Positions 1-64,000 of a stretch of 64,000 nt of DNA are shown piece after piece. The DNA is taken from assembly GCF_007004645.1 (NCBI RefSeq), contig NZ_ML660019.1, forward strand, positions 1,074,437 to 1,138,436, read 5' to 3'. The stretch's first letter is position 1. Each line of letters opens with the position of its first letter. Origin of the DNA: Aliiroseovarius halocynthiae. Lineage in GTDB: Bacteria > Pseudomonadota > Alphaproteobacteria > Rhodobacterales > Rhodobacteraceae. A model generated the notes under the pieces. It was given only the letters and a program-made list of their open reading frames with translations. It ran no database searches and was not told the DNA's origin. Made by a program: the position numbers and the translations under genes.

Positions 1-586
1 CAGTCAGGTCACCATCGGGTGGTGACACAAAAGAACTGGCCCAAGCCATAATATGGTCGCCTGTAAAAACAGCGCCTTGCGTGGCGAAGCATAAGTGGTT
101 GGCGAAGTGGCCGGGGGTCCAGATGGCCTCGATTTGCAGTCCGCCTGCGGTGAAGATCTCTCCATCCGACAGGGTGATGTCGCACTTGAACGATGCATCC
201 ACGCCCTCGCCGCCGGAACTCAACCCGCGTTCCACGAGATCACGCATGACGTCGCTGCGACCTGACTGCGCGTCTCCAAAGGCTAGGACGGGGGCTTTGG
301 TTGACTCAGACAGGATGCGTGCCAGTGGAGAGTGGTCCAGGTGGGCATGAGTCACAAGAATATGCGTGATACGTTCGCCTTGCTGAAGCCCGTCCAGCAG
401 GGCTCGCATGTGCGAAAGATCAGGTGGCCCAGGATCGATCACAACCACATCACCTTCCCCCAGAACGAATGTATTGGTGCCCCAATAGGTCATGGGTGAG
501 GGGTTGGGCGCGATGATCCGGCGTATGCCGGGTTCGATCCGTTGCATGATACCTGTACCGGGCGGTGTTGCGTGATCAGGTGCCAT
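1..586 (-). CDS. MBL-fold metallo-hydrolase (LACTB2-like), partial at left edge
   Basis: The reading frame opens at ATG 586 on the minus strand (MAPDHATPPGTG) and is still open at base 1, so the C-terminus is missing. About 195 residues are visible. The metal-binding signature THAHLDHS lies near residue 79, after a GEGDVVVIDPGPPDL strand, and GDHIMAWASS follows near the cut. This combination is typical of the beta-lactamase-like hydrolases related to LACTB2, which bind two zinc ions. The substrate cannot be read. It is divergent from the sensor kinase at 670, with 83 bases between them. Family is secure; function is open. Confidence 0.85.
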   Translation of the reverse strand, partial: MAPDHATPPGTGIMQRIEPGIRRIIAPNPSPMTYWGTNTFVLGEGDVVVIDPGPPDLSHMRALLDGLQQGERITHILVTHAHLDHSPLARILSESTKAPVLAFGDAQSGRSDVMRDLVERGLSSGGEGVDASFKCDITLSDGEIFTAGGLQIEAIWTPGHFANHLCFATQGAVFTGDHIMAWASSFVSPPDGDLT

Positions 587-669
587 CAGCTTGCCTTTCG
601 ATGTCCTAACTCTTCCTGACGTGCGACCTGCCGCTTGGCAAGCGCGCCGCCGCGTCATAGGGTCGAGCC

Positions 670-2022
670 ATGTCGCAGGTAAATCGTTCTTCTCGCGCAA
701 GTTGGCGTGATTTTGCTTGGCTGAAACGGGCCATGCCGCGCGGGCTATACGGCCGTGCAGCTCTGATTTTGATCGTGCCCATCGTCACCTTGCAGCTTGT
801 TGTTTCTGTGGTTTTCATACAGCGGCACTTCAACCGGATCACAGTACAGATGACCGAGGCGGTGGTTGCCGAGGTGCAGCTGATCGTCAATCGGGTGAAC
901 GCAGCCCGCACAGTTCAAGAGGCCTTGGTGCGTGCTGAAACCATCGCTTTGCCGCTAGGTATCCATTTGACCTTACCGACGGAACCTGTGGAATCTCAGC
1001 GCCGCCTGACGGATTTCACCGGTCCAAGGGTTGAAAGCACATTGCAGCAAGGGGTGCCGGGGTTCATCGGCGTTGATCTTCTGACAAATCGTTCATTGGT
1101 GTTCATCGCGGTTGCCACGGATCACGGGGTTTTGGGGGTTGTGTTGGATCGTGGGCGGGTTTCGGCTACCAATCCCCACCAACTGCTGGTCCTGATGGTC
1201 GTCACGGGCTTTTTGATGACGTTGATCGCATATCTGTTTTTACGAAATCAGCTGAGACCGATCCGCCGTCTTGCACGTGCGGCGGAAGCATTCGGGAAAG
1301 GGCAGGTGGTGCCCTATCGCCTGGCCGGCGCGACCGAGGTTCGGGCTGCTGGCAAGGCGTTTCTAGACATGCGCTCGCGTATTGATCGACAGATCGAACA
1401 GCGCACCTTGATGTTGTCCGGGGTCAGTCATGACCTGCGTACGCCTTTGACGCGGCTACGCCTTGGGCTTTCCATGGTCGAGGATGAGGCACGCGTAGAT
1501 CTTGAGCGGGATGTTGAAGATATGGTGCGTCTTGTGGACGGTTTTCTTGGGTTCGCACAGGCTGACGCGCTTGAAGATGCCCCCGAGTCCGTGGATCCCG
1601 TCGGCCTTATTTATCATTTAGCAGAGAACGCACAGCGCGCCGGAATGAATGTGGCTTTGGGCGAGGTCGCGGATCTTGGCAAGCGCCCATTCCGGCGGGC
1701 AGCACTTGAGCGGGCATTGGACAACCTTCTTGCGAATGCAACCCGCTATGGTTCGCGCGCACGTCTGTCGTTGCTTCTTGGGCGCGCAGACATGCGCTTT
1801 GTTGTTGAAGATGACGGGCCAGGGATTGCTGTCGAAGACCGTGAAGAAGCTATGAAACCTTTCGCGCGGCTCGACAAATCCCGCAATCAAAACAAAGGCT
1901 CGGGCGTTGGTTTGGGGCTTGCGATCGCCAGCGACATCGCCCGCAGCCATGGCGGTCATTTGCGTCTGGGGCTAAGCGAGGATTTGGGGGGATTGAAGGT
2001 TCAGCTTGTCTTGCCGTTGTGA
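670..2022 (+). CDS. EnvZ-like sensor histidine kinase
   Basis: A 450-residue inner-membrane sensor kinase. Hydrophobic segments at about residues 29-50 and 172-192 flank a periplasmic loop of about 120 residues, followed by a HAMP linker. The H-box VSHDLRTPLTRLR has the phosphorylated His near residue 254. The N-box (DNLLANATRYG, about 345-357), G1 (DDGPGIAVED) and G2 (GSGVGLGLAIA) complete the catalytic domain. The layout matches the OmpR-partner EnvZ type. No response regulator is adjacent on this strand; it may lie outside the window. The ATG at 670 was chosen because it precedes a basic N-terminus; a second in-frame ATG (codon 22, 733) is just before the first membrane helix. Confidence 0.88.
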   Translation: MSQVNRSSRASWRDFAWLKRAMPRGLYGRAALILIVPIVTLQLVVSVVFIQRHFNRITVQMTEAVVAEVQLIVNRVNAARTVQEALVRAETIALPLGIHLTLPTEPVESQRRLTDFTGPRVESTLQQGVPGFIGVDLLTNRSLVFIAVATDHGVLGVVLDRGRVSATNPHQLLVLMVVTGFLMTLIAYLFLRNQLRPIRRLARAAEAFGKGQVVPYRLAGATEVRAAGKAFLDMRSRIDRQIEQRTLMLSGVSHDLRTPLTRLRLGLSMVEDEARVDLERDVEDMVRLVDGFLGFAQADALEDAPESVDPVGLIYHLAENAQRAGMNVALGEVADLGKRPFRRAALERALDNLLANATRYGSRARLSLLLGRADMRFVVEDDGPGIAVEDREEAMKPFARLDKSRNQNKGSGVGLGLAIASDIARSHGGHLRLGLSEDLGGLKVQLVLPL

Positions 2023-2581
2023 ACCTGCGCAGGTGTGCAACTAGCGCTGGTCCCAATCTGATGCTTTGATTTTGAAGCATATACCATTGCTAGGGACGAC
2101 GGTCAGCCCGTCGCATGCTGCTCTCTACGGTATCGGATTTGGAATGAACGAGACGAATTCGCGGGTGGAAATGGGTGTCGCAGGTGAGCTTGTCCAAAGC
2201 GATGGTGAACTTCTTTGTCGCACATGGAATGTGGTATACAGCTTTTTGCAAGGGGTTAGCCCGTTTTGCATAAAGCAACAGAATTACCCAGGTGCTGGCA
2301 ACCGTGTGTTGAAGGTAGGGTGAGCTTCGTCATCAAGTTGCAAGACGGCACCGGAGATACCGTACGTTGTGGTCCGCCGACCTAATCGCGGATCAATTTT
2401 CACCGGGTGCTCGTCGTACAGGCACATATTTGGCGAAAAATGACGCTGAGCGTAAGACTGTTGACAGATACCGTACAGTTTTAATACCAAAGGTGTATTG
2501 ATGACATTGGATATGATAGCCAATGGGCTTTCCGGCTGCGCACTCGTGATCGCAGTCTATATTGGGCAATGGGAGGGTTGT
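2023..2581. other. 559-base gap without a recognisable gene; repeated GATACCGTA motif
   Basis: No open frame here resembles a known family or shows a credible ribosome site. The stretch holds a 12-base palindrome just after the kinase stop (2023-2034), the 9-mer GATACCGTA twice in direct orientation (about 2357-2365 and 2468-2476) and once inverted (2126-2134), and AATAC-N7-GTATT at about 2483-2499. These sites lie upstream of the small gene at 2582 and may be regulatory. Confidence 0.5.
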
Positions 2582-2869
2582 ATGTTTGGTTTGGTCCTTT
2601 GGTACAACGAGAAAAACCAAAACGGCTTAGTCTGGTGCGAAGACCAGGGGCCATTGGCCTGCATTTGCCAGAAAAACACGATTCTGGAGGATTTGGAAAC
2701 GTTAAGGCAAGGGCAGCTCATTCGCTGTAAGGTTGCCAAGCGTGATGGCATACGCACCGTCTTGATCGTTTCCGAAGTTGAAAAGGACATTCCGTCAGAG
2801 GTGCTTCGCGAAATCTTGACTCGTAAACGGACAAACTTTGGGAAGTCGTCGCTGCAAGTCGTCGCCTAA
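2582..2869 (+). CDS. small protein resembling a degenerate cold-shock domain
   Basis: A 95-residue protein. The start is set at ATG 2582 because GGGAGG lies five bases upstream; an earlier in-frame ATG at 2498 has no such site. Residues 1-70 align by eye with CspA-type cold-shock domains: GLVLWYNEKNQNGLV corresponds to the GxVKWFNxxKGxGFI strand pair, and LRQGQLIRCKVAKRDG to the L-x-E-G-Q-x-V strand. The RNP1 and RNP2 aromatic residues that contact nucleic acid are mostly replaced (KGFGFI becomes NQNGLV, VFVHF becomes LACIC). An OB fold is therefore inferred, but ordinary RNA chaperone activity is doubtful. It is followed by a strong terminator, so it is probably monocistronic. Confidence 0.6.
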   Translation: MFGLVLWYNEKNQNGLVWCEDQGPLACICQKNTILEDLETLRQGQLIRCKVAKRDGIRTVLIVSEVEKDIPSEVLREILTRKRTNFGKSSLQVVA

Positions 2870-2888
2870 CCCCCCGGTTCTTAAAGAG

Positions 2889-2930
2889 GAACGCCCGGTT
2901 GAAGTTCCAGCCGGGCGTTCTTTGTTTTTG
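2889..2930 (+). terminator. Rho-independent terminator
   Basis: GAACGCCCGG (2889-2898) pairs perfectly with CCGGGCGTTC (2911-2920), followed by TTTGTTTTTG. It ends the small gene at 2582 and faces the 3' end of ilvH. Confidence 0.9.
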
Positions 2931-2939
2931 TAGAGGTTT

Positions 2940-3500
2940 TTACGCGCCGCGCGACAAGGCGGCGACACCGGTGCGCGCGACGTCGCTTAGCCCCAAGGGC
3001 CGCATCAGATCCGCGAAAGCATCGATCTTCTCGGTCGTGCCGGTGATTTCAAACACGAAGCTGTCCAGCGTGCTGTCCACAACATTGGCACGGAAGATAT
3101 CAGCCAGACGCAGGGCCTCGACGCGCTTGTCGCCTGATCCCTCGACCTTCAGCAAGGCAAGTTCACGCTCTACCGCGGGGCCTTCGACGGTCAAATCGTG
3201 GACTTCGTGTACTGGAACAATTCGGCCCAGCTGCGCTTTGATTTGCTCGATCACGGCAGGGGTGCCCGTCGTCACGATGGTGATACGCGACAGGTGACCT
3301 TCGTGGTCAACTTCGGCCACGGTCAGGCTTTCGATATTATACCCACGTCCGGCAAATAGGCCAATTACCCGCGCCAAAACACCCGCTTCGTTATCGACCA
3401 CACAGGCCAGCGTGTGGCGCTCAATGATGTCCGAGTTTGGGTCACGTAGGTCATAGGCTGACTTGCGGGAAGAGCCTTTTTTGATTTTTAGTGCAGACAT
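2940..3500 (-). CDS. ilvH: acetolactate synthase small (regulatory) subunit
   Basis: The 186-residue regulatory subunit of acetohydroxyacid synthase, which activates the large subunit and gives valine feedback inhibition. An N-terminal ACT domain is visible from about residue 28 (HTLACVVDNEAGVLARVIGLFAGRGYNIESL), followed by the typical C-terminal half ending near TGVAALSRGA. The length is close to the usual 160-185, with a short basic N-terminal extension. GGAGG lies upstream of ATG 3500. It is downstream of ilvB with only 13 bases between stop and start, so the two form one operon under the leader described at 5299-5397. Confidence 0.96.
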   Translation of the reverse strand: MSALKIKKGSSRKSAYDLRDPNSDIIERHTLACVVDNEAGVLARVIGLFAGRGYNIESLTVAEVDHEGHLSRITIVTTGTPAVIEQIKAQLGRIVPVHEVHDLTVEGPAVERELALLKVEGSGDKRVEALRLADIFRANVVDSTLDSFVFEITGTTEKIDAFADLMRPLGLSDVARTGVAALSRGA

Positions 3501-3513
3501 TTAGAGGCCCTCC

Positions 3514-5268
3514 TTAAACCAGTGTTGCGCCAGCGGAACCGATAACGCCTTGCGTCTCGGCTTCGCCCATCAGCATGTCGTTATGCGGTGCGCCCGACGG
3601 GATCATCGGGAAGCAGTTGGCGTGTTTCTCGACCAGCACGTCCAGAATGAACGGGCCGTCATAATCCAGCATTTCCTGAATGGCGTCGTCCAGTTCGGCA
3701 GGGTCAGAGACCTGACGGCCTTTGCAGCCAAACGCCTCGGCCAGCTTCACGAAGTCCGGCAGGCTTTCCGACCAGCTGTGCGAATAGCGTTCGCCATGCA
3801 GCAGTTCCTGCCACTGGCGCACCATGCCCAGACGCTCGTTGTTCAGGATGAACTGCTTGATCGGTGCGCGGAACTGAACCGCGGTGCCCATTTCCTGCAT
3901 ATTCATCAGCCATGACGCGTCGCCAGCCACGTTGATCACGCAGGCATCGGGATGCGCGATTTGCGCACCCAGTGACGCGGGCAGGCCATAGCCCATCGTG
4001 CCCAGACCGCCCGAGGTCAGCCACCGGTTCGGGTCCTCAAACCCAAGGAACTGCGCGGCCCACATCTGGTGCTGGCCCACTTCGGTGGCCACATAGCGAT
4101 CCTTGTCTTTGGTCAGTGCTTCAAGGCGTTCCAATGCGAACTGCGGCTGGATGATCTTATCGGTGTTGGAGTAGCTCAGGCAGCGGCGCTCTTTCCATTC
4201 GCCAATCTGCTCGGACCATTTGCCCAGACCGTCTTTGTTGGTTTTGCGCCCGCGTGCTTTCCAGACCTTCAAAAGATCCTCCAGTACATGGCCCACATCG
4301 CCAACGATCGGCAGATCAACATGAACTACTTTGTTGATCGAGCTGGGATCAATGTCGATATGCGCCTTTTTCGAGTTCGGGCTGAACGCGTCAAGGCGAC
4401 CGGTGATCCGGTCGTCGAAGCGGGCGCCAACGCAGATCATCAGATCACAGTCATGCATGGCCATATTGGCTTCGTACAAACCATGCATGCCCAACATGCC
4501 CAGCCAATGTTCACCCGAGGCAGGGTAGGCGCCCAGACCCATTAAGGTCGAGGTGATCGGAAAGCCAGTTGCATCCACCAGTTCACGCAGAAGCTGGCTG
4601 GCTGCAGGCCCCGAGTTGATCACGCCGCCACCGGTATAGAAGATGGGGCGCTCGGCCGTTTCCATCAGCTCGGCCAGCTCGGTGATCGCGGCAATATCGC
4701 CGCGCACCTGCGGCTGATAGTGGCCGATTTCGGTCTTAGCGGGCGGCGTATAGCTGCCGGTTGCGAACTGAACGTCCTTGGGGATGTCTATCAGCGTTGG
4801 TCCCGGACGACCTGACGTCGCCACATGGAACGCCTGATGCAGCGTCTCGGCCAGCTTATCGGTTTCTTTCACCAGCCAGTTATGTTTGGTGCAGGGGCGG
4901 GTGATGCCAACGGTATCGGCCTCTTGGAAGCCATCTGTGCCGATCATGAAGGTGGGCACCTGTCCGGTCAACACAACCAGCGGGATCGAATCCAACAGCG
5001 CGTCGGTCAGGCCCGTCACAGCGTTCGTCGCGCCGGGTCCGGACGTTACCAGAACAACACCGGGTTTACCTGTCGCGCGGGCATATCCTTCGGCGGCGTG
5101 AACCGCACCTTGTTCGTGACGCACAAGGATGTGACGAATGTCGTTTTGCTGAAAAATCTCGTCATAAATCGGTAGGACAGCGCCCCCGGGATAGCCAAAG
5201 ACTGTGTCCACACCCTGATCCTTCAGGGCTTGGACTACCATTTTCGCTCCGGTCATCTGACGTGTCAT
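3514..5268 (-). CDS. ilvB: acetolactate synthase large (catalytic) subunit
   Basis: The thiamine-diphosphate and FAD-dependent catalytic subunit, which makes acetolactate or acetohydroxybutyrate for valine, leucine and isoleucine. Visible features are [16 protein letters not shown], the catalytic Glu in [17 protein letters not shown] (Glu 52 from the chosen start), and the ThDP-Mg site [11 protein letters not shown] followed by the NN before ERLGMV. The chosen start at 5268 gives 584 residues and has GGAG seven bases upstream; in-frame ATGs further out (5280, 5316) fall in or beside the leader terminator. Cotranscribed with ilvH. Confidence 0.96.
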
Positions 5269-5298
5269 CTTCTTCTCCATTCCACGTGCGCTTCTCAT

Positions 5299-5366
5299 AA
5301 AAAAGCCCCCGATCATCTCGGGGGCGCATGGGGTTCCAATATGGTTCCGTTACCGGCCCATGCGCC
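5299..5366 (-). promoter_or_regulatory. ilvBH transcription attenuator (antiterminator and terminator)
   Basis: Read on the minus strand. A perfect terminator stem, GCCCCCGA (5325-5318) with TCGGGGGC (5312-5305), has loop GATGA and is followed by six T (5304-5299). Upstream, GGCGCATGGG (5366-5357) is fully complementary to CCCATGCGCC (5332-5323). The second antiterminator arm shares three bases with the foot of the terminator stem, so the two structures compete. The first arm lies inside the end of the leader peptide frame, as expected for ribosome-controlled attenuation. Confidence 0.85.
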
Positions 5367-5397
5367 AATTTCCAACAAGTACTAGGACGCTGCGCAT
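5350..5397 (-). CDS. ilvL: ilv leader peptide MRSVLVLVGNWRMGR
   Basis: A 15-codon frame from ATG 5397 to TAA 5350, lying between the promoter and the terminator hairpin of ilvBH. Five consecutive codons are Val-Leu-Val-Leu-Val (5388-5374), the hallmark of a branched-chain amino acid leader. By the standard mechanism, slow translation of these codons would leave the first antiterminator arm free and allow readthrough, while fast translation to the stop would cover it and allow termination. The ribosome site is weak (GGGAAAA). It is too short for ordinary gene finders. The symbol follows the enteric convention. Confidence 0.82.
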   Translation of the reverse strand: MRSVLVLVGNWRMGR

Positions 5398-5460
5398 TGC
5401 AGTTTTTCCCGTGTTCTTGCCCAAGGGGATCCTTGAAGGCTTCATCAATCTGTGCGCGGG

Positions 5461-5489
5461 ACATTATGAGGGCATGTGGGGGGCGTCAA
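5461..5489 (-). promoter_or_regulatory. sigma-70-type promoter of the ilv leader
   Basis: TTGACG (5489-5484), a 17-base spacer, then TAATGT (5466-5461) on the minus strand. Predicted start of transcription is near 5454, about 57 bases before the leader peptide ATG. Confidence 0.7.
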
Positions 5490-5520
5490 CAGCGAAAGCG
5501 CGTATAAAATGTCGCGCAGA

Positions 5521-5540
5521 CGAAAATTTTGTAATTTTCG
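5521..5540. repeat. AT-rich palindrome upstream of the ilv promoter
   Basis: CGAAAATT-TTGT-AATTTTCG is a perfect 8-base inverted repeat, extended by CAGA/TCTG with one bulged G. It sits about 30 bases upstream of the -35 element of ilvBH and about 100 bases beyond the stop of bpt. It could be an operator (for example for an Lrp-type activator) or a weak terminator. Confidence 0.5.
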
Positions 5541-5640
5541 GTCTGTTTTTGGCGGGTTTCTGGAAATTTATGGAAATGGGGCGCCGGATTTCATCCACGT
5601 GCATGCAGAAATGGGGATCTGTGCACTGCTCTGTTGGGGA

Positions 5641-6498
5641 TCACGCGTCGCGGTGGGGCTTTCCAGCTGTGTCGGGCAGGGTAATGCCAGCCACCTGTTC
5701 GGCAATCGGGTCCGTAGACAGGGGATGCAGTTCGGCCGAATAATCTTCGTCGACATTCAGAGGCGTCCAATGATTGTCGCGATAGATTTCAATCGCCGAA
5801 AAGGATGCCTTGTAATCCATCTTCGGACTGCCAGGCACCCAATAGCCAAGATACACATAAGGAAGGCCCGCGTCGCGCGCGATGTCGATATGATCAAGGA
5901 TCATATACGTGCCCAAAGATTTGCTTTGCCATTCTGGGTCATAGAAGGAATAGACCATCGAAAGCCCGTCTTCCAACACGTCCGTCAAACACACAGCGCG
6001 CAGGGGGCCAATGGCATCGTCTCCGGGGTGTTGATCGGGGCCGCGCTCGGCATATTCAATCACCCGGCTTTTGATCGGCGTTTCCTCGATCATTGCGGCG
6101 AACTCGAACACATCCATGTCTGCCATGCCCCCTTCGGCATGGCGCGTGTCCAGATAGCGTCGGAACAATTCATATTGGTCTTCGCTGGCCCAAGGCGCAC
6201 GGGCACGCCGTTCCAGCATTGCATTGCGTTTCGCCGTGCGGCGCTGGCTTTTGCTGGGTTTGAAATCTGCAACGCGGATTCGCGCTGACAAACAGGCCGA
6301 GCATTCTGCGCAAGAGGGCCGATACAGCACGTTCTGCGATCGGCGAAATCCTTGCTTTGACAGCGTGTCGTTCAACGTCTCGGCATGCTCGCCTTGAAGG
6401 GCTGTAAACAGCTTACGCTCCATCCGGCCGTCAAGATATGGGCACTCTTGTGGTGCGGTCACATAAAATTGGGGGGCAAGCGGAAGGGTATGGCGCAT
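5641..6498 (-). CDS. bpt: aspartate/glutamate leucyltransferase (Bpt-type aminoacyl-tRNA-protein transferase)
   Basis: A 285-residue protein of the ATE/Bpt family, which moves an amino acid from aminoacyl-tRNA to the N-terminus of proteins and so marks them for ClpS/ClpAP degradation. The family N-terminus is plain ([17 protein letters not shown], then CPYL), as are the cysteine cluster [16 protein letters not shown] and the C-terminal [17 protein letters not shown] segment. ATG 6498 is preferred over the GTG two codons upstream because it matches the family start. It stands alone on the minus strand between ilvBH and the RDD gene. Confidence 0.93.
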
Positions 6499-6616
6499 GG
6501 TCACTCGAAATCACGTCAAATCGTGACGAGCCTAGCCTGTCCATATGGGGTCGGGCAAGCCCCCGTCGTTCCACAGAGTAAACAGGACCCGAGAACGGGG
6601 GCTTGGGGGAGGGGTT

Positions 6617-7102
6617 TTAGCGACGTTCCGCCGTGCGATTGATGGCGGCTGTCCCCAGCACCATGTCGGCCAAACCTTGGCCACGCGCTGTGGTGAACAT
6701 CATGACGATCGAGATGATCTGAAGAACAAAGGTGGTCATGGACAGATAATAGCCCAACGTGTGCAGCGCGGCGGTCTGGCGGTCAAAGCGTTGCCCGTCG
6801 TGACGACGCAGTTCGATCGCTGTGAAACGCATACCGATCGTCGCAGATCTACTGTTCAGCGTGGTCATCCGATAGACAAATCCGACGGCCAGATAGACCA
6901 AGCCCCACAGGAAAAAGCCAATGCCAAAGGTCAAAAGTCCGATCAGGATACACATCCCGACGATCAGAACGACATCAATAAACCAGGCCAAAAGACGTTT
7001 CAGTGTCACATCCTGATAGAACTCGGCCTGCGTATCAGGATCGGGTAGGCCCCAATGGTCCGCGCTGTGAGAATGGCCGTGATAATCGAAAGACTGCGTC
7101 AT
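6617..7102 (-). CDS. RDD family membrane protein
   Basis: A 161-residue membrane protein with the RDD-domain signature: a first helix starting RLLAWFIDVVLIVG (about residue 32), a second at about 56-76, YRMTTLNSRSATIGMR between helices, and a third at about 125-145. RDD proteins are poorly understood; some are linked to ion exchange. The N-terminal 25 residues are polar and His-rich (DYHGHSHSADHWG). No partner is evident; the DUF2852 gene lies 77 bases upstream and reads the same way, with a terminator between them. Confidence 0.85.
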   Translation of the reverse strand: MTQSFDYHGHSHSADHWGLPDPDTQAEFYQDVTLKRLLAWFIDVVLIVGMCILIGLLTFGIGFFLWGLVYLAVGFVYRMTTLNSRSATIGMRFTAIELRRHDGQRFDRQTAALHTLGYYLSMTTFVLQIISIVMMFTTARGQGLADMVLGTAAINRTAERR

Positions 7103-7129
7103 GAGTTCAAAAGATCTCGTTTCAGGTTA

Positions 7130-7156
7130 AAGGAAACCCGGCCCGAAGGGGCCGGG
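7130..7156 (-). terminator. terminator after the DUF2852 gene
   Basis: CCCGGCCC and GGGCCGGG (7137-7144 and 7149-7156) form a GC-rich hairpin. On the minus strand it is followed by TTTCCTTT. Confidence 0.7.
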
Positions 7157-7179
7157 GGAACAGTAAGCCTGCGTTCAGC

Positions 7180-7701
7180 TTACTTCTTTTTGCGCGTGGG
7201 TTCATCCAGGATTTCGACATCTTCAGCCCGGTCGTCTGCGTCGTCGTCCATATCCTCGTCTTCAATATGCGAGCTGCGGGCGGCTTCGGCGCGTTCGTCC
7301 ATGAACTGGTCGAACTCGGACTTGTCCTTGGCAGCGCGCAGGCGCTCAAGGAAGGCTTCAAAAGCTTCCTGTTCGCTCATCAGGCGGCGCAGGGTTTCAG
7401 CCTTATAGGCGTCAAACGCGGTGTTGCCCGAGCTTGCAAAGCCGTGGCGATGCGACATGTGACGGTCCTGCCAAGCCTGGCTGTCATGGTTGCGGCGGTG
7501 AGAACAGGATTTAGAAAACATGCGTTTGCTCCAGATCATATAGGCCAGAAGGGCAAGGCCGACGGGCCAGAACAGGATGAAGCTGACGACCATGGTGGCG
7601 ATCCAGGCGCCTTTGCCACGTTCGTCCAGCCACGCCTCGGTGCGGGAAAACCAACCACGTGGGGCGTTTTCGTAGCGGGTGGTGTGGGCGGCGGTGTTCA
7701 T
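7180..7701 (-). CDS. DUF2852 domain protein
   Basis: A 173-residue protein from ATG 7701, with GGAG seven bases upstream; two upstream in-frame starts lack a good site. Residues 15-55 carry the DUF2852 core WLDERGKGAWIATMV, a membrane helix and the segment after it (LALLAYMIWSKRMF). The rest is cytoplasmic, charged and ends in an acidic stretch (DEDMDDDADDRAEDVE) and KKK. This single-helix family is common in Rhodobacteraceae and has no known function. Confidence 0.8.
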   Translation of the reverse strand: MNTAAHTTRYENAPRGWFSRTEAWLDERGKGAWIATMVVSFILFWPVGLALLAYMIWSKRMFSKSCSHRRNHDSQAWQDRHMSHRHGFASSGNTAFDAYKAETLRRLMSEQEAFEAFLERLRAAKDKSEFDQFMDERAEAARSSHIEDEDMDDDADDRAEDVEILDEPTRKKK

Positions 7702-7844
7702 ATTGGTCTCCATCGTTCTGTCTGCGTTACGTTTAATGTGAATGTCTTTCACATGACTAAGATGTGGGGTTTTCGTGGTTGGGTTCAAGGATGTATGTGA
7801 AAGTATTTTACATTATTTTTCTAAGGGGTTGAAGACACACAAAA

Positions 7845-7868
7845 AAAGCCGCCAAAACTGGCGGCTTT
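7845..7868 (-). terminator. terminator of the cytochrome b561 gene
   Basis: AAAGCCGCC (7845-7853) pairs with GGCGGCTTT (7860-7868). On the minus strand the stem is followed by a run of T (complement of 7841-7847). Confidence 0.88.
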
Positions 7869-7888
7869 CAATGGTGCGTGACGTTGGA

Positions 7889-8419
7889 TTAGCTGCGCGA
7901 GCCAAACCACATGCGGCTAAGAAGCCCATTTTTCAACTTGAATTGGTGATAGGCCCAGCCGGCCAGGTGGGCCAGAATGGTCAACATAAGAAGTTTTGAC
8001 AGGATACCATGCGCTGTACGCGGAATAAGGTGATCAAAGCTTTCGGGCAAGGGCGCACCGGATCCGAAGAACACGATATCTGGCAGGCCCGCGCCGATCG
8101 AAATGCCGATGCCGCTGGCGACCATCAAGAACACAAGAATATAGAGAACCCAATGCGCTGCGCCGCCAGCAAAATTCAACAGACTGTTGCCGGTATCTGC
8201 TTTGGGCGGATGCGTGCTGCGCAAACGCGTGACAAGGCGCACAATCATCAGCACGCCGACAATAATACCGATCGACATATGCCCGCGCAGGCTGAACATT
8301 TTGTCTGGGTGATCGTTCGGAAGGGCGGCAAGAACATTCGAGCCCATGACCAAGGCGACAATGATCATCAGGGCAAGAAGCCAATGCAGGGCGACAAGTA
8401 ATGGGTGATAACGTTTCAT
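7889..8419 (-). CDS. cytochrome b561 family protein
   Basis: A 176-residue four-helix membrane cytochrome of the CybB type, a diheme protein that passes electrons from quinol, for instance to superoxide. The N-terminal His is in RYHPLLVALHWLLAL, the second helix follows SLRGHMSIGIIVG, and the C-terminal His are in RTAHGILSKLL and LAHLAGWAYHQF. All four heme-ligand positions appear to be present. ATG 8419 matches the family start MKRYHP; ATG 8431 is four codons earlier. Divergent from a MarR regulator across a gap with two identical palindromes, so it is probably that regulator's target. Confidence 0.9.
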   Translation of the reverse strand: MKRYHPLLVALHWLLALMIIVALVMGSNVLAALPNDHPDKMFSLRGHMSIGIIVGVLMIVRLVTRLRSTHPPKADTGNSLLNFAGGAAHWVLYILVFLMVASGIGISIGAGLPDIVFFGSGAPLPESFDHLIPRTAHGILSKLLMLTILAHLAGWAYHQFKLKNGLLSRMWFGSRS

Positions 8420-8456
8420 GGCTTTTCTCATTGGCTAGTAACTTTCAACACGATAC

Positions 8457-8497
8457 TTGCAATTGCAAATATTGCAAGCAGAAAGTTGCAATTGCAA
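8457..8497. promoter_or_regulatory. paired operator palindromes between cytochrome b561 and marR
   Basis: TTGCAATTGCAA occurs at 8457-8468 and again at 8486-8497, within matching 16-base contexts (A[C/G]TTGCAATTGCAAAT). A further half site TTGCAA lies between them (8472-8477). Starts are 29 bases apart, nearly three helical turns. Palindromes of this size in a divergent gap beside a marR gene are typical MarR binding sites. Confidence 0.75.
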
Positions 8498-8552
8498 ATG
8501 TTGGCGCTTATATTGAGGCCGAAAGCAGAAACAGACTTGCCAAAGTGTGACC

Positions 8553-9032
8553 ATGAACAAGCCCACCCCAGTCCACCCAGAATTGCGCGACCAAGCGCAT
8601 CAGACGCGTACCACCAGCGCTGGTTGGATGCTGCAACGCCTGGCGTGCATGACTGAAACGCAGATGCAGACCCGTCTTAAAGTGCACGGGTTGAAGATGG
8701 ATCATTTCATCGTGCTTATGGCGCTTACCGAGAAAGAAGGCGCCAGCCAGACCGAAATCGGCGAGGGACTGCGACTGGCGGGCTATACAGTTTCGCGTGC
8801 ACTGGATGCGCTGGAAAAGCAGGGGCTGGTTGAACGCAAACAAGACGCGCAATCCCGTCGCACACATCGTGTGTTTTTGACGGATGATGGTCGGGCGCTT
8901 ATGCCCAGTATCTTTGGGATCATCGGCGATCTGAACAAAGATCTGCTGGATCAGTTGCCCGCCGAAGACCAGCAAGAATTTCTGCGCCTGTTGACAGTTT
9001 TGACGCAGGCAGTGGGTTCTGGATGCGGCTGA
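8553..9032 (+). CDS. MarR family transcriptional regulator
   Basis: A 159-residue winged-helix regulator. The DNA-binding region is ALTEKEGASQTEIGEGL, then AGYTVSRALDALEKQGLVERK and the wing DAQSRRTHRVFLTDDGR (about residues 55-112). The family acts as dimers that leave DNA on binding ligands or on cysteine oxidation. ATG 8553 is taken; a GTG sits two codons upstream. The paired palindromes immediately upstream suggest it controls itself and the divergent cytochrome b561. Confidence 0.9.
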   Translation: MNKPTPVHPELRDQAHQTRTTSAGWMLQRLACMTETQMQTRLKVHGLKMDHFIVLMALTEKEGASQTEIGEGLRLAGYTVSRALDALEKQGLVERKQDAQSRRTHRVFLTDDGRALMPSIFGIIGDLNKDLLDQLPAEDQQEFLRLLTVLTQAVGSGCG

Positions 9033-9035
9033 AAC

Positions 9036-9503
9036 CTAAGTAAAGTCGCCGGGAACTGCGCCACATATGCGGATCAGATCCGCGGGGGGCGCAGGGAAAA
9101 CGTGCCGCGGCGTGCCTGCAGCAGCCCACACTTCCTCAAATTCCAAAAGACGCGCGTCATAGAAAGCGCGAACCGGACTGGTCAACCCGACAGGGGACAC
9201 ACCTCCGATCGCAAATCCAGTTTCGGCGCGGATCAGTTTCGCATCTGCTTTGCCCAACGTCTCGCCCGCCAGCGCCGAGGCTTTCACCGCATCCACCTGA
9301 TTTCCGCCCGCCGTTAGAAACAACACCACATGACCCGAGCTTTCGCCGCGAAAGATAATGGATTTTGCAATCTGATCTATCTCGCACCCACAGGCGCGGG
9401 CGGCATCCGCAGCGGTGCGCGTGCCTTCGGACATTTCCACCACATCAATGGCGATGCCTGCGTCTTCAAGCGCAGCTTTGACCCGTTTTAGACTTTTGGA
9501 CAT
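9036..9503 (-). CDS. YbaK/EbsC-family (prolyl-tRNA deacylase-like) protein
   Basis: A 155-residue protein with the YbaK/INS fold: N-terminal MSKSLKRVKAALEDAG, the Lys-containing strand EIDQIAKSIIFRG, the LFLTAGGNQVDAVKAS loop and FAIGGVSPVGLTSPVRAF. Members hydrolyse mischarged aminoacyl-tRNAs (Cys-tRNAPro, Ala-tRNAPro); this subgroup is not assigned a tRNA. It converges on marR with only three bases between stops. Confidence 0.85.
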   Translation of the reverse strand: MSKSLKRVKAALEDAGIAIDVVEMSEGTRTAADAARACGCEIDQIAKSIIFRGESSGHVVLFLTAGGNQVDAVKASALAGETLGKADAKLIRAETGFAIGGVSPVGLTSPVRAFYDARLLEFEEVWAAAGTPRHVFPAPPADLIRICGAVPGDFT

Positions 9504-9635
9504 ATTGGTTCCTGTCGTGTTCAGCGATCCTTAACGGGACAGTAGCCATTCATCTCCCATGATCAAGCTGGTCCGTATGGTCGCAACCTGCTTTCCCATG
9601 TTGACCCGCCCCGCCGCCCGGCGCAATTTGCGCAT

Positions 9636-12431
9636 ATGAGCCAGAATTCTTTCGCTGCCCGCATCACCCGTACTCCCATCGCATACGAGGCCGAACCCGC
9701 CGCGGATATCGACGCGCTGTTTGCGGATTTAACGCCTGATCTGCGTGGAGTGTTGTCGGGAGCGGCTGGCTGCTCACCCTATCTGAAGGGATTGATGGAG
9801 AAACAGGCGGGTTGGCTGCGCGAGGCGCTGAGCATTGCTCCTGAAGACGCCATCCGCACCGCGATGAACGACATGAACCGCGACAGCGACAGCACCTTGC
9901 GCAAATCCCTGCGCGTGGCAAAGCAGCGCATCGCGCTTCTGACCGGGCTTGCCGATTTGGCAGGGGTTTATCAGCTAGAGCAGGTGACCGGTGCGCTGAC
10001 AGATCTGGCGGATTTCGCCACCCACTCGGCAATGACCTTTCAGGTGGGCAACGAAATCCGGCGCGGCAAACTGCCGGGTATGACTGAGGATGATGTTGAG
10101 ATCGCCGGGGGAATGGTCGCGCTGGCCATGGGCAAGATGGGGGCGCACGAGCTGAACTATAGCTCGGACATTGATCTGATCATGCTGTTTGACGACAGCC
10201 GCTTCGAAGGCGCCGATTTCCACGAGGCACGTGCCAGCCACGTCCGCGCCACCCGCAAGATGAGCACAATGCTGTCTGAACTGACGGAAGATGGCTATGT
10301 TTTCCGCACGGATCTGCGGCTGCGCCCGGACCCGTCCGTTACGCCGGTCTGTGTCTCGATGGAGGCGGCAGAGCGCTATTATGAAAGCCTTGGCCGCACG
10401 TGGGAGCGTGCCGCCCATATCAAGGCGCGCCCTTGCGGTGGCGATATTGCAGCGGGCGAGGCCTATTTGGCACGTCTGCGCCCTTTTATCTGGCGCAAGC
10501 ATCTGGATTTCGCGGCCATTCAGGATGCCCACGACATGCGTTTGCGTATCCGCGAGCATAAGGGGCTGCATGGCGATATCACACTGCCCGGCCATGACAT
10601 GAAACTGGGCCGTGGTGGCATTCGCGAGATCGAGTTTTTCACGCAGACCCGTCAAATCATTGCCGGGGGGCGCGACGAAGGATTGCGGATGCGTGGCACA
10701 GTACCGGGATTGGCTGCGCTCGCAGACAAAGACTGGATCCCCTCGGATGTGGCCGAAATTCTGACCCGACATTACCGCTTCCACCGCGAGGTTGAACATC
10801 GTGTGCAAATGTTCCGCGATGCTCAGACCCATAACCTGCCCAAATCAGATGATGAGTTCGACCGTTTGGCGCGGATGATGGGCGAGGGGGATACCGATGT
10901 TCTGAAGAGCCAGATCCATGATGCGTTGGCCGAAGTGCACGAGGTGACCGAAGGCTTCTTCGCGCCCGATGACACAACTGCTGATGGTCGCGAACTGACC
11001 GAAAGCGAGGTCGAAATCGTGAGCCGGTGGGAGACCTATCCCTGTCTGCGTTCGGCCCGCGCGGTCGAGATCTTCAATCGCTTGAAACCTGATCTGTTGG
11101 CGCGGCTGGCCGATGCGCCACGTCCGCATGACGCGCTGATCCAATTCGATGGGTTCCTGAAGCGGTTGCCCGCAGGCGTTCAGCTGTTTTCCCTGTTCGA
11201 GGCAAACCCAACGCTGGTTGATCTGATCGTCGATATCGCGGCAACGGCACCGGCGCTGGCTGCTTATCTGGGACACAACGCCCAAGTTCTGGACGCGGTG
11301 ATCGGGGGTGGCTTTTTTGAACCGTGGCCGGGCGGTGAGGCGCTTGAGGCAGAGCTGGCCGCGCGTCTGGAAAAGGCACCTGATTACGAGGCGAAACTGG
11401 ATGGCGCCCGCCGCTGGATGAAAGAATGGCATTTCCGTATCGGCGTGCATTTCCTGCGTGGCCTGATCCAGGCACGTGAGGCGGGGGCTCAGTATACCGA
11501 CCTTGCCGATGCTGTCATTCGCGGGCTTTGGCCAATAGTTGTGGACAATTTCGCGCTGAAACACGGCACTCCGCCTGGGGCGGGGGCTGCGATCATCGGA
11601 ATGGGATCCTTGGGCGCGCGGTCGCTGACGGCCACATCAGATCTGGATCTGATCATCATTTATGACCCGCAAGGCGTGGATATGTCGGACGGACGCCGCC
11701 CCTTGGCGACACGCCCGTATTATGCGCGTTTGACGCAGGCCTTTCTGACGGCTCTATCTGCACCGATGGCGGAAGGACGGCTCTACGAAGTCGACATGCG
11801 TTTGCGCCCCTCGGGGCGGCAAGGGGCTGTTGCCACCTCGATTGAAAGCTTCAAGTCCTATCAACGAGACGAAGCCTGGACGTGGGAGCATCTGGCCCTG
11901 ACGCGGGCGCGCGTGGTTGCCGGACCAGATGTGCTTGCACAGGATTATGAAACCGCGCGGGCCGAGGTGCTTGCGGTTAAGCGCGACCCGTCCAAGGTGA
12001 TCTCGGATGTGATCGAGATGCGCAACCGGATCGCAGACGCGAAGCAGGCGGGCGGCGCATTGGACGCCAAGCTGGGTGAAGGCCACCTGCAAGATGTCGA
12101 GCTGGTTGCCCAGGCCGCAGCGCTTTTGTCGGGTGACACGCCTCGCACGCCAGATCAACAGATCGCGCAGGGTGTCGCCATTGGGTGGTTTTCTGACGCG
12201 CAGGGGCGCGATATGGCGCAGTCCCACGACTTAATGTGGCGCTTACAGGCCGCGTCGAAACTTCTCTCGGATGGTCCTTTGGATCTGGACAGTTTAGGGC
12301 AGGGCGGGCAAGGCTTGCTTTTGCGCGAGACCGGGGCAGAAAGCGAAGCCGCCCTGATCAGGGATCTGGAGGACAAGGCGCGGGCGGCAGCCCTTGCCAT
12401 CGACGAAGTGCTGGCAAACCCACCCGGGTGA
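9636..12431 (+). CDS. glnE: glutamine synthetase adenylyltransferase / deadenylase
   Basis: A 931-residue bifunctional enzyme that adenylylates and deadenylylates glutamine synthetase in response to PII. Two nucleotidyltransferase domains are visible: the N-terminal one with ELNYSSDIDLIMLFD (about residue 175) and the C-terminal one with LTATSDLDLIIIYD (about residue 667), each followed by R-L-R-P repeats (TDLRLRPDPS, VDMRLRPSGR). The length is normal for alphaproteobacteria. Divergent from the YbaK-like gene; the small gene at 12449 follows within 17 bases and is likely cotranscribed. Confidence 0.97.
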   Translation: MSQNSFAARITRTPIAYEAEPAADIDALFADLTPDLRGVLSGAAGCSPYLKGLMEKQAGWLREALSIAPEDAIRTAMNDMNRDSDSTLRKSLRVAKQRIALLTGLADLAGVYQLEQVTGALTDLADFATHSAMTFQVGNEIRRGKLPGMTEDDVEIAGGMVALAMGKMGAHELNYSSDIDLIMLFDDSRFEGADFHEARASHVRATRKMSTMLSELTEDGYVFRTDLRLRPDPSVTPVCVSMEAAERYYESLGRTWERAAHIKARPCGGDIAAGEAYLARLRPFIWRKHLDFAAIQDAHDMRLRIREHKGLHGDITLPGHDMKLGRGGIREIEFFTQTRQIIAGGRDEGLRMRGTVPGLAALADKDWIPSDVAEILTRHYRFHREVEHRVQMFRDAQTHNLPKSDDEFDRLARMMGEGDTDVLKSQIHDALAEVHEVTEGFFAPDDTTADGRELTESEVEIVSRWETYPCLRSARAVEIFNRLKPDLLARLADAPRPHDALIQFDGFLKRLPAGVQLFSLFEANPTLVDLIVDIAATAPALAAYLGHNAQVLDAVIGGGFFEPWPGGEALEAELAARLEKAPDYEAKLDGARRWMKEWHFRIGVHFLRGLIQAREAGAQYTDLADAVIRGLWPIVVDNFALKHGTPPGAGAAIIGMGSLGARSLTATSDLDLIIIYDPQGVDMSDGRRPLATRPYYARLTQAFLTALSAPMAEGRLYEVDMRLRPSGRQGAVATSIESFKSYQRDEAWTWEHLALTRARVVAGPDVLAQDYETARAEVLAVKRDPSKVISDVIEMRNRIADAKQAGGALDAKLGEGHLQDVELVAQAAALLSGDTPRTPDQQIAQGVAIGWFSDAQGRDMAQSHDLMWRLQAASKLLSDGPLDLDSLGQGGQGLLLRETGAESEAALIRDLEDKARAAALAIDEVLANPPG

Positions 12432-12448
12432 CGCCGCCGGAGGGACAT

Positions 12449-12721
12449 ATGACCGAGCTTATCCAAGCCATCGACCAGCGCGGGTTGATCCGCGACAGCT
12501 ATGTGATCGAAGGGATCTCTGCGGGCGAATGCCGGTCCATTTTTTTAGATTGGGCGCTGTTTGAAGATCACGACATGCCGCAGGCGGATCGGATCAAGGC
12601 TTTGTTGGATCATTATGGTGCCACTGCGCCTGACCATCCGATGACCGATGTCCTGACCGCCGCACTTGAAACGCCCACCGCGCCCAAGCGGCGCGGTGGG
12701 CGCAAGGGGCGGGTTGGGTGA
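12449..12721 (+). CDS. small conserved-looking protein downstream of glnE
   Basis: A 90-residue frame with GGAGGG six bases before ATG 12449. It begins MTELIQAIDQRGLIRDSYVI, contains a Cys-bearing segment (GISAGECRSIFLDWAL), a DHYGATAPDHPM stretch and a basic tail (PKRRGGRKGRVG). No family was recognised. The strong ribosome site, codon use like its neighbours and tight spacing to glnE support a real gene. A role linked to glnE is possible but only by position. Confidence 0.7.
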   Translation: MTELIQAIDQRGLIRDSYVIEGISAGECRSIFLDWALFEDHDMPQADRIKALLDHYGATAPDHPMTDVLTAALETPTAPKRRGGRKGRVG

Positions 12722-12909
12722 TCCCACATTTGGGCACCTCGGCAGTCGGGTCTGCATTCGGGTGTTATCAGTGGGCGAAGATAACTATTTTATAGAAAAT
12801 ACATGACAGCGCCTTGGTGTCCGGTCCAGACTAGATCCTATCACGTAGTATAGGGCGCTTCGGACCCACCAGTCTTGGTCGCCCCTGAGGGTGCGAGAGT
12901 GGGAGTTGA

Positions 12910-14793
12910 ATGGACGCCATAGTATTCACGACAGAGATGGGGGTCGTGCTTGGCCTTCTTTCATTTACAGTTTTCCTATTTGTTTCCGAGATAATTCGAA
13001 TAGATTTGGCCGCCTTGCTTGTTCTTGTGACGGTCGGCATCCTAAGTTACCTGCCCGGTCTCGAAAGTTTGGCAGACGTCAATCACCTGTTTGACGGGTT
13101 CGCCTCAAACGCAGTGATATCGATCATCGCGGTTATGATAGTGGGGGCCGGACTTGACCGGACCGGGATCATGAACAAGGTCGCCGCGGCGATCCTGAAA
13201 CATGGCGGCACATCCGAAACCCGTGTGCTTCCCATTGTGTCAGGAACTGTGGGCTTCATTTCCAGCTTTCTTCAAAACGTCGGCGCGGCGGCATTGTTCC
13301 TGCCAGTTGTCAGCCGGATCTCGGTGCGTTCAGGCATACCGCTAAGCCGTCTGCTGATGCCAATGGGGTTCTGCGCGATCCTGGGTGGCACCATGACCAT
13401 GGTGGGGTCGTCGCCCCTTATTTTGCTGAATGACCTGATCCTGACGGCCAACGAAGGCTTGCCTGACCATTTGAAGATGGAGCCGTTCGGACTGTTTTCA
13501 GTGGCGCCGGTGGGCGCTGCATTGATCGTGACTGGCATCGTGTATTTTCTTGTCTTGGGCCGCTGGGTGCTGCCCGGATCATCCGATCCGATCGAGCCAA
13601 GTTCCGGGCAGGGGACGACAGAGTATCTTGAACGCGTCTATGGACTTCATGCGCAGGTCTTTGAGGTGGATGTGCCCGCCGACAGCCCCTTAGTCGGTCA
13701 AATCCTTGCCGACATCAATAACGAAAACAACATCTATATTATCTCGACTTTCTATCGTGGTAAGGCGTCGATGATCCAGATTTTAACCGCCGAGATCGCC
13801 GCCCCGTGCCGGTTGGCGATCATCGGAAGTGACCAGGCGGTTCATGAGTTTGCAGAGCGCTATAAGCTGATGGTGCGCCCTGATTTGGATGTGTTCATCG
13901 AAGAATTCGCCCCAACCAATGCGGGGGTGGCCGAGCTGGTCATTCCGCCGGATTCCAAACTGATTGGGAAAAGCCCTCGTGACATCTTGCTGCGTAAAAC
14001 CTATGGGCTGGGGCTGATGGCCATACACCGCGGTGAAGAGACGTTAAGCCATGTGAAGACTGAAGATCACGAGGCAACTCAGATTGGTCTGGTTCCCTTT
14101 CATGCAGGTGACATGCTGGTGGCGCATACACGTTGGGACAACCTGACGCGATTGAAGCGCGACCGCGATTTCATCGTGGTGACCACAGACTTTCCACAAG
14201 AGGAGCTTCGTCCGCACAAGGTCAGCTGGGCGTTGTTTTTCTTCTTGATTTCATTGTCGTTGATCTTGTTCACGGATGTGCGCCTGTCATTGTGTCTGCT
14301 GACGGGCGCTGTCGGGATGCTGCTGTCGCGCGTCCTCAGCATTGACGAGGCGTATCGCGCTGTCGGCTGGAACACAGTTTTCTTGTTGGCCAGTTTGATC
14401 CCGTTGGGGCAAGCGGTGCAGAATACGGGCACGGCTGAATGGATTGCCCAGCAAATCCTGACGGTGCTGGACGGATGGCCGATTTGGTCGCTTCAGGCGG
14501 GTGTCGCCGTTTTGGCAACGGTGTTTTCGCTGGTCATGTCGAATGTGGGGGCGACGGTTCTTCTGGTGCCCTTATCCGTCTCGATTGCTGTGGCTGCCGG
14601 TGCCAATCCGGCGATATTTGCCCTGACGGTGGCGATTTCGACGTCAAATTCCTTCATCATTCCGACCCATCAGGTGAATGCGCTGATCATGGGGCCTGCG
14701 GGCTATAAGGTGATGGACTTCGTAAAAAGCGGAGGGATCATGACGATCCTGTTCCTGCTTGTCTCGCTGGTCATGCTGAACGTCGTCTTCTAA
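12910..14793 (+). CDS. SLC13-family permease with TrkA-C domains
   Basis: A 627-residue membrane transporter of the SLC13/DASS group, which takes up anions such as dicarboxylates or sulfate with sodium. N-terminal helices (residues 1-225) include FLQNVGAAALFLPVVSRIS and GGTMTMVGSSP, the first substrate loop. A cytoplasmic insert (about 240-410) carries two TrkA-C-type modules (GLHAQVFEVDVPADSPLVGQ, VAELVIPPDSKLIGKSP). The second half has MSNVGATVLLVPLSVSIA and STSNSFIIPTHQVNALI. GGGAG precedes ATG 12910. The same architecture occurs in sulfate or sulfite transporters, but the substrate cannot be told. A weak inverted repeat lies upstream (12837-12854). Confidence 0.88.
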   Translation: MDAIVFTTEMGVVLGLLSFTVFLFVSEIIRIDLAALLVLVTVGILSYLPGLESLADVNHLFDGFASNAVISIIAVMIVGAGLDRTGIMNKVAAAILKHGGTSETRVLPIVSGTVGFISSFLQNVGAAALFLPVVSRISVRSGIPLSRLLMPMGFCAILGGTMTMVGSSPLILLNDLILTANEGLPDHLKMEPFGLFSVAPVGAALIVTGIVYFLVLGRWVLPGSSDPIEPSSGQGTTEYLERVYGLHAQVFEVDVPADSPLVGQILADINNENNIYIISTFYRGKASMIQILTAEIAAPCRLAIIGSDQAVHEFAERYKLMVRPDLDVFIEEFAPTNAGVAELVIPPDSKLIGKSPRDILLRKTYGLGLMAIHRGEETLSHVKTEDHEATQIGLVPFHAGDMLVAHTRWDNLTRLKRDRDFIVVTTDFPQEELRPHKVSWALFFFLISLSLILFTDVRLSLCLLTGAVGMLLSRVLSIDEAYRAVGWNTVFLLASLIPLGQAVQNTGTAEWIAQQILTVLDGWPIWSLQAGVAVLATVFSLVMSNVGATVLLVPLSVSIAVAAGANPAIFALTVAISTSNSFIIPTHQVNALIMGPAGYKVMDFVKSGGIMTILFLLVSLVMLNVVF

Positions 14794-14828
14794 CGGTCGC
14801 GCGGGTGGCTGCGTTTGGGTTGTGACGT

Positions 14829-16073
14829 TTAGGTCAGCTCGTCTTGTGGGCGCATCATCAGCCAGATCAGCGATGCACCCGCAAGGGCCAAGAAGGGCAC
14901 CATGGCAATGTTCACGGCGCTCCAGCCTTCGACAGCTGACCCACCCGAGCAGTTCATCAGCCCGCCCGACGCCAGCGACGCCACGGTTACGCAGCCGAAG
15001 ACGATCATGTCGTTCATGCCTTGAACGCGGCCGCGTTCTTCAGGTGCGTGGGCACCTGCCAGCATCGAGGTGGCCCCGATGAAGCCGAAGTTCCAGCCGA
15101 CGCCCAACAGGATCAGGGCGATGAAGAAGTTCTCAAGCTCGACCCCCTGCAAGGCGACGATGCCCGCCAAGCCCAGAATGACCAGACCCGCGGCAATGAC
15201 CATGCGTGTCCCGTAGCGGGCGATCAGGTGGCCGGTAAAGAAGCTGGGCACGAACATTGCCAAAACGTGGGCGGTGACGATATTGCCTGCCATATCGGTT
15301 TCAAACCCGCATCCCACAACCGCCAAAGGTGTCGAGGTCATGACAAGGTTCATCAGCGCATAGGAGACCATCCCGCAGATGATCGCCACGGCGATCACTG
15401 GATCGCGCAGAAGTTCCATCCGGGTCCGGCCCTTCGGCGCGTCCTCGTGCGGTTTTTCGGGCTTGGGAATGTCCAGCCCCAGAAACAGAAGCGATCCCAG
15501 AAGGTTGATCACGATGATGGTCAGATAGGCTCCGAGGAAGGGCACGACCATGGCGTCATTGGTCAAGTTGAAAAGTTGCGGACCGATAATGGCGGACGCA
15601 AGGCCGCCTGCCATAACATAGGAAATCGCCTTGGGTCGGAAGGCAGCCGACGCCGTGTCTGCCGCCGCAAAACGGTAAAAGCCCTGCGCAGACTGATAAA
15701 GCCCCATAAAGAACGACCCGATCAGAAAGATCGTGAAGTCATATTGCATCAAGCCGTAAGCGCTGATCGCTGCACCAAACGAGCCCCCAAGCGTGCCCAG
15801 CCAGAACCCGACCCGACGTCCATAGGTCTGCATGACCCAGCTGACTGGATTGGCGAAGACCATCGAACCGCCGACCATCAAGGATATCGGCAGGGTCGCC
15901 CAGCAGGGGTTGGATGCCAGCGATTGCCCCGCCAGACCGGCCATGGTGAAAATCATCGGCATCTGCGCACCCAGAATGGCCTGCGCAAGCACAAGTATCG
16001 TTACATTGCGCTTGGCGCGGGCGTCGTCGGCTGGTGTCAGGGTCACATCGGTCATGCGCATATGCGTATCCAT
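14829..16073 (-). CDS. MFS transporter
   Basis: A 414-residue major facilitator with about 12 hydrophobic helices. A motif-A-like loop, WVMQTYGRRVGFWLG, lies after the second helix, and a charged cytoplasmic loop (KPEKPHEDAPKGRTRMELLR) separates the halves near residue 210. The substrate is unknown. The true start may be one of three close ATGs (16073, 16061, 16055). It lies 57 bases upstream-side of cobB in the same direction, so a link with cobalamin metabolism (cobalt, precursor) is possible but unproven. It converges on the SLC13 gene. Confidence 0.85.
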   Translation of the reverse strand: MDTHMRMTDVTLTPADDARAKRNVTILVLAQAILGAQMPMIFTMAGLAGQSLASNPCWATLPISLMVGGSMVFANPVSWVMQTYGRRVGFWLGTLGGSFGAAISAYGLMQYDFTIFLIGSFFMGLYQSAQGFYRFAAADTASAAFRPKAISYVMAGGLASAIIGPQLFNLTNDAMVVPFLGAYLTIIVINLLGSLLFLGLDIPKPEKPHEDAPKGRTRMELLRDPVIAVAIICGMVSYALMNLVMTSTPLAVVGCGFETDMAGNIVTAHVLAMFVPSFFTGHLIARYGTRMVIAAGLVILGLAGIVALQGVELENFFIALILLGVGWNFGFIGATSMLAGAHAPEERGRVQGMNDMIVFGCVTVASLASGGLMNCSGGSAVEGWSAVNIAMVPFLALAGASLIWLMMRPQDELT

Positions 16074-16130
16074 GCATGTGGGTTTTGACCAGAGCGAAAT
16101 TGTACCCCTGAATGTGGGCGGATGTCGCAG

Positions 16131-17408
16131 TTAGGCTTGATCAATCAGGTGGGCGAAGCTGCCGGACACATGGCCCTCGATCAGTCCCATTGGGGCAAGC
16201 GCACGGCCTTCGGCATCGGTGGCGTCAAATAGCGGCGCACCTTCGGCCAAAAGCGTTGTGGCATAGTGGAATTCATGCGCGTTCCAGCGTCCTGAGAACG
16301 GGCCGTCGGTCGCGTGCAGCGCGCGGTATCCAAGATGCAGCTTGCGCTTGGCAAAGCTGGTTTCCAGCCCCAAAAGCCCCAGCATTTCATGGCGATTGCC
16401 GTTTTTGTCGGTGATCGCTCGACCAAGAGTCATATAGCCACCACACTCGCCATAAATCGGGCAGGTTGCGGATTTCATACCATGCTTGAAACCCTGTGCG
16501 GCAGCCAGTTTCCCCGCGTGAAGCTCTGGGTATCCGCCGGGTAGAAAGATGAAATCAGCATCTGGGGCCGGGGCGTCGTCCGCAAGGGGTGAGAAAGGCA
16601 AAACCTCGGCCCCGGCGGCGCGCCAGTCTGCCAAGATGTGCGGATAGGCAAAGGCGAAGGCCTTGTCCGAAGCAACAGCTATCCGTTGCCCCGGAGGAGG
16701 CAGGCGTTTGGCAGCACCCGGAGTGTCCGCAACATGGCCCGCCAAAGCGACCAGAGCATCAAGGTCGATCGCGGCCTCAACCACATCTGCGACCCGGTTA
16801 AGATAGGCTTGCAGATTGGGATGTTCCTCGGCCTGAACCAAGCCCAAATGACGCGAGGGATGTTCCAGCCCCGCCTGACGATAGACCGCGCCCAGAACCG
16901 GGATCAGGCTGTCTTGCAGGCTGGCCCGCAGCATAGCTTCGTGTCGCGGGCTGCCTACGTGGTTCAGAATGACACCCGCGACGCGCACGTCAGAGTCGTG
17001 TTGGGCAAAGCCGTTCACCAAGGGCGCGACCGAATGTGCAAGGCGGGCGCAATCGACCACCAGAACAACGGGAAGGGCAAAAATGCGTGCCAGATCCGCT
17101 GTGGCACCGCGCCCTTCTGGGGGCGCGCCGTCAAACAGGCCCATCGCCCCTTCAATCAAAAGAAGCTCGGCACCGGATCGTGCTAAATCATGCAGCCGCG
17201 CAGGCCCCATCGCCCACGCATCAAGATTGGGGCATTCGCGTCCGCAAGCAGCAGCATGAAAACGCGGGTCAATATAGTCTGGGCCGGATTTCGCACCGCT
17301 GACATCCACACCGCGCCGCGATAACGCGCGCAGCAGGCCAAGCGTCAGGGTGGTCTTCCCGCTGCCCGATGAGGGCGCGGACAGAATCAAGCCGGTTGGC
17401 GACGACAT
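16131..17408 (-). CDS. cobB: cobyrinate a,c-diamide synthase
   Basis: A 425-residue ATP-dependent amidotransferase that amidates the a and c carboxylates of (hydrogeno)cobyrinate. The P-loop SAPSSGSGKTTLTLG opens the dethiobiotin-synthetase-like domain. The C-terminal glutaminase half carries the nucleophilic Cys in CPIYGECGGYMTLG (about residue 323) and the His in GLIEGHVSGSFAHLI. The length is at the short end for CobB (about 430-460). The start ATG overlaps the stop of cobA by one base (TGATG), indicating translational coupling. Confidence 0.95.
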   Translation of the reverse strand: MSSPTGLILSAPSSGSGKTTLTLGLLRALSRRGVDVSGAKSGPDYIDPRFHAAACGRECPNLDAWAMGPARLHDLARSGAELLLIEGAMGLFDGAPPEGRGATADLARIFALPVVLVVDCARLAHSVAPLVNGFAQHDSDVRVAGVILNHVGSPRHEAMLRASLQDSLIPVLGAVYRQAGLEHPSRHLGLVQAEEHPNLQAYLNRVADVVEAAIDLDALVALAGHVADTPGAAKRLPPPGQRIAVASDKAFAFAYPHILADWRAAGAEVLPFSPLADDAPAPDADFIFLPGGYPELHAGKLAAAQGFKHGMKSATCPIYGECGGYMTLGRAITDKNGNRHEMLGLLGLETSFAKRKLHLGYRALHATDGPFSGRWNAHEFHYATTLLAEGAPLFDATDAEGRALAPMGLIEGHVSGSFAHLIDQA

Positions 17409-18277
17409 CAGCGATCCTCGGCCGGGCGTCCACGGCCCAGAGGATCGGTGTCGCGGGGTTCCAGACCAGCGGCCATCGCTTGCCAGTCCAAGGCCTGTCG
17501 CATCAAGACGGCACGCCCGACGCAGATGATGGCCGGGGCACCAATGCCTTCGCGGTCTGCATCTTCGACGCAGGTGCCAAGCGTAGTTTCCAGCACGCGC
17601 TGATCCGGCGTCGTCGCGTTCATGGTGATGGCCACAGGTTCGTCTTCCGGGCGGTCAGCTGCAATCAGCTCGGATCGGATGCGGTCCAGATGCTTCATGC
17701 CCATATAGATAACAATGACTTGCGACCCCTGTGCGATCGCTGGCCAGTTCAAAGATCCGGTGGCGTTGCCAGACTGGTCGTGACCCGTGACAAATGTCAC
17801 GGACTGGTTCACATCGCGGTGGGTGACGGGAATACCTGCATAGGCCAGCCCGCCAATTCCGGCGGAAATGCCGGGGATGATACGGATCGGAACGCCATGC
17901 TGTACAAGCGTCTGACCTTCCTCGCCACCACGCCCAAACACGAAAGGATCGCCGCCCTTCAGGCGCAATACGCGCTTGCCGTCCTTGGCCAGATCCACAA
18001 GCCTAAGCGAAATATCGCGCTGTTTTGCTGACGGTTTGCCGCCACGCTTGCCGGCATAGATCACGTCGGCCTCGGGACGGGCCCAATTCAGGATCTCGGG
18101 CGAGACCAGCGCGTCATGCACAATCACATCCGCCTGCATCAGAGCATTCACAGCATGAATGGTCAAAAGTCCGGGATCCCCGGGGCCAGCACCGCATAAC
18201 CAGACCCAGCCGGGTTCCAGTGTGGGCCAATCATGGCCGGGCAAAACAGGTGTCGTATATGCGTGCGAGTCGGTCAT
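17408..18277 (-). CDS. cobA: uroporphyrinogen-III C-methyltransferase
   Basis: A 289-residue SAM-dependent methyltransferase that makes precorrin-2, the branch point to cobalamin and siroheme. Motifs are the N-terminal VWLCGAGPGDPGLLT, LKGGDPFVFGRGGEE, IIPGISAGIGG and AIICVGRAV near the end. ATG 18277 was chosen (AAGGGG upstream; family-like start), as the frame stays open 74 codons further without a ribosome site. The protein is the stand-alone SUMT form, without the CysG N-terminal domain. Divergent from cbiD and coupled to cobB. Confidence 0.95.
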   Translation of the reverse strand: MTDSHAYTTPVLPGHDWPTLEPGWVWLCGAGPGDPGLLTIHAVNALMQADVIVHDALVSPEILNWARPEADVIYAGKRGGKPSAKQRDISLRLVDLAKDGKRVLRLKGGDPFVFGRGGEEGQTLVQHGVPIRIIPGISAGIGGLAYAGIPVTHRDVNQSVTFVTGHDQSGNATGSLNWPAIAQGSQVIVIYMGMKHLDRIRSELIAADRPEDEPVAITMNATTPDQRVLETTLGTCVEDADREGIGAPAIICVGRAVLMRQALDWQAMAAGLEPRDTDPLGRGRPAEDR

Positions 18278-18374
18278 GTGCCCCTTATGCACCCGAACGC
18301 GGCGGGCGAAAAGCGCAACTGCGACGTCACAGAACGGATTGGCGGCGCTGGATTGTCGACATATAGTCGTTCGT

Positions 18375-19427
18375 ATGAATGATGTTTCCCCACCTGAACT
18401 ACGCCGTGGCTGGACCACCGGCGCTTGCGCCACCGCTGCGGTGAAGGCGGCTTTGGATGCGCTGTGGGGGCAGGGCGCGCCGTCGCGTGTCACCATCACC
18501 TTGCCGCGTGGCGAGACACCGGATTTTCTGGTCTATGACCTTGTGCAAGGTCAAGGCTGGGCCGAAGCTGCAATTGTCAAAGATGCGGGCGATGATCCGG
18601 ATGTTACCCATGGTGCGGTCATTCGCGCGCGTGTGGCGCCCGCGAAACCCGGTCAGGGCGTATTTTTCGTCGCAGGTGAAGGCGTAGGCACAGTGACGAA
18701 ACCCGGCTTGCCGATCCCTGTCGGTCAACCCGCCATCAATCCGGTGCCGCGCCAGATGATAAAAGGCGTCGTGCATGACGCAGCGGCGACCTATGACCAA
18801 AGGGCAGATGTCATCGTTACGATTTCTGTCGAAGATGGCGCGGCCTTGGCTGAAAAGACATGGAACCCACGGCTTGGCATCAAGGGCGGGCTGTCCATTC
18901 TGGGCACGACGGGCATCGTGCGCCCTTTTTCCTGTTCTGCGTGGATCGCCTCGATCCATCGGGGGATTGACGTGGCGCGGGCCGAGGGGTTGACCCATGT
19001 GGCGGGCTGCACCGGAGCGACCTCTGAGAAAGTGGTGCAAGAGCTGTTTGGCTTGTCCGAAGGCGCGATGATCGACATGGGTGATTTCGCGGGTGGGATG
19101 CTGAAATATCTTGCGCGCAATCCCGTCGAGCGTGTGACCATCGGCGGTGGGATTGGCAAGCTGACCAAGCTGGCGCAGGGCGCACGGGATTTGCACTCGG
19201 GCCGCAGTCAGGTGGATTTCGAAACCCTGTCAGATTGGTTGTCTGACCCAGAGGTGGCACGTATGAACACCGCGCTTCAAGCGTTTGAAAAGCATGGGGA
19301 AAGAATGTCTATGATGATTGCCGAAAAGGCGCAAGCGCAAGCGCTTCAGCTCCTTCGCGGTGCGCCCGTGTCGGTCGACATTACCGTCATCAATCGAAAG
19401 GGCGATGTGATCGCGCAGACCCGGTGA
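18375..19427 (+). CDS. cbiD: cobalt-precorrin-5B (C1)-methyltransferase
   Basis: A 350-residue CbiD protein, which methylates C1 of the corrin ring. The N-terminal signature LRRGWTTGACATAAVKAAL, GEGVGTVTKPGLPIPVG and LSILGTTGIVRPFS are typical. Alphaproteobacteria with an otherwise aerobic-type pathway often use CbiD in place of CobF. ATG 18375 gives the family start; the 97-base gap to cobA holds both promoters. It overlaps cobK by four bases. Confidence 0.95.
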   Translation: MNDVSPPELRRGWTTGACATAAVKAALDALWGQGAPSRVTITLPRGETPDFLVYDLVQGQGWAEAAIVKDAGDDPDVTHGAVIRARVAPAKPGQGVFFVAGEGVGTVTKPGLPIPVGQPAINPVPRQMIKGVVHDAAATYDQRADVIVTISVEDGAALAEKTWNPRLGIKGGLSILGTTGIVRPFSCSAWIASIHRGIDVARAEGLTHVAGCTGATSEKVVQELFGLSEGAMIDMGDFAGGMLKYLARNPVERVTIGGGIGKLTKLAQGARDLHSGRSQVDFETLSDWLSDPEVARMNTALQAFEKHGERMSMMIAEKAQAQALQLLRGAPVSVDITVINRKGDVIAQTR

Positions 19428-20155
19428 AGATCCTGCTTCTGGCGGGCACATCCGAAGCGCGAGAATTTGCGGAACTGGCAGCGACAGACGGGCATCAGGT
19501 GCTGGCTTCTTTGGCGGGCGTGACGCGTTTACCGAAACCCTATCCCGTTCCGACACGTCACGGCGGGTTCGGGGGGCAGAAGGCGCAGTTGGACTTCCTG
19601 CAAGAGGGGGCGTTTGACGCGATCATCGATGCGACGCATCCCTTTGCCACGCGGATCGCGCCGCGCAGCCAACGGATCGCAGAGCGATTAGACGTGCCAT
19701 ATCTCCGCTTACTGCGCCCGGCATGGACGGCCGGCCCAGAGGATCGCTGGCACGTGATTGCCACCCCTGGCGAGGCCGCACAACACATTCCAATCAGCGC
19801 GCGCGTGCTGCTTGCGACCGGCGCGATGTCTTTGGAAGAATGGTCAGGACTGGCAGGTGACCGCATACTCTTTTGTCGCCGCGTTGATCCGACCGACACG
19901 CCATTTCCCTTTGAAGGGGGCTGGATCATCGGACGTCCACCATTTTCAATTGAAGATGAGGTCGAGGTGCTGCGTGGGCGTCAGATCACGCATATTGTGT
20001 GCAAGAATGCTGGCGGACCTGCACGCGCCAAGCTGGACGCGGCGCGACAACTTGGGTTGCCCGTGATTATGCAATCACGACCGCCCATGCCTGACTGCCC
20101 CATCGCTGAAACCCCGCAGGAGGCCATGAGATGGCTGAACACTCTGAAACGCTGA
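19424..20155 (+). CDS. cobK: precorrin-6A reductase
   Basis: A 243-residue NADPH-dependent reductase of the CobK/CbiJ family. The N-terminal nucleotide site is ILLLAGTSEAREFAELA, followed by IIDATHPFATRIAPRSQR and LFCRRVDPTDTPFP. Translation starts at GTG 19424, whose GTGA overlaps the cbiD stop, so the two are coupled. The last 25 bases overlap the next gene. Confidence 0.93.
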   Translation: MKILLLAGTSEAREFAELAATDGHQVLASLAGVTRLPKPYPVPTRHGGFGGQKAQLDFLQEGAFDAIIDATHPFATRIAPRSQRIAERLDVPYLRLLRPAWTAGPEDRWHVIATPGEAAQHIPISARVLLATGAMSLEEWSGLAGDRILFCRRVDPTDTPFPFEGGWIIGRPPFSIEDEVEVLRGRQITHIVCKNAGGPARAKLDAARQLGLPVIMQSRPPMPDCPIAETPQEAMRWLNTLKR

Positions 20156-20772
20156 TCCGCGGGCAGGATTGCCTGAGGCGGGAAGCGCGGGCGCTGTGTG
20201 TGAACGAGCCCCGCTTTCAGCCCATTCTTGATCAGATGGACGAGATCCCTTTACGGCTGCGCCCAGACGGGTTTGCGGCCTTGATGTTTGCCATCGTCGG
20301 ACAGCAGGTTTCGACCGCATCTGCGGCGGCGATCTGGTCGCGGGTGCAGGCGGCAGGGTTTGATGCCGTTCAAAATGTCGAACGCGCCAGTGATCAAGAC
20401 CTCGCAGATGTGGGCCTGTCACGTCCCAAAATCAGATATGCGAAGGCGTTGGCAGAAGCGCAGATCGACTATCCCGCGTTGCATGACCTGCCCTCTGATG
20501 AGGTGACGAAGACCCTGACGGCGGTTCCCGGCATTGGAACGTGGACGGCGGAAATCTATATCCTGTTCGCATTGGCGCGTACAGACGTGTTCCCCGCAGG
20601 TGATTTGGCCCTGCAAGAAGCTGCGAGGCGGCTGTTTGATTTGGCCGAGCGGCCCAATGAAAAAGCCATGCGCACCCTGGCGCAGGACTGGTCCCCCAAC
20701 AGGGGCGTTGCGGCGCGGTTGCTGTGGGCCTATTACCGGATGGAAACAGATCGCGAAGGGATAGGCGAATGA
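20131..20772 (+). CDS. DNA-3-methyladenine glycosylase (AlkA-like, HhH-GPD)
   Basis: A 213-residue base-excision repair glycosylase. The helix-hairpin-helix KTLTAVPGIGTWTAEIYI (about residues 128-147) and the catalytic Asp in DVFPAGDLALQEAARR are present. It lacks the N-terminal domain of E. coli AlkA, as in the Mag1-like short form. AGGAGG lies upstream of ATG 20131, inside the end of cobK. It appears to be a rider in the cob transcript and has no known cobalamin role. Confidence 0.9.
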   Translation: MAEHSETLIRGQDCLRREARALCVNEPRFQPILDQMDEIPLRLRPDGFAALMFAIVGQQVSTASAAAIWSRVQAAGFDAVQNVERASDQDLADVGLSRPKIRYAKALAEAQIDYPALHDLPSDEVTKTLTAVPGIGTWTAEIYILFALARTDVFPAGDLALQEAARRLFDLAERPNEKAMRTLAQDWSPNRGVAARLLWAYYRMETDREGIGE

Positions 20773-21452
20773 CCCGCATTTTGGAAAGCAAACGGCGCGA
20801 GGCCGCCTCGGGCGTCGCAAACTCGGTTGTGGTATTCTTGCACGGATACGGCGCGGATGGTGCGGATCTGTTGGGCCTTGCCGATCCCTTGTCCGAACAC
20901 ATGCCCGACACCACATTCATCGCGCCTGACGCGCCCGAGAAATGCTTGGGCAATCCGATGGGATACCAGTGGTTTCCCATCCCGTGGCTGGACGGATCGT
21001 CGGAAGAAGACAGCATGCGTGGCGTTGAAATGGCGACCGCGGATATCAACGCGTTTCTGGATCAGGTGCTGGAAGATGAAGGCATTGAACCGTCGCAATT
21101 GATCGTCTTCGGCTTCTCGCAAGGCAGCATGATGTCGATGCGCGTGCTGCCACGCCGGGACGAACCGATTGCCGGTCTTGTCGCCTTTTCCGGCCGCATG
21201 CTGGAACCTGACCAGTTTGCCGAAAACGTGGTCTCAAAACTGCCGATCCTGCTTGTTCATGGGGATCAGGACGACATGGTACCTCCGGGTCATTTCAGCG
21301 AAAGTGGCGAAGTGCTGCAAGCTGCCGGGTTCGAGACCTATGGCTTTATCATGAAGGAGACCGGTCATGGAATCGCGATGGACGGCCTGTCTGTCGCGCT
21401 TAGCTTCATGATGGATAAACTGGGTCTGGCTTCGGACAAACCCTCTGATTGA
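20769..21452 (+). CDS. carboxylesterase/phospholipase-type alpha/beta hydrolase
   Basis: A 227-residue single-domain hydrolase of the acyl-protein-thioesterase/carboxylesterase group. It shows the oxyanion loop VVVFLHGYGADGADL, the nucleophile elbow FGFSQGSMMSM (Ser near residue 118), the Asp in LLVHGDQDDMVPP and the His in KETGHGIAMDG. ATG 20769 overlaps the glycosylase stop (ATGA). The substrate is unknown; family members cleave short acyl esters. Confidence 0.9.
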   Translation: MTRILESKRREAASGVANSVVVFLHGYGADGADLLGLADPLSEHMPDTTFIAPDAPEKCLGNPMGYQWFPIPWLDGSSEEDSMRGVEMATADINAFLDQVLEDEGIEPSQLIVFGFSQGSMMSMRVLPRRDEPIAGLVAFSGRMLEPDQFAENVVSKLPILLVHGDQDDMVPPGHFSESGEVLQAAGFETYGFIMKETGHGIAMDGLSVALSFMMDKLGLASDKPSD

Positions 21453-21631
21453 TCACATCTGACGCGCGCGCTGTCACATCCCTGAGATAATCCAATGTTA
21501 TCCCGCTGATGACCCCATATGTTGGGGTTGTCAGGTTGTCGTATCAATATATAGTCAACCTATAAGCATGGGGCGGCTGTCCCGCCCCGACAACCGATTG
21601 AGGGTGTATACGGGCGAGGATTGGATGCGTC

Positions 21632-22219
21632 ATGGATGGAGATTTCAGGACTGACTTTGTACGGGAAGGCGGCGGTGCCAAACAGCACTCGGCCTTGGTG
21701 CTGAACGCGGATTTCAGGCCTTTGTCTTATTATCCGCTGTCGTTGTGGCCATGGCAGGAAGCCGTGAAAGCTGCGGTGTTGGATCGGGTCAATATATTGG
21801 CTGAATATGACGAAGTGGTCAGAAGCCCGTCGCTTGAGCTGAAGATCCCGTCGGTCGTGCTTCTGAAAGACTATGTGAAACCTCAAAAGCGCGTTGCTTT
21901 CACACGCTTTAACTTGTTTTTGAGGGACCAGTTCTGCTGTCAGTATTGCGGCGCAAAGGGCGACCTGACCTTTGATCACGTGGTGCCACGGGCCGCAGGG
22001 GGCGTCACCTCGTGGGAGAATGTCGTAGCGGCCTGTCAACGCTGCAATCTAAAAAAGGGCTCGAAGCCCCTTCGTCATTCGGGTCTGACCTTACGCCGAC
22101 CGGCGCGCCAGCCCACAGCGGAAGAGCTGCGCAATGTCGGACGCAAGTTCCCACCCGGCCATCTGCATGCCAGTTGGATGGACTTTTTGTATTGGGACGC
22201 CGAGCTGGACGTTTCTTGA
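21632..22219 (+). CDS. HNH endonuclease family protein
   Basis: A 195-residue protein. The HNH module lies at about residues 107-150: CQYCGAKGDLTFDHVVPRAAGG with the catalytic His, then WENVVAACQRCNLKKGSK, giving two zinc-binding Cys pairs. The N-terminal half (ALVLNADFRPLSYYPLSLWP) is the usual partner region of this widespread bacterial group, whose physiological role is not settled. It is a stand-alone gene with a 179-base upstream gap that contains the hairpin ACCCC/GGGGT (21512-21527). Confidence 0.88.
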   Translation: MDGDFRTDFVREGGGAKQHSALVLNADFRPLSYYPLSLWPWQEAVKAAVLDRVNILAEYDEVVRSPSLELKIPSVVLLKDYVKPQKRVAFTRFNLFLRDQFCCQYCGAKGDLTFDHVVPRAAGGVTSWENVVAACQRCNLKKGSKPLRHSGLTLRRPARQPTAEELRNVGRKFPPGHLHASWMDFLYWDAELDVS

Positions 22220-22327
22220 GCGCAATCTGTGACTTTCTGAGAGCAGATGCTCGTCATCTGCTTGTGACCCACACGAAGGGTGCTAGACTTAGCCGAACGA
22301 AGCGGTTAGAAGGCCATGAGCAACGTG

Positions 22328-22339
22328 GTTAGCGCTAAC
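22328..22339. promoter_or_regulatory. LacI-type operator upstream of zwf
   Basis: GTTAGCGCTAAC is a perfect 12-base palindrome with the central CG typical of LacI/GalR-family operators. It lies 16 bases before the zwf start, where a bound repressor would block transcription or early elongation. No LacI-family gene is in the window. Confidence 0.7.
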
Positions 22340-22355
22340 ATATCTGGAGTTCCCA

Positions 22356-23810
22356 ATGGTCTCGCGTGTTATTCCTGTGGATCCTTTTGATCTGGTGATT
22401 TTTGGCGGGACGGGGGATCTGTCGCGCCGCAAAATCCTTCCCGGCCTGTATCGTCGTTTCCGTGATGGGCAGATGCCCGAAGGTGCCCGTATCATCGGTG
22501 CCGCGCGTGGTGATCTGGACAATGAGGGCTTTCGTGACTTCGTAGAAGAGGCCGTGCGCAGCTTCGTTTCAAAGCGCAAATGTGACCCGGAAACTCTGGC
22601 CGCATTCCGCGAGACGCTCAGCTATGTGCGTGTGGATGCATTGGGCGATGACGGCTGGGACGATCTGAAAGCCATCTGCAAATCCGACCGCGTGCAAGCC
22701 TTCTATTTCTCGGTCGGGCCGCGTCTGTTCGGACCGATTGCCGAGCGGTTGCATACACGCGGCATTGCGGGACCCGAAGCGCGGATCGTAGTGGAAAAAC
22801 CTTTCGGTCACAATCTGGAAACAGCCCGCGCCTTAAATGCAACGCTGGCCGAGCATTTCGACGAAAGCCAGATCTATCGCATCGACCACTATCTGGGCAA
22901 AGAAACCGTTCAGAACCTGATGGCGCTGCGTTTTGGCAATATGCTGTTCGAGCCGCTTTGGAATGCGCAATACGTGGACCATATCCAGATCACGGTCGCC
23001 GAGTCTGTCGGTGTTGAAGGGCGGGGCGGTTATTATGATAAGTCCGGCGCGATGCGGGACATGGTGCAAAACCACCTGATGCAGCTTTTGTGTCTGACCG
23101 CCATGGAGCCTCCATCCAAGTTTGATCCGGATGCTGTGCGTGATGAAAAGTTGAAAATTATCCGTGCTTTGGACCCGGTGTCGCCGGATGACATCGTGCG
23201 CGGCCAGTATTCTGGCACGGATGATGTGGCCTCGTATCTGTCGGACGCGGAAGCCGAGGCCAGCACGACGGAAAGCTTCGTTGCGATGAAGCTGCAAATC
23301 TCGAACTGGCGCTGGAATGGAACGCCGTTCTATCTGCGTACAGGTAAGCGTTTGAAGGCCCGGATGTCCGAGATTGTCGTGCGGTTTAAAGAGCCGCCGC
23401 ATTCGATCTTTGAAGCCGATACGGGACAATCCGCCAATGAATTGTCCATCCGGTTGCAGCCGAACGAGGGCATGGATCTGAAGGTCACGATTAAAGAGCC
23501 GGGGCCGGGCGGAATGCGTCTGATTGACGTGCCGCTGGACATGACCTTCGCCGAAGCTTTGGGCGAGGAACTGGCCGATGCGCCAGATGCGTATGAGCGC
23601 CTGATCATGGACGTGATTCGAGGCAATCAGACCCTGTTCATGCGCGGGGACGAGGTCGAGGCCGCCTGGGCTTGGACTGATCCAATCATCGAAGATTGGG
23701 AGCGCCGCCGCGACAAGCCGTACAGCTATGAACCGTCCTCGACCGGACCAGAAGAGGCACTGATGCTGCTGCACAAAGATGGCCGTCGCTGGAGGGAGAT
23801 TCGCGAATGA
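22356..23810 (+). CDS. zwf: glucose-6-phosphate 1-dehydrogenase
   Basis: A 484-residue enzyme that oxidises glucose-6-phosphate to 6-phosphogluconolactone, feeding the Entner-Doudoroff and pentose phosphate routes. The coenzyme fingerprint GGTGDLSRRKILPGLYRR is near residue 15 and the active-site signature RIDHYLGKETVQNLMALRF near residue 178. The length is normal. It is the first gene of zwf-pgl-pgi; its last four bases overlap the pgl start. Confidence 0.97.
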   Translation: MVSRVIPVDPFDLVIFGGTGDLSRRKILPGLYRRFRDGQMPEGARIIGAARGDLDNEGFRDFVEEAVRSFVSKRKCDPETLAAFRETLSYVRVDALGDDGWDDLKAICKSDRVQAFYFSVGPRLFGPIAERLHTRGIAGPEARIVVEKPFGHNLETARALNATLAEHFDESQIYRIDHYLGKETVQNLMALRFGNMLFEPLWNAQYVDHIQITVAESVGVEGRGGYYDKSGAMRDMVQNHLMQLLCLTAMEPPSKFDPDAVRDEKLKIIRALDPVSPDDIVRGQYSGTDDVASYLSDAEAEASTTESFVAMKLQISNWRWNGTPFYLRTGKRLKARMSEIVVRFKEPPHSIFEADTGQSANELSIRLQPNEGMDLKVTIKEPGPGGMRLIDVPLDMTFAEALGEELADAPDAYERLIMDVIRGNQTLFMRGDEVEAAWAWTDPIIEDWERRRDKPYSYEPSSTGPEEALMLLHKDGRRWREIRE

Positions 23811-24481
23811 AATTTGTAGAATACGCAGATCGCGACATGATGATGCTGGATCTGGCTGATGTGCTGGCGTCTGAATTGTCCTCGATGTTGGATCATGAAG
23901 AGCGTGCGTCTCTGGCTGTGCCCGGCGGGACCACGCCGGGGCCGGTTTTCGATGCGCTCAGTGCGGTGGATTTGGATTGGGCTCGGGTGGATGTCCTGTT
24001 GACCGACGAGCGTTGGGTGCCGGAAAGCAGCCCGCGTTCGAACACTGCGCTATTGCGGTCGCGCCTGCTGGTTGGGCATGCCGCCAAGGCCAATTTGGTT
24101 CCGCTTTACGCCGAGCACGCAAAGCCCGAAGATGCCATGTCTGCGCTGTCACAAGCGATCGAAGCGATCACGCCGATTTCGGTTGTGTTGCTGGGGATGG
24201 GGGAAGACATGCACACGGCCAGCTTGTTCCCGGGGGCTGACCATCTGGACGAAGCGCTGTCACGCCACGCGCCGCCATTGCTGCCCATGCGTGCACCCGG
24301 AGCCGATGAACCGCGTGTGACCCTGACCGCGCCGATCCTGAACGGGGCGATGTCCAAGCATCTTCTGATTCTAGGTGATGCAAAACGGTCGGCTTTGGAG
24401 AAAGCTACCGCCGAGAAACACTCTAGGCTTGCACCCGTGAAGGCGGTGATGTCAGATATGACTGTCCATTGGGCAGAATAA
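23807..24481 (+). CDS. pgl: 6-phosphogluconolactonase
   Basis: A 224-residue DevB-type lactonase that hydrolyses the zwf product. The family motifs are AVPGGTTPGPVFDALS (sugar-isomerase-like P-loop, about residue 38), VLLTDERWVPESSPRSN and VLLGMGEDMHTASLFPGA. The second motif shows the ERWV segment with the Ser-rich turn usual for the family. ATGA overlap with zwf indicates coupling. Confidence 0.95.
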   Translation: MKFVEYADRDMMMLDLADVLASELSSMLDHEERASLAVPGGTTPGPVFDALSAVDLDWARVDVLLTDERWVPESSPRSNTALLRSRLLVGHAAKANLVPLYAEHAKPEDAMSALSQAIEAITPISVVLLGMGEDMHTASLFPGADHLDEALSRHAPPLLPMRAPGADEPRVTLTAPILNGAMSKHLLILGDAKRSALEKATAEKHSRLAPVKAVMSDMTVHWAE

Positions 24482-24513
24482 TATCGGGCTAATCCAAGCC
24501 CTTGGGGAAGAAC

Positions 24514-26142
24514 ATGACGATTAACGATTTGATTGCCCATCGCGGCAAGCTGAAGGACGTGCGCCTTCAGGACCTGTTTGATGCCGATCCGAAGCGTGCT
24601 GATCGTTACAGCTCGCAGATGGGAAATCTGCACTTTGATTGGTCGAAAACCGGGTTGGATGATCAAGCGGTCGAACTGCTTCAGGGCTTTGCTGATAAGG
24701 CCGGTGTGGCCGCGCGGCGTGATCAGATGTTTCAGGGGGATAAGATCAACCTGACCGAAGATCGGGCGGTTTTGCATACTGCTTTGCGTGCTGCGTCTGA
24801 TGCGGATGTCCGGGTGGGTGGTGATAACGTCATTCCCGAAGTTCACGAGACTCTGGCCCGCATGCGGGATTTCGCGACGCGGCTGCGCTCGGGGCAGATT
24901 CGCGCGCCAGGGGGCGGGCGGTTTCGCGATGTGGTGAATATCGGTATCGGTGGCTCGGATCTTGGCCCCGCCATGGCCACGCAGGCGCTGTCGCCCTATC
25001 ACGATGGGCCGCGGGTGCATTTCGTCTCGAATGTGGACGGGGCGCAGATCGCGGATGTGCTGCGCAAGCTGGATCCGGCGGAAACGCTGATCATGGTGGC
25101 CTCGAAGACGTTTACGACCATTGAAACCATGACCAACGCTGCCACCGCGCGCGATTGGCTGGCGCGCGATGTGCCCGCTGAATCTGTTGGGCTGCATTTC
25201 GCGGCGTTGTCCTCAAACCTTGAAAAGACTGCCGAATGGGGCATCGCCGACGAGCGTGTCTTCGGCTTTGAGGATTGGGTCGGTGGGCGCTATTCCATGT
25301 GGGGGCCGATTGGTCTGTCGCTGATGGTTGCCATTGGGCCGGATCGATTTGACCAGATGTTGGCTGGCGCCCGCGCGATGGATCAGCATTTTCAGTCCGC
25401 CGAGGGTCGGGCGAATATGCCGCTGATGCTGGCCTTGGTTGGCTTTTGGCATCGCCAAGTCTGCGGCTATCCCACCCGTGCCGTTCTGCCTTACGAACAG
25501 CGTCTTGCACGACTTCCCGCATATCTTCAGCAGCTCGAGATGGAGAGCAACGGCAAGCGCGTGGGTTTGGATGGCACAGCGCTGGATCTGCCGTCCGGGC
25601 CGGTCGTCTGGGGTGAGCCGGGGACCAACGGGCAGCACGCGTTCTATCAGTTGATCCATCAGGGCACGGACATCATTCCATGCGAATTCATGGTTGGTGC
25701 CGAAGGGCACGAGGCCGATCTGGCGCATCAGCACCAATTGTTGGTCGCAAATTGTCTGGCGCAGTCTCAGGCCTTGATGGCCGGTCGCAGCCTGGAAAAA
25801 GCACGTGCATTGATGCATGAGAAGGGGTTTGAAGGCGACGAACTTGAACGCCAAGCCGCCCACCGTGTCTTCCCGGGCAATCGTCCCTCGACCACGCTGC
25901 TCTATCCGAAGCTGACGCCCGAGGTTCTGGGCGCGATTGTCGCGCTGTATGAGCATCGCGTGTTTGTGGAAGGCGTTCTGCTTGGCATCAACTCGTTTGA
26001 CCAATGGGGCGTCGAGCTGGGCAAGGAGCTTGCCGTCGCGCTTACCCCTGTATTGCAGGGTGAAACGTCAGCTGAAAATCTGGATGGCTCTACCCAAGCC
26101 CTGATTAAGCGATTGGATCAGATGTCGACCGTAAGCGATTGA
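24514..26142 (+). CDS. pgi: glucose-6-phosphate isomerase
   Basis: A 542-residue isomerase linking fructose-6-phosphate and glucose-6-phosphate. Signatures are VVNIGIGGSDLGPAMATQAL, the catalytic Glu/His region in GEPGTNGQHAFYQLIHQG, and the C-terminal GINSFDQWGVELGKELA. GGGGAAG before ATG 24514 fixes the start. In this operon it would return fructose-6-phosphate to the zwf reaction (gluconeogenic cycling through Entner-Doudoroff). It converges on the hydrolase at 26155. Confidence 0.97.
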   Translation: MTINDLIAHRGKLKDVRLQDLFDADPKRADRYSSQMGNLHFDWSKTGLDDQAVELLQGFADKAGVAARRDQMFQGDKINLTEDRAVLHTALRAASDADVRVGGDNVIPEVHETLARMRDFATRLRSGQIRAPGGGRFRDVVNIGIGGSDLGPAMATQALSPYHDGPRVHFVSNVDGAQIADVLRKLDPAETLIMVASKTFTTIETMTNAATARDWLARDVPAESVGLHFAALSSNLEKTAEWGIADERVFGFEDWVGGRYSMWGPIGLSLMVAIGPDRFDQMLAGARAMDQHFQSAEGRANMPLMLALVGFWHRQVCGYPTRAVLPYEQRLARLPAYLQQLEMESNGKRVGLDGTALDLPSGPVVWGEPGTNGQHAFYQLIHQGTDIIPCEFMVGAEGHEADLAHQHQLLVANCLAQSQALMAGRSLEKARALMHEKGFEGDELERQAAHRVFPGNRPSTTLLYPKLTPEVLGAIVALYEHRVFVEGVLLGINSFDQWGVELGKELAVALTPVLQGETSAENLDGSTQALIKRLDQMSTVSD

Positions 26143-26154
26143 TATGTATTGATA

Positions 26155-27120
26155 TCAGGCGACATCCTGATTTTCGCTATCCTGCGTCAATACATCCAAC
26201 GCGTCATAGACTTGCGACCGGATCGGCTCGGCCTCCATCAGCACTTCATGTTCACAACCGGGCATCAGCTGAAGCCGTCCGTTGTGCCAGCGGCGCATCA
26301 AATCGTGGATCGGTCCCGGCTCGACGATGCGTTCCTGCGTGCCAAGGAAGGTGACCGTTTGCACATTCGGTGCAGGCTGCTTCATCAGGTCTGACGTCTC
26401 GCGCAGAGCGGCATAAAGCCATCCCGCCGTCGGGCCGCCCAAGGTTAGCTCGGGACGCGCGCTGGCCTGCAGTTGCATCAGCGCATACATCTCGGGGTCG
26501 GTGGTCAGCATGTTGTCGTCGAAGGGCTGAATATCGACATAGGTTTTACGTGCAGTGCCGGGGGTCAGCATCAGCTTCCAAGGCGTGTTATGCAGGGCCC
26601 AAGAGATACCCCAAGCGACAGGGCGCAATGCCGACGCGATGGTGATCCCCCACATGGGCGCCGAGAAACAGGCACCTTTCACGTCCAGCCCTTCATGAAG
26701 TGACCGCAACCCGATGCAGCCCCCCATGGAATGGCCCAGCAAGATAAAGGGACGCGGCAGGTCAAGCTCGTCCGCCAGTGCCATCATGGCGGCAACATCA
26801 AGCTGATATTCCGAAAAATGGCCGACATGGCCCAGCAAACGATCTTTATCGGCACGATCCGACAGGCCTTGCCCCCGCCAGTCGATGCTCAGCGTCGTGT
26901 ATCCACGATCTACCAGTTCAGCGGCGACCAGGCCGTATTTCTCAATATATTCAGTACGACCGGGGAAAAGCAGGATGGTTCCGGCTGGCGCACTGTCTTC
27001 GGCGGCAGGCCACATGGCCAGCCGAATACGGACCCCATCCGAGGTCTTGCGCCAAAAGGCCCGCCCGTGGGCGGGACCTTGTGCAATGTCGTCGAACAAA
27101 GGGGCGTCAGAGTGGTGCAT
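26155..27120 (-). CDS. alpha/beta hydrolase (lysophospholipase/monoacylglycerol lipase-like)
   Basis: A 321-residue hydrolase. LFPGRTEYIEKYG forms the oxyanion region, SIDWRGQGLSDR follows, the nucleophile is in ILLGHSMGGCIGLRSL (about residue 134), and the C-terminal His is in MPGCEHEVLMEAEP. The pattern is that of serine aminopeptidase S33 / PldB-type lipases. It has its own start with no cotranscribed partner; the SCP2 gene lies 41 bases upstream and reads the same way. Confidence 0.88.
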   Translation of the reverse strand: MHHSDAPLFDDIAQGPAHGRAFWRKTSDGVRIRLAMWPAAEDSAPAGTILLFPGRTEYIEKYGLVAAELVDRGYTTLSIDWRGQGLSDRADKDRLLGHVGHFSEYQLDVAAMMALADELDLPRPFILLGHSMGGCIGLRSLHEGLDVKGACFSAPMWGITIASALRPVAWGISWALHNTPWKLMLTPGTARKTYVDIQPFDDNMLTTDPEMYALMQLQASARPELTLGGPTAGWLYAALRETSDLMKQPAPNVQTVTFLGTQERIVEPGPIHDLMRRWHNGRLQLMPGCEHEVLMEAEPIRSQVYDALDVLTQDSENQDVA

Positions 27121-27161
27121 GCCGCATATCCTTGTCGAAGCAGGGGAAACCCTTGCGGTTT

Positions 27162-27449
27162 TTAAGCGAGAACTGCGCCCAATTGCATGGCCAGCCCCAT
27201 GTTGCCGTCCACAGCCAGTTTGCCGGTCATGAAGGCGGTGGTCGGGTTCAATTCGCCCGACAGCATCTCTTGAAACACATCCGCATCGGCGGTCAGCGTC
27301 ACATCCGCTTCGTCATCACCAGCGCGCGCGCCGTCGGCGTCGATGATGATACCACCTTCGCCGTTAATCACAAACTTGGCCGTGCCGCCGTCAAATCCGT
27401 TAATTTTCTCGTTCAAAGCGGCCACCGCCGTATTGATTACATCACTCAC
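27162..27449 (-). CDS. SCP2 sterol-binding domain protein
   Basis: A 95-residue stand-alone SCP2 domain, a hydrophobic-ligand carrier fold. KFVINGEGGIIIDADGA, DVTLTADADVFQEMLSGELNPTTAFMTGKL and a C-terminal amphipathic helix are family features. Translation starts at GTG 27449 with GGAGG eight bases upstream. It may share a transcript with the lipase-like hydrolase, which would fit lipid handling, but this rests on position alone. Confidence 0.88.
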   Translation of the reverse strand: MSDVINTAVAALNEKINGFDGGTAKFVINGEGGIIIDADGARAGDDEADVTLTADADVFQEMLSGELNPTTAFMTGKLAVDGNMGLAMQLGAVLA

Positions 27450-27635
27450 CGTGTTTCCTCCGAAATTGGCCCATTGGGCGTTGGTGTCCCGCTTATGCTA
27501 GATCAAAGTTTCCGTGAACGTAAACCTGTTTTCTGGCGTCCGACGCAAGGGAACCTGCGTGGCTTCTTAGGGTCAGGTGCAGGATTACACACGAATGTCA
27601 CTATGCCCGAACGTTTTTGCGCGGTAGCATTTCAT

Positions 27636-28190
27636 ATGCGCATTTTCTTGCTGATCATGGTGTTCGTTTTTGGGGTGGGGGTTGTCGTCCCTTCCGTGAC
27701 CTACGCGCAAGACCGGCAAGAGCAGCTGGATGCGCTGTTTGAGCAGCTTCAAACCGCAGATGACAGCAATTGGGAAGCACTTGAGACCGAGATATGGGAG
27801 CTGTGGGCCCGATCCGGGTCGGACGCGATGGATCTGTTGTTGCAGCGCGGGCAAGATGCGCTGGAAAGCGGGAAGCTTGATCACGCCATCTCGCATCTTA
27901 GTGCCCTAACCGATCATGCGCCAAATTTTGCCGAGGGATGGAATGCCCGCGCCACCGCATTTTATCTGGCAGGTGAATTGGGGCTGTCGCTGGATGATAT
28001 TGCGCGTACGCTGGTCTTGGAGCCAAGACATTTCGGGGCTCTGACTGGGCTTGGTCTGATCTTGGAAGAACTTGGCGATGACGTCCGCGCACTGGACGCT
28101 TATCGTCATGCCCTTGCTATACATCCGCAGAGTGACGACATAAAAGGCGCCGTGGCCCGTTTGGAACAGAAGCGGGTGAAGGATATTTAG
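27636..28190 (+). CDS. secreted TPR protein
   Basis: A 184-residue protein with a signal peptide (MRIFLLIMVFVFGVGVVVPS, cut near TYAQ) and about three tetratricopeptide units from residue 60 on (DALESGKLDHAISHLSALTD, EGWNARATAFYLAGE, VRALDAYRHALAIHPQ). Such periplasmic TPR proteins mediate protein contacts; the partner is unknown. The long frame upstream of ATG 27636 is antisense to the two leftward genes and is not coding. It is 35 bases before the helicase gene and may be cotranscribed. Confidence 0.82.
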   Translation: MRIFLLIMVFVFGVGVVVPSVTYAQDRQEQLDALFEQLQTADDSNWEALETEIWELWARSGSDAMDLLLQRGQDALESGKLDHAISHLSALTDHAPNFAEGWNARATAFYLAGELGLSLDDIARTLVLEPRHFGALTGLGLILEELGDDVRALDAYRHALAIHPQSDDIKGAVARLEQKRVKDI

Positions 28191-28225
28191 CACCCGCTTA
28201 GGGTGCGGCGTCGAAAGGGCAGAAT

Positions 28226-31033
28226 ATGGTTTCCGACAGCGCACGTGGTGGCCCGCGGATCACTGCCGTATTGGGTCCAACCAACACCGGGAAAACCCAT
28301 TATGCGCTTGAACGCATGCTGGGCTATCGCACGGGGGTGATTGGTCTGCCGCTGCGCCTGCTAGCGCGCGAGGTCTATGACAAACTGGTCGGTTTACGCG
28401 GTCCAAACGCCGTGGCGCTGGTCACCGGCGAAGAACGGATCGTTCCCGACCGTGCCCAATATTGGGTCGCCACGGTCGAGGCCATGCCGCTGGGATTGGG
28501 CGCTGATTTTGTCGCCATTGACGAAATCCAGCTGTGCACAGATGCCGAGCGGGGCCATGTCTTTACAGACCGCCTGTTGCATATGCGCGGCACGCAGGAA
28601 ACCCTGTTCATGGGCGCAGACACAATGCGTCCGGTGATCGCGGGGCTGATCCCGGATGTTCAGTTTCTGCGGCGCGAGCGATTTTCCGAGCTGATCCATT
28701 CCGGATCAAAAAAGCTCAGCCGGATGCCGGGGCGGTCTGCCATCGTCGGGTTCTCGGTCGATAACCTTTATGCAATTGCAGAGCTTATGCGCCGTCAGAA
28801 GGGGGGTGTGGCCGTGGTAATGGGCGCGCTTTCCCCTCGCACGCGCAACGCGCAGGTCGAGATGTATCAAAATGGCGACGTGGACTATCTGGTGGCCACC
28901 GACGCCATCGGTATGGGGCTGAACCTTGATATCGACCACGTGGCGTTCTCGGCCTTGACCAAGTTTGACGGCCACCGCATGCGCCCATTGCTGCCCAGTG
29001 AGCTGGCCCAAATCGCCGGACGGGCAGGGCGGCATATGAACCACGGGTCTTTCGGGGTGACGGGCGAAGCCCCGCTTTTGTCGGACGAGGTTGCGGATGC
29101 GATCTGTTCGCATCAATTCGCGCCCGACAAAAAGATTTTTTGGCGCAACCGCGACTTGGCTTTCGGATCGGTGCCCGCGCTTATTCGGTCGCTGGAAGCG
29201 CCGACCAGCAATGATTGGCTGACCCGTGGGCGGGACGCGGACGACGTTATGGCGTTGAAACTTCTGGCAAAGGATGCCGAGGTGACGGCGCGCGCCAGCG
29301 ACGGGCGCTCGGTCTCTTTGCTGTGGGAACTGTGCCAGTTGCCAGATTTTCGGGGCATCAGCCACGGTGAACATGCAGGCCTGATCACCCAGCTTTTCAA
29401 CGATATTCACCAGTTTGGCCGGGTGAAACGCGATTGGTTTGCACGTCAGGTCAAGCGCATCGACCGCACGGATGGCGACATAGATATGCTGTCCAAACGC
29501 TTGGCATATATCCGCACATGGACCTATGTCGCGCAACGTCGGGACTGGCTGGATGATGTTAGCCATTGGCGGGACGAGACTCGTGCTGTAGAAGATCGCC
29601 TGTCGGATGCACTACACGAGCGTCTGACCCAAAGATTTGTTGATCGGCGCACCAGCGTTTTGCTGCGCCGATTGAAGCAGAAGGAGAGCCTTGTGGCTGA
29701 CGTGAACGATAATGGTGAAGTGACGGTAGAAGGCCAATTCGTTGGCCGTTTGGAAGGGTTCCGATTCAGTCAGGACACTGCCCAGACACCGGAAGAGGCC
29801 AAGACCCTGCGGGCAGCCAGCCTGAAGGCATTGGCACCGGAATTTCATCTGCGGGCGGACCGCTTTTACAACGCGCCCGACACGGAAATGGATTTCACCG
29901 AACAAGGTGGCCTGATGTGGGGCGAACATGCCGTGGGCAAGCTCGTCAAGGGCGACGACGTGGCCAAGCCGCGTGTGCAGGCCTTTGTTGATGACGAAGC
30001 GGGCACGGATGTGGCCGAGAAAGTCACGCGCCGTCTGCAGCACTTCATCGACCGCAAGGTGCAGGCTCTGTTCGAGCCGCTAAGCGCGATCGAAAAAGAC
30101 GAAACCATGACCGGCATTGCCCGTGGCTTTGGCTTCCGCTTGATCGAAAACCTGGGGCTTATCCCGCGCGACCAAGTTGCGGGTGAAGTGAAGGATCTGG
30201 ATCAGGACGCTCGTGGCGCGCTGCGCAAACATGGCGTGCGTTTCGGCCAGTTCACCATCTTTATGCCGCTTCTGCTGAAACCTGCGCCGACCCGTTTGCG
30301 TCTGGTTTTGGACAGCCTGTGGAAAGGCCTTGCTGAGTTCCCGGAAAGCCCGCCCCCCGGTCTGGTTACGATTCCGGTGATCGAAGGTGTTGATCACTCG
30401 GCTTATATGTTGTCGGGCTATCGCCCCGCAGGTGCCCGTGCGATCCGCATCGACATGTTGGAACGTCTGGCCGATCAGTTGCGGGTGGAAGACAGCCGTG
30501 GTGGTTTCGAAGCCAAAGCAGACATGCTGTCGATCACCGGCATGACACTGGAACAGTTCGCCGACCTGATGCAGGGTCTGGGCTATAAGGCCGAGAAGGG
30601 CGAGCGCGAGAAGGTGAAAGCTGTGGTTGAAGGCGCTGATGCGCAAGCAGAGGCCCCGGCTGCTGAAGAGGCTCCGGCTGAAGCAGCTGCCGAGGCACCT
30701 GTCGCCGATGCCGCGTCGTCAGACGCTGCAGAGGATACCGGTCCTGAAATGGAAACCTTCTTCACCTTCACATGGGGCGGCTTCGGTCGTGCCCGTCAAG
30801 GTGGCGCTGGAAACCCCCGCGGTGAACGTGGCCAGGGGAACGCTGGTGGCAAACCGGGCGGAAAGCCGCGCGGAGACCGGTCGGGTGGCAAGCCCAAGCG
30901 TGGCAAGGGGCCGAACAAGGGCCCGCGCGACATGAAGCCGAAAAGCTTCCATTCTGGTCCGAAGAAGGAAAAAGCCATCGATCCGGACAACCCGTTCGCT
31001 GCGGCCCTTATGGGGCTGAAAGACAAGGGGTAA
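28226..31033 (+). CDS. Suv3-like DExH-box RNA helicase
   Basis: A 935-residue superfamily 2 helicase of the type found in alphaproteobacteria and, as SUV3, in mitochondria. Motif I is VLGPTNTGKTHYALERM, motif II AIDEIQLCTDAERGH, and motif VI LAQIAGRAGRHMNHG. The middle and C-terminal helical region is well conserved in this group. From about residue 800 an Ala/Glu-rich linker (AEAPAAEEAPAEAAAE) leads to a Gly/Lys/Arg-rich tail (GGKPGGKPRGDRSGGKPKRG) that looks like an RNA-binding disordered tail. The next gene encodes an S4 RNA-binding protein 6 bases downstream, so an RNA-handling operon is likely. Confidence 0.9.
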   Translation: MVSDSARGGPRITAVLGPTNTGKTHYALERMLGYRTGVIGLPLRLLAREVYDKLVGLRGPNAVALVTGEERIVPDRAQYWVATVEAMPLGLGADFVAIDEIQLCTDAERGHVFTDRLLHMRGTQETLFMGADTMRPVIAGLIPDVQFLRRERFSELIHSGSKKLSRMPGRSAIVGFSVDNLYAIAELMRRQKGGVAVVMGALSPRTRNAQVEMYQNGDVDYLVATDAIGMGLNLDIDHVAFSALTKFDGHRMRPLLPSELAQIAGRAGRHMNHGSFGVTGEAPLLSDEVADAICSHQFAPDKKIFWRNRDLAFGSVPALIRSLEAPTSNDWLTRGRDADDVMALKLLAKDAEVTARASDGRSVSLLWELCQLPDFRGISHGEHAGLITQLFNDIHQFGRVKRDWFARQVKRIDRTDGDIDMLSKRLAYIRTWTYVAQRRDWLDDVSHWRDETRAVEDRLSDALHERLTQRFVDRRTSVLLRRLKQKESLVADVNDNGEVTVEGQFVGRLEGFRFSQDTAQTPEEAKTLRAASLKALAPEFHLRADRFYNAPDTEMDFTEQGGLMWGEHAVGKLVKGDDVAKPRVQAFVDDEAGTDVAEKVTRRLQHFIDRKVQALFEPLSAIEKDETMTGIARGFGFRLIENLGLIPRDQVAGEVKDLDQDARGALRKHGVRFGQFTIFMPLLLKPAPTRLRLVLDSLWKGLAEFPESPPPGLVTIPVIEGVDHSAYMLSGYRPAGARAIRIDMLERLADQLRVEDSRGGFEAKADMLSITGMTLEQFADLMQGLGYKAEKGEREKVKAVVEGADAQAEAPAAEEAPAEAAAEAPVADAASSDAAEDTGPEMETFFTFTWGGFGRARQGGAGNPRGERGQGNAGGKPGGKPRGDRSGGKPKRGKGPNKGPRDMKPKSFHSGPKKEKAIDPDNPFAAALMGLKDKG

Positions 31034-31039
31034 TCCGCA

Positions 31040-31468
31040 ATGGCGGAGACACAGGGGAAGGGCGGTCAATCGCCCGCCCCATCAGGATCAAAGATGCGCG
31101 TGGACAAATGGTTGTGGCACGCGCGTTTTTTCAAGACCCGAGGGCTTGCCAGCAAATTGGTTTCGGCAGGTCACGTGCGGGTCAACAGCGATAAGATCGC
31201 AAAAGCATCATATGGAATCACCGAAGGCGATGTCCTGACCTTTCCGCAAGCCAAGCAGGTGCGTGTGATCCGCATTGTCACCCTGTCGACGCGCCGAGGG
31301 CCAGCGCCGGAAGCTCAAGCGCTGTATGAAGACCTTGATCCGCCCTCGGATCGTGCGGACAATGTTCCGAAAACAGATGCGGCTGCGCCGAAAACGGTCG
31401 GGAAGGGCCGTCCGACAAAGAAAGATCGTCGCATCTTCAATCAAACCCGTGGGTCGATGCTTGATTGA
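31040..31468 (+). CDS. S4-domain RNA-binding protein (Hsp15-like)
   Basis: A 142-residue protein. The S4 domain covers about residues 19-85 (MRVDKWLWHARFFKTRGLASKLVSAGHVRVN). Hsp15 recycles stalled 50S subunits carrying nascent chains. The C-terminal 40 residues are basic and Pro/Lys-rich (GKGRPTKKDRRIFNQTRG). Located immediately after the Suv3-like helicase, with which it probably forms an operon. Confidence 0.9.
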   Translation: MAETQGKGGQSPAPSGSKMRVDKWLWHARFFKTRGLASKLVSAGHVRVNSDKIAKASYGITEGDVLTFPQAKQVRVIRIVTLSTRRGPAPEAQALYEDLDPPSDRADNVPKTDAAAPKTVGKGRPTKKDRRIFNQTRGSMLD

Positions 31469-31517
31469 TCCCCCGCACTGTCCTAAGTGAGGCCGAGACC
31501 AACTTGAAGGTGCCACA

Positions 31518-31853
31518 ATGACTTATGTCGTCCAAGACAACTGCATCGCATGTAAATACACCGATTGCGTGGAAGTTTGCCCCGTAGATTGCTTCTATGA
31601 AGGTGAAAACATGCTGGTGATTCATCCGGATGAATGCATTGACTGCGGCGTCTGTGAACCGGAATGCCCGGCAGATGCCATCCGTGCTGATACCGAGCCG
31701 GGGACGGAGAAATGGGTCGAATTCAACCGAAAATACTCGGAGCTGTGGCCGGTGATTGTCGAGCGTAAGGATCCTTTGCCTGAGGCAGAAGAACGCGACG
31801 GTGAAGAAGGCAAGCTTGAGAAATATTTCTCGGAAGCTGCAGGCGAGCAGTAA
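31518..31853 (+). CDS. fdxA: 7Fe ferredoxin (FdxA type)
   Basis: A 111-residue ferredoxin with one [3Fe-4S] and one [4Fe-4S] cluster. The Cys ligands are in [18 protein letters not shown] and [16 protein letters not shown], and the helical C-terminal extension is that of the Azotobacter FdI/FdxA class. The length is typical. It follows the S4 gene by 49 bases and could be read from the same transcript. It donates electrons in various housekeeping reactions; the specific partner is unknown. Confidence 0.95.
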
Positions 31854-31893
31854 GCAGGCTGGGGTATAGGGCGCAAACCGCCCTGCGCCAAGC

Positions 31894-31909
31894 TTGACCG
31901 ATCGGTCAA
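31894..31909. promoter_or_regulatory. TetR-type operator palindrome
   Basis: TTGACCGATCGGTCAA is a perfect 16-base palindrome in the fdxA-carD gap. Its TTGACC...GGTCAA half sites match those of TetR-family regulators such as RutR. No TetR gene is in the window. Confidence 0.6.
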
Positions 31910-31947
31910 ACTTCTGCGCTGCAGCGCTTTTCCAACCCCTGTTTTTG

Positions 31948-32010
31948 TGATATACTGGTTCCAAATATCGGGTCAGCTGTGACGCCCTGTTCTTTCGGCA
32001 GGGCGTTTTG
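31948..32010 (+). terminator. terminator after fdxA, with an extended -10 box just upstream
   Basis: ACGCCCTG (31982-31989) pairs with CAGGGCGT (31999-32006), followed by TTTGTTT. About 26 bases upstream, TGATATACT (31948-31956) is a good extended -10 element, so a very short transcript of about 45 bases could run from it to the terminator. The simplest reading is the fdxA terminator. Confidence 0.75.
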
Positions 32011-32119
32011 TTTCGGTGAATCGCATCTGTGTCGCGCGCTTTATTGCACTGCATAACAGGATCACCAGACAACGAACTCATGGCGCCCGAATGTAACAAA
32101 GACGCAAAGGATTGCTGTC

Positions 32120-32632
32120 ATGAGCAAGAAGAAACTGGATTTCCGCCCGAACGAATACGTTGTCTACCCCGCCCATGGCGTGGGTCAGATCGTGTCGATC
32201 GAAGAGCAGGAGATTGCGGGGATCGAGCTTGAGCTATTCGTCATCTCGTTTGAGAAAGACAAAATGACCCTGCGGGTGCCCACCAACAAAGCCACAGAAG
32301 TCGGCATGCGCAGCCTGTCCAGCCCGGACGAGATTTCGCAGGCAATGACGACGTTGAAAGGCAAGGCCCGTGTGAAACGCGCCATGTGGTCGCGCCGGGC
32401 GCAGGAATATGAACAGAAGATCAACTCGGGCGACTTGATTGCCATCGCGGAAGTCGTGCGCGACCTGCACCGCACCGACGATCAGCGTGAACAAAGCTAT
32501 TCCGAGCGTCAGCTTTACGAAGCCGCGCTGGAGCGTCTGACCCGCGAAGTTGCTGCCGTGGGTGGTGGGGACGAGCTTGCCGCCCAGAAGAAAGTCTCGG
32601 ACGTTCTGATGTCGCGGGCTGCTGCGGCCTGA
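32120..32632 (+). CDS. carD: CarD-family transcriptional regulator
   Basis: A 170-residue RNA-polymerase-binding regulator. The N-terminal RNAP-interacting domain is visible (NEYVVYPAHGVGQIVSIEEQEI, about residues 10-31), followed by the helical DNA-contacting domain (KVWSRRAQEY-like MWSRRAQEYEQKINSG, LYEAALERLTREVAAV). In alphaproteobacteria CarD binds RNAP and stabilises open complexes at rRNA and other promoters lacking a T at -7. The length is normal. It is monocistronic, ended by a strong terminator. Confidence 0.93.
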   Translation: MSKKKLDFRPNEYVVYPAHGVGQIVSIEEQEIAGIELELFVISFEKDKMTLRVPTNKATEVGMRSLSSPDEISQAMTTLKGKARVKRAMWSRRAQEYEQKINSGDLIAIAEVVRDLHRTDDQREQSYSERQLYEAALERLTREVAAVGGGDELAAQKKVSDVLMSRAAAA

Positions 32633-32651
32633 TCACGTCATACCTATTCTG

Positions 32652-32685
32652 AAAAGCCGCCTGCCACTAAGTAGGCGGCTTTTTC
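32652..32685. terminator. terminator shared by convergent carD and cobS
   Basis: AAGCCGCCT (32654-32662) pairs with AGGCGGCTT (32673-32681), followed by TTTTC on the plus strand and, on the minus strand, by TTTTC as well (complement of 32651-32655). It abuts the cobS stop. Confidence 0.88.
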
Positions 32686-33461
32686 TATGCGACCAGGCTG
32701 ACGATGACGGCCAATCCTATGATTTCGGCGATTTGTTGGGATGCGCCCAAAACGTCTCCGGTTTGGCCACCGATTTTCGCCTTGGCTAGTGCGGTCAGCG
32801 CAAGGGTGCCTAGTCCAGTGAACACCAAAAGCGCGGGCAGGGCGCTTGGCATCAAGATCAATACAGCCAGTGCCGAGATACCGCTTGCCAACCATGCAGT
32901 GGCGGCAGGGGGGCGACCGACCTGACTGGCCAGACCATGCCCGCGCGCATTGGGTATGGCAGCCATAAGAAGGACCATGGGAAGGCGGCTGCTGATGGCG
33001 ATGACGATCAGCGCAGGCAGCCCGCTTGATGTGGCAAGCAAGACAGAAAGAGCTGAGGCACGTAGCCCAAGCGACAGGATCAACGCAATCACCCCATAGG
33101 CGCCAATCCGGCTGTCTTTCATGATCTCAAGCCGCCGTGGCCGGTCATACCCGCCCCAGAACCCGTCTGCGACATCTGCCAAACCATCCTCGTGCAGGGC
33201 ACCGGTGACCATGATCTGACCAAGCAGCGCCAGACAGGCTGCGAATAGTGGTGAAAGCCCGGCAGAGATGGCCGCACAGCCCAGCCCCCATCCGATCACG
33301 GCCGGCACGACACCGGCCAAAGGCCACGCCCAGGCCGAAAGTGATGCGCGTTGCGTTGCCTGCGTTAGATCTACGCGTATCGGTAGACGGGTCAAAAGCC
33401 CTATCGCCGCAGGGATATCTGCCAGATGAAGGATCGGCTGTGAACTGTCGCGTTTGGTCAT
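32685..33461 (-). CDS. cobS: adenosylcobinamide-GDP ribazoletransferase
   Basis: A 258-residue polytopic membrane enzyme that joins adenosylcobinamide-GDP to alpha-ribazole in the last steps of cobalamin synthesis. The acidic signature GALHEDGLADVADGFWGGYD, followed by RLEIMKDSRIGAYG (about residues 80-115), is diagnostic. ATG 33461 is preferred over an upstream start at 33527 that would reach into cobT. Divergent from cobT, with 81 bases between starts. Confidence 0.94.
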   Translation of the reverse strand: MTKRDSSQPILHLADIPAAIGLLTRLPIRVDLTQATQRASLSAWAWPLAGVVPAVIGWGLGCAAISAGLSPLFAACLALLGQIMVTGALHEDGLADVADGFWGGYDRPRRLEIMKDSRIGAYGVIALILSLGLRASALSVLLATSSGLPALIVIAISSRLPMVLLMAAIPNARGHGLASQVGRPPAATAWLASGISALAVLILMPSALPALLVFTGLGTLALTALAKAKIGGQTGDVLGASQQIAEIIGLAVIVSLVA

Positions 33462-33542
33462 ATTTGGTCTTTTGCAGTCTGGTTGCAGCTGATGCTCATG
33501 GGTAAAGAGGGTTAGGAAATGAATCAATCAAGGAGTCTCGCC

Positions 33543-34562
33543 ATGTCGCAACAGCCATTCTCGTCTCTGGCCGAGTTCAAGGCGCTGCTTGAGGCGGCAG
33601 AGGGTCCAGACGCTTCTGCTCTCCACGCAGCAGAGGACCGCAATGGGCAATTGACCAAACCCCCCGGAGCGTTGGGGCGTCTGGAAGAGCTGGCGATTTG
33701 GGTCGCCGGTTGGCAGGGCAATGGTCGCCCCGCGATCAACGCGCCTCAGGTTGTTGTCTTTGCGGGCAATCATGGCGTGACTGCGCAAGGCGTGTCGGCC
33801 TTCCCGGCTGAAGTCACCGAACAGATGGTGCTGAACTTCCAGCACGGCGGAGCTGCGATCAATCAGCTGTCTAAGGCGGCTGGTGCGAAGATGGATGTCC
33901 ACGCGCTGGAGCTTGATCGCCCCACACAGGATTTCACCCAAGGCCCCGCAATGGACGAGGCCGAGGTCGTATCGGCTTTGTTGGTTGGCTGGAATGCCGT
34001 TGATGAGGCAACGGATCTATTGGTCACGGGCGAAATGGGGATCGGCAATACGACTTCTGCCGCTGCATTGTTCCTGGCGCTCTATGGTGGCGAGGCTGAA
34101 ACTTGGGTTGGCCGTGGAACAGGCGTAGATGATGCTGGGCTTGCCCTAAAGGCCCGCGTGATCCGCGACGGGGTCAATGTGAACGCTTCGGCAAGCGAAG
34201 ATGGGTTAGAGGCGCTACGCTGTCTGGGTGGCCGTGAAGTTGCGGCTATGGCTGGCGCAATGGCACGGGCGCGTGTGCTGCGTGTACCGGTCATTTTGGA
34301 CGGTTTCATCTCGACCGCAGCCGCCGCATGTCTGCAGGCCAGCGTGCCCGGGGCACTTGATCACGTGGTCGCCGGGCATGTCTCGGCTGAGTCTGCACAC
34401 GCATCAGCGTTGGACCATCTGGGCAAAGAGCCCTTGCTGTCGCTGGGTATGCGGCTTGGCGAGGGATCCGGTGCTGGGGTAGCAATCAATATCCTGAAAT
34501 CGGCGGTCGCCTGTCATTCCGGCATGGCCACATTCGCCGAGGCCGGCGTGTCTGACGGATAA
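33543..34562 (+). CDS. cobT: nicotinate-nucleotide-dimethylbenzimidazole phosphoribosyltransferase
   Basis: A 339-residue enzyme that makes alpha-ribazole phosphate, the lower ligand precursor. Typical segments are [21 protein letters not shown] near residue 75, [19 protein letters not shown] and the active-site Glu in [14 protein letters not shown] near the end. AAGGAG eight bases upstream marks ATG 33543. Its product and that of cobS act in consecutive steps, which fits the divergent pair. Confidence 0.95.
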
Positions 34563-34588
34563 GCACCTGGTCCAGAAAGAAAGTGTAA

Positions 34589-34614
34589 GGCCGGGGCGCG
34601 AATGCGTTTCGGCC
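34589..34614. terminator. probable terminator between cobT and the convergent gene
   Basis: GGCCGGGGCGC and GCGTTTCGGCC form an 11-base stem with two G-T pairs and loop GAAT. The trailing T-tract is weak (ATTCTTC). Confidence 0.5.
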
Positions 34615-34630
34615 ATTCTTCAACTCGGGA

Positions 34631-37099
34631 TCAACCGAAGGGTAGAATGTTCAGTGTGACGGTTTTACGGCCCTTCTGATAGATCAGTTTGGTTGTTGAA
34701 ATCGACACAACCTTGCCGCCATCAAGGCGGCTTCCCACACCTACTTTGACATAGCGGCCCGACGGCATACGCACCAAGGCGCGGCGAGACGAGGCTGATC
34801 CATAGATACCGATCAGGCTGACCTTGCGCAGGTTTATCGCATTCTTGATCGTGGCCTGTTTAGCGACCGAGGCGCGGGTCGGGATCGAAGGGCCAGCAGA
34901 AGGCGCCGCGGCGACCGCAACGCTGCCATCAGACGCATTGTCGCGATTGGGACGTGCCCGCGCCACAATGCGCGAGAAGTTTTTGGGGCGTGCCTTGGGC
35001 GTCGTTGAGCGTTCAACCGCAAGAGCCGTCGGGGCTATACCCGCCGCCGCAGCGTTTGCACCGGACAGGGCTGCTGCGATTGCGTCAGCTTGCGCCTGCG
35101 CTTTTTCTTGCGCTGCGGCAATAATGGCGTCAGGGCGCGCGCGCGGACGTAGGGCCGCCAATTCGGTCCGGGTGCGGCCACCCAGAACGCGGCGTTCGTT
35201 TCCTTCCACCAACCCCTCAGGGCGCGCGCGGGGGCGGATTTTTGTTGCAACTTCGAAGGTTTCGGTTGTTTCAGCGGCAATCTCTTCGAGCACTTCCGTG
35301 CCCGTGTTTACTTGCTCAGGACGGGGCGCAGGGCTTGGAACAAGCCTAGGGCGGCCGGCAATCACAATAGCCCCTTCAGGGGTCAGAGTTCCGCCAGGAG
35401 TTGCCTGTACAAAGCCACGCTCATCCAAGTCAAAAACAGTCCCCGGAGGCGGAGGCGGCGTCGTATTCGGCATGGGGCCGCCAAATTGATCCAATCGCAA
35501 TGGCGTCAGTGCGATGGCATCGTGCCCGAATGTGCGCGGATCGATGGATGCCACATAAAGATCATCAATTCGATCAATCTTCGCGTCCGCCAGCGGTTCG
35601 GGCGCACGTTGCCATATTCCGGTTGCGGCATACCGCGCCTGCGCGGCTTCCTCGGATAGCGGTTCCGGGGCCTCAAGCTTCGATACCTCTTCTCCTTCAA
35701 CCAACGCTGGGTCGATCAGATCGCTGTTCGTGCCAAATACCGTGGATTCATCGGTGCCGGTTTGACCGGTGGTGATCGCGGATTCAAATGGGTCGGCGCT
35801 CTGTGGGTTATTCGCGGTGGTGTCCGACAGAAACAGCATCGACCAGATGGCCAGGATGGCCATAAGCAGCACCAGGCCCAGCACAAGGTACAACGCAAGG
35901 AAGCGAGGTTTGCCGCCTACTTGCTGAGGCTGTCGCGCGCCGAAGATGGTGAGGGATTCTGCCTCTCTGGCTGGGCTGTTCGAGACATCCGCCGCTTGTC
36001 CGATCATGTCGGCAGCTGGTGGGGGGGCAACAGCTGTGACTACAGGGGCAGGGGTAACTGGCTGCGCCTCGTTCTTTTTGCCCGCTGCTTTCGCCTTCTT
36101 CGCGGGTTTGAGGTCGTCTTCGAAGGCGACTGGCGCTGTTACGGGGACATGAACCTGAGTGGGGGGGGATAGCTCAGACTCGGAATTCTCACTAAGGGGG
36201 AGGCCAAAGGACAGGCGTGGCTCGGGTTCTGTCTCTGTCGTGTGTGGTGCGCTCTTGGGGGCATCACGGTCTTCCCAAGTGCTATCCGCAGCCGTCTCGG
36301 TCGTTCGGCTGGAGGAGAACCCGACAGGTGTCGCGGCATCTTCGCTTTTGGCCGCAGAGTTTGAGCGGTTTGACTTCTTTGGTGAGTTTCCAGAGCGAGA
36401 TTTGGCATGTGATGCGATACGGTGCGCGGGAGTGTCCGGCGTCGGTGGGAATGGGGCCAGTTCAGGAATGTCAGTGGGGGCCGGTTCTGACGTCGAAGTC
36501 TTTGGCTCTGCTACGGCTATGACCGGATCGATAGATTCTTCGATGACTTCTGGTGCGGGATCCGTATCCAAAAGTTTGGGGACAGGATGTTTTTCGCGGT
36601 CCAATTCGGCACCGCTTCCTTTCACCGATCCCAAATAGACCTCACCCGTGAACGCGCCCTTTGGGCGGGCCACGAATCCCACCGGATTCATCCCATGTTC
36701 CTGAGCAAAGCCCAAGGCTTCGTCCAGTGTGACCTGAGCCACGACCGCTACATGAACCGTTGCGGTGTCATTCACATCGGGTTGCCAGTCAAAAATAAGA
36801 TCCTCGACCGGATAGGGGGTGAGGCCTTCCAACCCCTCACGGATGCGTGCTTCGCGGGTGATGTTGTCAGGGCCCGCTGCGGTCATCGAGGTGAACAGGA
36901 TCTGCGTGCCAGGAACGATCAATTTGCTGGACAGAGCTCCTGATCCCAGCGCAGTCGCGGTATCACGCAACGTGGACATCGCCGTGCCAAGATCCGGATC
37001 ATCCAGTGCAACCTTGCCAACAAGTTGCCAGCCGCCCTTGCCGCGATGAACAAGGCCGATCCCGTCGTGATTGAGATCAAGCGCAAAGCTTGGTTTCAT
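34631..37099 (-). CDS. large membrane protein with GspL/PilM-like N-terminus and PilP-like C-terminus
   Basis: An 822-residue protein from ATG 37099. Residues 1-160 resemble the actin-like cytoplasmic domain of GspL/PilM secretion and pilus proteins (SFALDLNHDGIGLVHR; IREGLEGLTPYPVEDLIFDW). Residues 170-400 are a low-complexity Pro/Ser/Thr/Glu linker. One membrane helix follows at about 401-428 (LALYLVLGLVLLMAILAIW). The periplasmic part contains repeated RARP-type motifs (RPRARPEGL, RPRARPDAI, KARPKN, ARARPN). The last 65 residues (SLIGIYGSASSRRALVRMP, VGVGSRLDGGKVVSIS) resemble the PilP beta domain. No other pilus or type II secretion gene is nearby. The domain assignments are by eye and moderate; the gene itself is certain. 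Confidence 0.7.
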   Translation of the reverse strand: MKPSFALDLNHDGIGLVHRGKGGWQLVGKVALDDPDLGTAMSTLRDTATALGSGALSSKLIVPGTQILFTSMTAAGPDNITREARIREGLEGLTPYPVEDLIFDWQPDVNDTATVHVAVVAQVTLDEALGFAQEHGMNPVGFVARPKGAFTGEVYLGSVKGSGAELDREKHPVPKLLDTDPAPEVIEESIDPVIAVAEPKTSTSEPAPTDIPELAPFPPTPDTPAHRIASHAKSRSGNSPKKSNRSNSAAKSEDAATPVGFSSSRTTETAADSTWEDRDAPKSAPHTTETEPEPRLSFGLPLSENSESELSPPTQVHVPVTAPVAFEDDLKPAKKAKAAGKKNEAQPVTPAPVVTAVAPPPAADMIGQAADVSNSPAREAESLTIFGARQPQQVGGKPRFLALYLVLGLVLLMAILAIWSMLFLSDTTANNPQSADPFESAITTGQTGTDESTVFGTNSDLIDPALVEGEEVSKLEAPEPLSEEAAQARYAATGIWQRAPEPLADAKIDRIDDLYVASIDPRTFGHDAIALTPLRLDQFGGPMPNTTPPPPPGTVFDLDERGFVQATPGGTLTPEGAIVIAGRPRLVPSPAPRPEQVNTGTEVLEEIAAETTETFEVATKIRPRARPEGLVEGNERRVLGGRTRTELAALRPRARPDAIIAAAQEKAQAQADAIAAALSGANAAAAGIAPTALAVERSTTPKARPKNFSRIVARARPNRDNASDGSVAVAAAPSAGPSIPTRASVAKQATIKNAINLRKVSLIGIYGSASSRRALVRMPSGRYVKVGVGSRLDGGKVVSISTTKLIYQKGRKTVTLNILPFG

Positions 37100-37276
37100 A
37101 CAGCCCCTGTCCTTCTCAATACCAACGACGACTAGGCACACCTTTTGCGGCTTTGCAGCCGCCGAATACTCGCTTGAAACTATAGCAGGAAATTGCCAAT
37201 GGGAAGGGGGCGTGTGGTCGCGGGGTTGCCCGCGGCGGAAGACTGCGCAATCTGGCCATAATCAAAGGAGCACATA

Positions 37277-37969
37277 ATGCGCAAACTCTTATCCATACTT
37301 GCAATTTCCATCGCTGCGACGGGAATTGCGCATGCAGACACGGCGAATGTGTCGCAGTTGACAGTAAGCGGGCAGGGCGTGGCGCAGGTCGTCCCCGATA
37401 TGGCGCGGATCAGCCTAGGGGTAAGCGAGCGCTCGGACAATGCAGGGCAGGCGCTTGATGCGGTCTCTGTGTCGATCTCGGCCATGCTAACCAAGCTGAC
37501 CGAGGCTGGGGTTTCTGAGCGCGATGTTCAAAGCACGCAGGTAAACCTGTCCCCGCAATATGACTATAACCGCAAGAATGACGGCACACCCGTTCTGGCC
37601 GGGTTTGTTGCCAGCTCGACCCTGTCGGTCAAGCTGGATGATTTGTCAAAGCTTGGGGCGATCATGACCGCAGTGACGTCCGTTGGCGCGAATGAGATCC
37701 ACGGGTTGCAATTTGACGTGCAGGACCGCGCCGGGGCCGAAGACGCTGCGCGCGCATTGGCCGTCAAAGACGCGATGAGTCGCGCCAAAGTGCTGGCCGA
37801 GGCGGCCGACTTGAAACTTGGATCCGTCCTGATGATGCAGGAAGGCGGGGCATCGCCCGTGCGTCCTGTCATGATGGCGATGGAGCGTGCGTCGGCGGAT
37901 ATGCCAATTGCCGCGGGTGAAATGGGCATCAACTCTGGCGTTACAATGGTGTTTGAGCTGATTGAATAA
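37277..37969 (+). CDS. periplasmic SIMPL-domain (DUF541) protein
   Basis: A 230-residue exported protein. The signal peptide MRKLLSILAISIAATGIAHA precedes the SIMPL fold, recognised by LTVSGQGVAQVVPDMARISLGV near the N-terminus, VQSTQVNLSPQYDY, and the VKDAMSRAKVLAEAADLKLG helix. E. coli YggE of this family lowers oxidative stress; the mechanism is unknown. AAAGGAG is eight bases before ATG 37277. Divergent from the large chimeric gene. Confidence 0.9.
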   Translation: MRKLLSILAISIAATGIAHADTANVSQLTVSGQGVAQVVPDMARISLGVSERSDNAGQALDAVSVSISAMLTKLTEAGVSERDVQSTQVNLSPQYDYNRKNDGTPVLAGFVASSTLSVKLDDLSKLGAIMTAVTSVGANEIHGLQFDVQDRAGAEDAARALAVKDAMSRAKVLAEAADLKLGSVLMMQEGGASPVRPVMMAMERASADMPIAAGEMGINSGVTMVFELIE

Positions 37970-37994
37970 TATTCAGTAAGGTGCTGAGAATAAA

Positions 37995-38023
37995 AAGAAC
38001 CCCGTCAGATTGGCGGGGTTCTT
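37995..38023. terminator. bidirectional terminator
   Basis: AAGAACCCCG (37995-38004) pairs with CGGGGTTCTT (38014-38023). T-rich tracts follow on both strands (TCATTTG on plus, TTTATTC on minus). It serves the SIMPL gene and metY. Confidence 0.88.
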
Positions 38024-38041
38024 CATTTGAGATGGCGCGAC

Positions 38042-39334
38042 TTATGCAGTCGCAGCTGCCAGCGCCTGATCCAGATCGGCGATGATATCCGCAGGGTCTT
38101 CCGTCCCGATCGAGATGCGAACCACGTTGGGGGCAGCGCCTGCAGCGACCTGCTGTTCTTCGCTCAGCTGACGGTGCGTGGTTGATGCCGAGTGGATGAT
38201 CAGCGAGCGTGTGTCGCCAAGGTTGGCCACGTGGCTGAACAGCTTCAGGCTGTTGACCAGCTTCACGCAAGCCTCGTATCCGCCTTTCACACCCACGGTG
38301 AACAGGGCACCCGGCCCTTTCGGCGCAATCGCCTTGGCGCGGTCGTGATAGGGCGAGGACGGCAGGCCAGCATAGCTGACGCTTTCGATGCGATCATCGG
38401 CTTCCAGCCATTCAGCAACCTTCTGGGCATTCTCGACATGTTTCTGCATGCGCAGCGACAGGGTCTCGATCCCCATCAGCGTGTAGTGCGCGCCTTGCGG
38501 GTTCATGGTCATGCCCAGATCGCGCAGGCCGATGGCGATGCCGTGGAACGTATAGGCCATTGGGCCAAGGGCCGCACCGAAGGTCAGGCCGTGATAAGCC
38601 GGTTCCGGCTGGCTGAAGGATGGGAACTTGTCGGACGCCATCCAGTCAAACTTGCCCGAGTCGACCACACAGCCACCGGTCACGGTGCCGTTGCCGGTCA
38701 GGTATTTGGTGGTTGAGTGCACGACGATGGTCGCGCCCATTTCAATCGGGCGCACCAGATAGGGCGTCGCCGAGGTGTTGTCGACGATCAACGGAACGCC
38801 TGCCTTGTCAGCAATTGCGGCCATTGCCGGGATGTCGGTGGGCATACCAGCCGGGTTCGCGATGCTCTCGCAGAACACAGCGCGGGTGTTTTCGTCGATG
38901 GCGGCTTCTACAGCGGCCGGATCGTCGAAATCCACCAGTTTGGCTTCCCAGCCGAAGCGTTTGAAGGTCTGGGTGAACTGGGTGACGGTACCACCATACA
39001 GCTTGTTTGACGCCACGATGTTCAGGCCCGGGCCCATCAGCGGGAACAGCGCCATGATCTGGGCTGCGTGACCGGACGAGCAGCAGAACCCGCCTGCGCC
39101 GCCTTCAAGCGCCACGATGCGATTGGCGAGTGCACCAACGGTTGGGTTGGTCAGGCGCGAATAGATATAGCCGACCTCTTCCAGGTTAAACAAACGCGCC
39201 GCGTGGTCTGCGTCTTGAAAGACGTATGCGGTGGTCTGATAGATCGGAACCTGACGGGCGCCGGTGGCGGGATCAGGTTCGGTGCCTGCGTGGATTTGCA
39301 GTGTGTCAAAGCCCTGTGGGCGCGCGTCGGACAT
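38042..39334 (-). CDS. metY: O-acetylhomoserine sulfhydrylase
   Basis: A 430-residue PLP enzyme of the Cys/Met metabolism family that makes homocysteine from O-acetylhomoserine and sulfide. FDTLQIHAGTEPDPATGARQVPIYQTTAYVF is the classic N-terminus; the PLP lysine is in VVHSTTKYLTGNGTVTGG (about residue 205). The length and indel pattern fit MetY, not the shorter MetB/MetZ. GGGAGAG precedes ATG 39334. It offers a direct assimilation route for sulfide, relevant beside a sulfide-oxidising gene set. The 180-base upstream gap showed no riboswitch I could recognise. Confidence 0.93.
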   Translation of the reverse strand: MSDARPQGFDTLQIHAGTEPDPATGARQVPIYQTTAYVFQDADHAARLFNLEEVGYIYSRLTNPTVGALANRIVALEGGAGGFCCSSGHAAQIMALFPLMGPGLNIVASNKLYGGTVTQFTQTFKRFGWEAKLVDFDDPAAVEAAIDENTRAVFCESIANPAGMPTDIPAMAAIADKAGVPLIVDNTSATPYLVRPIEMGATIVVHSTTKYLTGNGTVTGGCVVDSGKFDWMASDKFPSFSQPEPAYHGLTFGAALGPMAYTFHGIAIGLRDLGMTMNPQGAHYTLMGIETLSLRMQKHVENAQKVAEWLEADDRIESVSYAGLPSSPYHDRAKAIAPKGPGALFTVGVKGGYEACVKLVNSLKLFSHVANLGDTRSLIIHSASTTHRQLSEEQQVAAGAAPNVVRISIGTEDPADIIADLDQALAAATA

Positions 39335-39514
39335 GGTTCTCTCCCTCATTCTTGGTCGCGGAAAGGCTAGGGGAAAGGGGGGCAAGCTTCAACGCCTCAG
39401 CGGTGCTTACTCCGCGAATTTTTGCGCTTTAGACGGCTTGTCGCGTTTTCCATGTGGGCTGGTCCTTCGTTCTGGATTTGCTAAGTTAGGCGGGAAATCA
39501 TTCCGGAGGTCCCT

Positions 39515-39928
39515 ATGTTGACGCCCTTTCACCTTGCCATCAATGTGACCGATCTTGACGAAACCCGCGCGTTCTATGGCGATCTTCTGGGTTGCACCGA
39601 GGGACGCGCGACCGCCACATGGGTCGATTTCAACTTCTTTGGTCATCAACTCAGTTTCCATCTGGGGGAACCATTTGTGACGGCGAACACCGGAAAAGTC
39701 GGCGCGCATATGGTCGCAATGCCGCATTTCGGCGTGGTGCTGACCTATGACGATTGGCGCGCTTTGGCAGACCGGTTAGAGGCCGCGGGCATCGACTGGG
39801 TCATCGCCCCAACCGGACGGTTTATTGGCGAGCCCGGCGAGCAATGGACCATGTTCTTTCGCGATCCGTCAGGCAATCCGATTGAGGTGAAGGGGTTCAA
39901 AGATTTAGAGGGTGTTTTTGTGGGGTAA
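39515..39928 (+). CDS. VOC (glyoxalase/dioxygenase fold) protein
   Basis: A 137-residue protein with two VOC beta-alpha-beta modules: FHLAINVTDLDETRAFYGDLLGC at the N-terminus with the metal-ligand His, FGVVLTYDDWRALADRLEAAG in the middle, and MFFRDPSGNPIEVKGF with the last metal-ligand Glu. The substrate is unknown. CGGAGGT lies before ATG 39515. Divergent from metY. Confidence 0.9.
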   Translation: MLTPFHLAINVTDLDETRAFYGDLLGCTEGRATATWVDFNFFGHQLSFHLGEPFVTANTGKVGAHMVAMPHFGVVLTYDDWRALADRLEAAGIDWVIAPTGRFIGEPGEQWTMFFRDPSGNPIEVKGFKDLEGVFVG

Positions 39929-40020
39929 CGGAGACAGCCTAGCCGGGATCACGGACAAAACTGCCTCCGGTCTCGATCATTCGAAAGACCGAATTCGCAA
40001 AGGAACTGCCTGACGATCCG

Positions 40021-40452
40021 TCATACTAGATCGATTTGCAGATGGGGTTTGCCATCGCTTGTGACCTCTTTGGAATAGCCCTTTGGCCCAACGATGCCAC
40101 GGACGCGCTTGCGAAAGTTCGAAAAGCTGTCGGACGTGACCACATCTACTTCCTCTTCGAGCTGCAATCCCAGTTTGAACCACCCAGGCGTAAGAGCCGA
40201 CACCGAAATTATGTGGGCAGAGAATGGTTGTGACAGGTAGGTGCCGGTTACACGATCACCGACTGCCCACCCATGCTTCTGGCTGCTCTCGATGGCAGCC
40301 AGCATTGTGTTCCAGTCTCGGAACCCATGCTGATGGGCGACAAGTTCCAAGGACCGCGCATGGCCAACCTCAGTCCCATCCGCGAGCATCTTCGTCCGCA
40401 GACGTTTGGCTTGGTCCTTGGCGTGCATTACTGAAGGCAATTGTGTGTTCAT
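40021..40452 (-). CDS. glyoxalase-superfamily-like protein (Glyoxalase_8-type N-terminus)
   Basis: A 143-residue protein. Residues 10-55 (AKDQAKRLRTKMLADGTEVGHARSLELVAHQHGFRDWNTM) match the short helical domain annotated in databases as glyoxalase superfamily protein (PF20066 type, from memory). The C-terminal 85 residues are a beta-rich module (GDRVTGTYLSQPFSAHIISV) that binds an unknown partner. The start ATG 40452 overlaps the MATE stop (ATGA), so it is translationally coupled to that pump. Confidence 0.7.
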   Translation of the reverse strand: MNTQLPSVMHAKDQAKRLRTKMLADGTEVGHARSLELVAHQHGFRDWNTMLAAIESSQKHGWAVGDRVTGTYLSQPFSAHIISVSALTPGWFKLGLQLEEEVDVVTSDSFSNFRKRVRGIVGPKGYSKEVTSDGKPHLQIDLV

Positions 40453-41840
40453 TGCACTGCTCCTTCTTCCGTGTGGAAAATTCCCCATTTTAGCTTCGAG
40501 CCCTTCGATGCATACCAAAGCACAATTGCCGTCAAAGCCAGCATCAACACCTCGGCGACTGGGCCCGCATACCAGATGCCAGCTTCACCAAACCAAACAG
40601 GTAACAAAAAGGTAAGCGGGATCGCGAAAGCATAGGGTTTTGTCAGTCCCAAAAACGCAGCTTTGCCCGCGGATCCAATGGCCTGAAAATAGGTCGCTAT
40701 CATCATCAGTGGGCCGATCAGAAAAAACACGCAAGTCATGATCGGTAAGATCCGAGCGACCTCTGCAATGACGGCGGCGTCATCAACAAATGCGCTGGCA
40801 ATACGGCTGGGAGTACTCATCACGACAACCTCGATCACGCAACAATATACCAAGGACACCCAAAGCGCGGTGCGCAGGCTTGTATCTGATCGCTTCCACA
40901 GACCTGCACCGTAATTGTTCCCGGTGATCGTTTGCATTGCAAACGACAACCCAAGCAGAGGCAGGAATGCAAAGGTAATGACACGGGTGATGATGCCATA
41001 TGCCGTAACTGTGTCTGCGTAACCCGGTCGCCCAACCCATTGCAGCGCCGTGATAATTGCCGCGGATCCAAGCGCCAACCCAATGAAACTCAGGCTTTGT
41101 GGCGCGCCCAATGCAAGTATTCGCCCCCATTTCGCGTACAGAGAGTGCGATAGCAACGTGGCCGGACGCAATGTCGTGTCCCCAAAGAAGCGGAAGGACA
41201 CAATGATCGCAAATGCAAGCGCCTGGGCTGCCGCTGTGCCGTAGGCCGAGCCAGCCACCCCCATGTCCAATAGTACGATCAAAACGAAATTGAACCCGAT
41301 GTTTGAGATCGACACCAGAAGGCTCATCGCCGCCATGAAACCAACACGTCCTTCGTTGCGCAGTGCGTCAGAATTGACTGAAAGCACAAATAAGAGGGGC
41401 GAGAAGAGAACCGTAATGGACAGATAGACCAACCCCATCTGCGCCAATGCTTCTACTCCCCCGGCAGCAAGCAACGCGACGGACTGCCCAGAGAGGAAGA
41501 ACAACAGGATCAAGCAAAAGCCCAACCCGACAGCAAGCCCATGCGCGCCTGCAAAGGTCGCGCGCGCTTGGTCTGTGTCACCTGCACCAAGTGAGCGTGC
41601 CAAAATGCTCGACATACCGTTTGCCACCAACGTGGAAAGTGCCACGATCAGCATATAGATTGGGAACATCAACGTTACAGCCGCCAGCGCATCCGGGCCG
41701 ACATAAATGCCAAGAAACAGGGCATCTGCGACGGACAGTAATCCGTTCATACTCATTACGAAAATGATAGGCAAAGCGGTCTTAAGATAGATGGCGCCAA
41801 GCGGTCCATCGGTGAATGTGTTCGAAGGGGTATCTGTCAT
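40449..41840 (-). CDS. MATE family efflux transporter
   Basis: A 463-residue Na+- or H+-coupled drug/metabolite exporter with 12 hydrophobic helices in two related halves. Each half starts with the family pattern (GPLGAIYLKTALPIIFVMSMNG at 12-33; ILALGAPQSLSFIGLALGS in the middle), and FLGIYVGPDALAAVTLMFP is typical. ATG 41840 is chosen for its family-like start; the frame is open far upstream without a ribosome site. Coupled to the gene at 40021. Confidence 0.93.
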   Translation of the reverse strand: MTDTPSNTFTDGPLGAIYLKTALPIIFVMSMNGLLSVADALFLGIYVGPDALAAVTLMFPIYMLIVALSTLVANGMSSILARSLGAGDTDQARATFAGAHGLAVGLGFCLILLFFLSGQSVALLAAGGVEALAQMGLVYLSITVLFSPLLFVLSVNSDALRNEGRVGFMAAMSLLVSISNIGFNFVLIVLLDMGVAGSAYGTAAAQALAFAIIVSFRFFGDTTLRPATLLSHSLYAKWGRILALGAPQSLSFIGLALGSAAIITALQWVGRPGYADTVTAYGIITRVITFAFLPLLGLSFAMQTITGNNYGAGLWKRSDTSLRTALWVSLVYCCVIEVVVMSTPSRIASAFVDDAAVIAEVARILPIMTCVFFLIGPLMMIATYFQAIGSAGKAAFLGLTKPYAFAIPLTFLLPVWFGEAGIWYAGPVAEVLMLALTAIVLWYASKGSKLKWGIFHTEEGAVQ

Positions 41841-42148
41841 ATCCCATTTCTCTCTAGCCAAATCGCGCAGTATGAGATGGGGCCCGCATTGCCATCCGCG
41901 CGATATGCGGAAAGAGGAAGATCGAGATATCGATGTGTAGAACTTAACCAAGACAGATGTCAGCGGAAGGCAGGCGTCCACAGCCTACGAAATTCGTAGT
42001 CGGGATGTCTTCCGCCGTCAAGTGTCTGGAACAACGAACTCAGATTGCTGTGGCTGCCGTTCGTTGCAACGCGGAAGAGGGGGGCGGTCTGACCTCGAAC
42101 TTGATCCTCATGTATGCTTTGCCGATCTCTTGGCCGTCGACCCGCCCC
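41841..42148. other. 308-base gap upstream of the MATE gene; palindrome inside
   Basis: No gene recognised. It contains CTACGAA-A-TTCGTAG (41985-41999), a perfect 7-base inverted repeat around one base, itself flanked by a longer imperfect repeat, GCGGAAGGCA (about 41963) against TGTCTTCCGC (about 42007). Likely the promoter/operator region of the MATE operon, or a remnant of lost DNA. Confidence 0.4.
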
Positions 42149-43183
42149 TCACCGCATCCAAAACCCTTCGCGCTTAATGGTGTTGCGGATGGTTTGTTCT
42201 TTTTTGGGCAGGTTGCCCTGGTCAAACAAGGCCCGCACTTTCTGACCGCGCCCCTGAAAGATCATCCGTTTCATCGGATCGTATTCCTTCAGGACTTTCT
42301 TGATCTTGTTGGGTGCGGTGGCCGCCTCGATCACGTCGATCACCCGGTCGCTTTCGCGGGCATAGGCCAAGGGCAGGATGCGCCAGTGACAGCTGACATC
42401 GCCGTCCAGACCGTCCAGTTCCGGTCCAGGGCGACCTCCGCCAAAGCTTGAGACCACCAAGGGCAAGGCAATTTGATCTAGCCACGGGTAGAGCGTCTGG
42501 CAGACCAGTTCGTCGGGGCCGTCATGGTGGATCGCGATGGCGTAGTCTTTGAAGCGGCGACCAAACTCGCGCGGGCAGGGGCCAAAGAACCAACCGGCGT
42601 TGAAATACATATAGCGCTGCCAGTATTCGTCGGGATGGCTTTTATCCAGCGAAGCTTCGAAATCCAGTTCGAACTTGTCGTAAAGCGATTTCCAAATCTG
42701 GGAATATCCCGGACCATAAAGTTCGATCGTGGGCCATGTGTTTTCACGCTTCATCGAGGCCGATGGGCGATCATAGGGGATCGGCAAATCGGACAGTTTT
42801 CCGGTGATGACCGTGTCCGTGTCAAAGAACAGAAATGGCTCGCCCTCGGGCAAAGCCAGGAGCGCTTCGATCTTGTTACCGTGGGGATAATGACGGCCGA
42901 ATTGCTGACATTCGAAAGGGGCGATTTCGGCCCCCAGCATTTCCAACGTTTCGCGTATATGCGGTTTCAGGCGGGGGTCTTCCAGCCACAGGTCTCCGGG
43001 CTGGGGTTCGGCCACCAGCAGGCGGCCCTGAAACTCGGGGTCACTGTGGCGCAGACTGGCGGCAAACAGGATCGCCTCATAGCCAAGTCGCCCGTCCTGC
43101 GCGACGATGACAATATTGGGCGCGTGTGTGGTGCTCGGTGCCGCCATGCCATTGGATTTGCCTGATTTCGTCGTTTTCGCCAT
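42149..43183 (-). CDS. GT-A-like protein with DxD motif, function unknown
   Basis: A 344-residue protein from ATG 43183. A Rossmann-like start (NIVIVAQDGRLGYEAILFAASLRH), GNKIEALLALPEGEPFLFFDTDTVITG with a DTD metal site near residue 120, and YMYFNAGWFFGPCPREFGRRF suggest a nucleotide-sugar transferase fold of GT-A type. The acceptor and sugar are unknown. It is a lone gene, with the small secreted protein divergent from it. Confidence 0.65.
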   Translation of the reverse strand: MAKTTKSGKSNGMAAPSTTHAPNIVIVAQDGRLGYEAILFAASLRHSDPEFQGRLLVAEPQPGDLWLEDPRLKPHIRETLEMLGAEIAPFECQQFGRHYPHGNKIEALLALPEGEPFLFFDTDTVITGKLSDLPIPYDRPSASMKRENTWPTIELYGPGYSQIWKSLYDKFELDFEASLDKSHPDEYWQRYMYFNAGWFFGPCPREFGRRFKDYAIAIHHDGPDELVCQTLYPWLDQIALPLVVSSFGGGRPGPELDGLDGDVSCHWRILPLAYARESDRVIDVIEAATAPNKIKKVLKEYDPMKRMIFQGRGQKVRALFDQGNLPKKEQTIRNTIKREGFWMR

Positions 43184-43296
43184 CACTGCTTTGCCCGCGC
43201 TGTCATTTCAGGCAGTATAGTCAGTAAAGGGCCGAGTCTGAAAGGCGTGATCACGGCATCGGACAAGAATATGGGCCGCCCCTGAAGGAGGATCTT

Positions 43297-43710
43297 ATGC
43301 ATAAAGTCATCGTATTGGCTGGGGTGTTGGTCACAACTGCGCTTCCAGCATCCGCGCAAAATTTCACAACGGCGGCTGAGGTGCGTCCAATCCTGAACGC
43401 CACGCAAGGCAATTGGGTGGCCGTTCGGGAATATGATGGGCAGGACTTGCTGTACTTTACGCATCTTTTGGCGTGGCGCTGCGGATTGGACGCCATTCAT
43501 TTCAGTGTGAATGGCGGGGTCGAACAGAAGTTTGACGCCGAGCCTTGCTATGAGGGCGAAGCCACGCCCAATGCGCTGAAGGTCACAGATATGCTGCCCT
43601 ACCAGCGGTTCGATCTTCAGTCGGTCGACACCGTAGATGTCCGCATCGTTTACGATGACGGAGAGGAATCAGCCGCAGGTTTCAACCGCGGGCAGATTCA
43701 AATCCAGTAG
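43297..43710 (+). CDS. small secreted protein of unknown function
   Basis: A 137-residue protein. The signal peptide MHKVIVLAGVLVTTALPASA is cut before QNFTTAAEVRPILNATQ. The mature part has two Cys (LAWRCGLD and AEPCYEGE) that could form a disulfide, and a beta-rich pattern (VREYDGQDLLYFTHLLAW). GGAGGATC precedes ATG 43297. No family recognised; it converges on the flavin reductase. Confidence 0.78.
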   Translation: MHKVIVLAGVLVTTALPASAQNFTTAAEVRPILNATQGNWVAVREYDGQDLLYFTHLLAWRCGLDAIHFSVNGGVEQKFDAEPCYEGEATPNALKVTDMLPYQRFDLQSVDTVDVRIVYDDGEESAAGFNRGQIQIQ

Positions 43711-43726
43711 GGACTGACGTGTTGCG

Positions 43727-44221
43727 CTAGCTGGTCTGCGTGAACCGCCCGAAATGTCCGGCTTGAAATGCCAGCGGAGCGCCCGGCTCCAGCGTTACCC
43801 GCAGGACCTCTCCGACCAGGATCGAGTGATCTCCTCCGGGGTGGACTGTATGTGTTGCGCAATCGAAACGCGCCAAGCAGTCTTCGAAAACCGGGACATC
43901 ATGGGCGCCATGGATCAGATCGACGGGCGAAAAATCCGCACCATTGGTGGCGAAATGGCGGGCCAGATCGGTCTGGCCTTCCTTCAGGACATGAATTGCG
44001 AAATGCGAAGCTTTGACGAAGGCGTCATGGCGTTCGGACACATGCGCGGGGCACCACAGGATCAGCGGTGGATCCAGCGAGACCGATGTGAAGCTGTTCA
44101 CCGTCATGGCAATCGGACCTGTGTCTGACGCAGCAGTCACCACGGTCACGCCGGTTGCGAACTGCCCCAAAGCTTGACGGAATGCGCCCGCGTGGTCGGG
44201 GCTTGGTGTGAAGCTGCTCAT
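43727..44221 (-). CDS. flavin reductase family protein (DIM6/NTAB)
   Basis: A 164-residue FMN-binding reductase domain. RQALGQFATGVTVVTAA, then GPIAMTVNSFTSVSLDPPLILWC is the flavin-binding core, and HVSERHDAFVKASHFAIHVL follows. Members supply reduced flavin to two-component monooxygenases. No monooxygenase is adjacent. It lies 136 bases downstream of soxT in the same direction and may be outside the sox regulon. Confidence 0.9.
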   Translation of the reverse strand: MSSFTPSPDHAGAFRQALGQFATGVTVVTAASDTGPIAMTVNSFTSVSLDPPLILWCPAHVSERHDAFVKASHFAIHVLKEGQTDLARHFATNGADFSPVDLIHGAHDVPVFEDCLARFDCATHTVHPGGDHSILVGEVLRVTLEPGAPLAFQAGHFGRFTQTS

Positions 44222-44357
44222 CGGCAATCCGTCCTGTGTTCGCGCAGTCAGAACAAGGTGCGCCAAAGAGGGAGGCGACCAAAGGTTTCGGCGCGGACAC
44301 TAGCCCGAGCGATCAGGTGAGGAAAGGGCGAAAAGCGACCAAAATGAACTGGAAATG

Positions 44358-45416
44358 TCATTCCGCCACGGCAAAGCCATGGATCAGTTGCCGCAGGCCC
44401 AGTGCGGCCCCTGCGATGATCGCCATGAAGGTCACCGGGGCGCCATAATAAAGGATCGAGAATGCTGACAACCCTTGCCCGATTGAGCAGCCAAAGCCGA
44501 TGACAGCCCCAAAACCCATAATGACCGCACCACCGATTTGGCGTTTCAGCTCGCGCGGGTCTTCGCAGGCTTCCCACCGAAAATGCCCTTTGAACAAGCT
44601 GCCGATAAATGCGCCAGCCAGAACGCCAACCACAGACCCGACGCCGAAGTTCAGATTATTGCCAGACGATGTCATAAGATAGATCATCATGTCGCCCAAT
44701 GGCGCGGAATAGGTGTGGCTTTCCACAGGGATGGCCGAGAACCCGTTGGCCAGCACCCACGCGGTGCCACCCCAGCCAATAACGACGGCAACGCCCGCTG
44801 CACTGGCCCAAAGAAGCTCGGTCTGTGCATTGCGCAGTTCCCTGTTGGCCAGCATGGCCGCAAGCAAAATCAACCCCAGACCTATCCCGACATGGGCCGC
44901 GGTCAGGCCCGTCAAATGCTCAAGCGTAGTGGAAATTGAGGGCAGGGCGGATGGATTTGCCGGTGCTTCGGGAAACAGCGCGATGCGCAGCCCCGCCAGC
45001 GGCCCCGAGATCATGACATAGGCGGACAGGCCCATCACTAGTACAATCACAAACGACCGCAGGTCTCCGCCACCCAGTCGCGCCAATGCGCCGAACCCAC
45101 AATTTCCGGACAGCGCCATACCATACCCGAACAGCAGGCCGCCGATGATCGAGGCGAGCGGGTTCCAGCCCAAACGCAGGTAAATCGCCTCGGATGCGGG
45201 CAGGTGTCCAATGGCCATCAAGGCATGGCTGCCGATCATCGCCACACCGATTGCGACGCCCCACATGCGCATCCGCAGACCGGACCCTGCATAAAGCGCG
45301 TCTTCGATGGCACCCAACGTGCAAAACCGCCCCAACCGTGCCGCCAGCCCCAGCAATACACCACCAATCAGCCCAACAAGGGCGGCAAGTGTGGCGTCGC
45401 TAATCCAGTCGTACAT
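44358..45416 (-). CDS. soxT: YeeE/YedE-type membrane protein of the sox locus
   Basis: A 352-residue membrane protein with about nine helices. Conserved Cys are in RFCTLGAIEDALYAGS (about residue 32), SGNCGFGALARLGGGD (about 103) and GFGCSIGQGLSAFS (about 322), the pattern of thiosulfate/sulfur-compound carriers such as YeeE. In Paracoccus, soxT of this family sits beside soxR, as here (51 bases). Likely moves a reduced sulfur compound across the inner membrane; the exact substrate is unproven. Confidence 0.85.
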   Translation of the reverse strand: MYDWISDATLAALVGLIGGVLLGLAARLGRFCTLGAIEDALYAGSGLRMRMWGVAIGVAMIGSHALMAIGHLPASEAIYLRLGWNPLASIIGGLLFGYGMALSGNCGFGALARLGGGDLRSFVIVLVMGLSAYVMISGPLAGLRIALFPEAPANPSALPSISTTLEHLTGLTAAHVGIGLGLILLAAMLANRELRNAQTELLWASAAGVAVVIGWGGTAWVLANGFSAIPVESHTYSAPLGDMMIYLMTSSGNNLNFGVGSVVGVLAGAFIGSLFKGHFRWEACEDPRELKRQIGGAVIMGFGAVIGFGCSIGQGLSAFSILYYGAPVTFMAIIAGAALGLRQLIHGFAVAE

Positions 45417-45467
45417 GGAACCTCACAATTCCAAAGGGCGTTGGACGGGCTTGTGACCAAGGGGCCG

Positions 45468-45836
45468 TTATTCGGCCGCTTTAGGCTCTTCCGAAGCCGG
45501 CGTGTCGATCGAACAGAACAGTTCGTAAATCACTTCCAAGATCCGACGCGGTCGGTCATCGGTCAGCGAATAATAGATGGTCTTGCCGTCGCGGCGCGGT
45601 GTCACAAGACCTTCAAGGCGCAGACGCGCCAGCTGTTGCGAGACTGCCGCCTGTCGGGCGTGCAGAAGCTTTTCCAGTTCGGTCACAGATTTTTCGCCGG
45701 TGACCAAATGGCACAGGATCATCAATCGCCCTTCGTGGCTGATCGCCTTCAAAAGGGTCGAGGCATCGCAGGCGCTGGTCATCATCTTGTCCAGCTCGTC
45801 GCGCGACATGTCTTCTTTTATGACGGGCAGTGCCAT
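45468..45836 (-). CDS. soxR: ArsR-family repressor of sox genes, persulfide-sensor type
   Basis: A 122-residue winged-helix repressor. The recognition helix is RQAAVSQQLARLRLEGLV, with the wing RRDGKTIYYSLTD. Cys 42 (LMILCHLV) and Cys 108 (YELFCSI) lie at the positions of the two cysteines that form a polysulfide bridge in SqrR/BigR/SoxR sensors; a third, Cys 23, is extra. By family, the protein leaves DNA when persulfides accumulate. The motif ATTC-N8-GAAT, recalled as this family's site, appears three times in the sox region (47278, 56000, 56652). Confidence 0.92.
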   Translation of the reverse strand: MALPVIKEDMSRDELDKMMTSACDASTLLKAISHEGRLMILCHLVTGEKSVTELEKLLHARQAAVSQQLARLRLEGLVTPRRDGKTIYYSLTDDRPRRILEVIYELFCSIDTPASEEPKAAE

Positions 45837-45974
45837 TCCGACAGGTCCTTATGCTCCGTTTCCGTTACCGGCCTGTCTTAATAGGCAGGTTATAAATTTG
45901 CAATCATCCTTGCAGTCAGATGACTAAGTCGTGTTCTTGCTGCAACCCTTAAAACAAGGGCTTCGGGCGTGGTT

Positions 45975-46376
45975 TCAGCTTCCTTGGTCCAAGGATGGCG
46001 CGACGTAATCTGTGTGCTCGATCAGCATCTGTTCGAGCAGCCCCCAGAAAAAGTCCTCGCCGGGATAGCCCTGAAGCCGGGCAATTTCCTTGCCGTCATC
46101 AACCAGCAGAAAGGTCGGAGTGAAGACAACGGGCGTGGTAGGCATCACGCCCAAAACCTCGGGGCCGTCTTTGCGTTTCAGGTCGCTCAGTTCCACTTTG
46201 CGCAACGGCGCATATTTGCCTTCCGAGGTCTTTGGATAGATCTCGCCCAGTTCGTTTTCCCATTTCGCGCACCACGCGCAGCCGGGTTCCTCGACCATAA
46301 TCAGCTCGGCCGCCTGTGCCGTAAAACCAATTCCAATCAAGGCGGTGGTCAGAAAACTTAATGTATACTTCCGCAT
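45975..46376 (-). CDS. soxS: periplasmic thioredoxin-like protein SoxS
   Basis: A 133-residue exported thiol-disulfide protein. The signal peptide MRKYTLSFLTTALIGIGFTAQA leads to MVEEPGCAWCAKWENEL with the active CAWC pair. In Paracoccus, SoxS keeps SoxYZ active by reduction and is fed by SoxV. It is divergent from soxV, with 85 bases between starts. The gap to soxR (138 bases) holds TGCAA-N6-TTGCA near 45898. Confidence 0.88.
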   Translation of the reverse strand: MRKYTLSFLTTALIGIGFTAQAAELIMVEEPGCAWCAKWENELGEIYPKTSEGKYAPLRKVELSDLKRKDGPEVLGVMPTTPVVFTPTFLLVDDGKEIARLQGYPGEDFFWGLLEQMLIEHTDYVAPSLDQGS

Positions 46377-46461
46377 TTCGCCGCCTGTGTCTTGACATCT
46401 GGTTGATCTTTAACTCATGCAATAGATAAATTGAATATGTTGTGATTTCAAGGAAGCCTTC

Positions 46462-47199
46462 ATGCTGGACATATCCTTTGCCGGGGCGGCGCTTGCGGGG
46501 CTTCTGTCGTTCTCTTCGCCCTGTATCCTGCCGATGGTTCCGTTTTATCTGTGCTATATGGCGGGTCTTTCGATGACCGAGCTGACGGGCGCGGGAAAGA
46601 TCAATCCCGGTGCGCAACGACGGCTGGTTGTGGCAGCCATCGCCTTTGCATTTGGTGTGACCACGATCTTTATGCTTCTCGGCTTGGGAGCGACAGCTTT
46701 AGGGGCAGCTTTCGCGCAATATCAGCAGGAACTCAGCTATGTTGGGGCAGCTATCCTTGTGCTGTTCGGGACGCACTTTCTGGGAATCATGCGCGTTCCG
46801 TTTTTGTATCGCGAAGCCCGGATCGAAGGCCCGTCGCAGCCAAGCTCGGTACTGGGGGCGTATCTGATGGGACTGGCGTTTGGGTTCGGTTGGACACCCT
46901 GCGTGGGCCCCGCGCTGGCATCCATCTTAATGATTGCTTCTGGGTTGGGGGATCTGTGGCGCGGTGCGCTTTTGCTGGCCGTCTATGGGCTTGCGATGAC
47001 GCTGCCTTTTGTCCTGGCAGCGATGTTCGCGCGCCCGTTTCTGGCATGGGTTGGGCGCAATCGAAAATACTTGCCCTGGGTCGAGAAAATCATGGGTGCC
47101 ATGCTGATCCTGTTTGCGCTCCTGATCGTCTCCGGGCGGGTGAACAAGATCGGGCAGTGGTTGCTTGAGACATTCCCGACACTGGGAAATGTCGGGTAG
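46462..47199 (+). CDS. soxV: CcdA-like membrane electron carrier SoxV
   Basis: A 245-residue six-helix protein of the CcdA/DsbD-beta family. The redox Cys pair is SFSSPCILPMVPFYLC near the N-terminus and GWTPCVGPALAS near residue 140. It carries thiol electrons from cytoplasmic thioredoxin to periplasmic partners. In Paracoccus the next gene is soxW (a thioredoxin); here soxX follows after 156 bases and soxW is missing, so SoxS is the only visible partner. Confidence 0.92.
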   Translation: MLDISFAGAALAGLLSFSSPCILPMVPFYLCYMAGLSMTELTGAGKINPGAQRRLVVAAIAFAFGVTTIFMLLGLGATALGAAFAQYQQELSYVGAAILVLFGTHFLGIMRVPFLYREARIEGPSQPSSVLGAYLMGLAFGFGWTPCVGPALASILMIASGLGDLWRGALLLAVYGLAMTLPFVLAAMFARPFLAWVGRNRKYLPWVEKIMGAMLILFALLIVSGRVNKIGQWLLETFPTLGNVG

Positions 47200-47221
47200 A
47201 TCAGATTTCCGGCGGCATCGA

Positions 47222-47293
47222 AATTTCGCATGAAATTAGAGCGCTAATGCCTGCTTGCGGGCGGTGAGATAATAATAATTCAAATAACGGAAT
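47222..47293 (+). promoter_or_regulatory. regulatory region upstream of soxX
   Basis: Contains AATTTC-GCAT-GAAATT (47222-47237), a perfect inverted repeat, and ATTC-AAATAACG-GAAT (47278-47293), which matches the recalled SqrR/SoxR-family motif exactly. The second lies within an extended TCAAAT-N6-ATTTGA dyad, 63 bases before soxX. This is where SoxR binding (soxW-soxX gap) is known in Paracoccus. Confidence 0.75.
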
Positions 47294-47355
47294 TTGATGT
47301 TGCGAAAATTGCTTCACATGCGTAGTTTGGCCGCACAACGGATACGGGAGGAAAC

Positions 47356-47832
47356 ATGAAGCGGACAACGATCTCGCTTTGCACCCTGCTTATTGCAGGT
47401 CTGGGAGCGGCACAAGCCGAGACGGTGGTACCTACCGCCGTCGCATTCGAAGAAGGGGCCGTGGCCCAATCACTGACTGGCGTTGCAGGGGATCCTGTTG
47501 AAGGCGCGAAAGTGGTCTCGACAAAATCGCAGGGGAACTGCGTTGCATGTCACGAAATCACTGATCTAGCGGACATCCCGTTCCACGGCGAAGTTGGTCC
47601 CATGTTGGATGGGGCAGGCGATCGCTGGAGCGAGGCAGAGCTGCGCGGCATTCTTGTGGATGCGAAGATGACATTCGATGAATCGATGATGCCATCATTC
47701 TACAAGACGGAAGGCTTCATTCGCCTTGGCAAAGCCTATACCGGGAAAGCCCATGAAGGTGACGTCGAACCGCTGCTGAGCGCTCAGCAGATCGAAGATG
47801 TTGTTGCCTATTTGATGACGCTCAAAGACTGA
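47356..47832 (+). CDS. soxX: c-type cytochrome subunit SoxX
   Basis: A 158-residue monoheme subunit of SoxXA, which oxidatively links thiosulfate to SoxY. The signal peptide is MKRTTISLCTLLIAGLGAAQA, the heme site CVACHEI near residue 61 and the likely Met ligand is in ESMMPSFYKTEG. The length is normal. GGGAGG precedes ATG 47356. First of the run soxXYZA. Confidence 0.94.
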   Translation: MKRTTISLCTLLIAGLGAAQAETVVPTAVAFEEGAVAQSLTGVAGDPVEGAKVVSTKSQGNCVACHEITDLADIPFHGEVGPMLDGAGDRWSEAELRGILVDAKMTFDESMMPSFYKTEGFIRLGKAYTGKAHEGDVEPLLSAQQIEDVVAYLMTLKD

Positions 47833-47871
47833 GCGGGCCGGGCATAGAAATACACTCACAGGAGACAAGAG

Positions 47872-48288
47872 ATGAAATTCACTCGACGTGATGCTCTGGC
47901 ACTTGGGCTTGGCGCAACCGCCGTTGCCATGTTGCCGATGCGCGCACTGGCTGCTGCAGACGAGGCTATCGCGGCCTTCACTGGTGGCGCTGAGACCGGC
48001 GAAGGTGGGATCACCCTGACTGCGCCAGAAATCGCCGAGAACGGCAATACTGTTCCGATTTCGGTCGACGCCCCCGGCGCGGCATCGATTCTTATTCTGG
48101 CAGCGGGCAACCCGACGCCGGGCGTGGCCCAGTTCACCTTCGGTGAGGCTGCTGGCTCGCAAGCTGCATCAACCCGTATTCGTCTGGCCGGAACACAAGA
48201 CGTTGTGGCCATTGCCAAAATGGCTGACGGCAGCTTTGTGAAAGCGCAATCGACCGTAAAAGTCACCATCGGCGGCTGCGGCGGCTAA
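47872..48288 (+). CDS. soxY: sulfur-carrier protein SoxY
   Basis: A 138-residue periplasmic carrier. The Tat signal TRRDALALGLGATAVAML is at the N-terminus. It ends VTIGGCGG, the swinging-arm motif whose Cys carries the sulfur adduct between Sox enzymes. The SoxYZ complex goes through the Tat system on this signal. GGAGACA precedes the start; 17 bases separate it from soxZ. Confidence 0.96.
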   Translation: MKFTRRDALALGLGATAVAMLPMRALAAADEAIAAFTGGAETGEGGITLTAPEIAENGNTVPISVDAPGAASILILAAGNPTPGVAQFTFGEAAGSQAASTRIRLAGTQDVVAIAKMADGSFVKAQSTVKVTIGGCGG

Positions 48289-48305
48289 GTTAGGAGATCA
48301 GAGAT

Positions 48306-48635
48306 ATGGCAAAAGGTTCAAAACCCCGCGTAAAGGTCCCCAAGACGGCTGCTGCCGGCGAAGTTGTGACCATCAAGACCCTGATCAGCCACAAGATGGA
48401 ATCGGGTCAGCGCAAGGATAAAGAGGGCAACCTCATCCCGCGTTCGATCATCAATCGCTTCACCTGCGAGTTTAACGGCAAGTCGGTCATTGACGTGACG
48501 CTGGAGCCCGCAATCTCGACCAACCCTTACGTCGAATTTGACGCAAAGGTTGATGAAGCCGGTGATTTCAAATTCACATGGTACGACGACGATGGTGACG
48601 TGTACGACACCACCAAGTCGATCGCCATCGGCTAA
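48306..48635 (+). CDS. soxZ: SoxYZ partner SoxZ
   Basis: A 109-residue immunoglobulin-like protein that pairs with SoxY and is exported with it, since it has no signal peptide. Typical segments are KPRVKVPKTAAAGEVVTIKTLISH at the N-terminus and FKFTWYDDDGDVYDTTKSI at the end. GGAGATC precedes ATG 48306. Confidence 0.95.
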   Translation: MAKGSKPRVKVPKTAAAGEVVTIKTLISHKMESGQRKDKEGNLIPRSIINRFTCEFNGKSVIDVTLEPAISTNPYVEFDAKVDEAGDFKFTWYDDDGDVYDTTKSIAIG

Positions 48636-48659
48636 GGCCAGCGCAGGGAGGAATATATA

Positions 48660-49508
48660 ATGAAAAAAGGCATCGCAGCTATTCTGGCCGCCTCGACCAT
48701 CTTCGGGGCAGCCACAGCCACGGCCGACGAAAGCGCTGAACTTACCGTGAACGGTGAAATTGACATCGTAACGAAGACGGCCGCGCCTGCACATCTGTCG
48801 GATGTGCTGGACGAAGTAATGTCTGGCTGGCGTTTCCGCTCGGACCAGACGCAAGAAATGCAGATGGACGACTTTGACAATCCCGGCATGCTGGGCGTTG
48901 AAAATGGCGCGGAAATCTGGGCAACGGTAGATGGCTCGGAAGGAAAATCCTGTGCGGATTGTCACGGCGAACCCGAGGAGATGGCAGGCGTCAAAGCTGT
49001 TTATCCGAAATGGAACGCCCAGGCCGGGAAGGTCTTCACCCTGCAGATGCAGGCGAATGATTGCCGGACCAATCGTATGGGCGCAGAAGCCTGGGGCACA
49101 GACAAGGGTCCGGCGATTGACGTCGAAGCACTGTTGGCGTCAGTGTCGCGCGGTATGCCGGTTAACGTGGCGATTGACGGCCCCGGTCATGAGACCTGGA
49201 AGCTGGGTAAAGAGCTTTACTATACCCGCACTGGGCAGCTCGAGCTGAGCTGTGCAAATTGTCACGAAGACAATTACGGCAACATGATCCGCGCTGACCA
49301 CTTGTCGCAGGGCCAGATCAACGGTTTCCCGACCTATCGTCTGAAAAATACCAAGCTGAACGGGGTGCAGTCGCGCTTCAAGGGCTGCGTACGTGACACG
49401 CGTGCCCAGACCTACAAGCCCGGTTCGGACGAGTTCGTGGCGCTGGAAATGTATGTCGCGTCGCGCGGCAATGGTCTGTCGGTCGAAGGCCCGTCGGTCC
49501 GCAACTAA
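48660..49508 (+). CDS. soxA: diheme cytochrome subunit SoxA
   Basis: A 282-residue subunit of SoxXA that forms the Cys-S-sulfonate link on SoxY. The signal peptide is cut near TATADES. Heme sites are CADCHGEPE (about residue 99) and CANCHEDNYG (about 198). The active-site Cys, found as a persulfide or heme ligand, is in SRFKGCVRDTRAQ (about 242). Both hemes are retained, unlike monoheme SoxA variants. A strong hairpin terminator follows at 49517. Confidence 0.95.
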   Translation: MKKGIAAILAASTIFGAATATADESAELTVNGEIDIVTKTAAPAHLSDVLDEVMSGWRFRSDQTQEMQMDDFDNPGMLGVENGAEIWATVDGSEGKSCADCHGEPEEMAGVKAVYPKWNAQAGKVFTLQMQANDCRTNRMGAEAWGTDKGPAIDVEALLASVSRGMPVNVAIDGPGHETWKLGKELYYTRTGQLELSCANCHEDNYGNMIRADHLSQGQINGFPTYRLKNTKLNGVQSRFKGCVRDTRAQTYKPGSDEFVALEMYVASRGNGLSVEGPSVRN

Positions 49509-49516
49509 ATTCACAA

Positions 49517-49552
49517 CCCCGCCCGAACTGGTTTTGGGCGGGGCTTTCTTTA
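49517..49552 (+). terminator. hairpin terminator between soxA and soxB
   Basis: CCCCGCCC (49517-49524) pairs with GGGCGGGG (49536-49543), followed by CTTTCTTTATT. It lies inside what is usually regarded as one sox operon. Confidence 0.85.
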
Positions 49553-49618
49553 TTCGAACACATTCAATCCCAAGCATGGGTTAAGCTTGCAAGGGGTTGG
49601 GAACAAGGAAAACCGCAC

Positions 49619-51316
49619 ATGATCTCTCGCCGCGACTTTCTTCAGGTCTCGATGGCTGCGTCAGCGCTTTACGGTACGTCGGGCTTTGGCAACTGGGCCA
49701 AATTGGCCGCACAGCAGGCGCTGACCCAAGATGACCTTCTGAAGTTTGATACGTTTGGCAATGTCAGCCTGATCCACATCACTGACATTCATGCCCAGCT
49801 GAAACCAATCTATTTCCGCGAGCCCGAGATCAATCTGGGCGTCGGCGCGGCCAACGGCCAGATGCCGCATGTGACCGGTGCTGATTTCCGCAAAGCCTAT
49901 GGGATCGAAGATGGTTCGCCTTCGGCTTATGCACTGACATATAACGACTTTTCCTCGCTGGCGCAGGGATATGGCAAAGTGGGTGGCATGGACCGCGTCG
50001 CAACCGTTGTGAACGCTATTCGCGCCGATCGCCCCGATGCGTTGCTGCTGGACGGCGGTGATACGTGGCACGGGTCATACACCTGTCATCACACCGAAGG
50101 GCAGGATGTGGTCAACGTGATGAATGCGTTGAAGCCAGATGCGATGACCTTCCACTGGGAATTCACGCTGGGATCCGAGCGTGTGAACGAGATCGTAGAA
50201 GGTTTGCCCTTCGCAGCGCTTGGCCAAAACATCTTTGACGCTGAATGGGACGAGCCTGCCGAGCTGTTCAAGCCCTATAAGTTTTTCGAGCGTGGTGGCG
50301 TGAAGGTGGCCGTGATCGGTCAGGCCTTCCCCTATATGCCCATTGCCAACCCGCGTTGGATGTTCCCGGAGTATTCGTTCGGGATCCGCGATGAAAACAT
50401 GCAAGCCATGGTCGATGAGGTCCGCGCGGCAGGCGCCGAGCTTGTTGTCTGCCTAAGCCATAATGGCTTTGACGTGGATAAGAAAATGGCGGGCCGCGTG
50501 AAAGGCATCGACGTGATCTTGTCGGGCCATACACATGACGCGCTTCCCGAGCCGGTGCAGGTCGAGCAGACGTTCATCATTGCTTCGGGCTCGAACTCGA
50601 AATTCGTCAGCCGCATCGATCTGGATGTGCGCGACGGGAAGATGATGGGCATTCGCCACAAGTTGATCCCGATCTTTGCGGACGTAATCACGCCGGATGC
50701 CACGATCACCAAGCTGATCGACGACCAGCGCGCGCCCTATAAGGCCGAGCTGGAAGAGGTAATCGGCACCACTGACACGCTTCTCTATCGTCGCGGTAAC
50801 TTTAACGGATCGTGGGATGACCTGATCTGTGACGCGCTGATCAATGAACGCGAGGCGGACATCGCCATGTCACCCGGCGTCCGTTGGGGGCCGTCGATCC
50901 TGCCGGGTCAGGAAATCACCCGCGAGGACATCTGGAACGTGACCTCGATGTCTTATGGCGAAGCTTACCGCACCGAAATGACGGGTGAATTCATCCACAC
51001 GATCTTGGAAGACGTCGGTGACAACTTGTTCAACCCGGACCCGTATTATCAGCAGGGCGGCGATATGGTGCGCATCGGTGGCATGGGCTATCGCATTGAT
51101 ATCAATAAGCCACAGGGCGAACGCATCACCGAAATGACCCTGTTGAAGACTGGCGAGGCGATTGACCCATCCAAGACCTATGTGGTCGCGGGCTGGGCCA
51201 GTGTGAACGAAGGCACCGAGGGTCCGCAGATCTGGGATGTCGTTGAAAGCCACATCAAGAAACAAGGCACCATCAAGCTGGATCCGAATAACTCGGTTCA
51301 GGTTGTAGGCGCCTAA
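49619..51316 (+). CDS. soxB: SoxB thiosulfohydrolase
   Basis: A 565-residue dimanganese enzyme that hydrolyses the sulfonate from SoxY-S-sulfonate to release sulfate. The Tat signal SRRDFLQVSMAASAL leads the 5'-nucleotidase-like fold: LIHITDIHAQLKPIY (about residue 52), LLLDGGDTWHGSYTCHHTEG (about 142), SHNGFDVDKK and LSGHTHDALPEP. The C-terminal domain starts near residue 370. The length is typical. It stands between two hairpin terminators with 110 and 94-base flanks, so its own promoter or readthrough is needed. Confidence 0.97.
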   Translation: MISRRDFLQVSMAASALYGTSGFGNWAKLAAQQALTQDDLLKFDTFGNVSLIHITDIHAQLKPIYFREPEINLGVGAANGQMPHVTGADFRKAYGIEDGSPSAYALTYNDFSSLAQGYGKVGGMDRVATVVNAIRADRPDALLLDGGDTWHGSYTCHHTEGQDVVNVMNALKPDAMTFHWEFTLGSERVNEIVEGLPFAALGQNIFDAEWDEPAELFKPYKFFERGGVKVAVIGQAFPYMPIANPRWMFPEYSFGIRDENMQAMVDEVRAAGAELVVCLSHNGFDVDKKMAGRVKGIDVILSGHTHDALPEPVQVEQTFIIASGSNSKFVSRIDLDVRDGKMMGIRHKLIPIFADVITPDATITKLIDDQRAPYKAELEEVIGTTDTLLYRRGNFNGSWDDLICDALINEREADIAMSPGVRWGPSILPGQEITREDIWNVTSMSYGEAYRTEMTGEFIHTILEDVGDNLFNPDPYYQQGGDMVRIGGMGYRIDINKPQGERITEMTLLKTGEAIDPSKTYVVAGWASVNEGTEGPQIWDVVESHIKKQGTIKLDPNNSVQVVGA

Positions 51317-51324
51317 AAAGGTTC

Positions 51325-51357
51325 GGCCCGGGCGCAGCTGCATCCGGGCCATTTTTC
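51325..51357 (+). terminator. hairpin terminator between soxB and soxC
   Basis: GGCCCGG (51325-51331) pairs with CCGGGCC (51344-51350), followed by ATTTTTC. Confidence 0.85.
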
Positions 51358-51410
51358 AAGCTTATTTATGCAAATAGGCGAATATGGATATGTAATGGGA
51401 GAGATGCCAG

Positions 51411-52691
51411 ATGGGTGACAGCTCGAACAATCACGGACCCAGCCGGCGCGGGTTCCTGAAAGGGGCCGCTGCGACAGGTGCAGCCCTTGGCGCTGCGGGT
51501 GCAGTAAAGGCAGAAGGTGATCCGCTGATCACTGAAGTACAGGAATGGGCTTCTAGTCTGGGCGAGGGCGTGGACGCTACGCCTTATGGCATGCCGATTG
51601 AGTTCGAAAGCGATGTCGTGCGCCGGAATGTGGAATGGTTGACGGCGGATCAGATCAGCTCGATCAACTTCACGCCGATCCATGCGCTGGACGGCACGAT
51701 CACCCCGCAGGGTTGCGCGTTCGAACGCCACCACTCGGGCGCGATCACGCTGAAGAAAGAAGACTATCGCCTGATGATCAACGGTCTGGTCGATACGCCG
51801 CTGGTGTTCACCTATGAAGACCTCGAGCGTTTCCCGCGTTCGCAGCAGACTTTCTTCCTTGAATGCGCGGCGAATACCGGCATGGAGTGGGCGGGCTCGC
51901 AGCTGAACGGCGCGCAGTACACTCATGGCATGATCCACAACATGGAATATACCGGCGTGTCGCTGCGGACCTTGTTGGAAGAGGCTGGCCTGGATGCCGC
52001 TGGCGATCTGAAAGACAAATGGGTTTACGTCGAAGGCGCAGATGCGTCGTCGAACGGTCGCTCGATCCCGATGGAAAAGGCGCTGGACGACTGCATGGTC
52101 GCCTTCAAAGCCAACGGCGAAGCCCTGCGGATGGAGCATGGCTATCCGGTGCGTCTGGTTGTGCCCGGCTGGGAAGGCAATATGTGGGTCAAATGGCTGC
52201 GTCGGATCGAGGTGATGGACAAGCCGGTTGAAAGCCGCGAAGAGACTTCGAAATACACAGACACGCTGGAAGACGGCACCAGCCGCAAGTGGACATGGGC
52301 GATGGATGCGAAATCCGTCGTGACCAGTCCCAGCCCGCAGATGCCCATCAAACACGGCAAAGGCCCGCTGGTTATCACCGGCTTAGCATGGTCCGGCAAC
52401 GGCGCGATCACCGCGGTTGATGTCTCGCTGGATGGTGGCGTGACCTGGCAAGAGGCGCGTTTGGCCGAGCCCGGCAAGAAGATGGCGCTGACCCGCTTCT
52501 ATCTGGACATCAACTGGGACGGATCCGAGATGTTCCTGCAATCCCGCGCGATGGACGAAACCGGCTATGTGCAACCCACCAAGGCGCAACTGCGCGAGGT
52601 ACGCGGCCTGAACTCGATCTATCACAACAACTGCATCCAGACGTGGCACGTGAATGCAAAAGGAGAGGCGAACAATGTCGAAGTTTCCTAA
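51411..52691 (+). CDS. soxC: molybdenum sulfite-dehydrogenase-type subunit SoxC
   Basis: A 426-residue molybdopterin subunit of Sox(CD)2, the sulfur dehydrogenase that oxidises the sulfane sulfur on SoxY. The Tat signal SRRGFLKGAAATGAALGAAG is followed by the Moco-binding domain, with the Mo-ligand Cys in FFLECAANTGMEW (about residue 156), and a C-terminal dimerisation domain. Having soxCD means complete oxidation to sulfate without sulfur globules. Its last 17 bases overlap soxD. Confidence 0.96.
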   Translation: MGDSSNNHGPSRRGFLKGAAATGAALGAAGAVKAEGDPLITEVQEWASSLGEGVDATPYGMPIEFESDVVRRNVEWLTADQISSINFTPIHALDGTITPQGCAFERHHSGAITLKKEDYRLMINGLVDTPLVFTYEDLERFPRSQQTFFLECAANTGMEWAGSQLNGAQYTHGMIHNMEYTGVSLRTLLEEAGLDAAGDLKDKWVYVEGADASSNGRSIPMEKALDDCMVAFKANGEALRMEHGYPVRLVVPGWEGNMWVKWLRRIEVMDKPVESREETSKYTDTLEDGTSRKWTWAMDAKSVVTSPSPQMPIKHGKGPLVITGLAWSGNGAITAVDVSLDGGVTWQEARLAEPGKKMALTRFYLDINWDGSEMFLQSRAMDETGYVQPTKAQLREVRGLNSIYHNNCIQTWHVNAKGEANNVEVS

Positions 52692-53781
52692 ATTCCTGAT
52701 GGTGGCCTCGGTTGCCGCTTTGACCGCCGCGCCTGCGATGGCCGAAAAACTGGGCCTGGGTCGCGCTGCGACCGAGGCCGAAGTGGCGGCTTGGGATCTG
52801 GATATCTTCCCGGACGGATCAAACCTGCCTGCAGGCAAGGGAGATGTTTGGACCGGAGAAGAAGTGTTTGCAGACGCTTGTGCGGTGTGCCACGGCGAAT
52901 TCGCAGAAGGCGCGGGCAACTGGCCGAAACTGGCCGGGGGTGCGGATACGCTAGATCACGAAGATCCGCTGAAAACCGTTGGGTCCTATTGGCCGTATCT
53001 GTCGACCACCTTCGACTATGTGCGCCGTTCTATGCCTTTTGGTGCCGCTGGCACGCTGTCGGATGATGATGTCTATGCCATCGTGGCTTACATCCTCTAT
53101 TCAAACGACCTTGTGGATGATGATTTCGTTCTGTCGAAAGAGACGTTTTCGGATGTGGTTCTGCCCAATGCAGAAGGCTTCATCGTCGATGATCGTGCTG
53201 AGACGGAATATGGCACGTTCACCAATCGCTGCATGAGCGACTGTAAGCCCGGCGCGGTCGAAATCACGACAACCGTGGTGTTCCCCGGTGATCCGAACTC
53301 GGGTTTTGATGCGACGCCAATCAGCCAGGCTGTGATGGGCACCGCCGGAGCAACACCTGATGCGGCGGCCTCGACAGAAGAGGCGTCCGCTGAAGACGCG
53401 CCGGCCGAAGAAACCGCAGTCGTAGGAGAGGTTGCAGCACCCGCTGTGATGGCGCTTGACGAAGAACTGGTCGCCAAAGGCGAGAAGGTCTTTAAGAAGT
53501 GTAAGGCTTGTCACAAGGTGGGCGACAAGGCCAAGAATGGAACCGGTCCAATCTTGAATGGTGTCTTTGGCCGTGCGGCAGGCACGGTTGATGGGTTTAA
53601 ATACTCGAAGCCCATGCTGGCAGCAGCCGAAGGTGGTCTGGTCTGGGATGAGACTGAGCTGTCCGGCTATCTGGCCAACCCACGCAAATATATGAAGGGG
53701 ACGAAGATGTCCTTTGCGGGGTTGAAAAAGGACAAGGATGTCGCGGCAATTTTGGAATTCCTGAAGTCGCACAGCCAATAA
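52675..53781 (+). CDS. soxD: diheme cytochrome subunit SoxD
   Basis: A 368-residue cytochrome partner of SoxC. The signal peptide MSKFPKFLMVASVAALTAAP is followed by a first heme domain (CAVCHGEFAEG, about residue 72), an Ala/Glu-rich linker (about 230-255, TEEASAEDAPAEETAV), and a second cytochrome c2-like domain with CKACHKVGDKAKNGTGP (about 277) and the Met ligand in KGTKMSF. The C-terminal domain is closely similar to the first half of SoxE. GGAGAGG lies just before ATG 52675. Confidence 0.94.
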   Translation: MSKFPKFLMVASVAALTAAPAMAEKLGLGRAATEAEVAAWDLDIFPDGSNLPAGKGDVWTGEEVFADACAVCHGEFAEGAGNWPKLAGGADTLDHEDPLKTVGSYWPYLSTTFDYVRRSMPFGAAGTLSDDDVYAIVAYILYSNDLVDDDFVLSKETFSDVVLPNAEGFIVDDRAETEYGTFTNRCMSDCKPGAVEITTTVVFPGDPNSGFDATPISQAVMGTAGATPDAAASTEEASAEDAPAEETAVVGEVAAPAVMALDEELVAKGEKVFKKCKACHKVGDKAKNGTGPILNGVFGRAAGTVDGFKYSKPMLAAAEGGLVWDETELSGYLANPRKYMKGTKMSFAGLKKDKDVAAILEFLKSHSQ

Positions 53782-53924
53782 TCTGGCAAAGGTCGTCATG
53801 AGGCGGGCGTGGCCAACTTGGCTGCGCCCGTTTCTGTTTGCTGCGCAATAATTGTGCGCAATATGCATGCATCAGTATATGAAAATTATTGAGTGGATTT
53901 GCTTCACCCGTTAAACTCGCGTCT

Positions 53925-54635
53925 ATGGGACGGATTCGAAACGCTGCGATAGGGCTTGTGATAGCGATTTGCGCCGCAACGCCTTCTTTTTCAAACGAAA
54001 TCGGCAGTGCCGAGGATGGCGAGACGCTGTGGAAGGAATGCAAGTCCTGTCACGCGATAGGTGAGGGGGCGAAGAACCGCGTCGGCCCGCATCTCAACGG
54101 TATATTTGGCCGTCGTGCGGGGGCCGAGGACGGGTTTAAATACTCGAATGGTCTAACCCGAATGGGCAAAGATGGCCTGATTTGGGAATTTGATCTGCTA
54201 GATCGGTATATCGAGAACCCAAAGGCTTTCGCGTCGGACACGCGCATGTCGTATCGAGGGCTGAAAGACGAACAGAAACGCGCAGATTTGCTGGCATTCT
54301 TGCGCCGTTACTCGGACAATCCGGGCGATATACCCGAAGCAGCCCCCACTGTGGCGGGCACAGATCATTCCGTCGATCCGACCATTCTGGCCATTCAGGG
54401 GGACCCCGAATATGGCGCGTACCTGTCGTCGGAATGTACGTCCTGCCATCAGCTGTCAGGGGAAAATGACGGCATTCCGGGCATTGTTGGCTGGCCTGCC
54501 GAAGACTTCGTGATTGCAATGCACGCCTATAAGGACAAGTTCCGCCCGCATCCCGTGATGCAGATGATGGCTGGTCGCCTGTCCAACGATGAAATCGCCG
54601 CGTTGGCGGCATATTTTGAAGCACTCGATTCTTAA
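53925..54635 (+). CDS. soxE: diheme cytochrome SoxE (sulfide dehydrogenase cytochrome subunit)
   Basis: A 236-residue exported cytochrome with two c-type domains: CKSCHAIGEGAKNRVGP (about residue 37) and CTSCHQLSGENDG (about 173). Together with SoxF it forms a flavocytochrome c sulfide dehydrogenase. The first domain shares long runs with the C-terminal domain of SoxD (for example GPHLNGIFGRRAG versus GPILNGVFGRAAG). ATG 53925 gives a signal peptide, but no clear ribosome site is seen; a TTG at 53889 is an alternative. Confidence 0.9.
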   Translation: MGRIRNAAIGLVIAICAATPSFSNEIGSAEDGETLWKECKSCHAIGEGAKNRVGPHLNGIFGRRAGAEDGFKYSNGLTRMGKDGLIWEFDLLDRYIENPKAFASDTRMSYRGLKDEQKRADLLAFLRRYSDNPGDIPEAAPTVAGTDHSVDPTILAIQGDPEYGAYLSSECTSCHQLSGENDGIPGIVGWPAEDFVIAMHAYKDKFRPHPVMQMMAGRLSNDEIAALAAYFEALDS

Positions 54636-54711
54636 CGAATTAATGCGCGCCAGGAAGGGTTCGCGAGTCTGCGATGGCGGTGCGCTTATACCGCCAATAA
54701 GGGAGGAAGAA

Positions 54712-55986
54712 ATGAAGATTAACAGACGTTTGTTCATGGGGGGCGCTGCCGCTGGTGCGGCCGCCACAACCCTTTCCGCGCCGATGGTCCATGCGGCCGG
54801 TCATGGGAAGCCGAAGGTCGTTGTGATCGGTGGCGGTGCCGGTGGTGCAACTGCCGCGCGCTATATTGCGAAGGACAGCAAGGGCGAGATCGAGGTCACG
54901 CTGGTAGAGCCGACGCGCAGTTACTATACCTGTTTCTTCTCGAACCTATATATGGCGGGCTTCCGCGAGCTGGGGTCTATTGCGCATAGCTATGGTAAGC
55001 TGGCTGCCGAATACGGCATTAACGTCGTTCATGACTGGGCTGTTGGGATCGACCGCGAGGCGCGTACTGTGTCGCTGGCGGGCGGTGGCACGCTGAGCTA
55101 TGACCGTTTGGTTCTGTCGCCGGGTATCGACTTTATCGATGGTGCCGTCGAGGGATGGGACATCAGCCACCAGAATGCCATGCCGCATGCCTATAAGGCT
55201 GGATCGCAGTCCGAGCTGCTGAAAGCACAGGTCGAAGCTATGCCCGAAGGTGGGACGTTTGCGATGGTGGCTCCGCCCAACCCGTTCCGCTGCCCTCCTG
55301 GGCCGTATGAGCGTATCTCGATGATCGCGCATATCCTGAAAGACAAGAACCCGACGGCGAAGATCATCATCGCTGATCCGAAGCCCAAGTTCTCTAAAAT
55401 GGCGCTGTTCCAGGAAGGGTGGGGCAAGCATTATGACGGAATGATCGATTGGGTTGGTCCAGATTTCGGCGGCGACAATGTGTCGGTGAACCCGCATGAT
55501 ATGACCCTCACCATTGATGGCGAAGTCACCAAAGTTGATGTGTGTAATGTCATTCCCGCCATGAAAGCGGGCAAGATCTGCGATATGGCAGGCATCACAG
55601 ATGGGAACTGGGCCCCGGTAAACCCGCATACAATGCAATCGCGTGTTGACGAGAACATCCACGTTCTGGGCGATGCAAGTTCGCAAGGCGATATGCCTAA
55701 ATCCGGCTTTGCCGCGAACAGCCAAGCGAAAGTGGCTGCAATGGCAGTGCGGTCGGCCCTCACAGGGTCGAAGCTTTTCCCCGCCAAGTTTACCAATACG
55801 TGCTGGTCGCTGATTGACACCGATGATGGTGTCAAAGTCGGCGCAAGTTACGAGGCCACAGACGAGAAAATCGCCAAAGTGGATGGCTTCATCAGCCAGA
55901 CTGGCGAGGATGCTGAGCTGCGCAAAGCAACATATGAGGAAAGCATCGGCTGGTACGCCGGGATTACCTCGGACATGTTTGGCTGA
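54712..55986 (+). CDS. soxF: flavoprotein subunit SoxF (sulfide dehydrogenase)
   Basis: A 424-residue FAD protein of the sulfide:quinone reductase-like superfamily. The Tat-like signal NRRLFMGGAAAG precedes the FAD site VVVIGGGAGGATAARYI near residue 34. Cys residues in SYYTCFFSN and VDVCNVIPAMKAGKICDMAG are at the usual catalytic places, and LGDASSQGDMPKSGFAANSQ is the second FAD motif. FCSD C-terminal domain with FTNTCWSLIDT. GGGAGG is nine bases before ATG 54712. Confidence 0.93.
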   Translation: MKINRRLFMGGAAAGAAATTLSAPMVHAAGHGKPKVVVIGGGAGGATAARYIAKDSKGEIEVTLVEPTRSYYTCFFSNLYMAGFRELGSIAHSYGKLAAEYGINVVHDWAVGIDREARTVSLAGGGTLSYDRLVLSPGIDFIDGAVEGWDISHQNAMPHAYKAGSQSELLKAQVEAMPEGGTFAMVAPPNPFRCPPGPYERISMIAHILKDKNPTAKIIIADPKPKFSKMALFQEGWGKHYDGMIDWVGPDFGGDNVSVNPHDMTLTIDGEVTKVDVCNVIPAMKAGKICDMAGITDGNWAPVNPHTMQSRVDENIHVLGDASSQGDMPKSGFAANSQAKVAAMAVRSALTGSKLFPAKFTNTCWSLIDTDDGVKVGASYEATDEKIAKVDGFISQTGEDAELRKATYEESIGWYAGITSDMFG

Positions 55987-55998
55987 TCTTCTTGCCTG

Positions 55999-56016
55999 TA
56001 TTCGCCCTGGCGAATA
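55999..56016. promoter_or_regulatory. palindrome matching the persulfide-sensor motif, after soxF
   Basis: TATTCGCC-CT-GGCGAATA is a perfect 8-base inverted repeat. Its core ATTC-GCCCTGGC-GAAT (56000-56015) matches ATTC-N8-GAAT. It lies 90 bases before the DUF302 gene and no T-run follows, so it is more likely an operator than a terminator. Confidence 0.6.
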
Positions 56017-56104
56017 TGTTTAACACAATGCGGGGTCCGGTTGTCCGGGCCTCGTTTCAGTTTGGGGCTTCGCGCGAACGGCCCTCATTACAGGAGGATA
56101 CTTA

Positions 56105-56566
56105 ATGCGCAATTACCTTGGATTGGCTATGCTGGCGGCAACGGTTTTCGCCACGCCGAGCTTCGCAGATGGTCATGGAAAGCAGATGACGGACCACGCT
56201 GTTACCTATGCTTTTGATGGCGAATTCGATGATGCGACCTTTGCTGTGGAATCTGCGATCGTAGGGCAGGGGCTGGTGATCGATTATGTCAGCCACACGG
56301 GCGAGATGTTGGAGCGCACCAAGGGTGATGTCGGGTCTGACATTACGATTTTCGATGCTGCGGACATCTTCTTGTTCTGCTCGGCACGGGTTAGCCGCGA
56401 GGTGATGGAGGCGGATCCGCAGAACATCGCGTTCTGCCCGTATAGCATCTATGTGACCCAGACAGATGGCGAGGTGCGCGTGGGATATCGCACCTATCCT
56501 AACGGCCCCATGCAAAAGGTTCAGTCACTTCTGGATGGGATTGTTCTGGAAGCGGTCGCCGAATAG
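56105..56566 (+). CDS. exported DUF302 protein
   Basis: A 153-residue protein with a signal peptide (MRNYLGLAMLAATVFATPSFA). The rest matches the DUF302 fold pattern (DDATFAVESAIVGQGLVIDYVSHTGEM, DITIFDAADIFLFCSARVSREVME, AFCPYSIYVTQ). Two Cys are present (residues about 101 and 118). DUF302 proteins recur next to soxEF in roseobacters and have no established role. AGGAGG is six bases before the start. A terminator follows. Confidence 0.82.
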   Translation: MRNYLGLAMLAATVFATPSFADGHGKQMTDHAVTYAFDGEFDDATFAVESAIVGQGLVIDYVSHTGEMLERTKGDVGSDITIFDAADIFLFCSARVSREVMEADPQNIAFCPYSIYVTQTDGEVRVGYRTYPNGPMQKVQSLLDGIVLEAVAE

Positions 56567-56587
56567 GATAGATTTGGCTTGAATATC

Positions 56588-56625
56588 AAGGCCTCGCATG
56601 TCGCAATGACGAGCGAGGCCTTTTT
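56588..56625 (+). terminator. terminator after the DUF302 gene
   Basis: AAGGCCTCGC (56588-56597) pairs perfectly with GCGAGGCCTT (56613-56622), followed by TTTGC. Confidence 0.9.
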
Positions 56626-56649
56626 GCTTGACGTAGGGTTGTAGAAAAA

Positions 56650-56669
56650 ACATTCAAAAAAATGAATGT
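56650..56669. promoter_or_regulatory. persulfide-sensor operator upstream of the pmpAB-like pair
   Basis: ACATTCA-AAAAAA-TGAATGT, a perfect 7-base inverted repeat whose core is ATTC-N8-GAAT. It lies 69 bases before ATG 56738, in the only gap upstream of the sulfur-handling run 56738-60683. Confidence 0.75.
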
Positions 56670-56737
56670 ATGTCTTGTTCCTGCGATGGGGCTGCCCTAA
56701 GTTTAACACGCGAACAGAAAACCTGGTGAGGCATGAT

Positions 56738-57172
56738 ATGATCGAAACTGAATTCACACCGCTGGCGGCATCATTCGGAGGCGCGCTGATTGGCTTGGCC
56801 TCGGTGCTTCTGATGTGGGTCCGCGGCAACGTGCTGGGCGCCACAGGCATCTTGGCGGGGTTCATGCAGCCCAACAGCTCGGCTGATTGGGCTTGGCGCG
56901 CGGCTATTCTGGCCGGTATGCTGACGGGCCCGTTCGTCTATCTGTTTATCACAGGCGGGTTTCCTGAAATCCAAGTTCCCGTCAGCACTCTGTCGATGAT
57001 CATCGGCGGTGTCATTGTCGGGATCGGCGTGACCTATGGGTCGGGCTGCACCTCGGGGCATGGTGTCTGCGGCATGTCGCGCTTTTCTCCGCGCAGCTTC
57101 GTGGCCACGCTAGCCTTCATGGCAGGGATCACCGTCATGGTGTTCGTCACCCGCCACGTTTTTGGCCTGTAA
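56738..57172 (+). CDS. YeeE/YedE half protein (PmpA-like)
   Basis: A 144-residue membrane protein with four helices. The Cys motif GSGCTSGHGVCGMSRFSPRSF near residue 110 is that of sulfur-compound carriers. Such half-size proteins work in pairs; the partner begins 12 bases downstream. In alphaproteobacteria this pair stands beside the BigR/SqrR regulon. ATG 56738 fits the family start MIETEFTPLAA. Confidence 0.88.
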   Translation: MIETEFTPLAASFGGALIGLASVLLMWVRGNVLGATGILAGFMQPNSSADWAWRAAILAGMLTGPFVYLFITGGFPEIQVPVSTLSMIIGGVIVGIGVTYGSGCTSGHGVCGMSRFSPRSFVATLAFMAGITVMVFVTRHVFGL

Positions 57173-57184
57173 GGAGGGACCGTT

Positions 57185-57628
57185 ATGCAGTTGATCGTCA
57201 TCTATGCCATCGGCCTTATCTTTGGTCTTGGAATCTCTATCTCGGGCATGGCTAACCCTGCCAAAGTATTGAACTTCTTCGACTTTGCGGGGACATGGGA
57301 TCCCAGCCTGATCTTCGTGATGGGCGCGGCCATTCTGGTCACCGCTCCGGGATATTTCTTGGTTCTCAAAGGGCCAAAGCCTGTTTTTGGCAATGCCTTC
57401 ACGCTGCCTGGCACCAAGTTGATTGACCGCCGTCTGGTTGGCGGGTCCTTCACGTTCGGTTTGGGGTGGGGGCTGGCCGGCTTCTGCCCGGGTGCCTCTC
57501 TTCCTGTGATCTCGACGGGTAACCCGGATGTTCTGATTTTCACAGTGTCTCTTATAGCGGGCATTTTCATCGCCCGCTTCTTGATCCAGCGGAGTGCGCA
57601 GCAACGCGACGCCGCACAAGCAAGTTAA
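57185..57628 (+). CDS. YeeE/YedE half protein (PmpB-like)
   Basis: A 147-residue partner of the preceding gene. It has GLGISISGMANPAKVLNFFDF at the N-terminus, GWGLAGFCPGASLPVIS near residue 100 with the conserved Cys, and four helices. AAGGAGG precedes ATG 57185. Together the two would form one full-length YeeE-like carrier. Confidence 0.88.
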   Translation: MQLIVIYAIGLIFGLGISISGMANPAKVLNFFDFAGTWDPSLIFVMGAAILVTAPGYFLVLKGPKPVFGNAFTLPGTKLIDRRLVGGSFTFGLGWGLAGFCPGASLPVISTGNPDVLIFTVSLIAGIFIARFLIQRSAQQRDAAQAS

Positions 57629-57666
57629 CCCGGAATTTATCCCGGACCTCAAAGAAAGGACATGTC

Positions 57667-58554
57667 ATGACCGACAATTCCGTACACACAGACCTGATCC
57701 CCGAAGTGAAAGCCTTCTTCGAGCCGGATTCGAATACGATTTCCTATGTGGTCAAAGACCCGACTTCGAACGCTTGCGCTGTGATCGACAGTGTCATGGA
57801 TATTGATTACGCCGCTGGCCGGATTTCGCATGAACATGCGGATGAGATCATCGACTATATCAAATCCGAAGGTCTGAAACTGGAATGGCTGATTGAAACG
57901 CATGTTCATGCGGATCACCTGTCAGGCGCCCCCTATATTCAACAGGAACTTGGCGGCAAGATCGGTATCGGCAGCCAGATTACTGTTGTGCAGGATGTGT
58001 TCGGCAAGGTCTTCAATGAAGGCACTGAGTTCCAGCGTGATGGCAGCCAGTTTGATGCCCTGTTTGAAGACGGGGACACCTACATGATTGGCAACATGAA
58101 GGCGCTTGCCCTTCACACGCCGGGTCATACGCCAGCATGTATGGTGCATGTGATCGGGAATGCCGGGTTTGTTGGCGACACGCTGTTCATGCCGGACGGA
58201 GGATCAGCCCGTGCTGATTTCCCGGGCGGAGATGCGGGTATCCTTTATGATTCGATCCAGAAGGTGCTGGCGTTGCCGGACGACACCCGTCTATTCATGT
58301 GCCACGATTACGGCCCCAACGGCCGTGACATCCAGTGGGAGACCACCGTGGCTGTAGAAAAAGAGCACAATATTCACGTCGGCGCTGGGAAAACGCGCGA
58401 AGAGTTCGTGAAGTTCCGTACGGAACGGGATGCTCAGTTGGATATGCCGCGCCTGATTATTCCCTCGCTTCAGGTCAATATGCGTGCGGGCGACATGCCC
58501 CCCGCGGATGAGGACGGAAACACCTTCCTGAAGGTACCGGTAAACGCGCTTTAA
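57667..58554 (+). CDS. persulfide-dioxygenase-like MBL protein
   Basis: A 295-residue metallo-beta-lactamase-fold protein of the ETHE1/Blh group, which oxidises glutathione persulfide to sulfite. The iron-site motif THVHADHLSGAPY is near residue 78, HTPGHTPACM near 149, and the late His in LFMCHDYGP near 218. The Asp bridging residue is in FVGDTLFM. Members beside DUF442 and YeeE pairs are the BigR-controlled type. It probably removes persulfides from the cytoplasm. Confidence 0.9.
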   Translation: MTDNSVHTDLIPEVKAFFEPDSNTISYVVKDPTSNACAVIDSVMDIDYAAGRISHEHADEIIDYIKSEGLKLEWLIETHVHADHLSGAPYIQQELGGKIGIGSQITVVQDVFGKVFNEGTEFQRDGSQFDALFEDGDTYMIGNMKALALHTPGHTPACMVHVIGNAGFVGDTLFMPDGGSARADFPGGDAGILYDSIQKVLALPDDTRLFMCHDYGPNGRDIQWETTVAVEKEHNIHVGAGKTREEFVKFRTERDAQLDMPRLIIPSLQVNMRAGDMPPADEDGNTFLKVPVNAL

Positions 58555-58563
58555 GAGGTTCCA

Positions 58564-58893
58564 ATGCAAACCAAAAAACTGGATGACACCATCACTGTGT
58601 CCCATCAGATCGCGATCGAGGATGTACAGACCATTCGCGATCAGGGCTTCACTCTGCTCATGTGCAACCGTCCGGATGGCGAAGATCCGGGACAGCCCGC
58701 ATGGGGCGAAGTGAAAGCCGCCGCCGAGGCCGCCGGCCTGAAAACAGCGTTCCTGCCCGTTAGCTCGCGGGATGAAGCAATCGCGATGAAAGAGCCGTTT
58801 CAGGTGGAAATGGCGTCTGCAGATGGACCGGTCTTTGCATACTGCCGTACCGGCACGCGTTGCGAGATTTTGTGGACGCTCTCGAAAAACTGA
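58564..58893 (+). CDS. DUF442 / TIGR01244-type phosphatase-like protein
   Basis: A 109-residue protein with a DUF442 fold (VSHQIAIEDVQTIRDQGFTLLMCNRPDGE) and the PTP-like loop FAYCRTGTRCEILWTL. In Blh proteins of other species this domain is fused to the persulfide dioxygenase, and a rhodanese-like role in sulfur transfer has been suggested. Here it is a separate gene only 9 bases after the MBL gene. Confidence 0.87.
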   Translation: MQTKKLDDTITVSHQIAIEDVQTIRDQGFTLLMCNRPDGEDPGQPAWGEVKAAAEAAGLKTAFLPVSSRDEAIAMKEPFQVEMASADGPVFAYCRTGTRCEILWTLSKN

Positions 58894-58940
58894 TCCGGTC
58901 TGACTTTTGCTAACTGGACTGAAATAAACGGAAAACTGCC

Positions 58941-60683
58941 ATGAATGTGATCAAGGCTCTGGCAGCGCGCGGCGCTGCCCTAGGACAATTCGTGCCTATT
59001 CTTGACTGGGGGCGTCGCTATGATCAGGGGGCGTTTTCCGCCGACCTATTGGCGGCGGTGATCGTGACGATCATGTTGATCCCGCAGTCACTTGCCTATG
59101 CGCTTTTGGCAGGGCTTCCGGCGGAAATGGGGCTGTACGCATCTATTCTGCCGCTTTTTGCCTATGCGGTTTTTGGCACCTCGCGGGCCTTGGCTGTGGG
59201 GCCGGTCGCAGTGGTCAGCCTGATGACCGCTGCTGCCATTGGTAATCTGGATCTACCCAGTCAGGCCGATTACATTTCCGCTGCTGTGACGCTGGCATTT
59301 CTGTCGGGCTTGATCCTGCTTGTCATGGGCGTGTTTCGTCTGGGCTTTCTGGCAAATTTCCTGAGCCATCCGGTCATTGCTGGCTTCATTACAGCCTCGG
59401 GGCTTTTGATTGCGACCAGCCAGTTGAAGCACGTTCTGGGGATCGAGGCGCATGGCCATTCACTGATAGAACTGGCAGGGTCACTGCTGGCGCATCTGGG
59501 TCAGACGAATGTCATCACGTTGCTCATAGGCGCGGGGTCTGTTGCGTTCCTGTTCTGGGTTCGCAGGGGCTTGAAACCTTTGTTGATAAAACTTGGGCTT
59601 GGTGAACGACTGGCAGACAGCCTTGCCAAGGCAGGCCCCGTCGCAGCTGTCGTGGTCACGACGTTGGTCAGCTGGGGCTTTGATTTGCAGGCGAAGGGCG
59701 TTGCAATTGTGGGCGATGTTCCGCAGGGCGTGCCGCCGTTGACCATGCCCAGTTTTGACGCGGATCTGTGGAGCAGCCTATTTGGATCGGCGCTTCTGAT
59801 CTCAATCATTGGCTTTGTCGAATCCATCTCGGTTGCGCAGACATTGGCCGCAAAGAAACGCCAGCGCATTGTCCCGGATCAAGAACTTGTCGGGCTGGGT
59901 GCGTCAAACGTTGCCGCAGCGATGTCAGGCGGCTATCCGGTGACAGGTGGCTTTGCGCGTTCAGTTGTGAATTTCGACGCTGGCGCGGAAACGCCAGCCG
60001 CAGGGATGTTCACCGCCATCGGCATTCTTCTGGCCGCGATGTTTCTGACACCGCTTTTGTATTTCTTACCCAAGGCGACCTTGGCGGCCACAATCATCGT
60101 TGCTGTTCTGGGGTTGGTAGACTTCCACATCCTGAAGGCAACGTGGCGCTATCACCGCGCGGATTTCACCGCGGTTCTGACCACCATTTTGCTAACGCTT
60201 GGCTTTGGCGTCGAGATCGGAGTTTCGGCGGGCGTGGTCCTGTCGATCGTGCTTTACCTGTACAAAACCTCGCGCCCGCATATCGCCGAGGTTGGCCTGG
60301 TTCCCGGCACGCAGCATTTCCGAAATATCGATCGGCACCACGTTCTGACACATCCAGAACTGGTCACATTGCGGCTGGACGAAAATCTGTATTTCGCCAA
60401 TGCGCGCTATATCGAAGACTACCTTCTGGCCCGCACCGCGCGTGGTGGTTTGAAACATGTCGTTCTGATGTGCTCGGCCGTAAACGAGATCGACCTTTCT
60501 GCCCTTGAAACGATTGAGGAATTGGACCGGCAACTTGCGGACAGCGGCATCACGCTCAGCCTGTCCGAGGTCAAAGGACCCGTGATGGATCGTTTGAAAC
60601 GTACGGATTTCATGGATCACCTGTCTGGTGATGTCTATCTGACCCAATACGCCGCAATGCGTGCATTGGGCCCTGTGGACTAA
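58941..60683 (+). CDS. SulP-family anion transporter
   Basis: A 580-residue membrane transporter with the SulP pattern: ADLLAAVIVTIMLIPQSLAYALLAGLPAEMGLYAS near residue 30, about 11-13 helices, SIIGFVESISVAQTLAAKK (about 290), GGFARSVVNFDAGAETPAA, and a C-terminal cytoplasmic STAS domain (about 455-565: VTLRLDENLYFANARYIEDYLL, LMCSAVNEIDLSALETIEEL). Last gene of the sulfur run; it may export sulfate or sulfite made by sulfur oxidation, or import sulfate. The direction is not readable. Confidence 0.92.
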   Translation: MNVIKALAARGAALGQFVPILDWGRRYDQGAFSADLLAAVIVTIMLIPQSLAYALLAGLPAEMGLYASILPLFAYAVFGTSRALAVGPVAVVSLMTAAAIGNLDLPSQADYISAAVTLAFLSGLILLVMGVFRLGFLANFLSHPVIAGFITASGLLIATSQLKHVLGIEAHGHSLIELAGSLLAHLGQTNVITLLIGAGSVAFLFWVRRGLKPLLIKLGLGERLADSLAKAGPVAAVVVTTLVSWGFDLQAKGVAIVGDVPQGVPPLTMPSFDADLWSSLFGSALLISIIGFVESISVAQTLAAKKRQRIVPDQELVGLGASNVAAAMSGGYPVTGGFARSVVNFDAGAETPAAGMFTAIGILLAAMFLTPLLYFLPKATLAATIIVAVLGLVDFHILKATWRYHRADFTAVLTTILLTLGFGVEIGVSAGVVLSIVLYLYKTSRPHIAEVGLVPGTQHFRNIDRHHVLTHPELVTLRLDENLYFANARYIEDYLLARTARGGLKHVVLMCSAVNEIDLSALETIEELDRQLADSGITLSLSEVKGPVMDRLKRTDFMDHLSGDVYLTQYAAMRALGPVD

Positions 60684-60748
60684 GGGCGACGCTGCGTCAT
60701 CTGGGGCAGGGCTGTCGGATTTATTGAACGCTTGTGCAATTCTTGCTA

Positions 60749-60779
60749 GGGCGAGCCAACATCGAACGGAGGCTCGCCC
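60749..60779 (+). promoter_or_regulatory. hairpin covering the ribosome site and start of the SDR gene
   Basis: GGGCGAGCC (60749-60757) pairs perfectly with GGCTCGCCC (60771-60779). The right arm includes part of the Shine-Dalgarno GGAGG (60768-60772) and ends at the base before ATG 60780. Confidence 0.65.
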
Positions 60780-61547
60780 ATGCAAATTACTGAAAACACC
60801 GTTGTCACCATTTCTGGCGGGGCATCCGGCTTGGGCGGCGCTGTCGCCGAAGCATTCGCTGCTGCTGGCGCCAAGGTCGGCATCTTCGACCTGAATGAAG
60901 AGGCCGGTCAGGCAATGGCCACAAAGCTGGGCGGTGCGTTTGCCAAGGTTGACGTGTCTGATCCTACATCGGTTGCTGACGGGTTCAAAACCCTGCGTGC
61001 AGCCCTTGGGCAAGAACGCGTGATGGTAAACTGCGCAGGCATCGCACCCGCCGCAAAAACCCAATCCAAAGGCGAACCCCATGACGCGGGCCTTTATGCG
61101 AAAGTGATCAGTGTAAACCTGATTGGGACCTTCAATTGTGCCAGTCAGGCCGCTGCCGGGATGGCGATGACCGATCCCGTGACCGATGATGGCGAACGTG
61201 GCGTGATCATCAATACCGCATCAGTTGCCGCAATGGACGGCCAGATTGGCCAGCTTGCTTATGCGTCGTCCAAAGCTGGCGTGGTTGGTTTGACCCTGCC
61301 GATGGCGCGCGATCTGATGCGTGACGGCATTCGCGTTATGGCGATTGCACCGGGCATTTTCATGACCCCCATGCTGGCCGGACTTCCTCAAGAGGTTCAG
61401 GACAGCCTTGGGGCGCAGGTCCCGTTCCCGTCACGTCTGGGTGATCCGACCGAATACGCAGGAATGGTGCGCCACATTGTCGAGAACGCGATGCTGAACG
61501 GTGAAGTGATCCGGTTGGACGGTGCCATTCGCATGGCTCCACGGTAA
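60780..61547 (+). CDS. short-chain dehydrogenase (3-hydroxyacyl-CoA dehydrogenase type II-like)
   Basis: A 255-residue SDR enzyme. The NAD site [28 protein letters not shown] is at the N-terminus, [10 protein letters not shown] near residue 83, and the catalytic Ser/Tyr/Lys in [24 protein letters not shown] (about 142-166). The pattern and C-terminus ([17 protein letters not shown]) match 3-hydroxy-2-methylbutyryl-CoA dehydrogenase / HSD17B10-type enzymes. GGAGG is seven bases upstream of ATG 60780, inside a hairpin. Confidence 0.9.
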
Positions 61548-61957
61548 ATCGTAAGCGGAGTTTATACGCAGCGCGTGGCGTATTGGGTTTGTCTGCAGAC
61601 CCTTCCGGCGACCGGGTTGGGGAAAGCTTGGCAGTGCAGGGTGGGTGCGCCAACGAATTGCGCCACAAGTGGTTGTCCCCCCGTCCCGAACAAATCGAAG
61701 CCTTAATTTCTGTGATTGCAGCGCCCCGTGTGTCGAATAACTCAGCACGCGATCCGGGTCTTTAACGAAAAGTGTTAGCTCAAGGGCACGCATGTGCTTC
61801 GACCGACGGGATGCTGCTGGGAGCTTCCGGCGGTTTAATGTTGGATAAGCAGTTGCTTAGGTTGCATTTTACCTCCGGCTGAGGTGGTCAGATGTGTAAA
61901 GGTAGCCGAGAACCTCGTCGGGAGCTTTTCAGCAGTGATAGCCGCTTGCATCTGCCA
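61548..61957. other. 410-base gap between convergent genes; nothing recognised
   Basis: Lies between the 3' ends of the SDR gene and the phosphoesterase. ATACGC-N8-GCGTAT (61564-61583) is the only clear inverted repeat. No frame here has a credible ribosome site or family; the stretch may be decayed DNA. Confidence 0.5.
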
Positions 61958-62812
61958 TCACGGATCGTCATGCCCTTCATGAACCATGTCTAACTGATAG
62001 CGAAGCGGATCCATACCCGGGGGCGCGTTTAGGAAAAAGGCAGGAGAGTTGTTGGTGAAATCATGCATGTGAACGGTGACGCTCTGGTCATCCACCAGCA
62101 CGACCCCATAGGCTGGGGCCTCGAAGTTGCCAGGGATCTCGGTTTGCCCTGCTGTCAGGTTAAGGGATACCTGATGATTAAGACCCCGCATACATGAAAA
62201 ACTGATGCCGCGCCAGTTGCCGAAAATCGCACGGTGGATGTGCCCAAAAAACAGGTGCCGGATGCGGGGTTTGTGGGGGCGGATGACGTCGTAAAGAGCA
62301 TCTGCGTCCAGCATCATGATCTCGTCCATTGCCGTGATGCCGACCTTAAACGGCGGGTGGTGCATAAACAGCAGAACCGGATCATCCGACCCTTGCAGCT
62401 GGTTGTGCAGCCACTCCAACCGCGCTTGGCAGTAGCCGCCAGCGTGGGAGCCTTGGCTTTTCGTATCAAGACAGATTGCGCGGCCATGGCGCATGTCGAA
62501 GGTGAATTGGACAAAGCCGTTTTCGTCGCGTGGAGCGTCGGGGAAATGCGTTGCAAATGCGGCTGTGTCGTCATGGTTTCCGACAAGAAGGTGGACTGGC
62601 ATTTCCAGGCGGGAAATCTGTTTCTGAAACGCTGCATATGCGTCCGCATCCCCCCAATGTGTCATGTCCCCGGTCACCATAACAAATTCTGCATCACCAT
62701 GTTCAGCGTTGATACTATCGACAGCCAGTTTCAAACGCTGTGCAGGGTTAGCGCCATAGAGCAAACGATTTCCGCCGATGATATGCGTGTCGGTCAGATG
62801 GATGAACTTCAT
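61958..62812 (-). CDS. calcineurin-type metallophosphoesterase (second of two)
   Basis: A 284-residue class III cyclic-nucleotide-phosphodiesterase/GpdQ-like enzyme. All metal motifs are visible: HLTDTHIIGG at residue 5, VTGDMTHWGDADAY, VGNHDDTAAF, FMHHPPFKVG and FFGHIHRAIFG. ATG 62812 overlaps the stop of the preceding phosphoesterase (ATGA). The two proteins align along their whole length and are a tandem duplication. Context beside a UgpB-like protein suggests a glycerophosphodiester or similar substrate. Confidence 0.9.
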   Translation of the reverse strand: MKFIHLTDTHIIGGNRLLYGANPAQRLKLAVDSINAEHGDAEFVMVTGDMTHWGDADAYAAFQKQISRLEMPVHLLVGNHDDTAAFATHFPDAPRDENGFVQFTFDMRHGRAICLDTKSQGSHAGGYCQARLEWLHNQLQGSDDPVLLFMHHPPFKVGITAMDEIMMLDADALYDVIRPHKPRIRHLFFGHIHRAIFGNWRGISFSCMRGLNHQVSLNLTAGQTEIPGNFEAPAYGVVLVDDQSVTVHMHDFTNNSPAFFLNAPPGMDPLRYQLDMVHEGHDDP

Positions 62813-63639
62813 TCCGCATTCTCCTCTGGTTTGGCCCAATCATTCCAAGCCGTACCTGCAGTTATCACTGGGCCGTCCCAGGCAAAGGGAATCTGGTGAA
62901 TGGTAGTGTCATTCTGGTCGATCAAAAGCACCGAATAAGCCGGTGGCAACGGCGCACCTTTCAACAACTTGGATTCGTTTAAGTCGGGGATGGACTGGTT
63001 GCCGGTTGAAGGGGCGCTGGCGAAAGAAACCCCCGCAAGGCGCCCGTGGATCGGTGCGTGTACGTGCCCGAAATGGAGGTAGTCGATCTTACCAGCATAC
63101 TGGCGGATCAACTCAAGGAACGGGCCGCGATCTTCTTCGATTAAGGCGATTTGATCTTCGGCTGGAAGGCCCAAAGGCATCGGGTTGTGATGCAGGAAAA
63201 CGCGCGCCCGTTCGCATGCCGCCAGCTCCTCGCGCATCCACGCGCGTCGCAAGTCACAGAAATGCCCAGCATGGGTCTTTTCTCCCACGCTATCGAGATA
63301 CAAGAACCGCACACCGTTCAGAGTTTCGGCATGGTTGACGAAGCCATTCGCATCAACCGGATGTTCGGGAAACACAGATCGGAAGGTTGCGCGGTTATCG
63401 TGGTTGCCTATCAAAAGCCGCACCGCAACTGGCAGGTCTGCAATCGCATGTTGAAGTGCCTCATAGGCGCGGGTTTCACCCCAATGGGCCAAGTCGCCTG
63501 TTATGATGATCCGCGCTGCGTCTGGATGGTGTGCGATGACATCGGCCAGCGCACGGGCAAAACGTTTATGAGGGTTCAGCCCCCCCATCGGTTCGCCTGG
63601 GATCGTGAGGTGAATGTCTGAAATATGGATGATTTTCAT
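62809..63639 (-). CDS. calcineurin-type metallophosphoesterase (first of two)
   Basis: A 276-residue enzyme of the same family as the next gene. Motifs are HISDIHLTIPG, ITGDLAHWGETRAY, IGNHDNRATF, FLHHNPMPLG and HFGHVHAPIHG. ATG 63639 gives MKIIHISDIHL, the family start. Translationally coupled to its paralog, and 60 bases downstream of the solute-binding protein with a hairpin between. Confidence 0.9.
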   Translation of the reverse strand: MKIIHISDIHLTIPGEPMGGLNPHKRFARALADVIAHHPDAARIIITGDLAHWGETRAYEALQHAIADLPVAVRLLIGNHDNRATFRSVFPEHPVDANGFVNHAETLNGVRFLYLDSVGEKTHAGHFCDLRRAWMREELAACERARVFLHHNPMPLGLPAEDQIALIEEDRGPFLELIRQYAGKIDYLHFGHVHAPIHGRLAGVSFASAPSTGNQSIPDLNESKLLKGAPLPPAYSVLLIDQNDTTIHQIPFAWDGPVITAGTAWNDWAKPEENAE

Positions 63640-63654
63640 GATCTTTGCCCGAAA

Positions 63655-63690
63655 CAGGAAACGGCCGCGCAAACATGGTCGCGCGGCCGG
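63655..63690 (-). terminator. hairpin between the solute-binding protein and the phosphoesterases
   Basis: CGGCCGCGC (63662-63670) pairs perfectly with GCGCGGCCG (63681-63689). On the minus strand it is followed by TTTCCTGTTTC, a weak T-tract, so partial termination or mRNA end protection is likely. Confidence 0.65.
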
Positions 63691-63699
63691 AAGTTGAGA

Positions 63700-64000
63700 T
63701 TAGCTGGTTGGCAGTAGATCGTTAACTTCTTCGACCAGCTCTTCCTGCAGTTCTTTCATGTCGGTTGCGTCGCCGGTGACAATGCGTTCGATCCCGTCAT
63801 AGATCACCTGGGTGATCGCCAATCCGTTGTCGCCGGGATAGGCCAACCAGTCGCGCAGCAATGGCAACTGATCGACAGCGGTCTGCTTGTTCGGGTTCTG
63901 CTCGTAAAAGTCGGCCAAGATTACCTCGTTGGCAGCCTTGTTCGGCGGCATGTAGCCCGTGGTCTTGGCCACTTCTGCCGCGCCTTCACCCGAGGTGATG
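63700..64000 (-). CDS. ABC transporter solute-binding protein (UgpB-like), partial at right edge
   Basis: Only the C-terminal 100 residues are in the window; the frame is open at base 64000. TTGYMPPNKAANE, then FYEQNPNKQTAVDQLP and GLAITQVIYDGIERIVTGDATDMKELQEEL match the end of family 1 binding proteins such as UgpB (sn-glycerol-3-phosphate). The following phosphodiesterases would fit glycerophosphodiester use. Permease and ATPase genes are not in the window. Confidence 0.8.
   Translation of the reverse strand, partial: ITSGEGAAEVAKTTGYMPPNKAANEVILADFYEQNPNKQTAVDQLPLLRDWLAYPGDNGLAITQVIYDGIERIVTGDATDMKELQEELVEEVNDLLPTS

Follow-up and report, generated by a model that had tools for sequence, protein, structure and literature searches.

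The sox region analysed here carries exact copies of the inverted repeat ATTC-N8-GAAT in front of soxX, a DUF302 gene and a YeeE pair. It raises the question of whether these copies are the operators of a single persulfide-sensing repressor, the SoxR encoded nearby, and if so how far the control exerted by SoxR would extend.

Sites and genes in the window

The window is the whole stretch of 64,000 nucleotides that was analysed, and the relevant features are collected in Table 1. A pattern search recovered the three exact matches reported in the earlier note, and a codon-usage gene finder placed all of them between genes. The window total is five matches, however, rather than three, the additional ones being at 31620, inside a predicted gene, and at 39979, between two convergent predicted genes. 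Shuffled windows gave 1.36 matches per 64,000 nucleotides, in agreement with the chance rate of about one per 65 kb given in that note; the maximum among 100 shuffles was four, and five was never reached. The longer dyad that had been described at each site is present at 56000 (arms TATTCGCC/GGCGAATA) and at 56652 (arms ACATTCA/TGAATGT), but the site at 47278 gains only one outer pair. This site also has a second, overlapping dyad, TCAAAT-N6-ATTTGA.

Table 1. Predicted operators, genes and other elements of the sox region (positions are those of the window)
Feature	Position	Strand	Remarks
soxT-like YeeE-family membrane protein (presumed)	44358..45416	-	adjoins soxR
soxR, ArsR-family repressor	45468..45836	-	Cys42, Cys108 and Gln68
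ATTC-N8-GAAT site	47278..47293	.	exact match, 78 bp upstream of soxX
soxX, first sox operon gene	47356..47832	+	operon continues to about 55986
ATTC-N8-GAAT site	56000..56015	.	exact match, 105 bp upstream of DUF302
GC-rich hairpin	56030..56055	+	from hairpin scan, between DUF302 site and DUF302 gene
DUF302 protein	56105..56566	+	Pfam PF03625
ATTC-N8-GAAT site	56652..56667	.	exact match, 86 bp upstream of YeeE pair / PDO operon
YeeE/YedE-family protein, pair member 1	56738..57172	+	Pfam Sulf_transp
YeeE/YedE pair member 2 (presumed)	57185..57628	+	no NCBIfam match
ETHE1-type persulfide dioxygenase	57667..58554	+	NCBIfam NF040641; resembles dioxygenase half of Blh
DUF442-type sulfur transferase	58564..58893	+	TIGR01244 above cut-off; resembles transferase half of Blh

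The sox gene names are our assumption from gene order and sequence. The match of the dioxygenase to NF040641 covers profile positions 140-423 with 376 bits, below the cut-off of 625.

Placement of the motif in the genome

The whole-genome pattern search proposed in the earlier note returned 41 matches across the 3.39-Mb genome, or one every 83 kb. Spacings N5 to N12 together gave 238 matches, with the seven non-N8 spacings averaging 28 each, so that the N8 excess (41 versus 28) is modest and the placement of the matches weighs more. According to the codon-usage finder, a simple one trained on 20 window genes that makes intergenic counts approximate, 13 of the 41 matches fall between genes with a predicted start no more than 200 bp downstream, and 22 are inside predicted genes. 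Seven precede sulfur-linked genes, namely soxX, DUF302, YeeE/PDO, SQR-like, rhodanese, TsoY and a second YeeE, and for six of the 13 promoter-placed matches the downstream gene has no known sulfur role. Among 39 off-spacing decoys, all located in the initial 0.71 Mb of contig C1, four were promoter-placed, none of them upstream of a sulfur gene. These placements support a predicted regulon wider than the one first proposed, with the SQR-like, rhodanese, TsoY and second-YeeE sites added from elsewhere in the genome. Since a uvrA-like gene diverges from the gap that holds the rhodanese site, and the second-YeeE site also has a divergent gene on its other side, the direction of control is assumed for these two. 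A literature search on TsoY listed 20 papers, none of them relevant.

SoxR as the candidate regulator

SoxR is an ArsR-type winged-helix protein (Pfam HTH_5 above cut-off), and we confirmed that it has both Cys42 and Cys108. Its closest solved structure is entry 6o8l, which we take to be SqrR. Against the BigR model NF040642 it scores 94.1 bits, under the cut-off of 155, and it is therefore not assigned to BigR; the presence of ATTC-N8-GAAT, as predicted operators, at sulfur-gene promoters agrees with the SoxR/SqrR group. In a tree of 69 proteins built on few columns, SoxR falls in a clade of 30 (support 100/98), of which 29 members are encoded within 5 kb of a soxX match.

That some of the sites, though real, are bound by a regulator other than SoxR is unlikely. 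This would be consistent with the second paralogue carried by many family genomes and with the half-sites that ArsR relatives may have in common, but at E <= 0.001 SoxR is the sole protein of its kind in this genome. The paralogue clade is present in 37 of 149 family genomes, and each of its 32 examined rows has Met where SoxR has Gln68. In paralogue-bearing genomes the non-sox sites favour C or T after ATTC, and elsewhere A or G. Two of the seven sulfur sites of the present genome run against this rule, the soxX and SQR sites each having one C-flanked half, as the paralogue would prefer, but the rhodanese, TsoY and second-YeeE sites have solely A or G beside ATTC, like most SoxR sites.

The flanking-base pattern emerged post hoc, and kinship accounts for part of it. 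Since the grouping into C/T and A/G was chosen once the sites had been seen, its p-values are exploratory, and the test set aside the SQR, YeeE/PDO and DUF302 sites (9 rows). Judged by the majority of halves, exceptions amount to 3 of 21 rows for TsoY and 1 of 14 for the second YeeE. Among rhodanese sites a C half was found in 6 of 12 with the paralogue versus 3 of 12 without it, a difference that is weak alone. As regards a repeated origin of the flanking-base switch, the TsoY and second-YeeE gene trees each contain one independent pair on well-supported branches, too few for a test.

The site before the DUF302 gene

It is quite unlikely that the 56000 site is part of an RNA hairpin ending the sox transcript rather than an operator. 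In this genome it forms a near-perfect GC-rich dyad directly after the soxF stop codon and is followed by a terminator-like hairpin at 56030-56055. In the alignment near the genus, however, ATTC and GAAT are retained although pairing of the inner arms is lost (for example at L320, L321, L326, L328 and L329), and the hairpin scan reports the downstream hairpin, not the 56000 dyad. That downstream hairpin, which has comparable letters at several genus loci, could either terminate the sox transcript or form a DUF302 leader. The 56000 site sits within the spacer of a promoter-like element, TTGCCT-N17-TATGTT (55992-56020), of which TTG is kept in 13 of 13 site-bearing genus rows and TATGTT in 12 of 13. 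The element was read from the genus alignment and has 8 of 12 consensus bases, hence its absence from the promoter scan list. The sole sulfur link of the DUF302 protein is its position beside the sox operon; DUF302 is mentioned in the abstract of a Thermithiobacillus genome paper (PMC5037610).

Conservation of the sites

In the family set the soxX site was found at 27 of 30 loci, and among named loci at 60 of 66; 59 of 65 full 330-bp regions contain it, where mononucleotide shuffling predicts 0.005 occurrences per region. With the present genome included in every family count, the rhodanese site was found at 24 of 30 loci, the TsoY site at 21 of 30 and the second-YeeE site at 14 of 26. Few family loci have the SQR or the YeeE/PDO site (4 of 30 in each case), and the latter was found at 12 of 13 genus loci. 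When spacings of 3 to 13 were compared by family footprinting, sites occurred almost only at spacing 8. The DUF302 site was found at 12 of 14 loci near the genus, at one of the 30 family loci, which is the present genome, and at 12 of 43 named loci, all within or nearest to Aliiroseovarius, and none was seen away from the genus in these 30 and 43 loci. It is the most local site and appears to be the weaker part of the proposed regulon. At the DUF302 and YeeE/PDO sites the inner bases drift between a preserved ATTC and GAAT, and near the genus the alignment shows each of the three sites to be conserved despite such drift. That the three matches arose by chance, which would fit a genome-wide N8 count only moderately above that of other spacings, is highly improbable given this conservation and the fixed place of the site before soxX across the family, and for the soxX site it is already contradicted.

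The soxS-soxV gap, which we presume to be SoxR-bound in Paracoccus, has no exact site in this genome and has one in 3 of 65 named loci. Autoregulation was considered and rejected, since an exact site about 107 bp before the regulator was found in just one (L309) of 70 regulator loci, two of which are rows repeating others.

A proposed persulfide-responsive regulon

We propose that the three sites are very probably operators of SoxR, a persulfide-sensing repressor that would also serve the SQR-like, rhodanese, TsoY and second-YeeE promoters. When sulfane sulfur is absent, a SoxR dimer would occupy ATTC-N8-GAAT at or near the sox, DUF302 and YeeE/PDO/DUF442 promoters and block transcription. Persulfide or polysulfide would link Cys42 to Cys108, and this link would release SoxR from the DNA. 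Binding and release are expected by analogy with relatives (PMC10451225, PMC9143464), the former describing a Hyphomicrobium SoxR whose binding to sox promoters is abolished by polysulfide, and we infer that SoxR represses its target promoters. The earlier idea of one persulfide repressor for periplasmic oxidation, the DUF302 protein and persulfide removal is thus supported by the single SoxR and the conserved sites, less so in its DUF302 part.

With SqrR of Rhodobacter capsulatus, SoxR shares the ArsR fold, two sensing cysteines and a Gln at the residue-68 place. The predicted regulon shares the motif, since the deduced SqrR site is printed as ATTC-N8-GAAT in PMC9774250, in agreement with the earlier note. 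SqrR represses sqr, and SoxR here is likewise predicted to repress the SQR-like gene. Whereas SqrR is described for sulfide-dependent photosynthesis in PMC9143464, SoxR here is sox-linked, groups in the SoxR clade, apart from SqrR, and has predicted sites that include the sox operon. Like the SoxR proteins of Paracoccus, Pseudaminobacter and Hyphomicrobium denitrificans, it is a sox-linked two-cysteine ArsR protein predicted to repress sox promoters, but its control, unlike theirs, seems to extend to the SQR, PDO, rhodanese, TsoY and two YeeE loci. The four probes bound in vitro by SoxR of H. denitrificans were also bound by sHdrR (PMC12423496). In the BigR operon of Xylella and Agrobacterium a dioxygenase and a DUF442 transferase are likewise under a Cys42/Cys108 repressor (PMC5823870). 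In the present genome, however, the Blh halves are separate genes, and the dioxygenase operon lacks a bigR gene (search at E <= 0.001), soxR being about 11 kb off on the opposite strand.

The chances seem to us about even that genomes with two sensors separate SoxR (Gln68, ATTC followed by A or G) from the unlinked paralogue (Met68, ATTC followed by C or T), and that in paralogue-free genomes such as the present one, which have SoxR-type sites at the promoters served by the paralogue in other genomes, a single SoxR governs the entire sulfur response. Neither the Met68 clade nor a flanking-base code was described in the titles and abstract openings searched, a set to which subscription papers mostly did not belong. 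The correlation between Gln or Met at position 68 and the flanking base offers a single-residue, single-base test, and if it is true the sulfur-oxidation regulons of many family genomes could become readable from sequence.

Results

Placement of the candidate sites

The three exact ATTC-N8-GAAT matches that the earlier note had placed before soxX, DUF302 and the YeeE pair were located correctly, and all were intergenic by pattern search and gene calling. Beyond the three in the earlier note, the window contains two more matches, the first in coding sequence and the second where two convergent genes meet; none of 100 shuffled windows (mean 1.36 matches) reached five. The whole-genome search proposed in that note returned 41 matches in a genome of 3.39 Mb. 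Over all spacings from N5 to N12 the total was 238, the seven other than N8 averaging 28. The match count alone is weak evidence, and it is place and conservation that carry the case.

DNA flanking the 36 matches elsewhere in the genome was retrieved and genes were called by codon usage, a rough method by which 19 of the 41 sites were intergenic, 13 of those 19 having a gene start no more than 200 bp downstream. For decoys at other spacings, all drawn from the first 0.71 Mb of contig C1 of the same genome, the corresponding numbers were 10/39 and 4/39. A sulfur-linked gene follows seven of the 13 promoter-placed sites, three of them in the window, with DUF302 scored as such solely from its place; judged from protein sequences, none of the four promoter-placed decoys preceded a sulfur-looking gene. 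Five other promoter-placed sites stand before one gene of unknown function and before what we take to be leuB, dnaN and the genes of an EAL-domain protein and a GntR-type regulator. A divergent gene lies on the far side of the gap at both the rhodanese and second-YeeE sites. A site with dyad symmetry, ATTCGCAATCGCGAAT, also precedes an AhpD/CMD-like gene with a CxxC motif, which may be an eighth sulfur-linked gene and further regulon member.

Features of the own genome, with the fraction of loci carrying the exact site (L-numbers are fetched loci; named-locus soxX count, loci having at least 150 bp upstream; near-genus soxX and YeeE counts, loci holding the gene)
Feature	Position	Strand	Site to gene start	Family	Near genus	Named loci	Remark
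SoxR	45468-45836	-					ArsR-type protein
soxX site	47278		78 bp	27/30	12/12	60/66	
DUF302 site	56000		105 bp	1/30	12/14	12/43	family locus is the own genome
Hairpin	56030-56055						GC-rich, between DUF302 site and gene
YeeE/PDO operon site	56652		86 bp	4/30	12/13	12/15	distance to first YeeE gene
SQR-like protein	L007			4/30			best NCBIfam match 220 bits, under model's cut-off of 525
Rhodanese	L014			24/30			promoter-placed site upstream
TsoY-family protein	L028			21/30			promoter-placed site upstream; over cut-off
Second YeeE/YedE gene	L033			14/26			promoter-placed site upstream
AhpD/CMD-like gene site	L015:1997-2012 (C1:1579746)		77 bp

Conservation of the sites

The family counts come from 149 genomes, each of a different genus code, in which the exact site was sought between -300 and +20 of the gene match at the best loci (at most 30 per gene, own genome included). 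As controls, no single spacing among 3-7 and 9-13 matched more than one locus in any set, and six alternative half-site pairs at N8 matched 0 to 3. Genomes G128 (soxX, L087) and G019 (rhodanese, L194) had no SoxR relative at E <= 1e-6 and lacked the site at these genes, a joint absence that is as expected, in few cases (n=2).

The 80 named loci were found via soxF, the closest being Aliiroseovarius (soxF identity up to 93%). An extra exact site, often ATTCACACATGCGAAT, occurs within the sox cluster about 2.4 kb past the soxX site in L331, L332, L335, L338-L341, L344, L346 and others, roughly the distance of the soxB start in the window; another lies 4.1-4.2 kb on in L336, L337, L347 and L348, close to the expected start of soxC, both genes being assigned by distance only.

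The near-genus set comprised 14 loci in or nearest Aliiroseovarius (L317-L329, L333), with exceptions at DUF302 (L325, L333) and YeeE (L333). At DUF302 the inner eight bases drift strongly while ATTC and GAAT stay constant. Since several loci have lost the own-genome dyad and retained both half-sites, the alignment argues for a protein site rather than an RNA hairpin. The site is flanked by TTG in 13/13 rows that have it and by TATGTT in 12/13, with 17 bases between, an arrangement that looks like a promoter whose spacer contains the site; it is under the promoter-scan threshold. The separate hairpin downstream may be the sox transcript end or a leader of the DUF302 message.

SoxR and a second clade

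Both Cys42 and Cys108, which the earlier note had assigned to SoxR, are present. SoxR is the sole match in its own genome at E <= 0.001, and among solved structures the best relative is the protein of entry 6o8l, which we take to be R. capsulatus SqrR. The features tested place SoxR in the SoxR group. The BigR label was rejected since the BigR model cut-off was missed.

At least one SoxR relative (E <= 1e-6) was found in 130/149 genomes, with two or three in many. A tree of 69 proteins, built on few columns, set a SoxR clade of 30 rows (100/98) apart from an unlinked clade of 32 rows (100/99). The latter keeps both cysteines in 32/32 and has Met at the place of SoxR Gln68, which is found in 30/30 SoxR rows, 6/6 other rows and the SqrR fragment; residue 68 presumably lies within the DNA-reading helix. 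The unlinked clade was counted present in 37 genomes (E <= 1.1e-38, next match 3.3e-37), 32 of the proteins being read at residue 68 and five counted by E-value only.

The base adjoining ATTC, compared at the rhodanese, TsoY and second-YeeE sites with each half counted, was C 44, T 28, A 18, G 8 in genomes with this clade versus A 29, G 9, C 4, T 2 in those without. At soxX it was A 43, G 8, C 2, T 1, and A in 24/24 halves from genomes with the clade. A C half occurred in 33/49 sites with the clade versus 4/22 without, and by genome in 21/24 versus 4/16 (Fisher p 1.3e-4); the mean A/G share per genome was 0.27 (n=24) versus 0.84 (n=16; permutation p 5e-5). Both p-values are exploratory since the base groupings were picked after the sites were seen. 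In the six clade genomes giving both site kinds, soxX halves had A in 12/12 and other halves in 5/32, versus 7/8 and 9/14 in the four such genomes without the clade; this within-genome contrast is independent of between-genome kinship.

Several points weigh against a flanking-base rule, under which the unlinked clade would have a second DNA specificity. The genomes with the clade are mostly kin, each gene tree gives good support to no more than one independent switch, the rhodanese sites make a weak case by themselves, and 4/35 tested rows are contrary. The own-genome soxX and SQR sites, two of the seven sulfur sites, carry one C half, and some "clade-less" genomes are either not complete or carry a different paralogue with Gln68.

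Tandem exact sites, 24 to 27 bp start to start, were seen at TsoY promoters (L168, L169, L170, L173, L177, L180, L182, L183, L186) and at second YeeE (L231, L238, L242), as if two dimers might sit side by side. All 12 come from genomes with the unlinked clade; in genomes without it, 0/10 site-bearing loci show a tandem.

Discussion

In the portion of PMC9774250 available, the deduced SqrR site is given as ATTC-N8-GAAT, and no such sequence was found in the YgaV-bound stretch of katG. Formation of a tetrasulfide link takes SqrR off DNA (PMC9143464, in part), and Hyphomicrobium SoxR binds sox and other sulfur promoters until freed by polysulfide, according to the accessible text of PMC10451225. 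BigR (Cys42, Cys108), as far as the excerpt of PMC5823870 goes, has a dioxygenase operon under its control, whose -10 region it recognises. By analogy, the own-genome SoxR would work like SqrR.

A regulon of this kind is already known: in the section available of PMC12423496, gene neighbourhoods are used to infer that the targets of such repressors include sqr, sox, pdo, rhd and genes of the YeeE type. Among the papers listed by our literature search, we saw no account of one SoxR serving so wide a set of unlinked loci, nor a description of the flanking-base rule. The best reading of the data is a SoxR regulon with one persulfide-sensing repressor. SoxR would hold the sox operon, DUF302, the YeeE/PDO operon, the SQR-like gene, rhodanese, TsoY and the second YeeE, and would release these promoters when sulfane sulfur rises.
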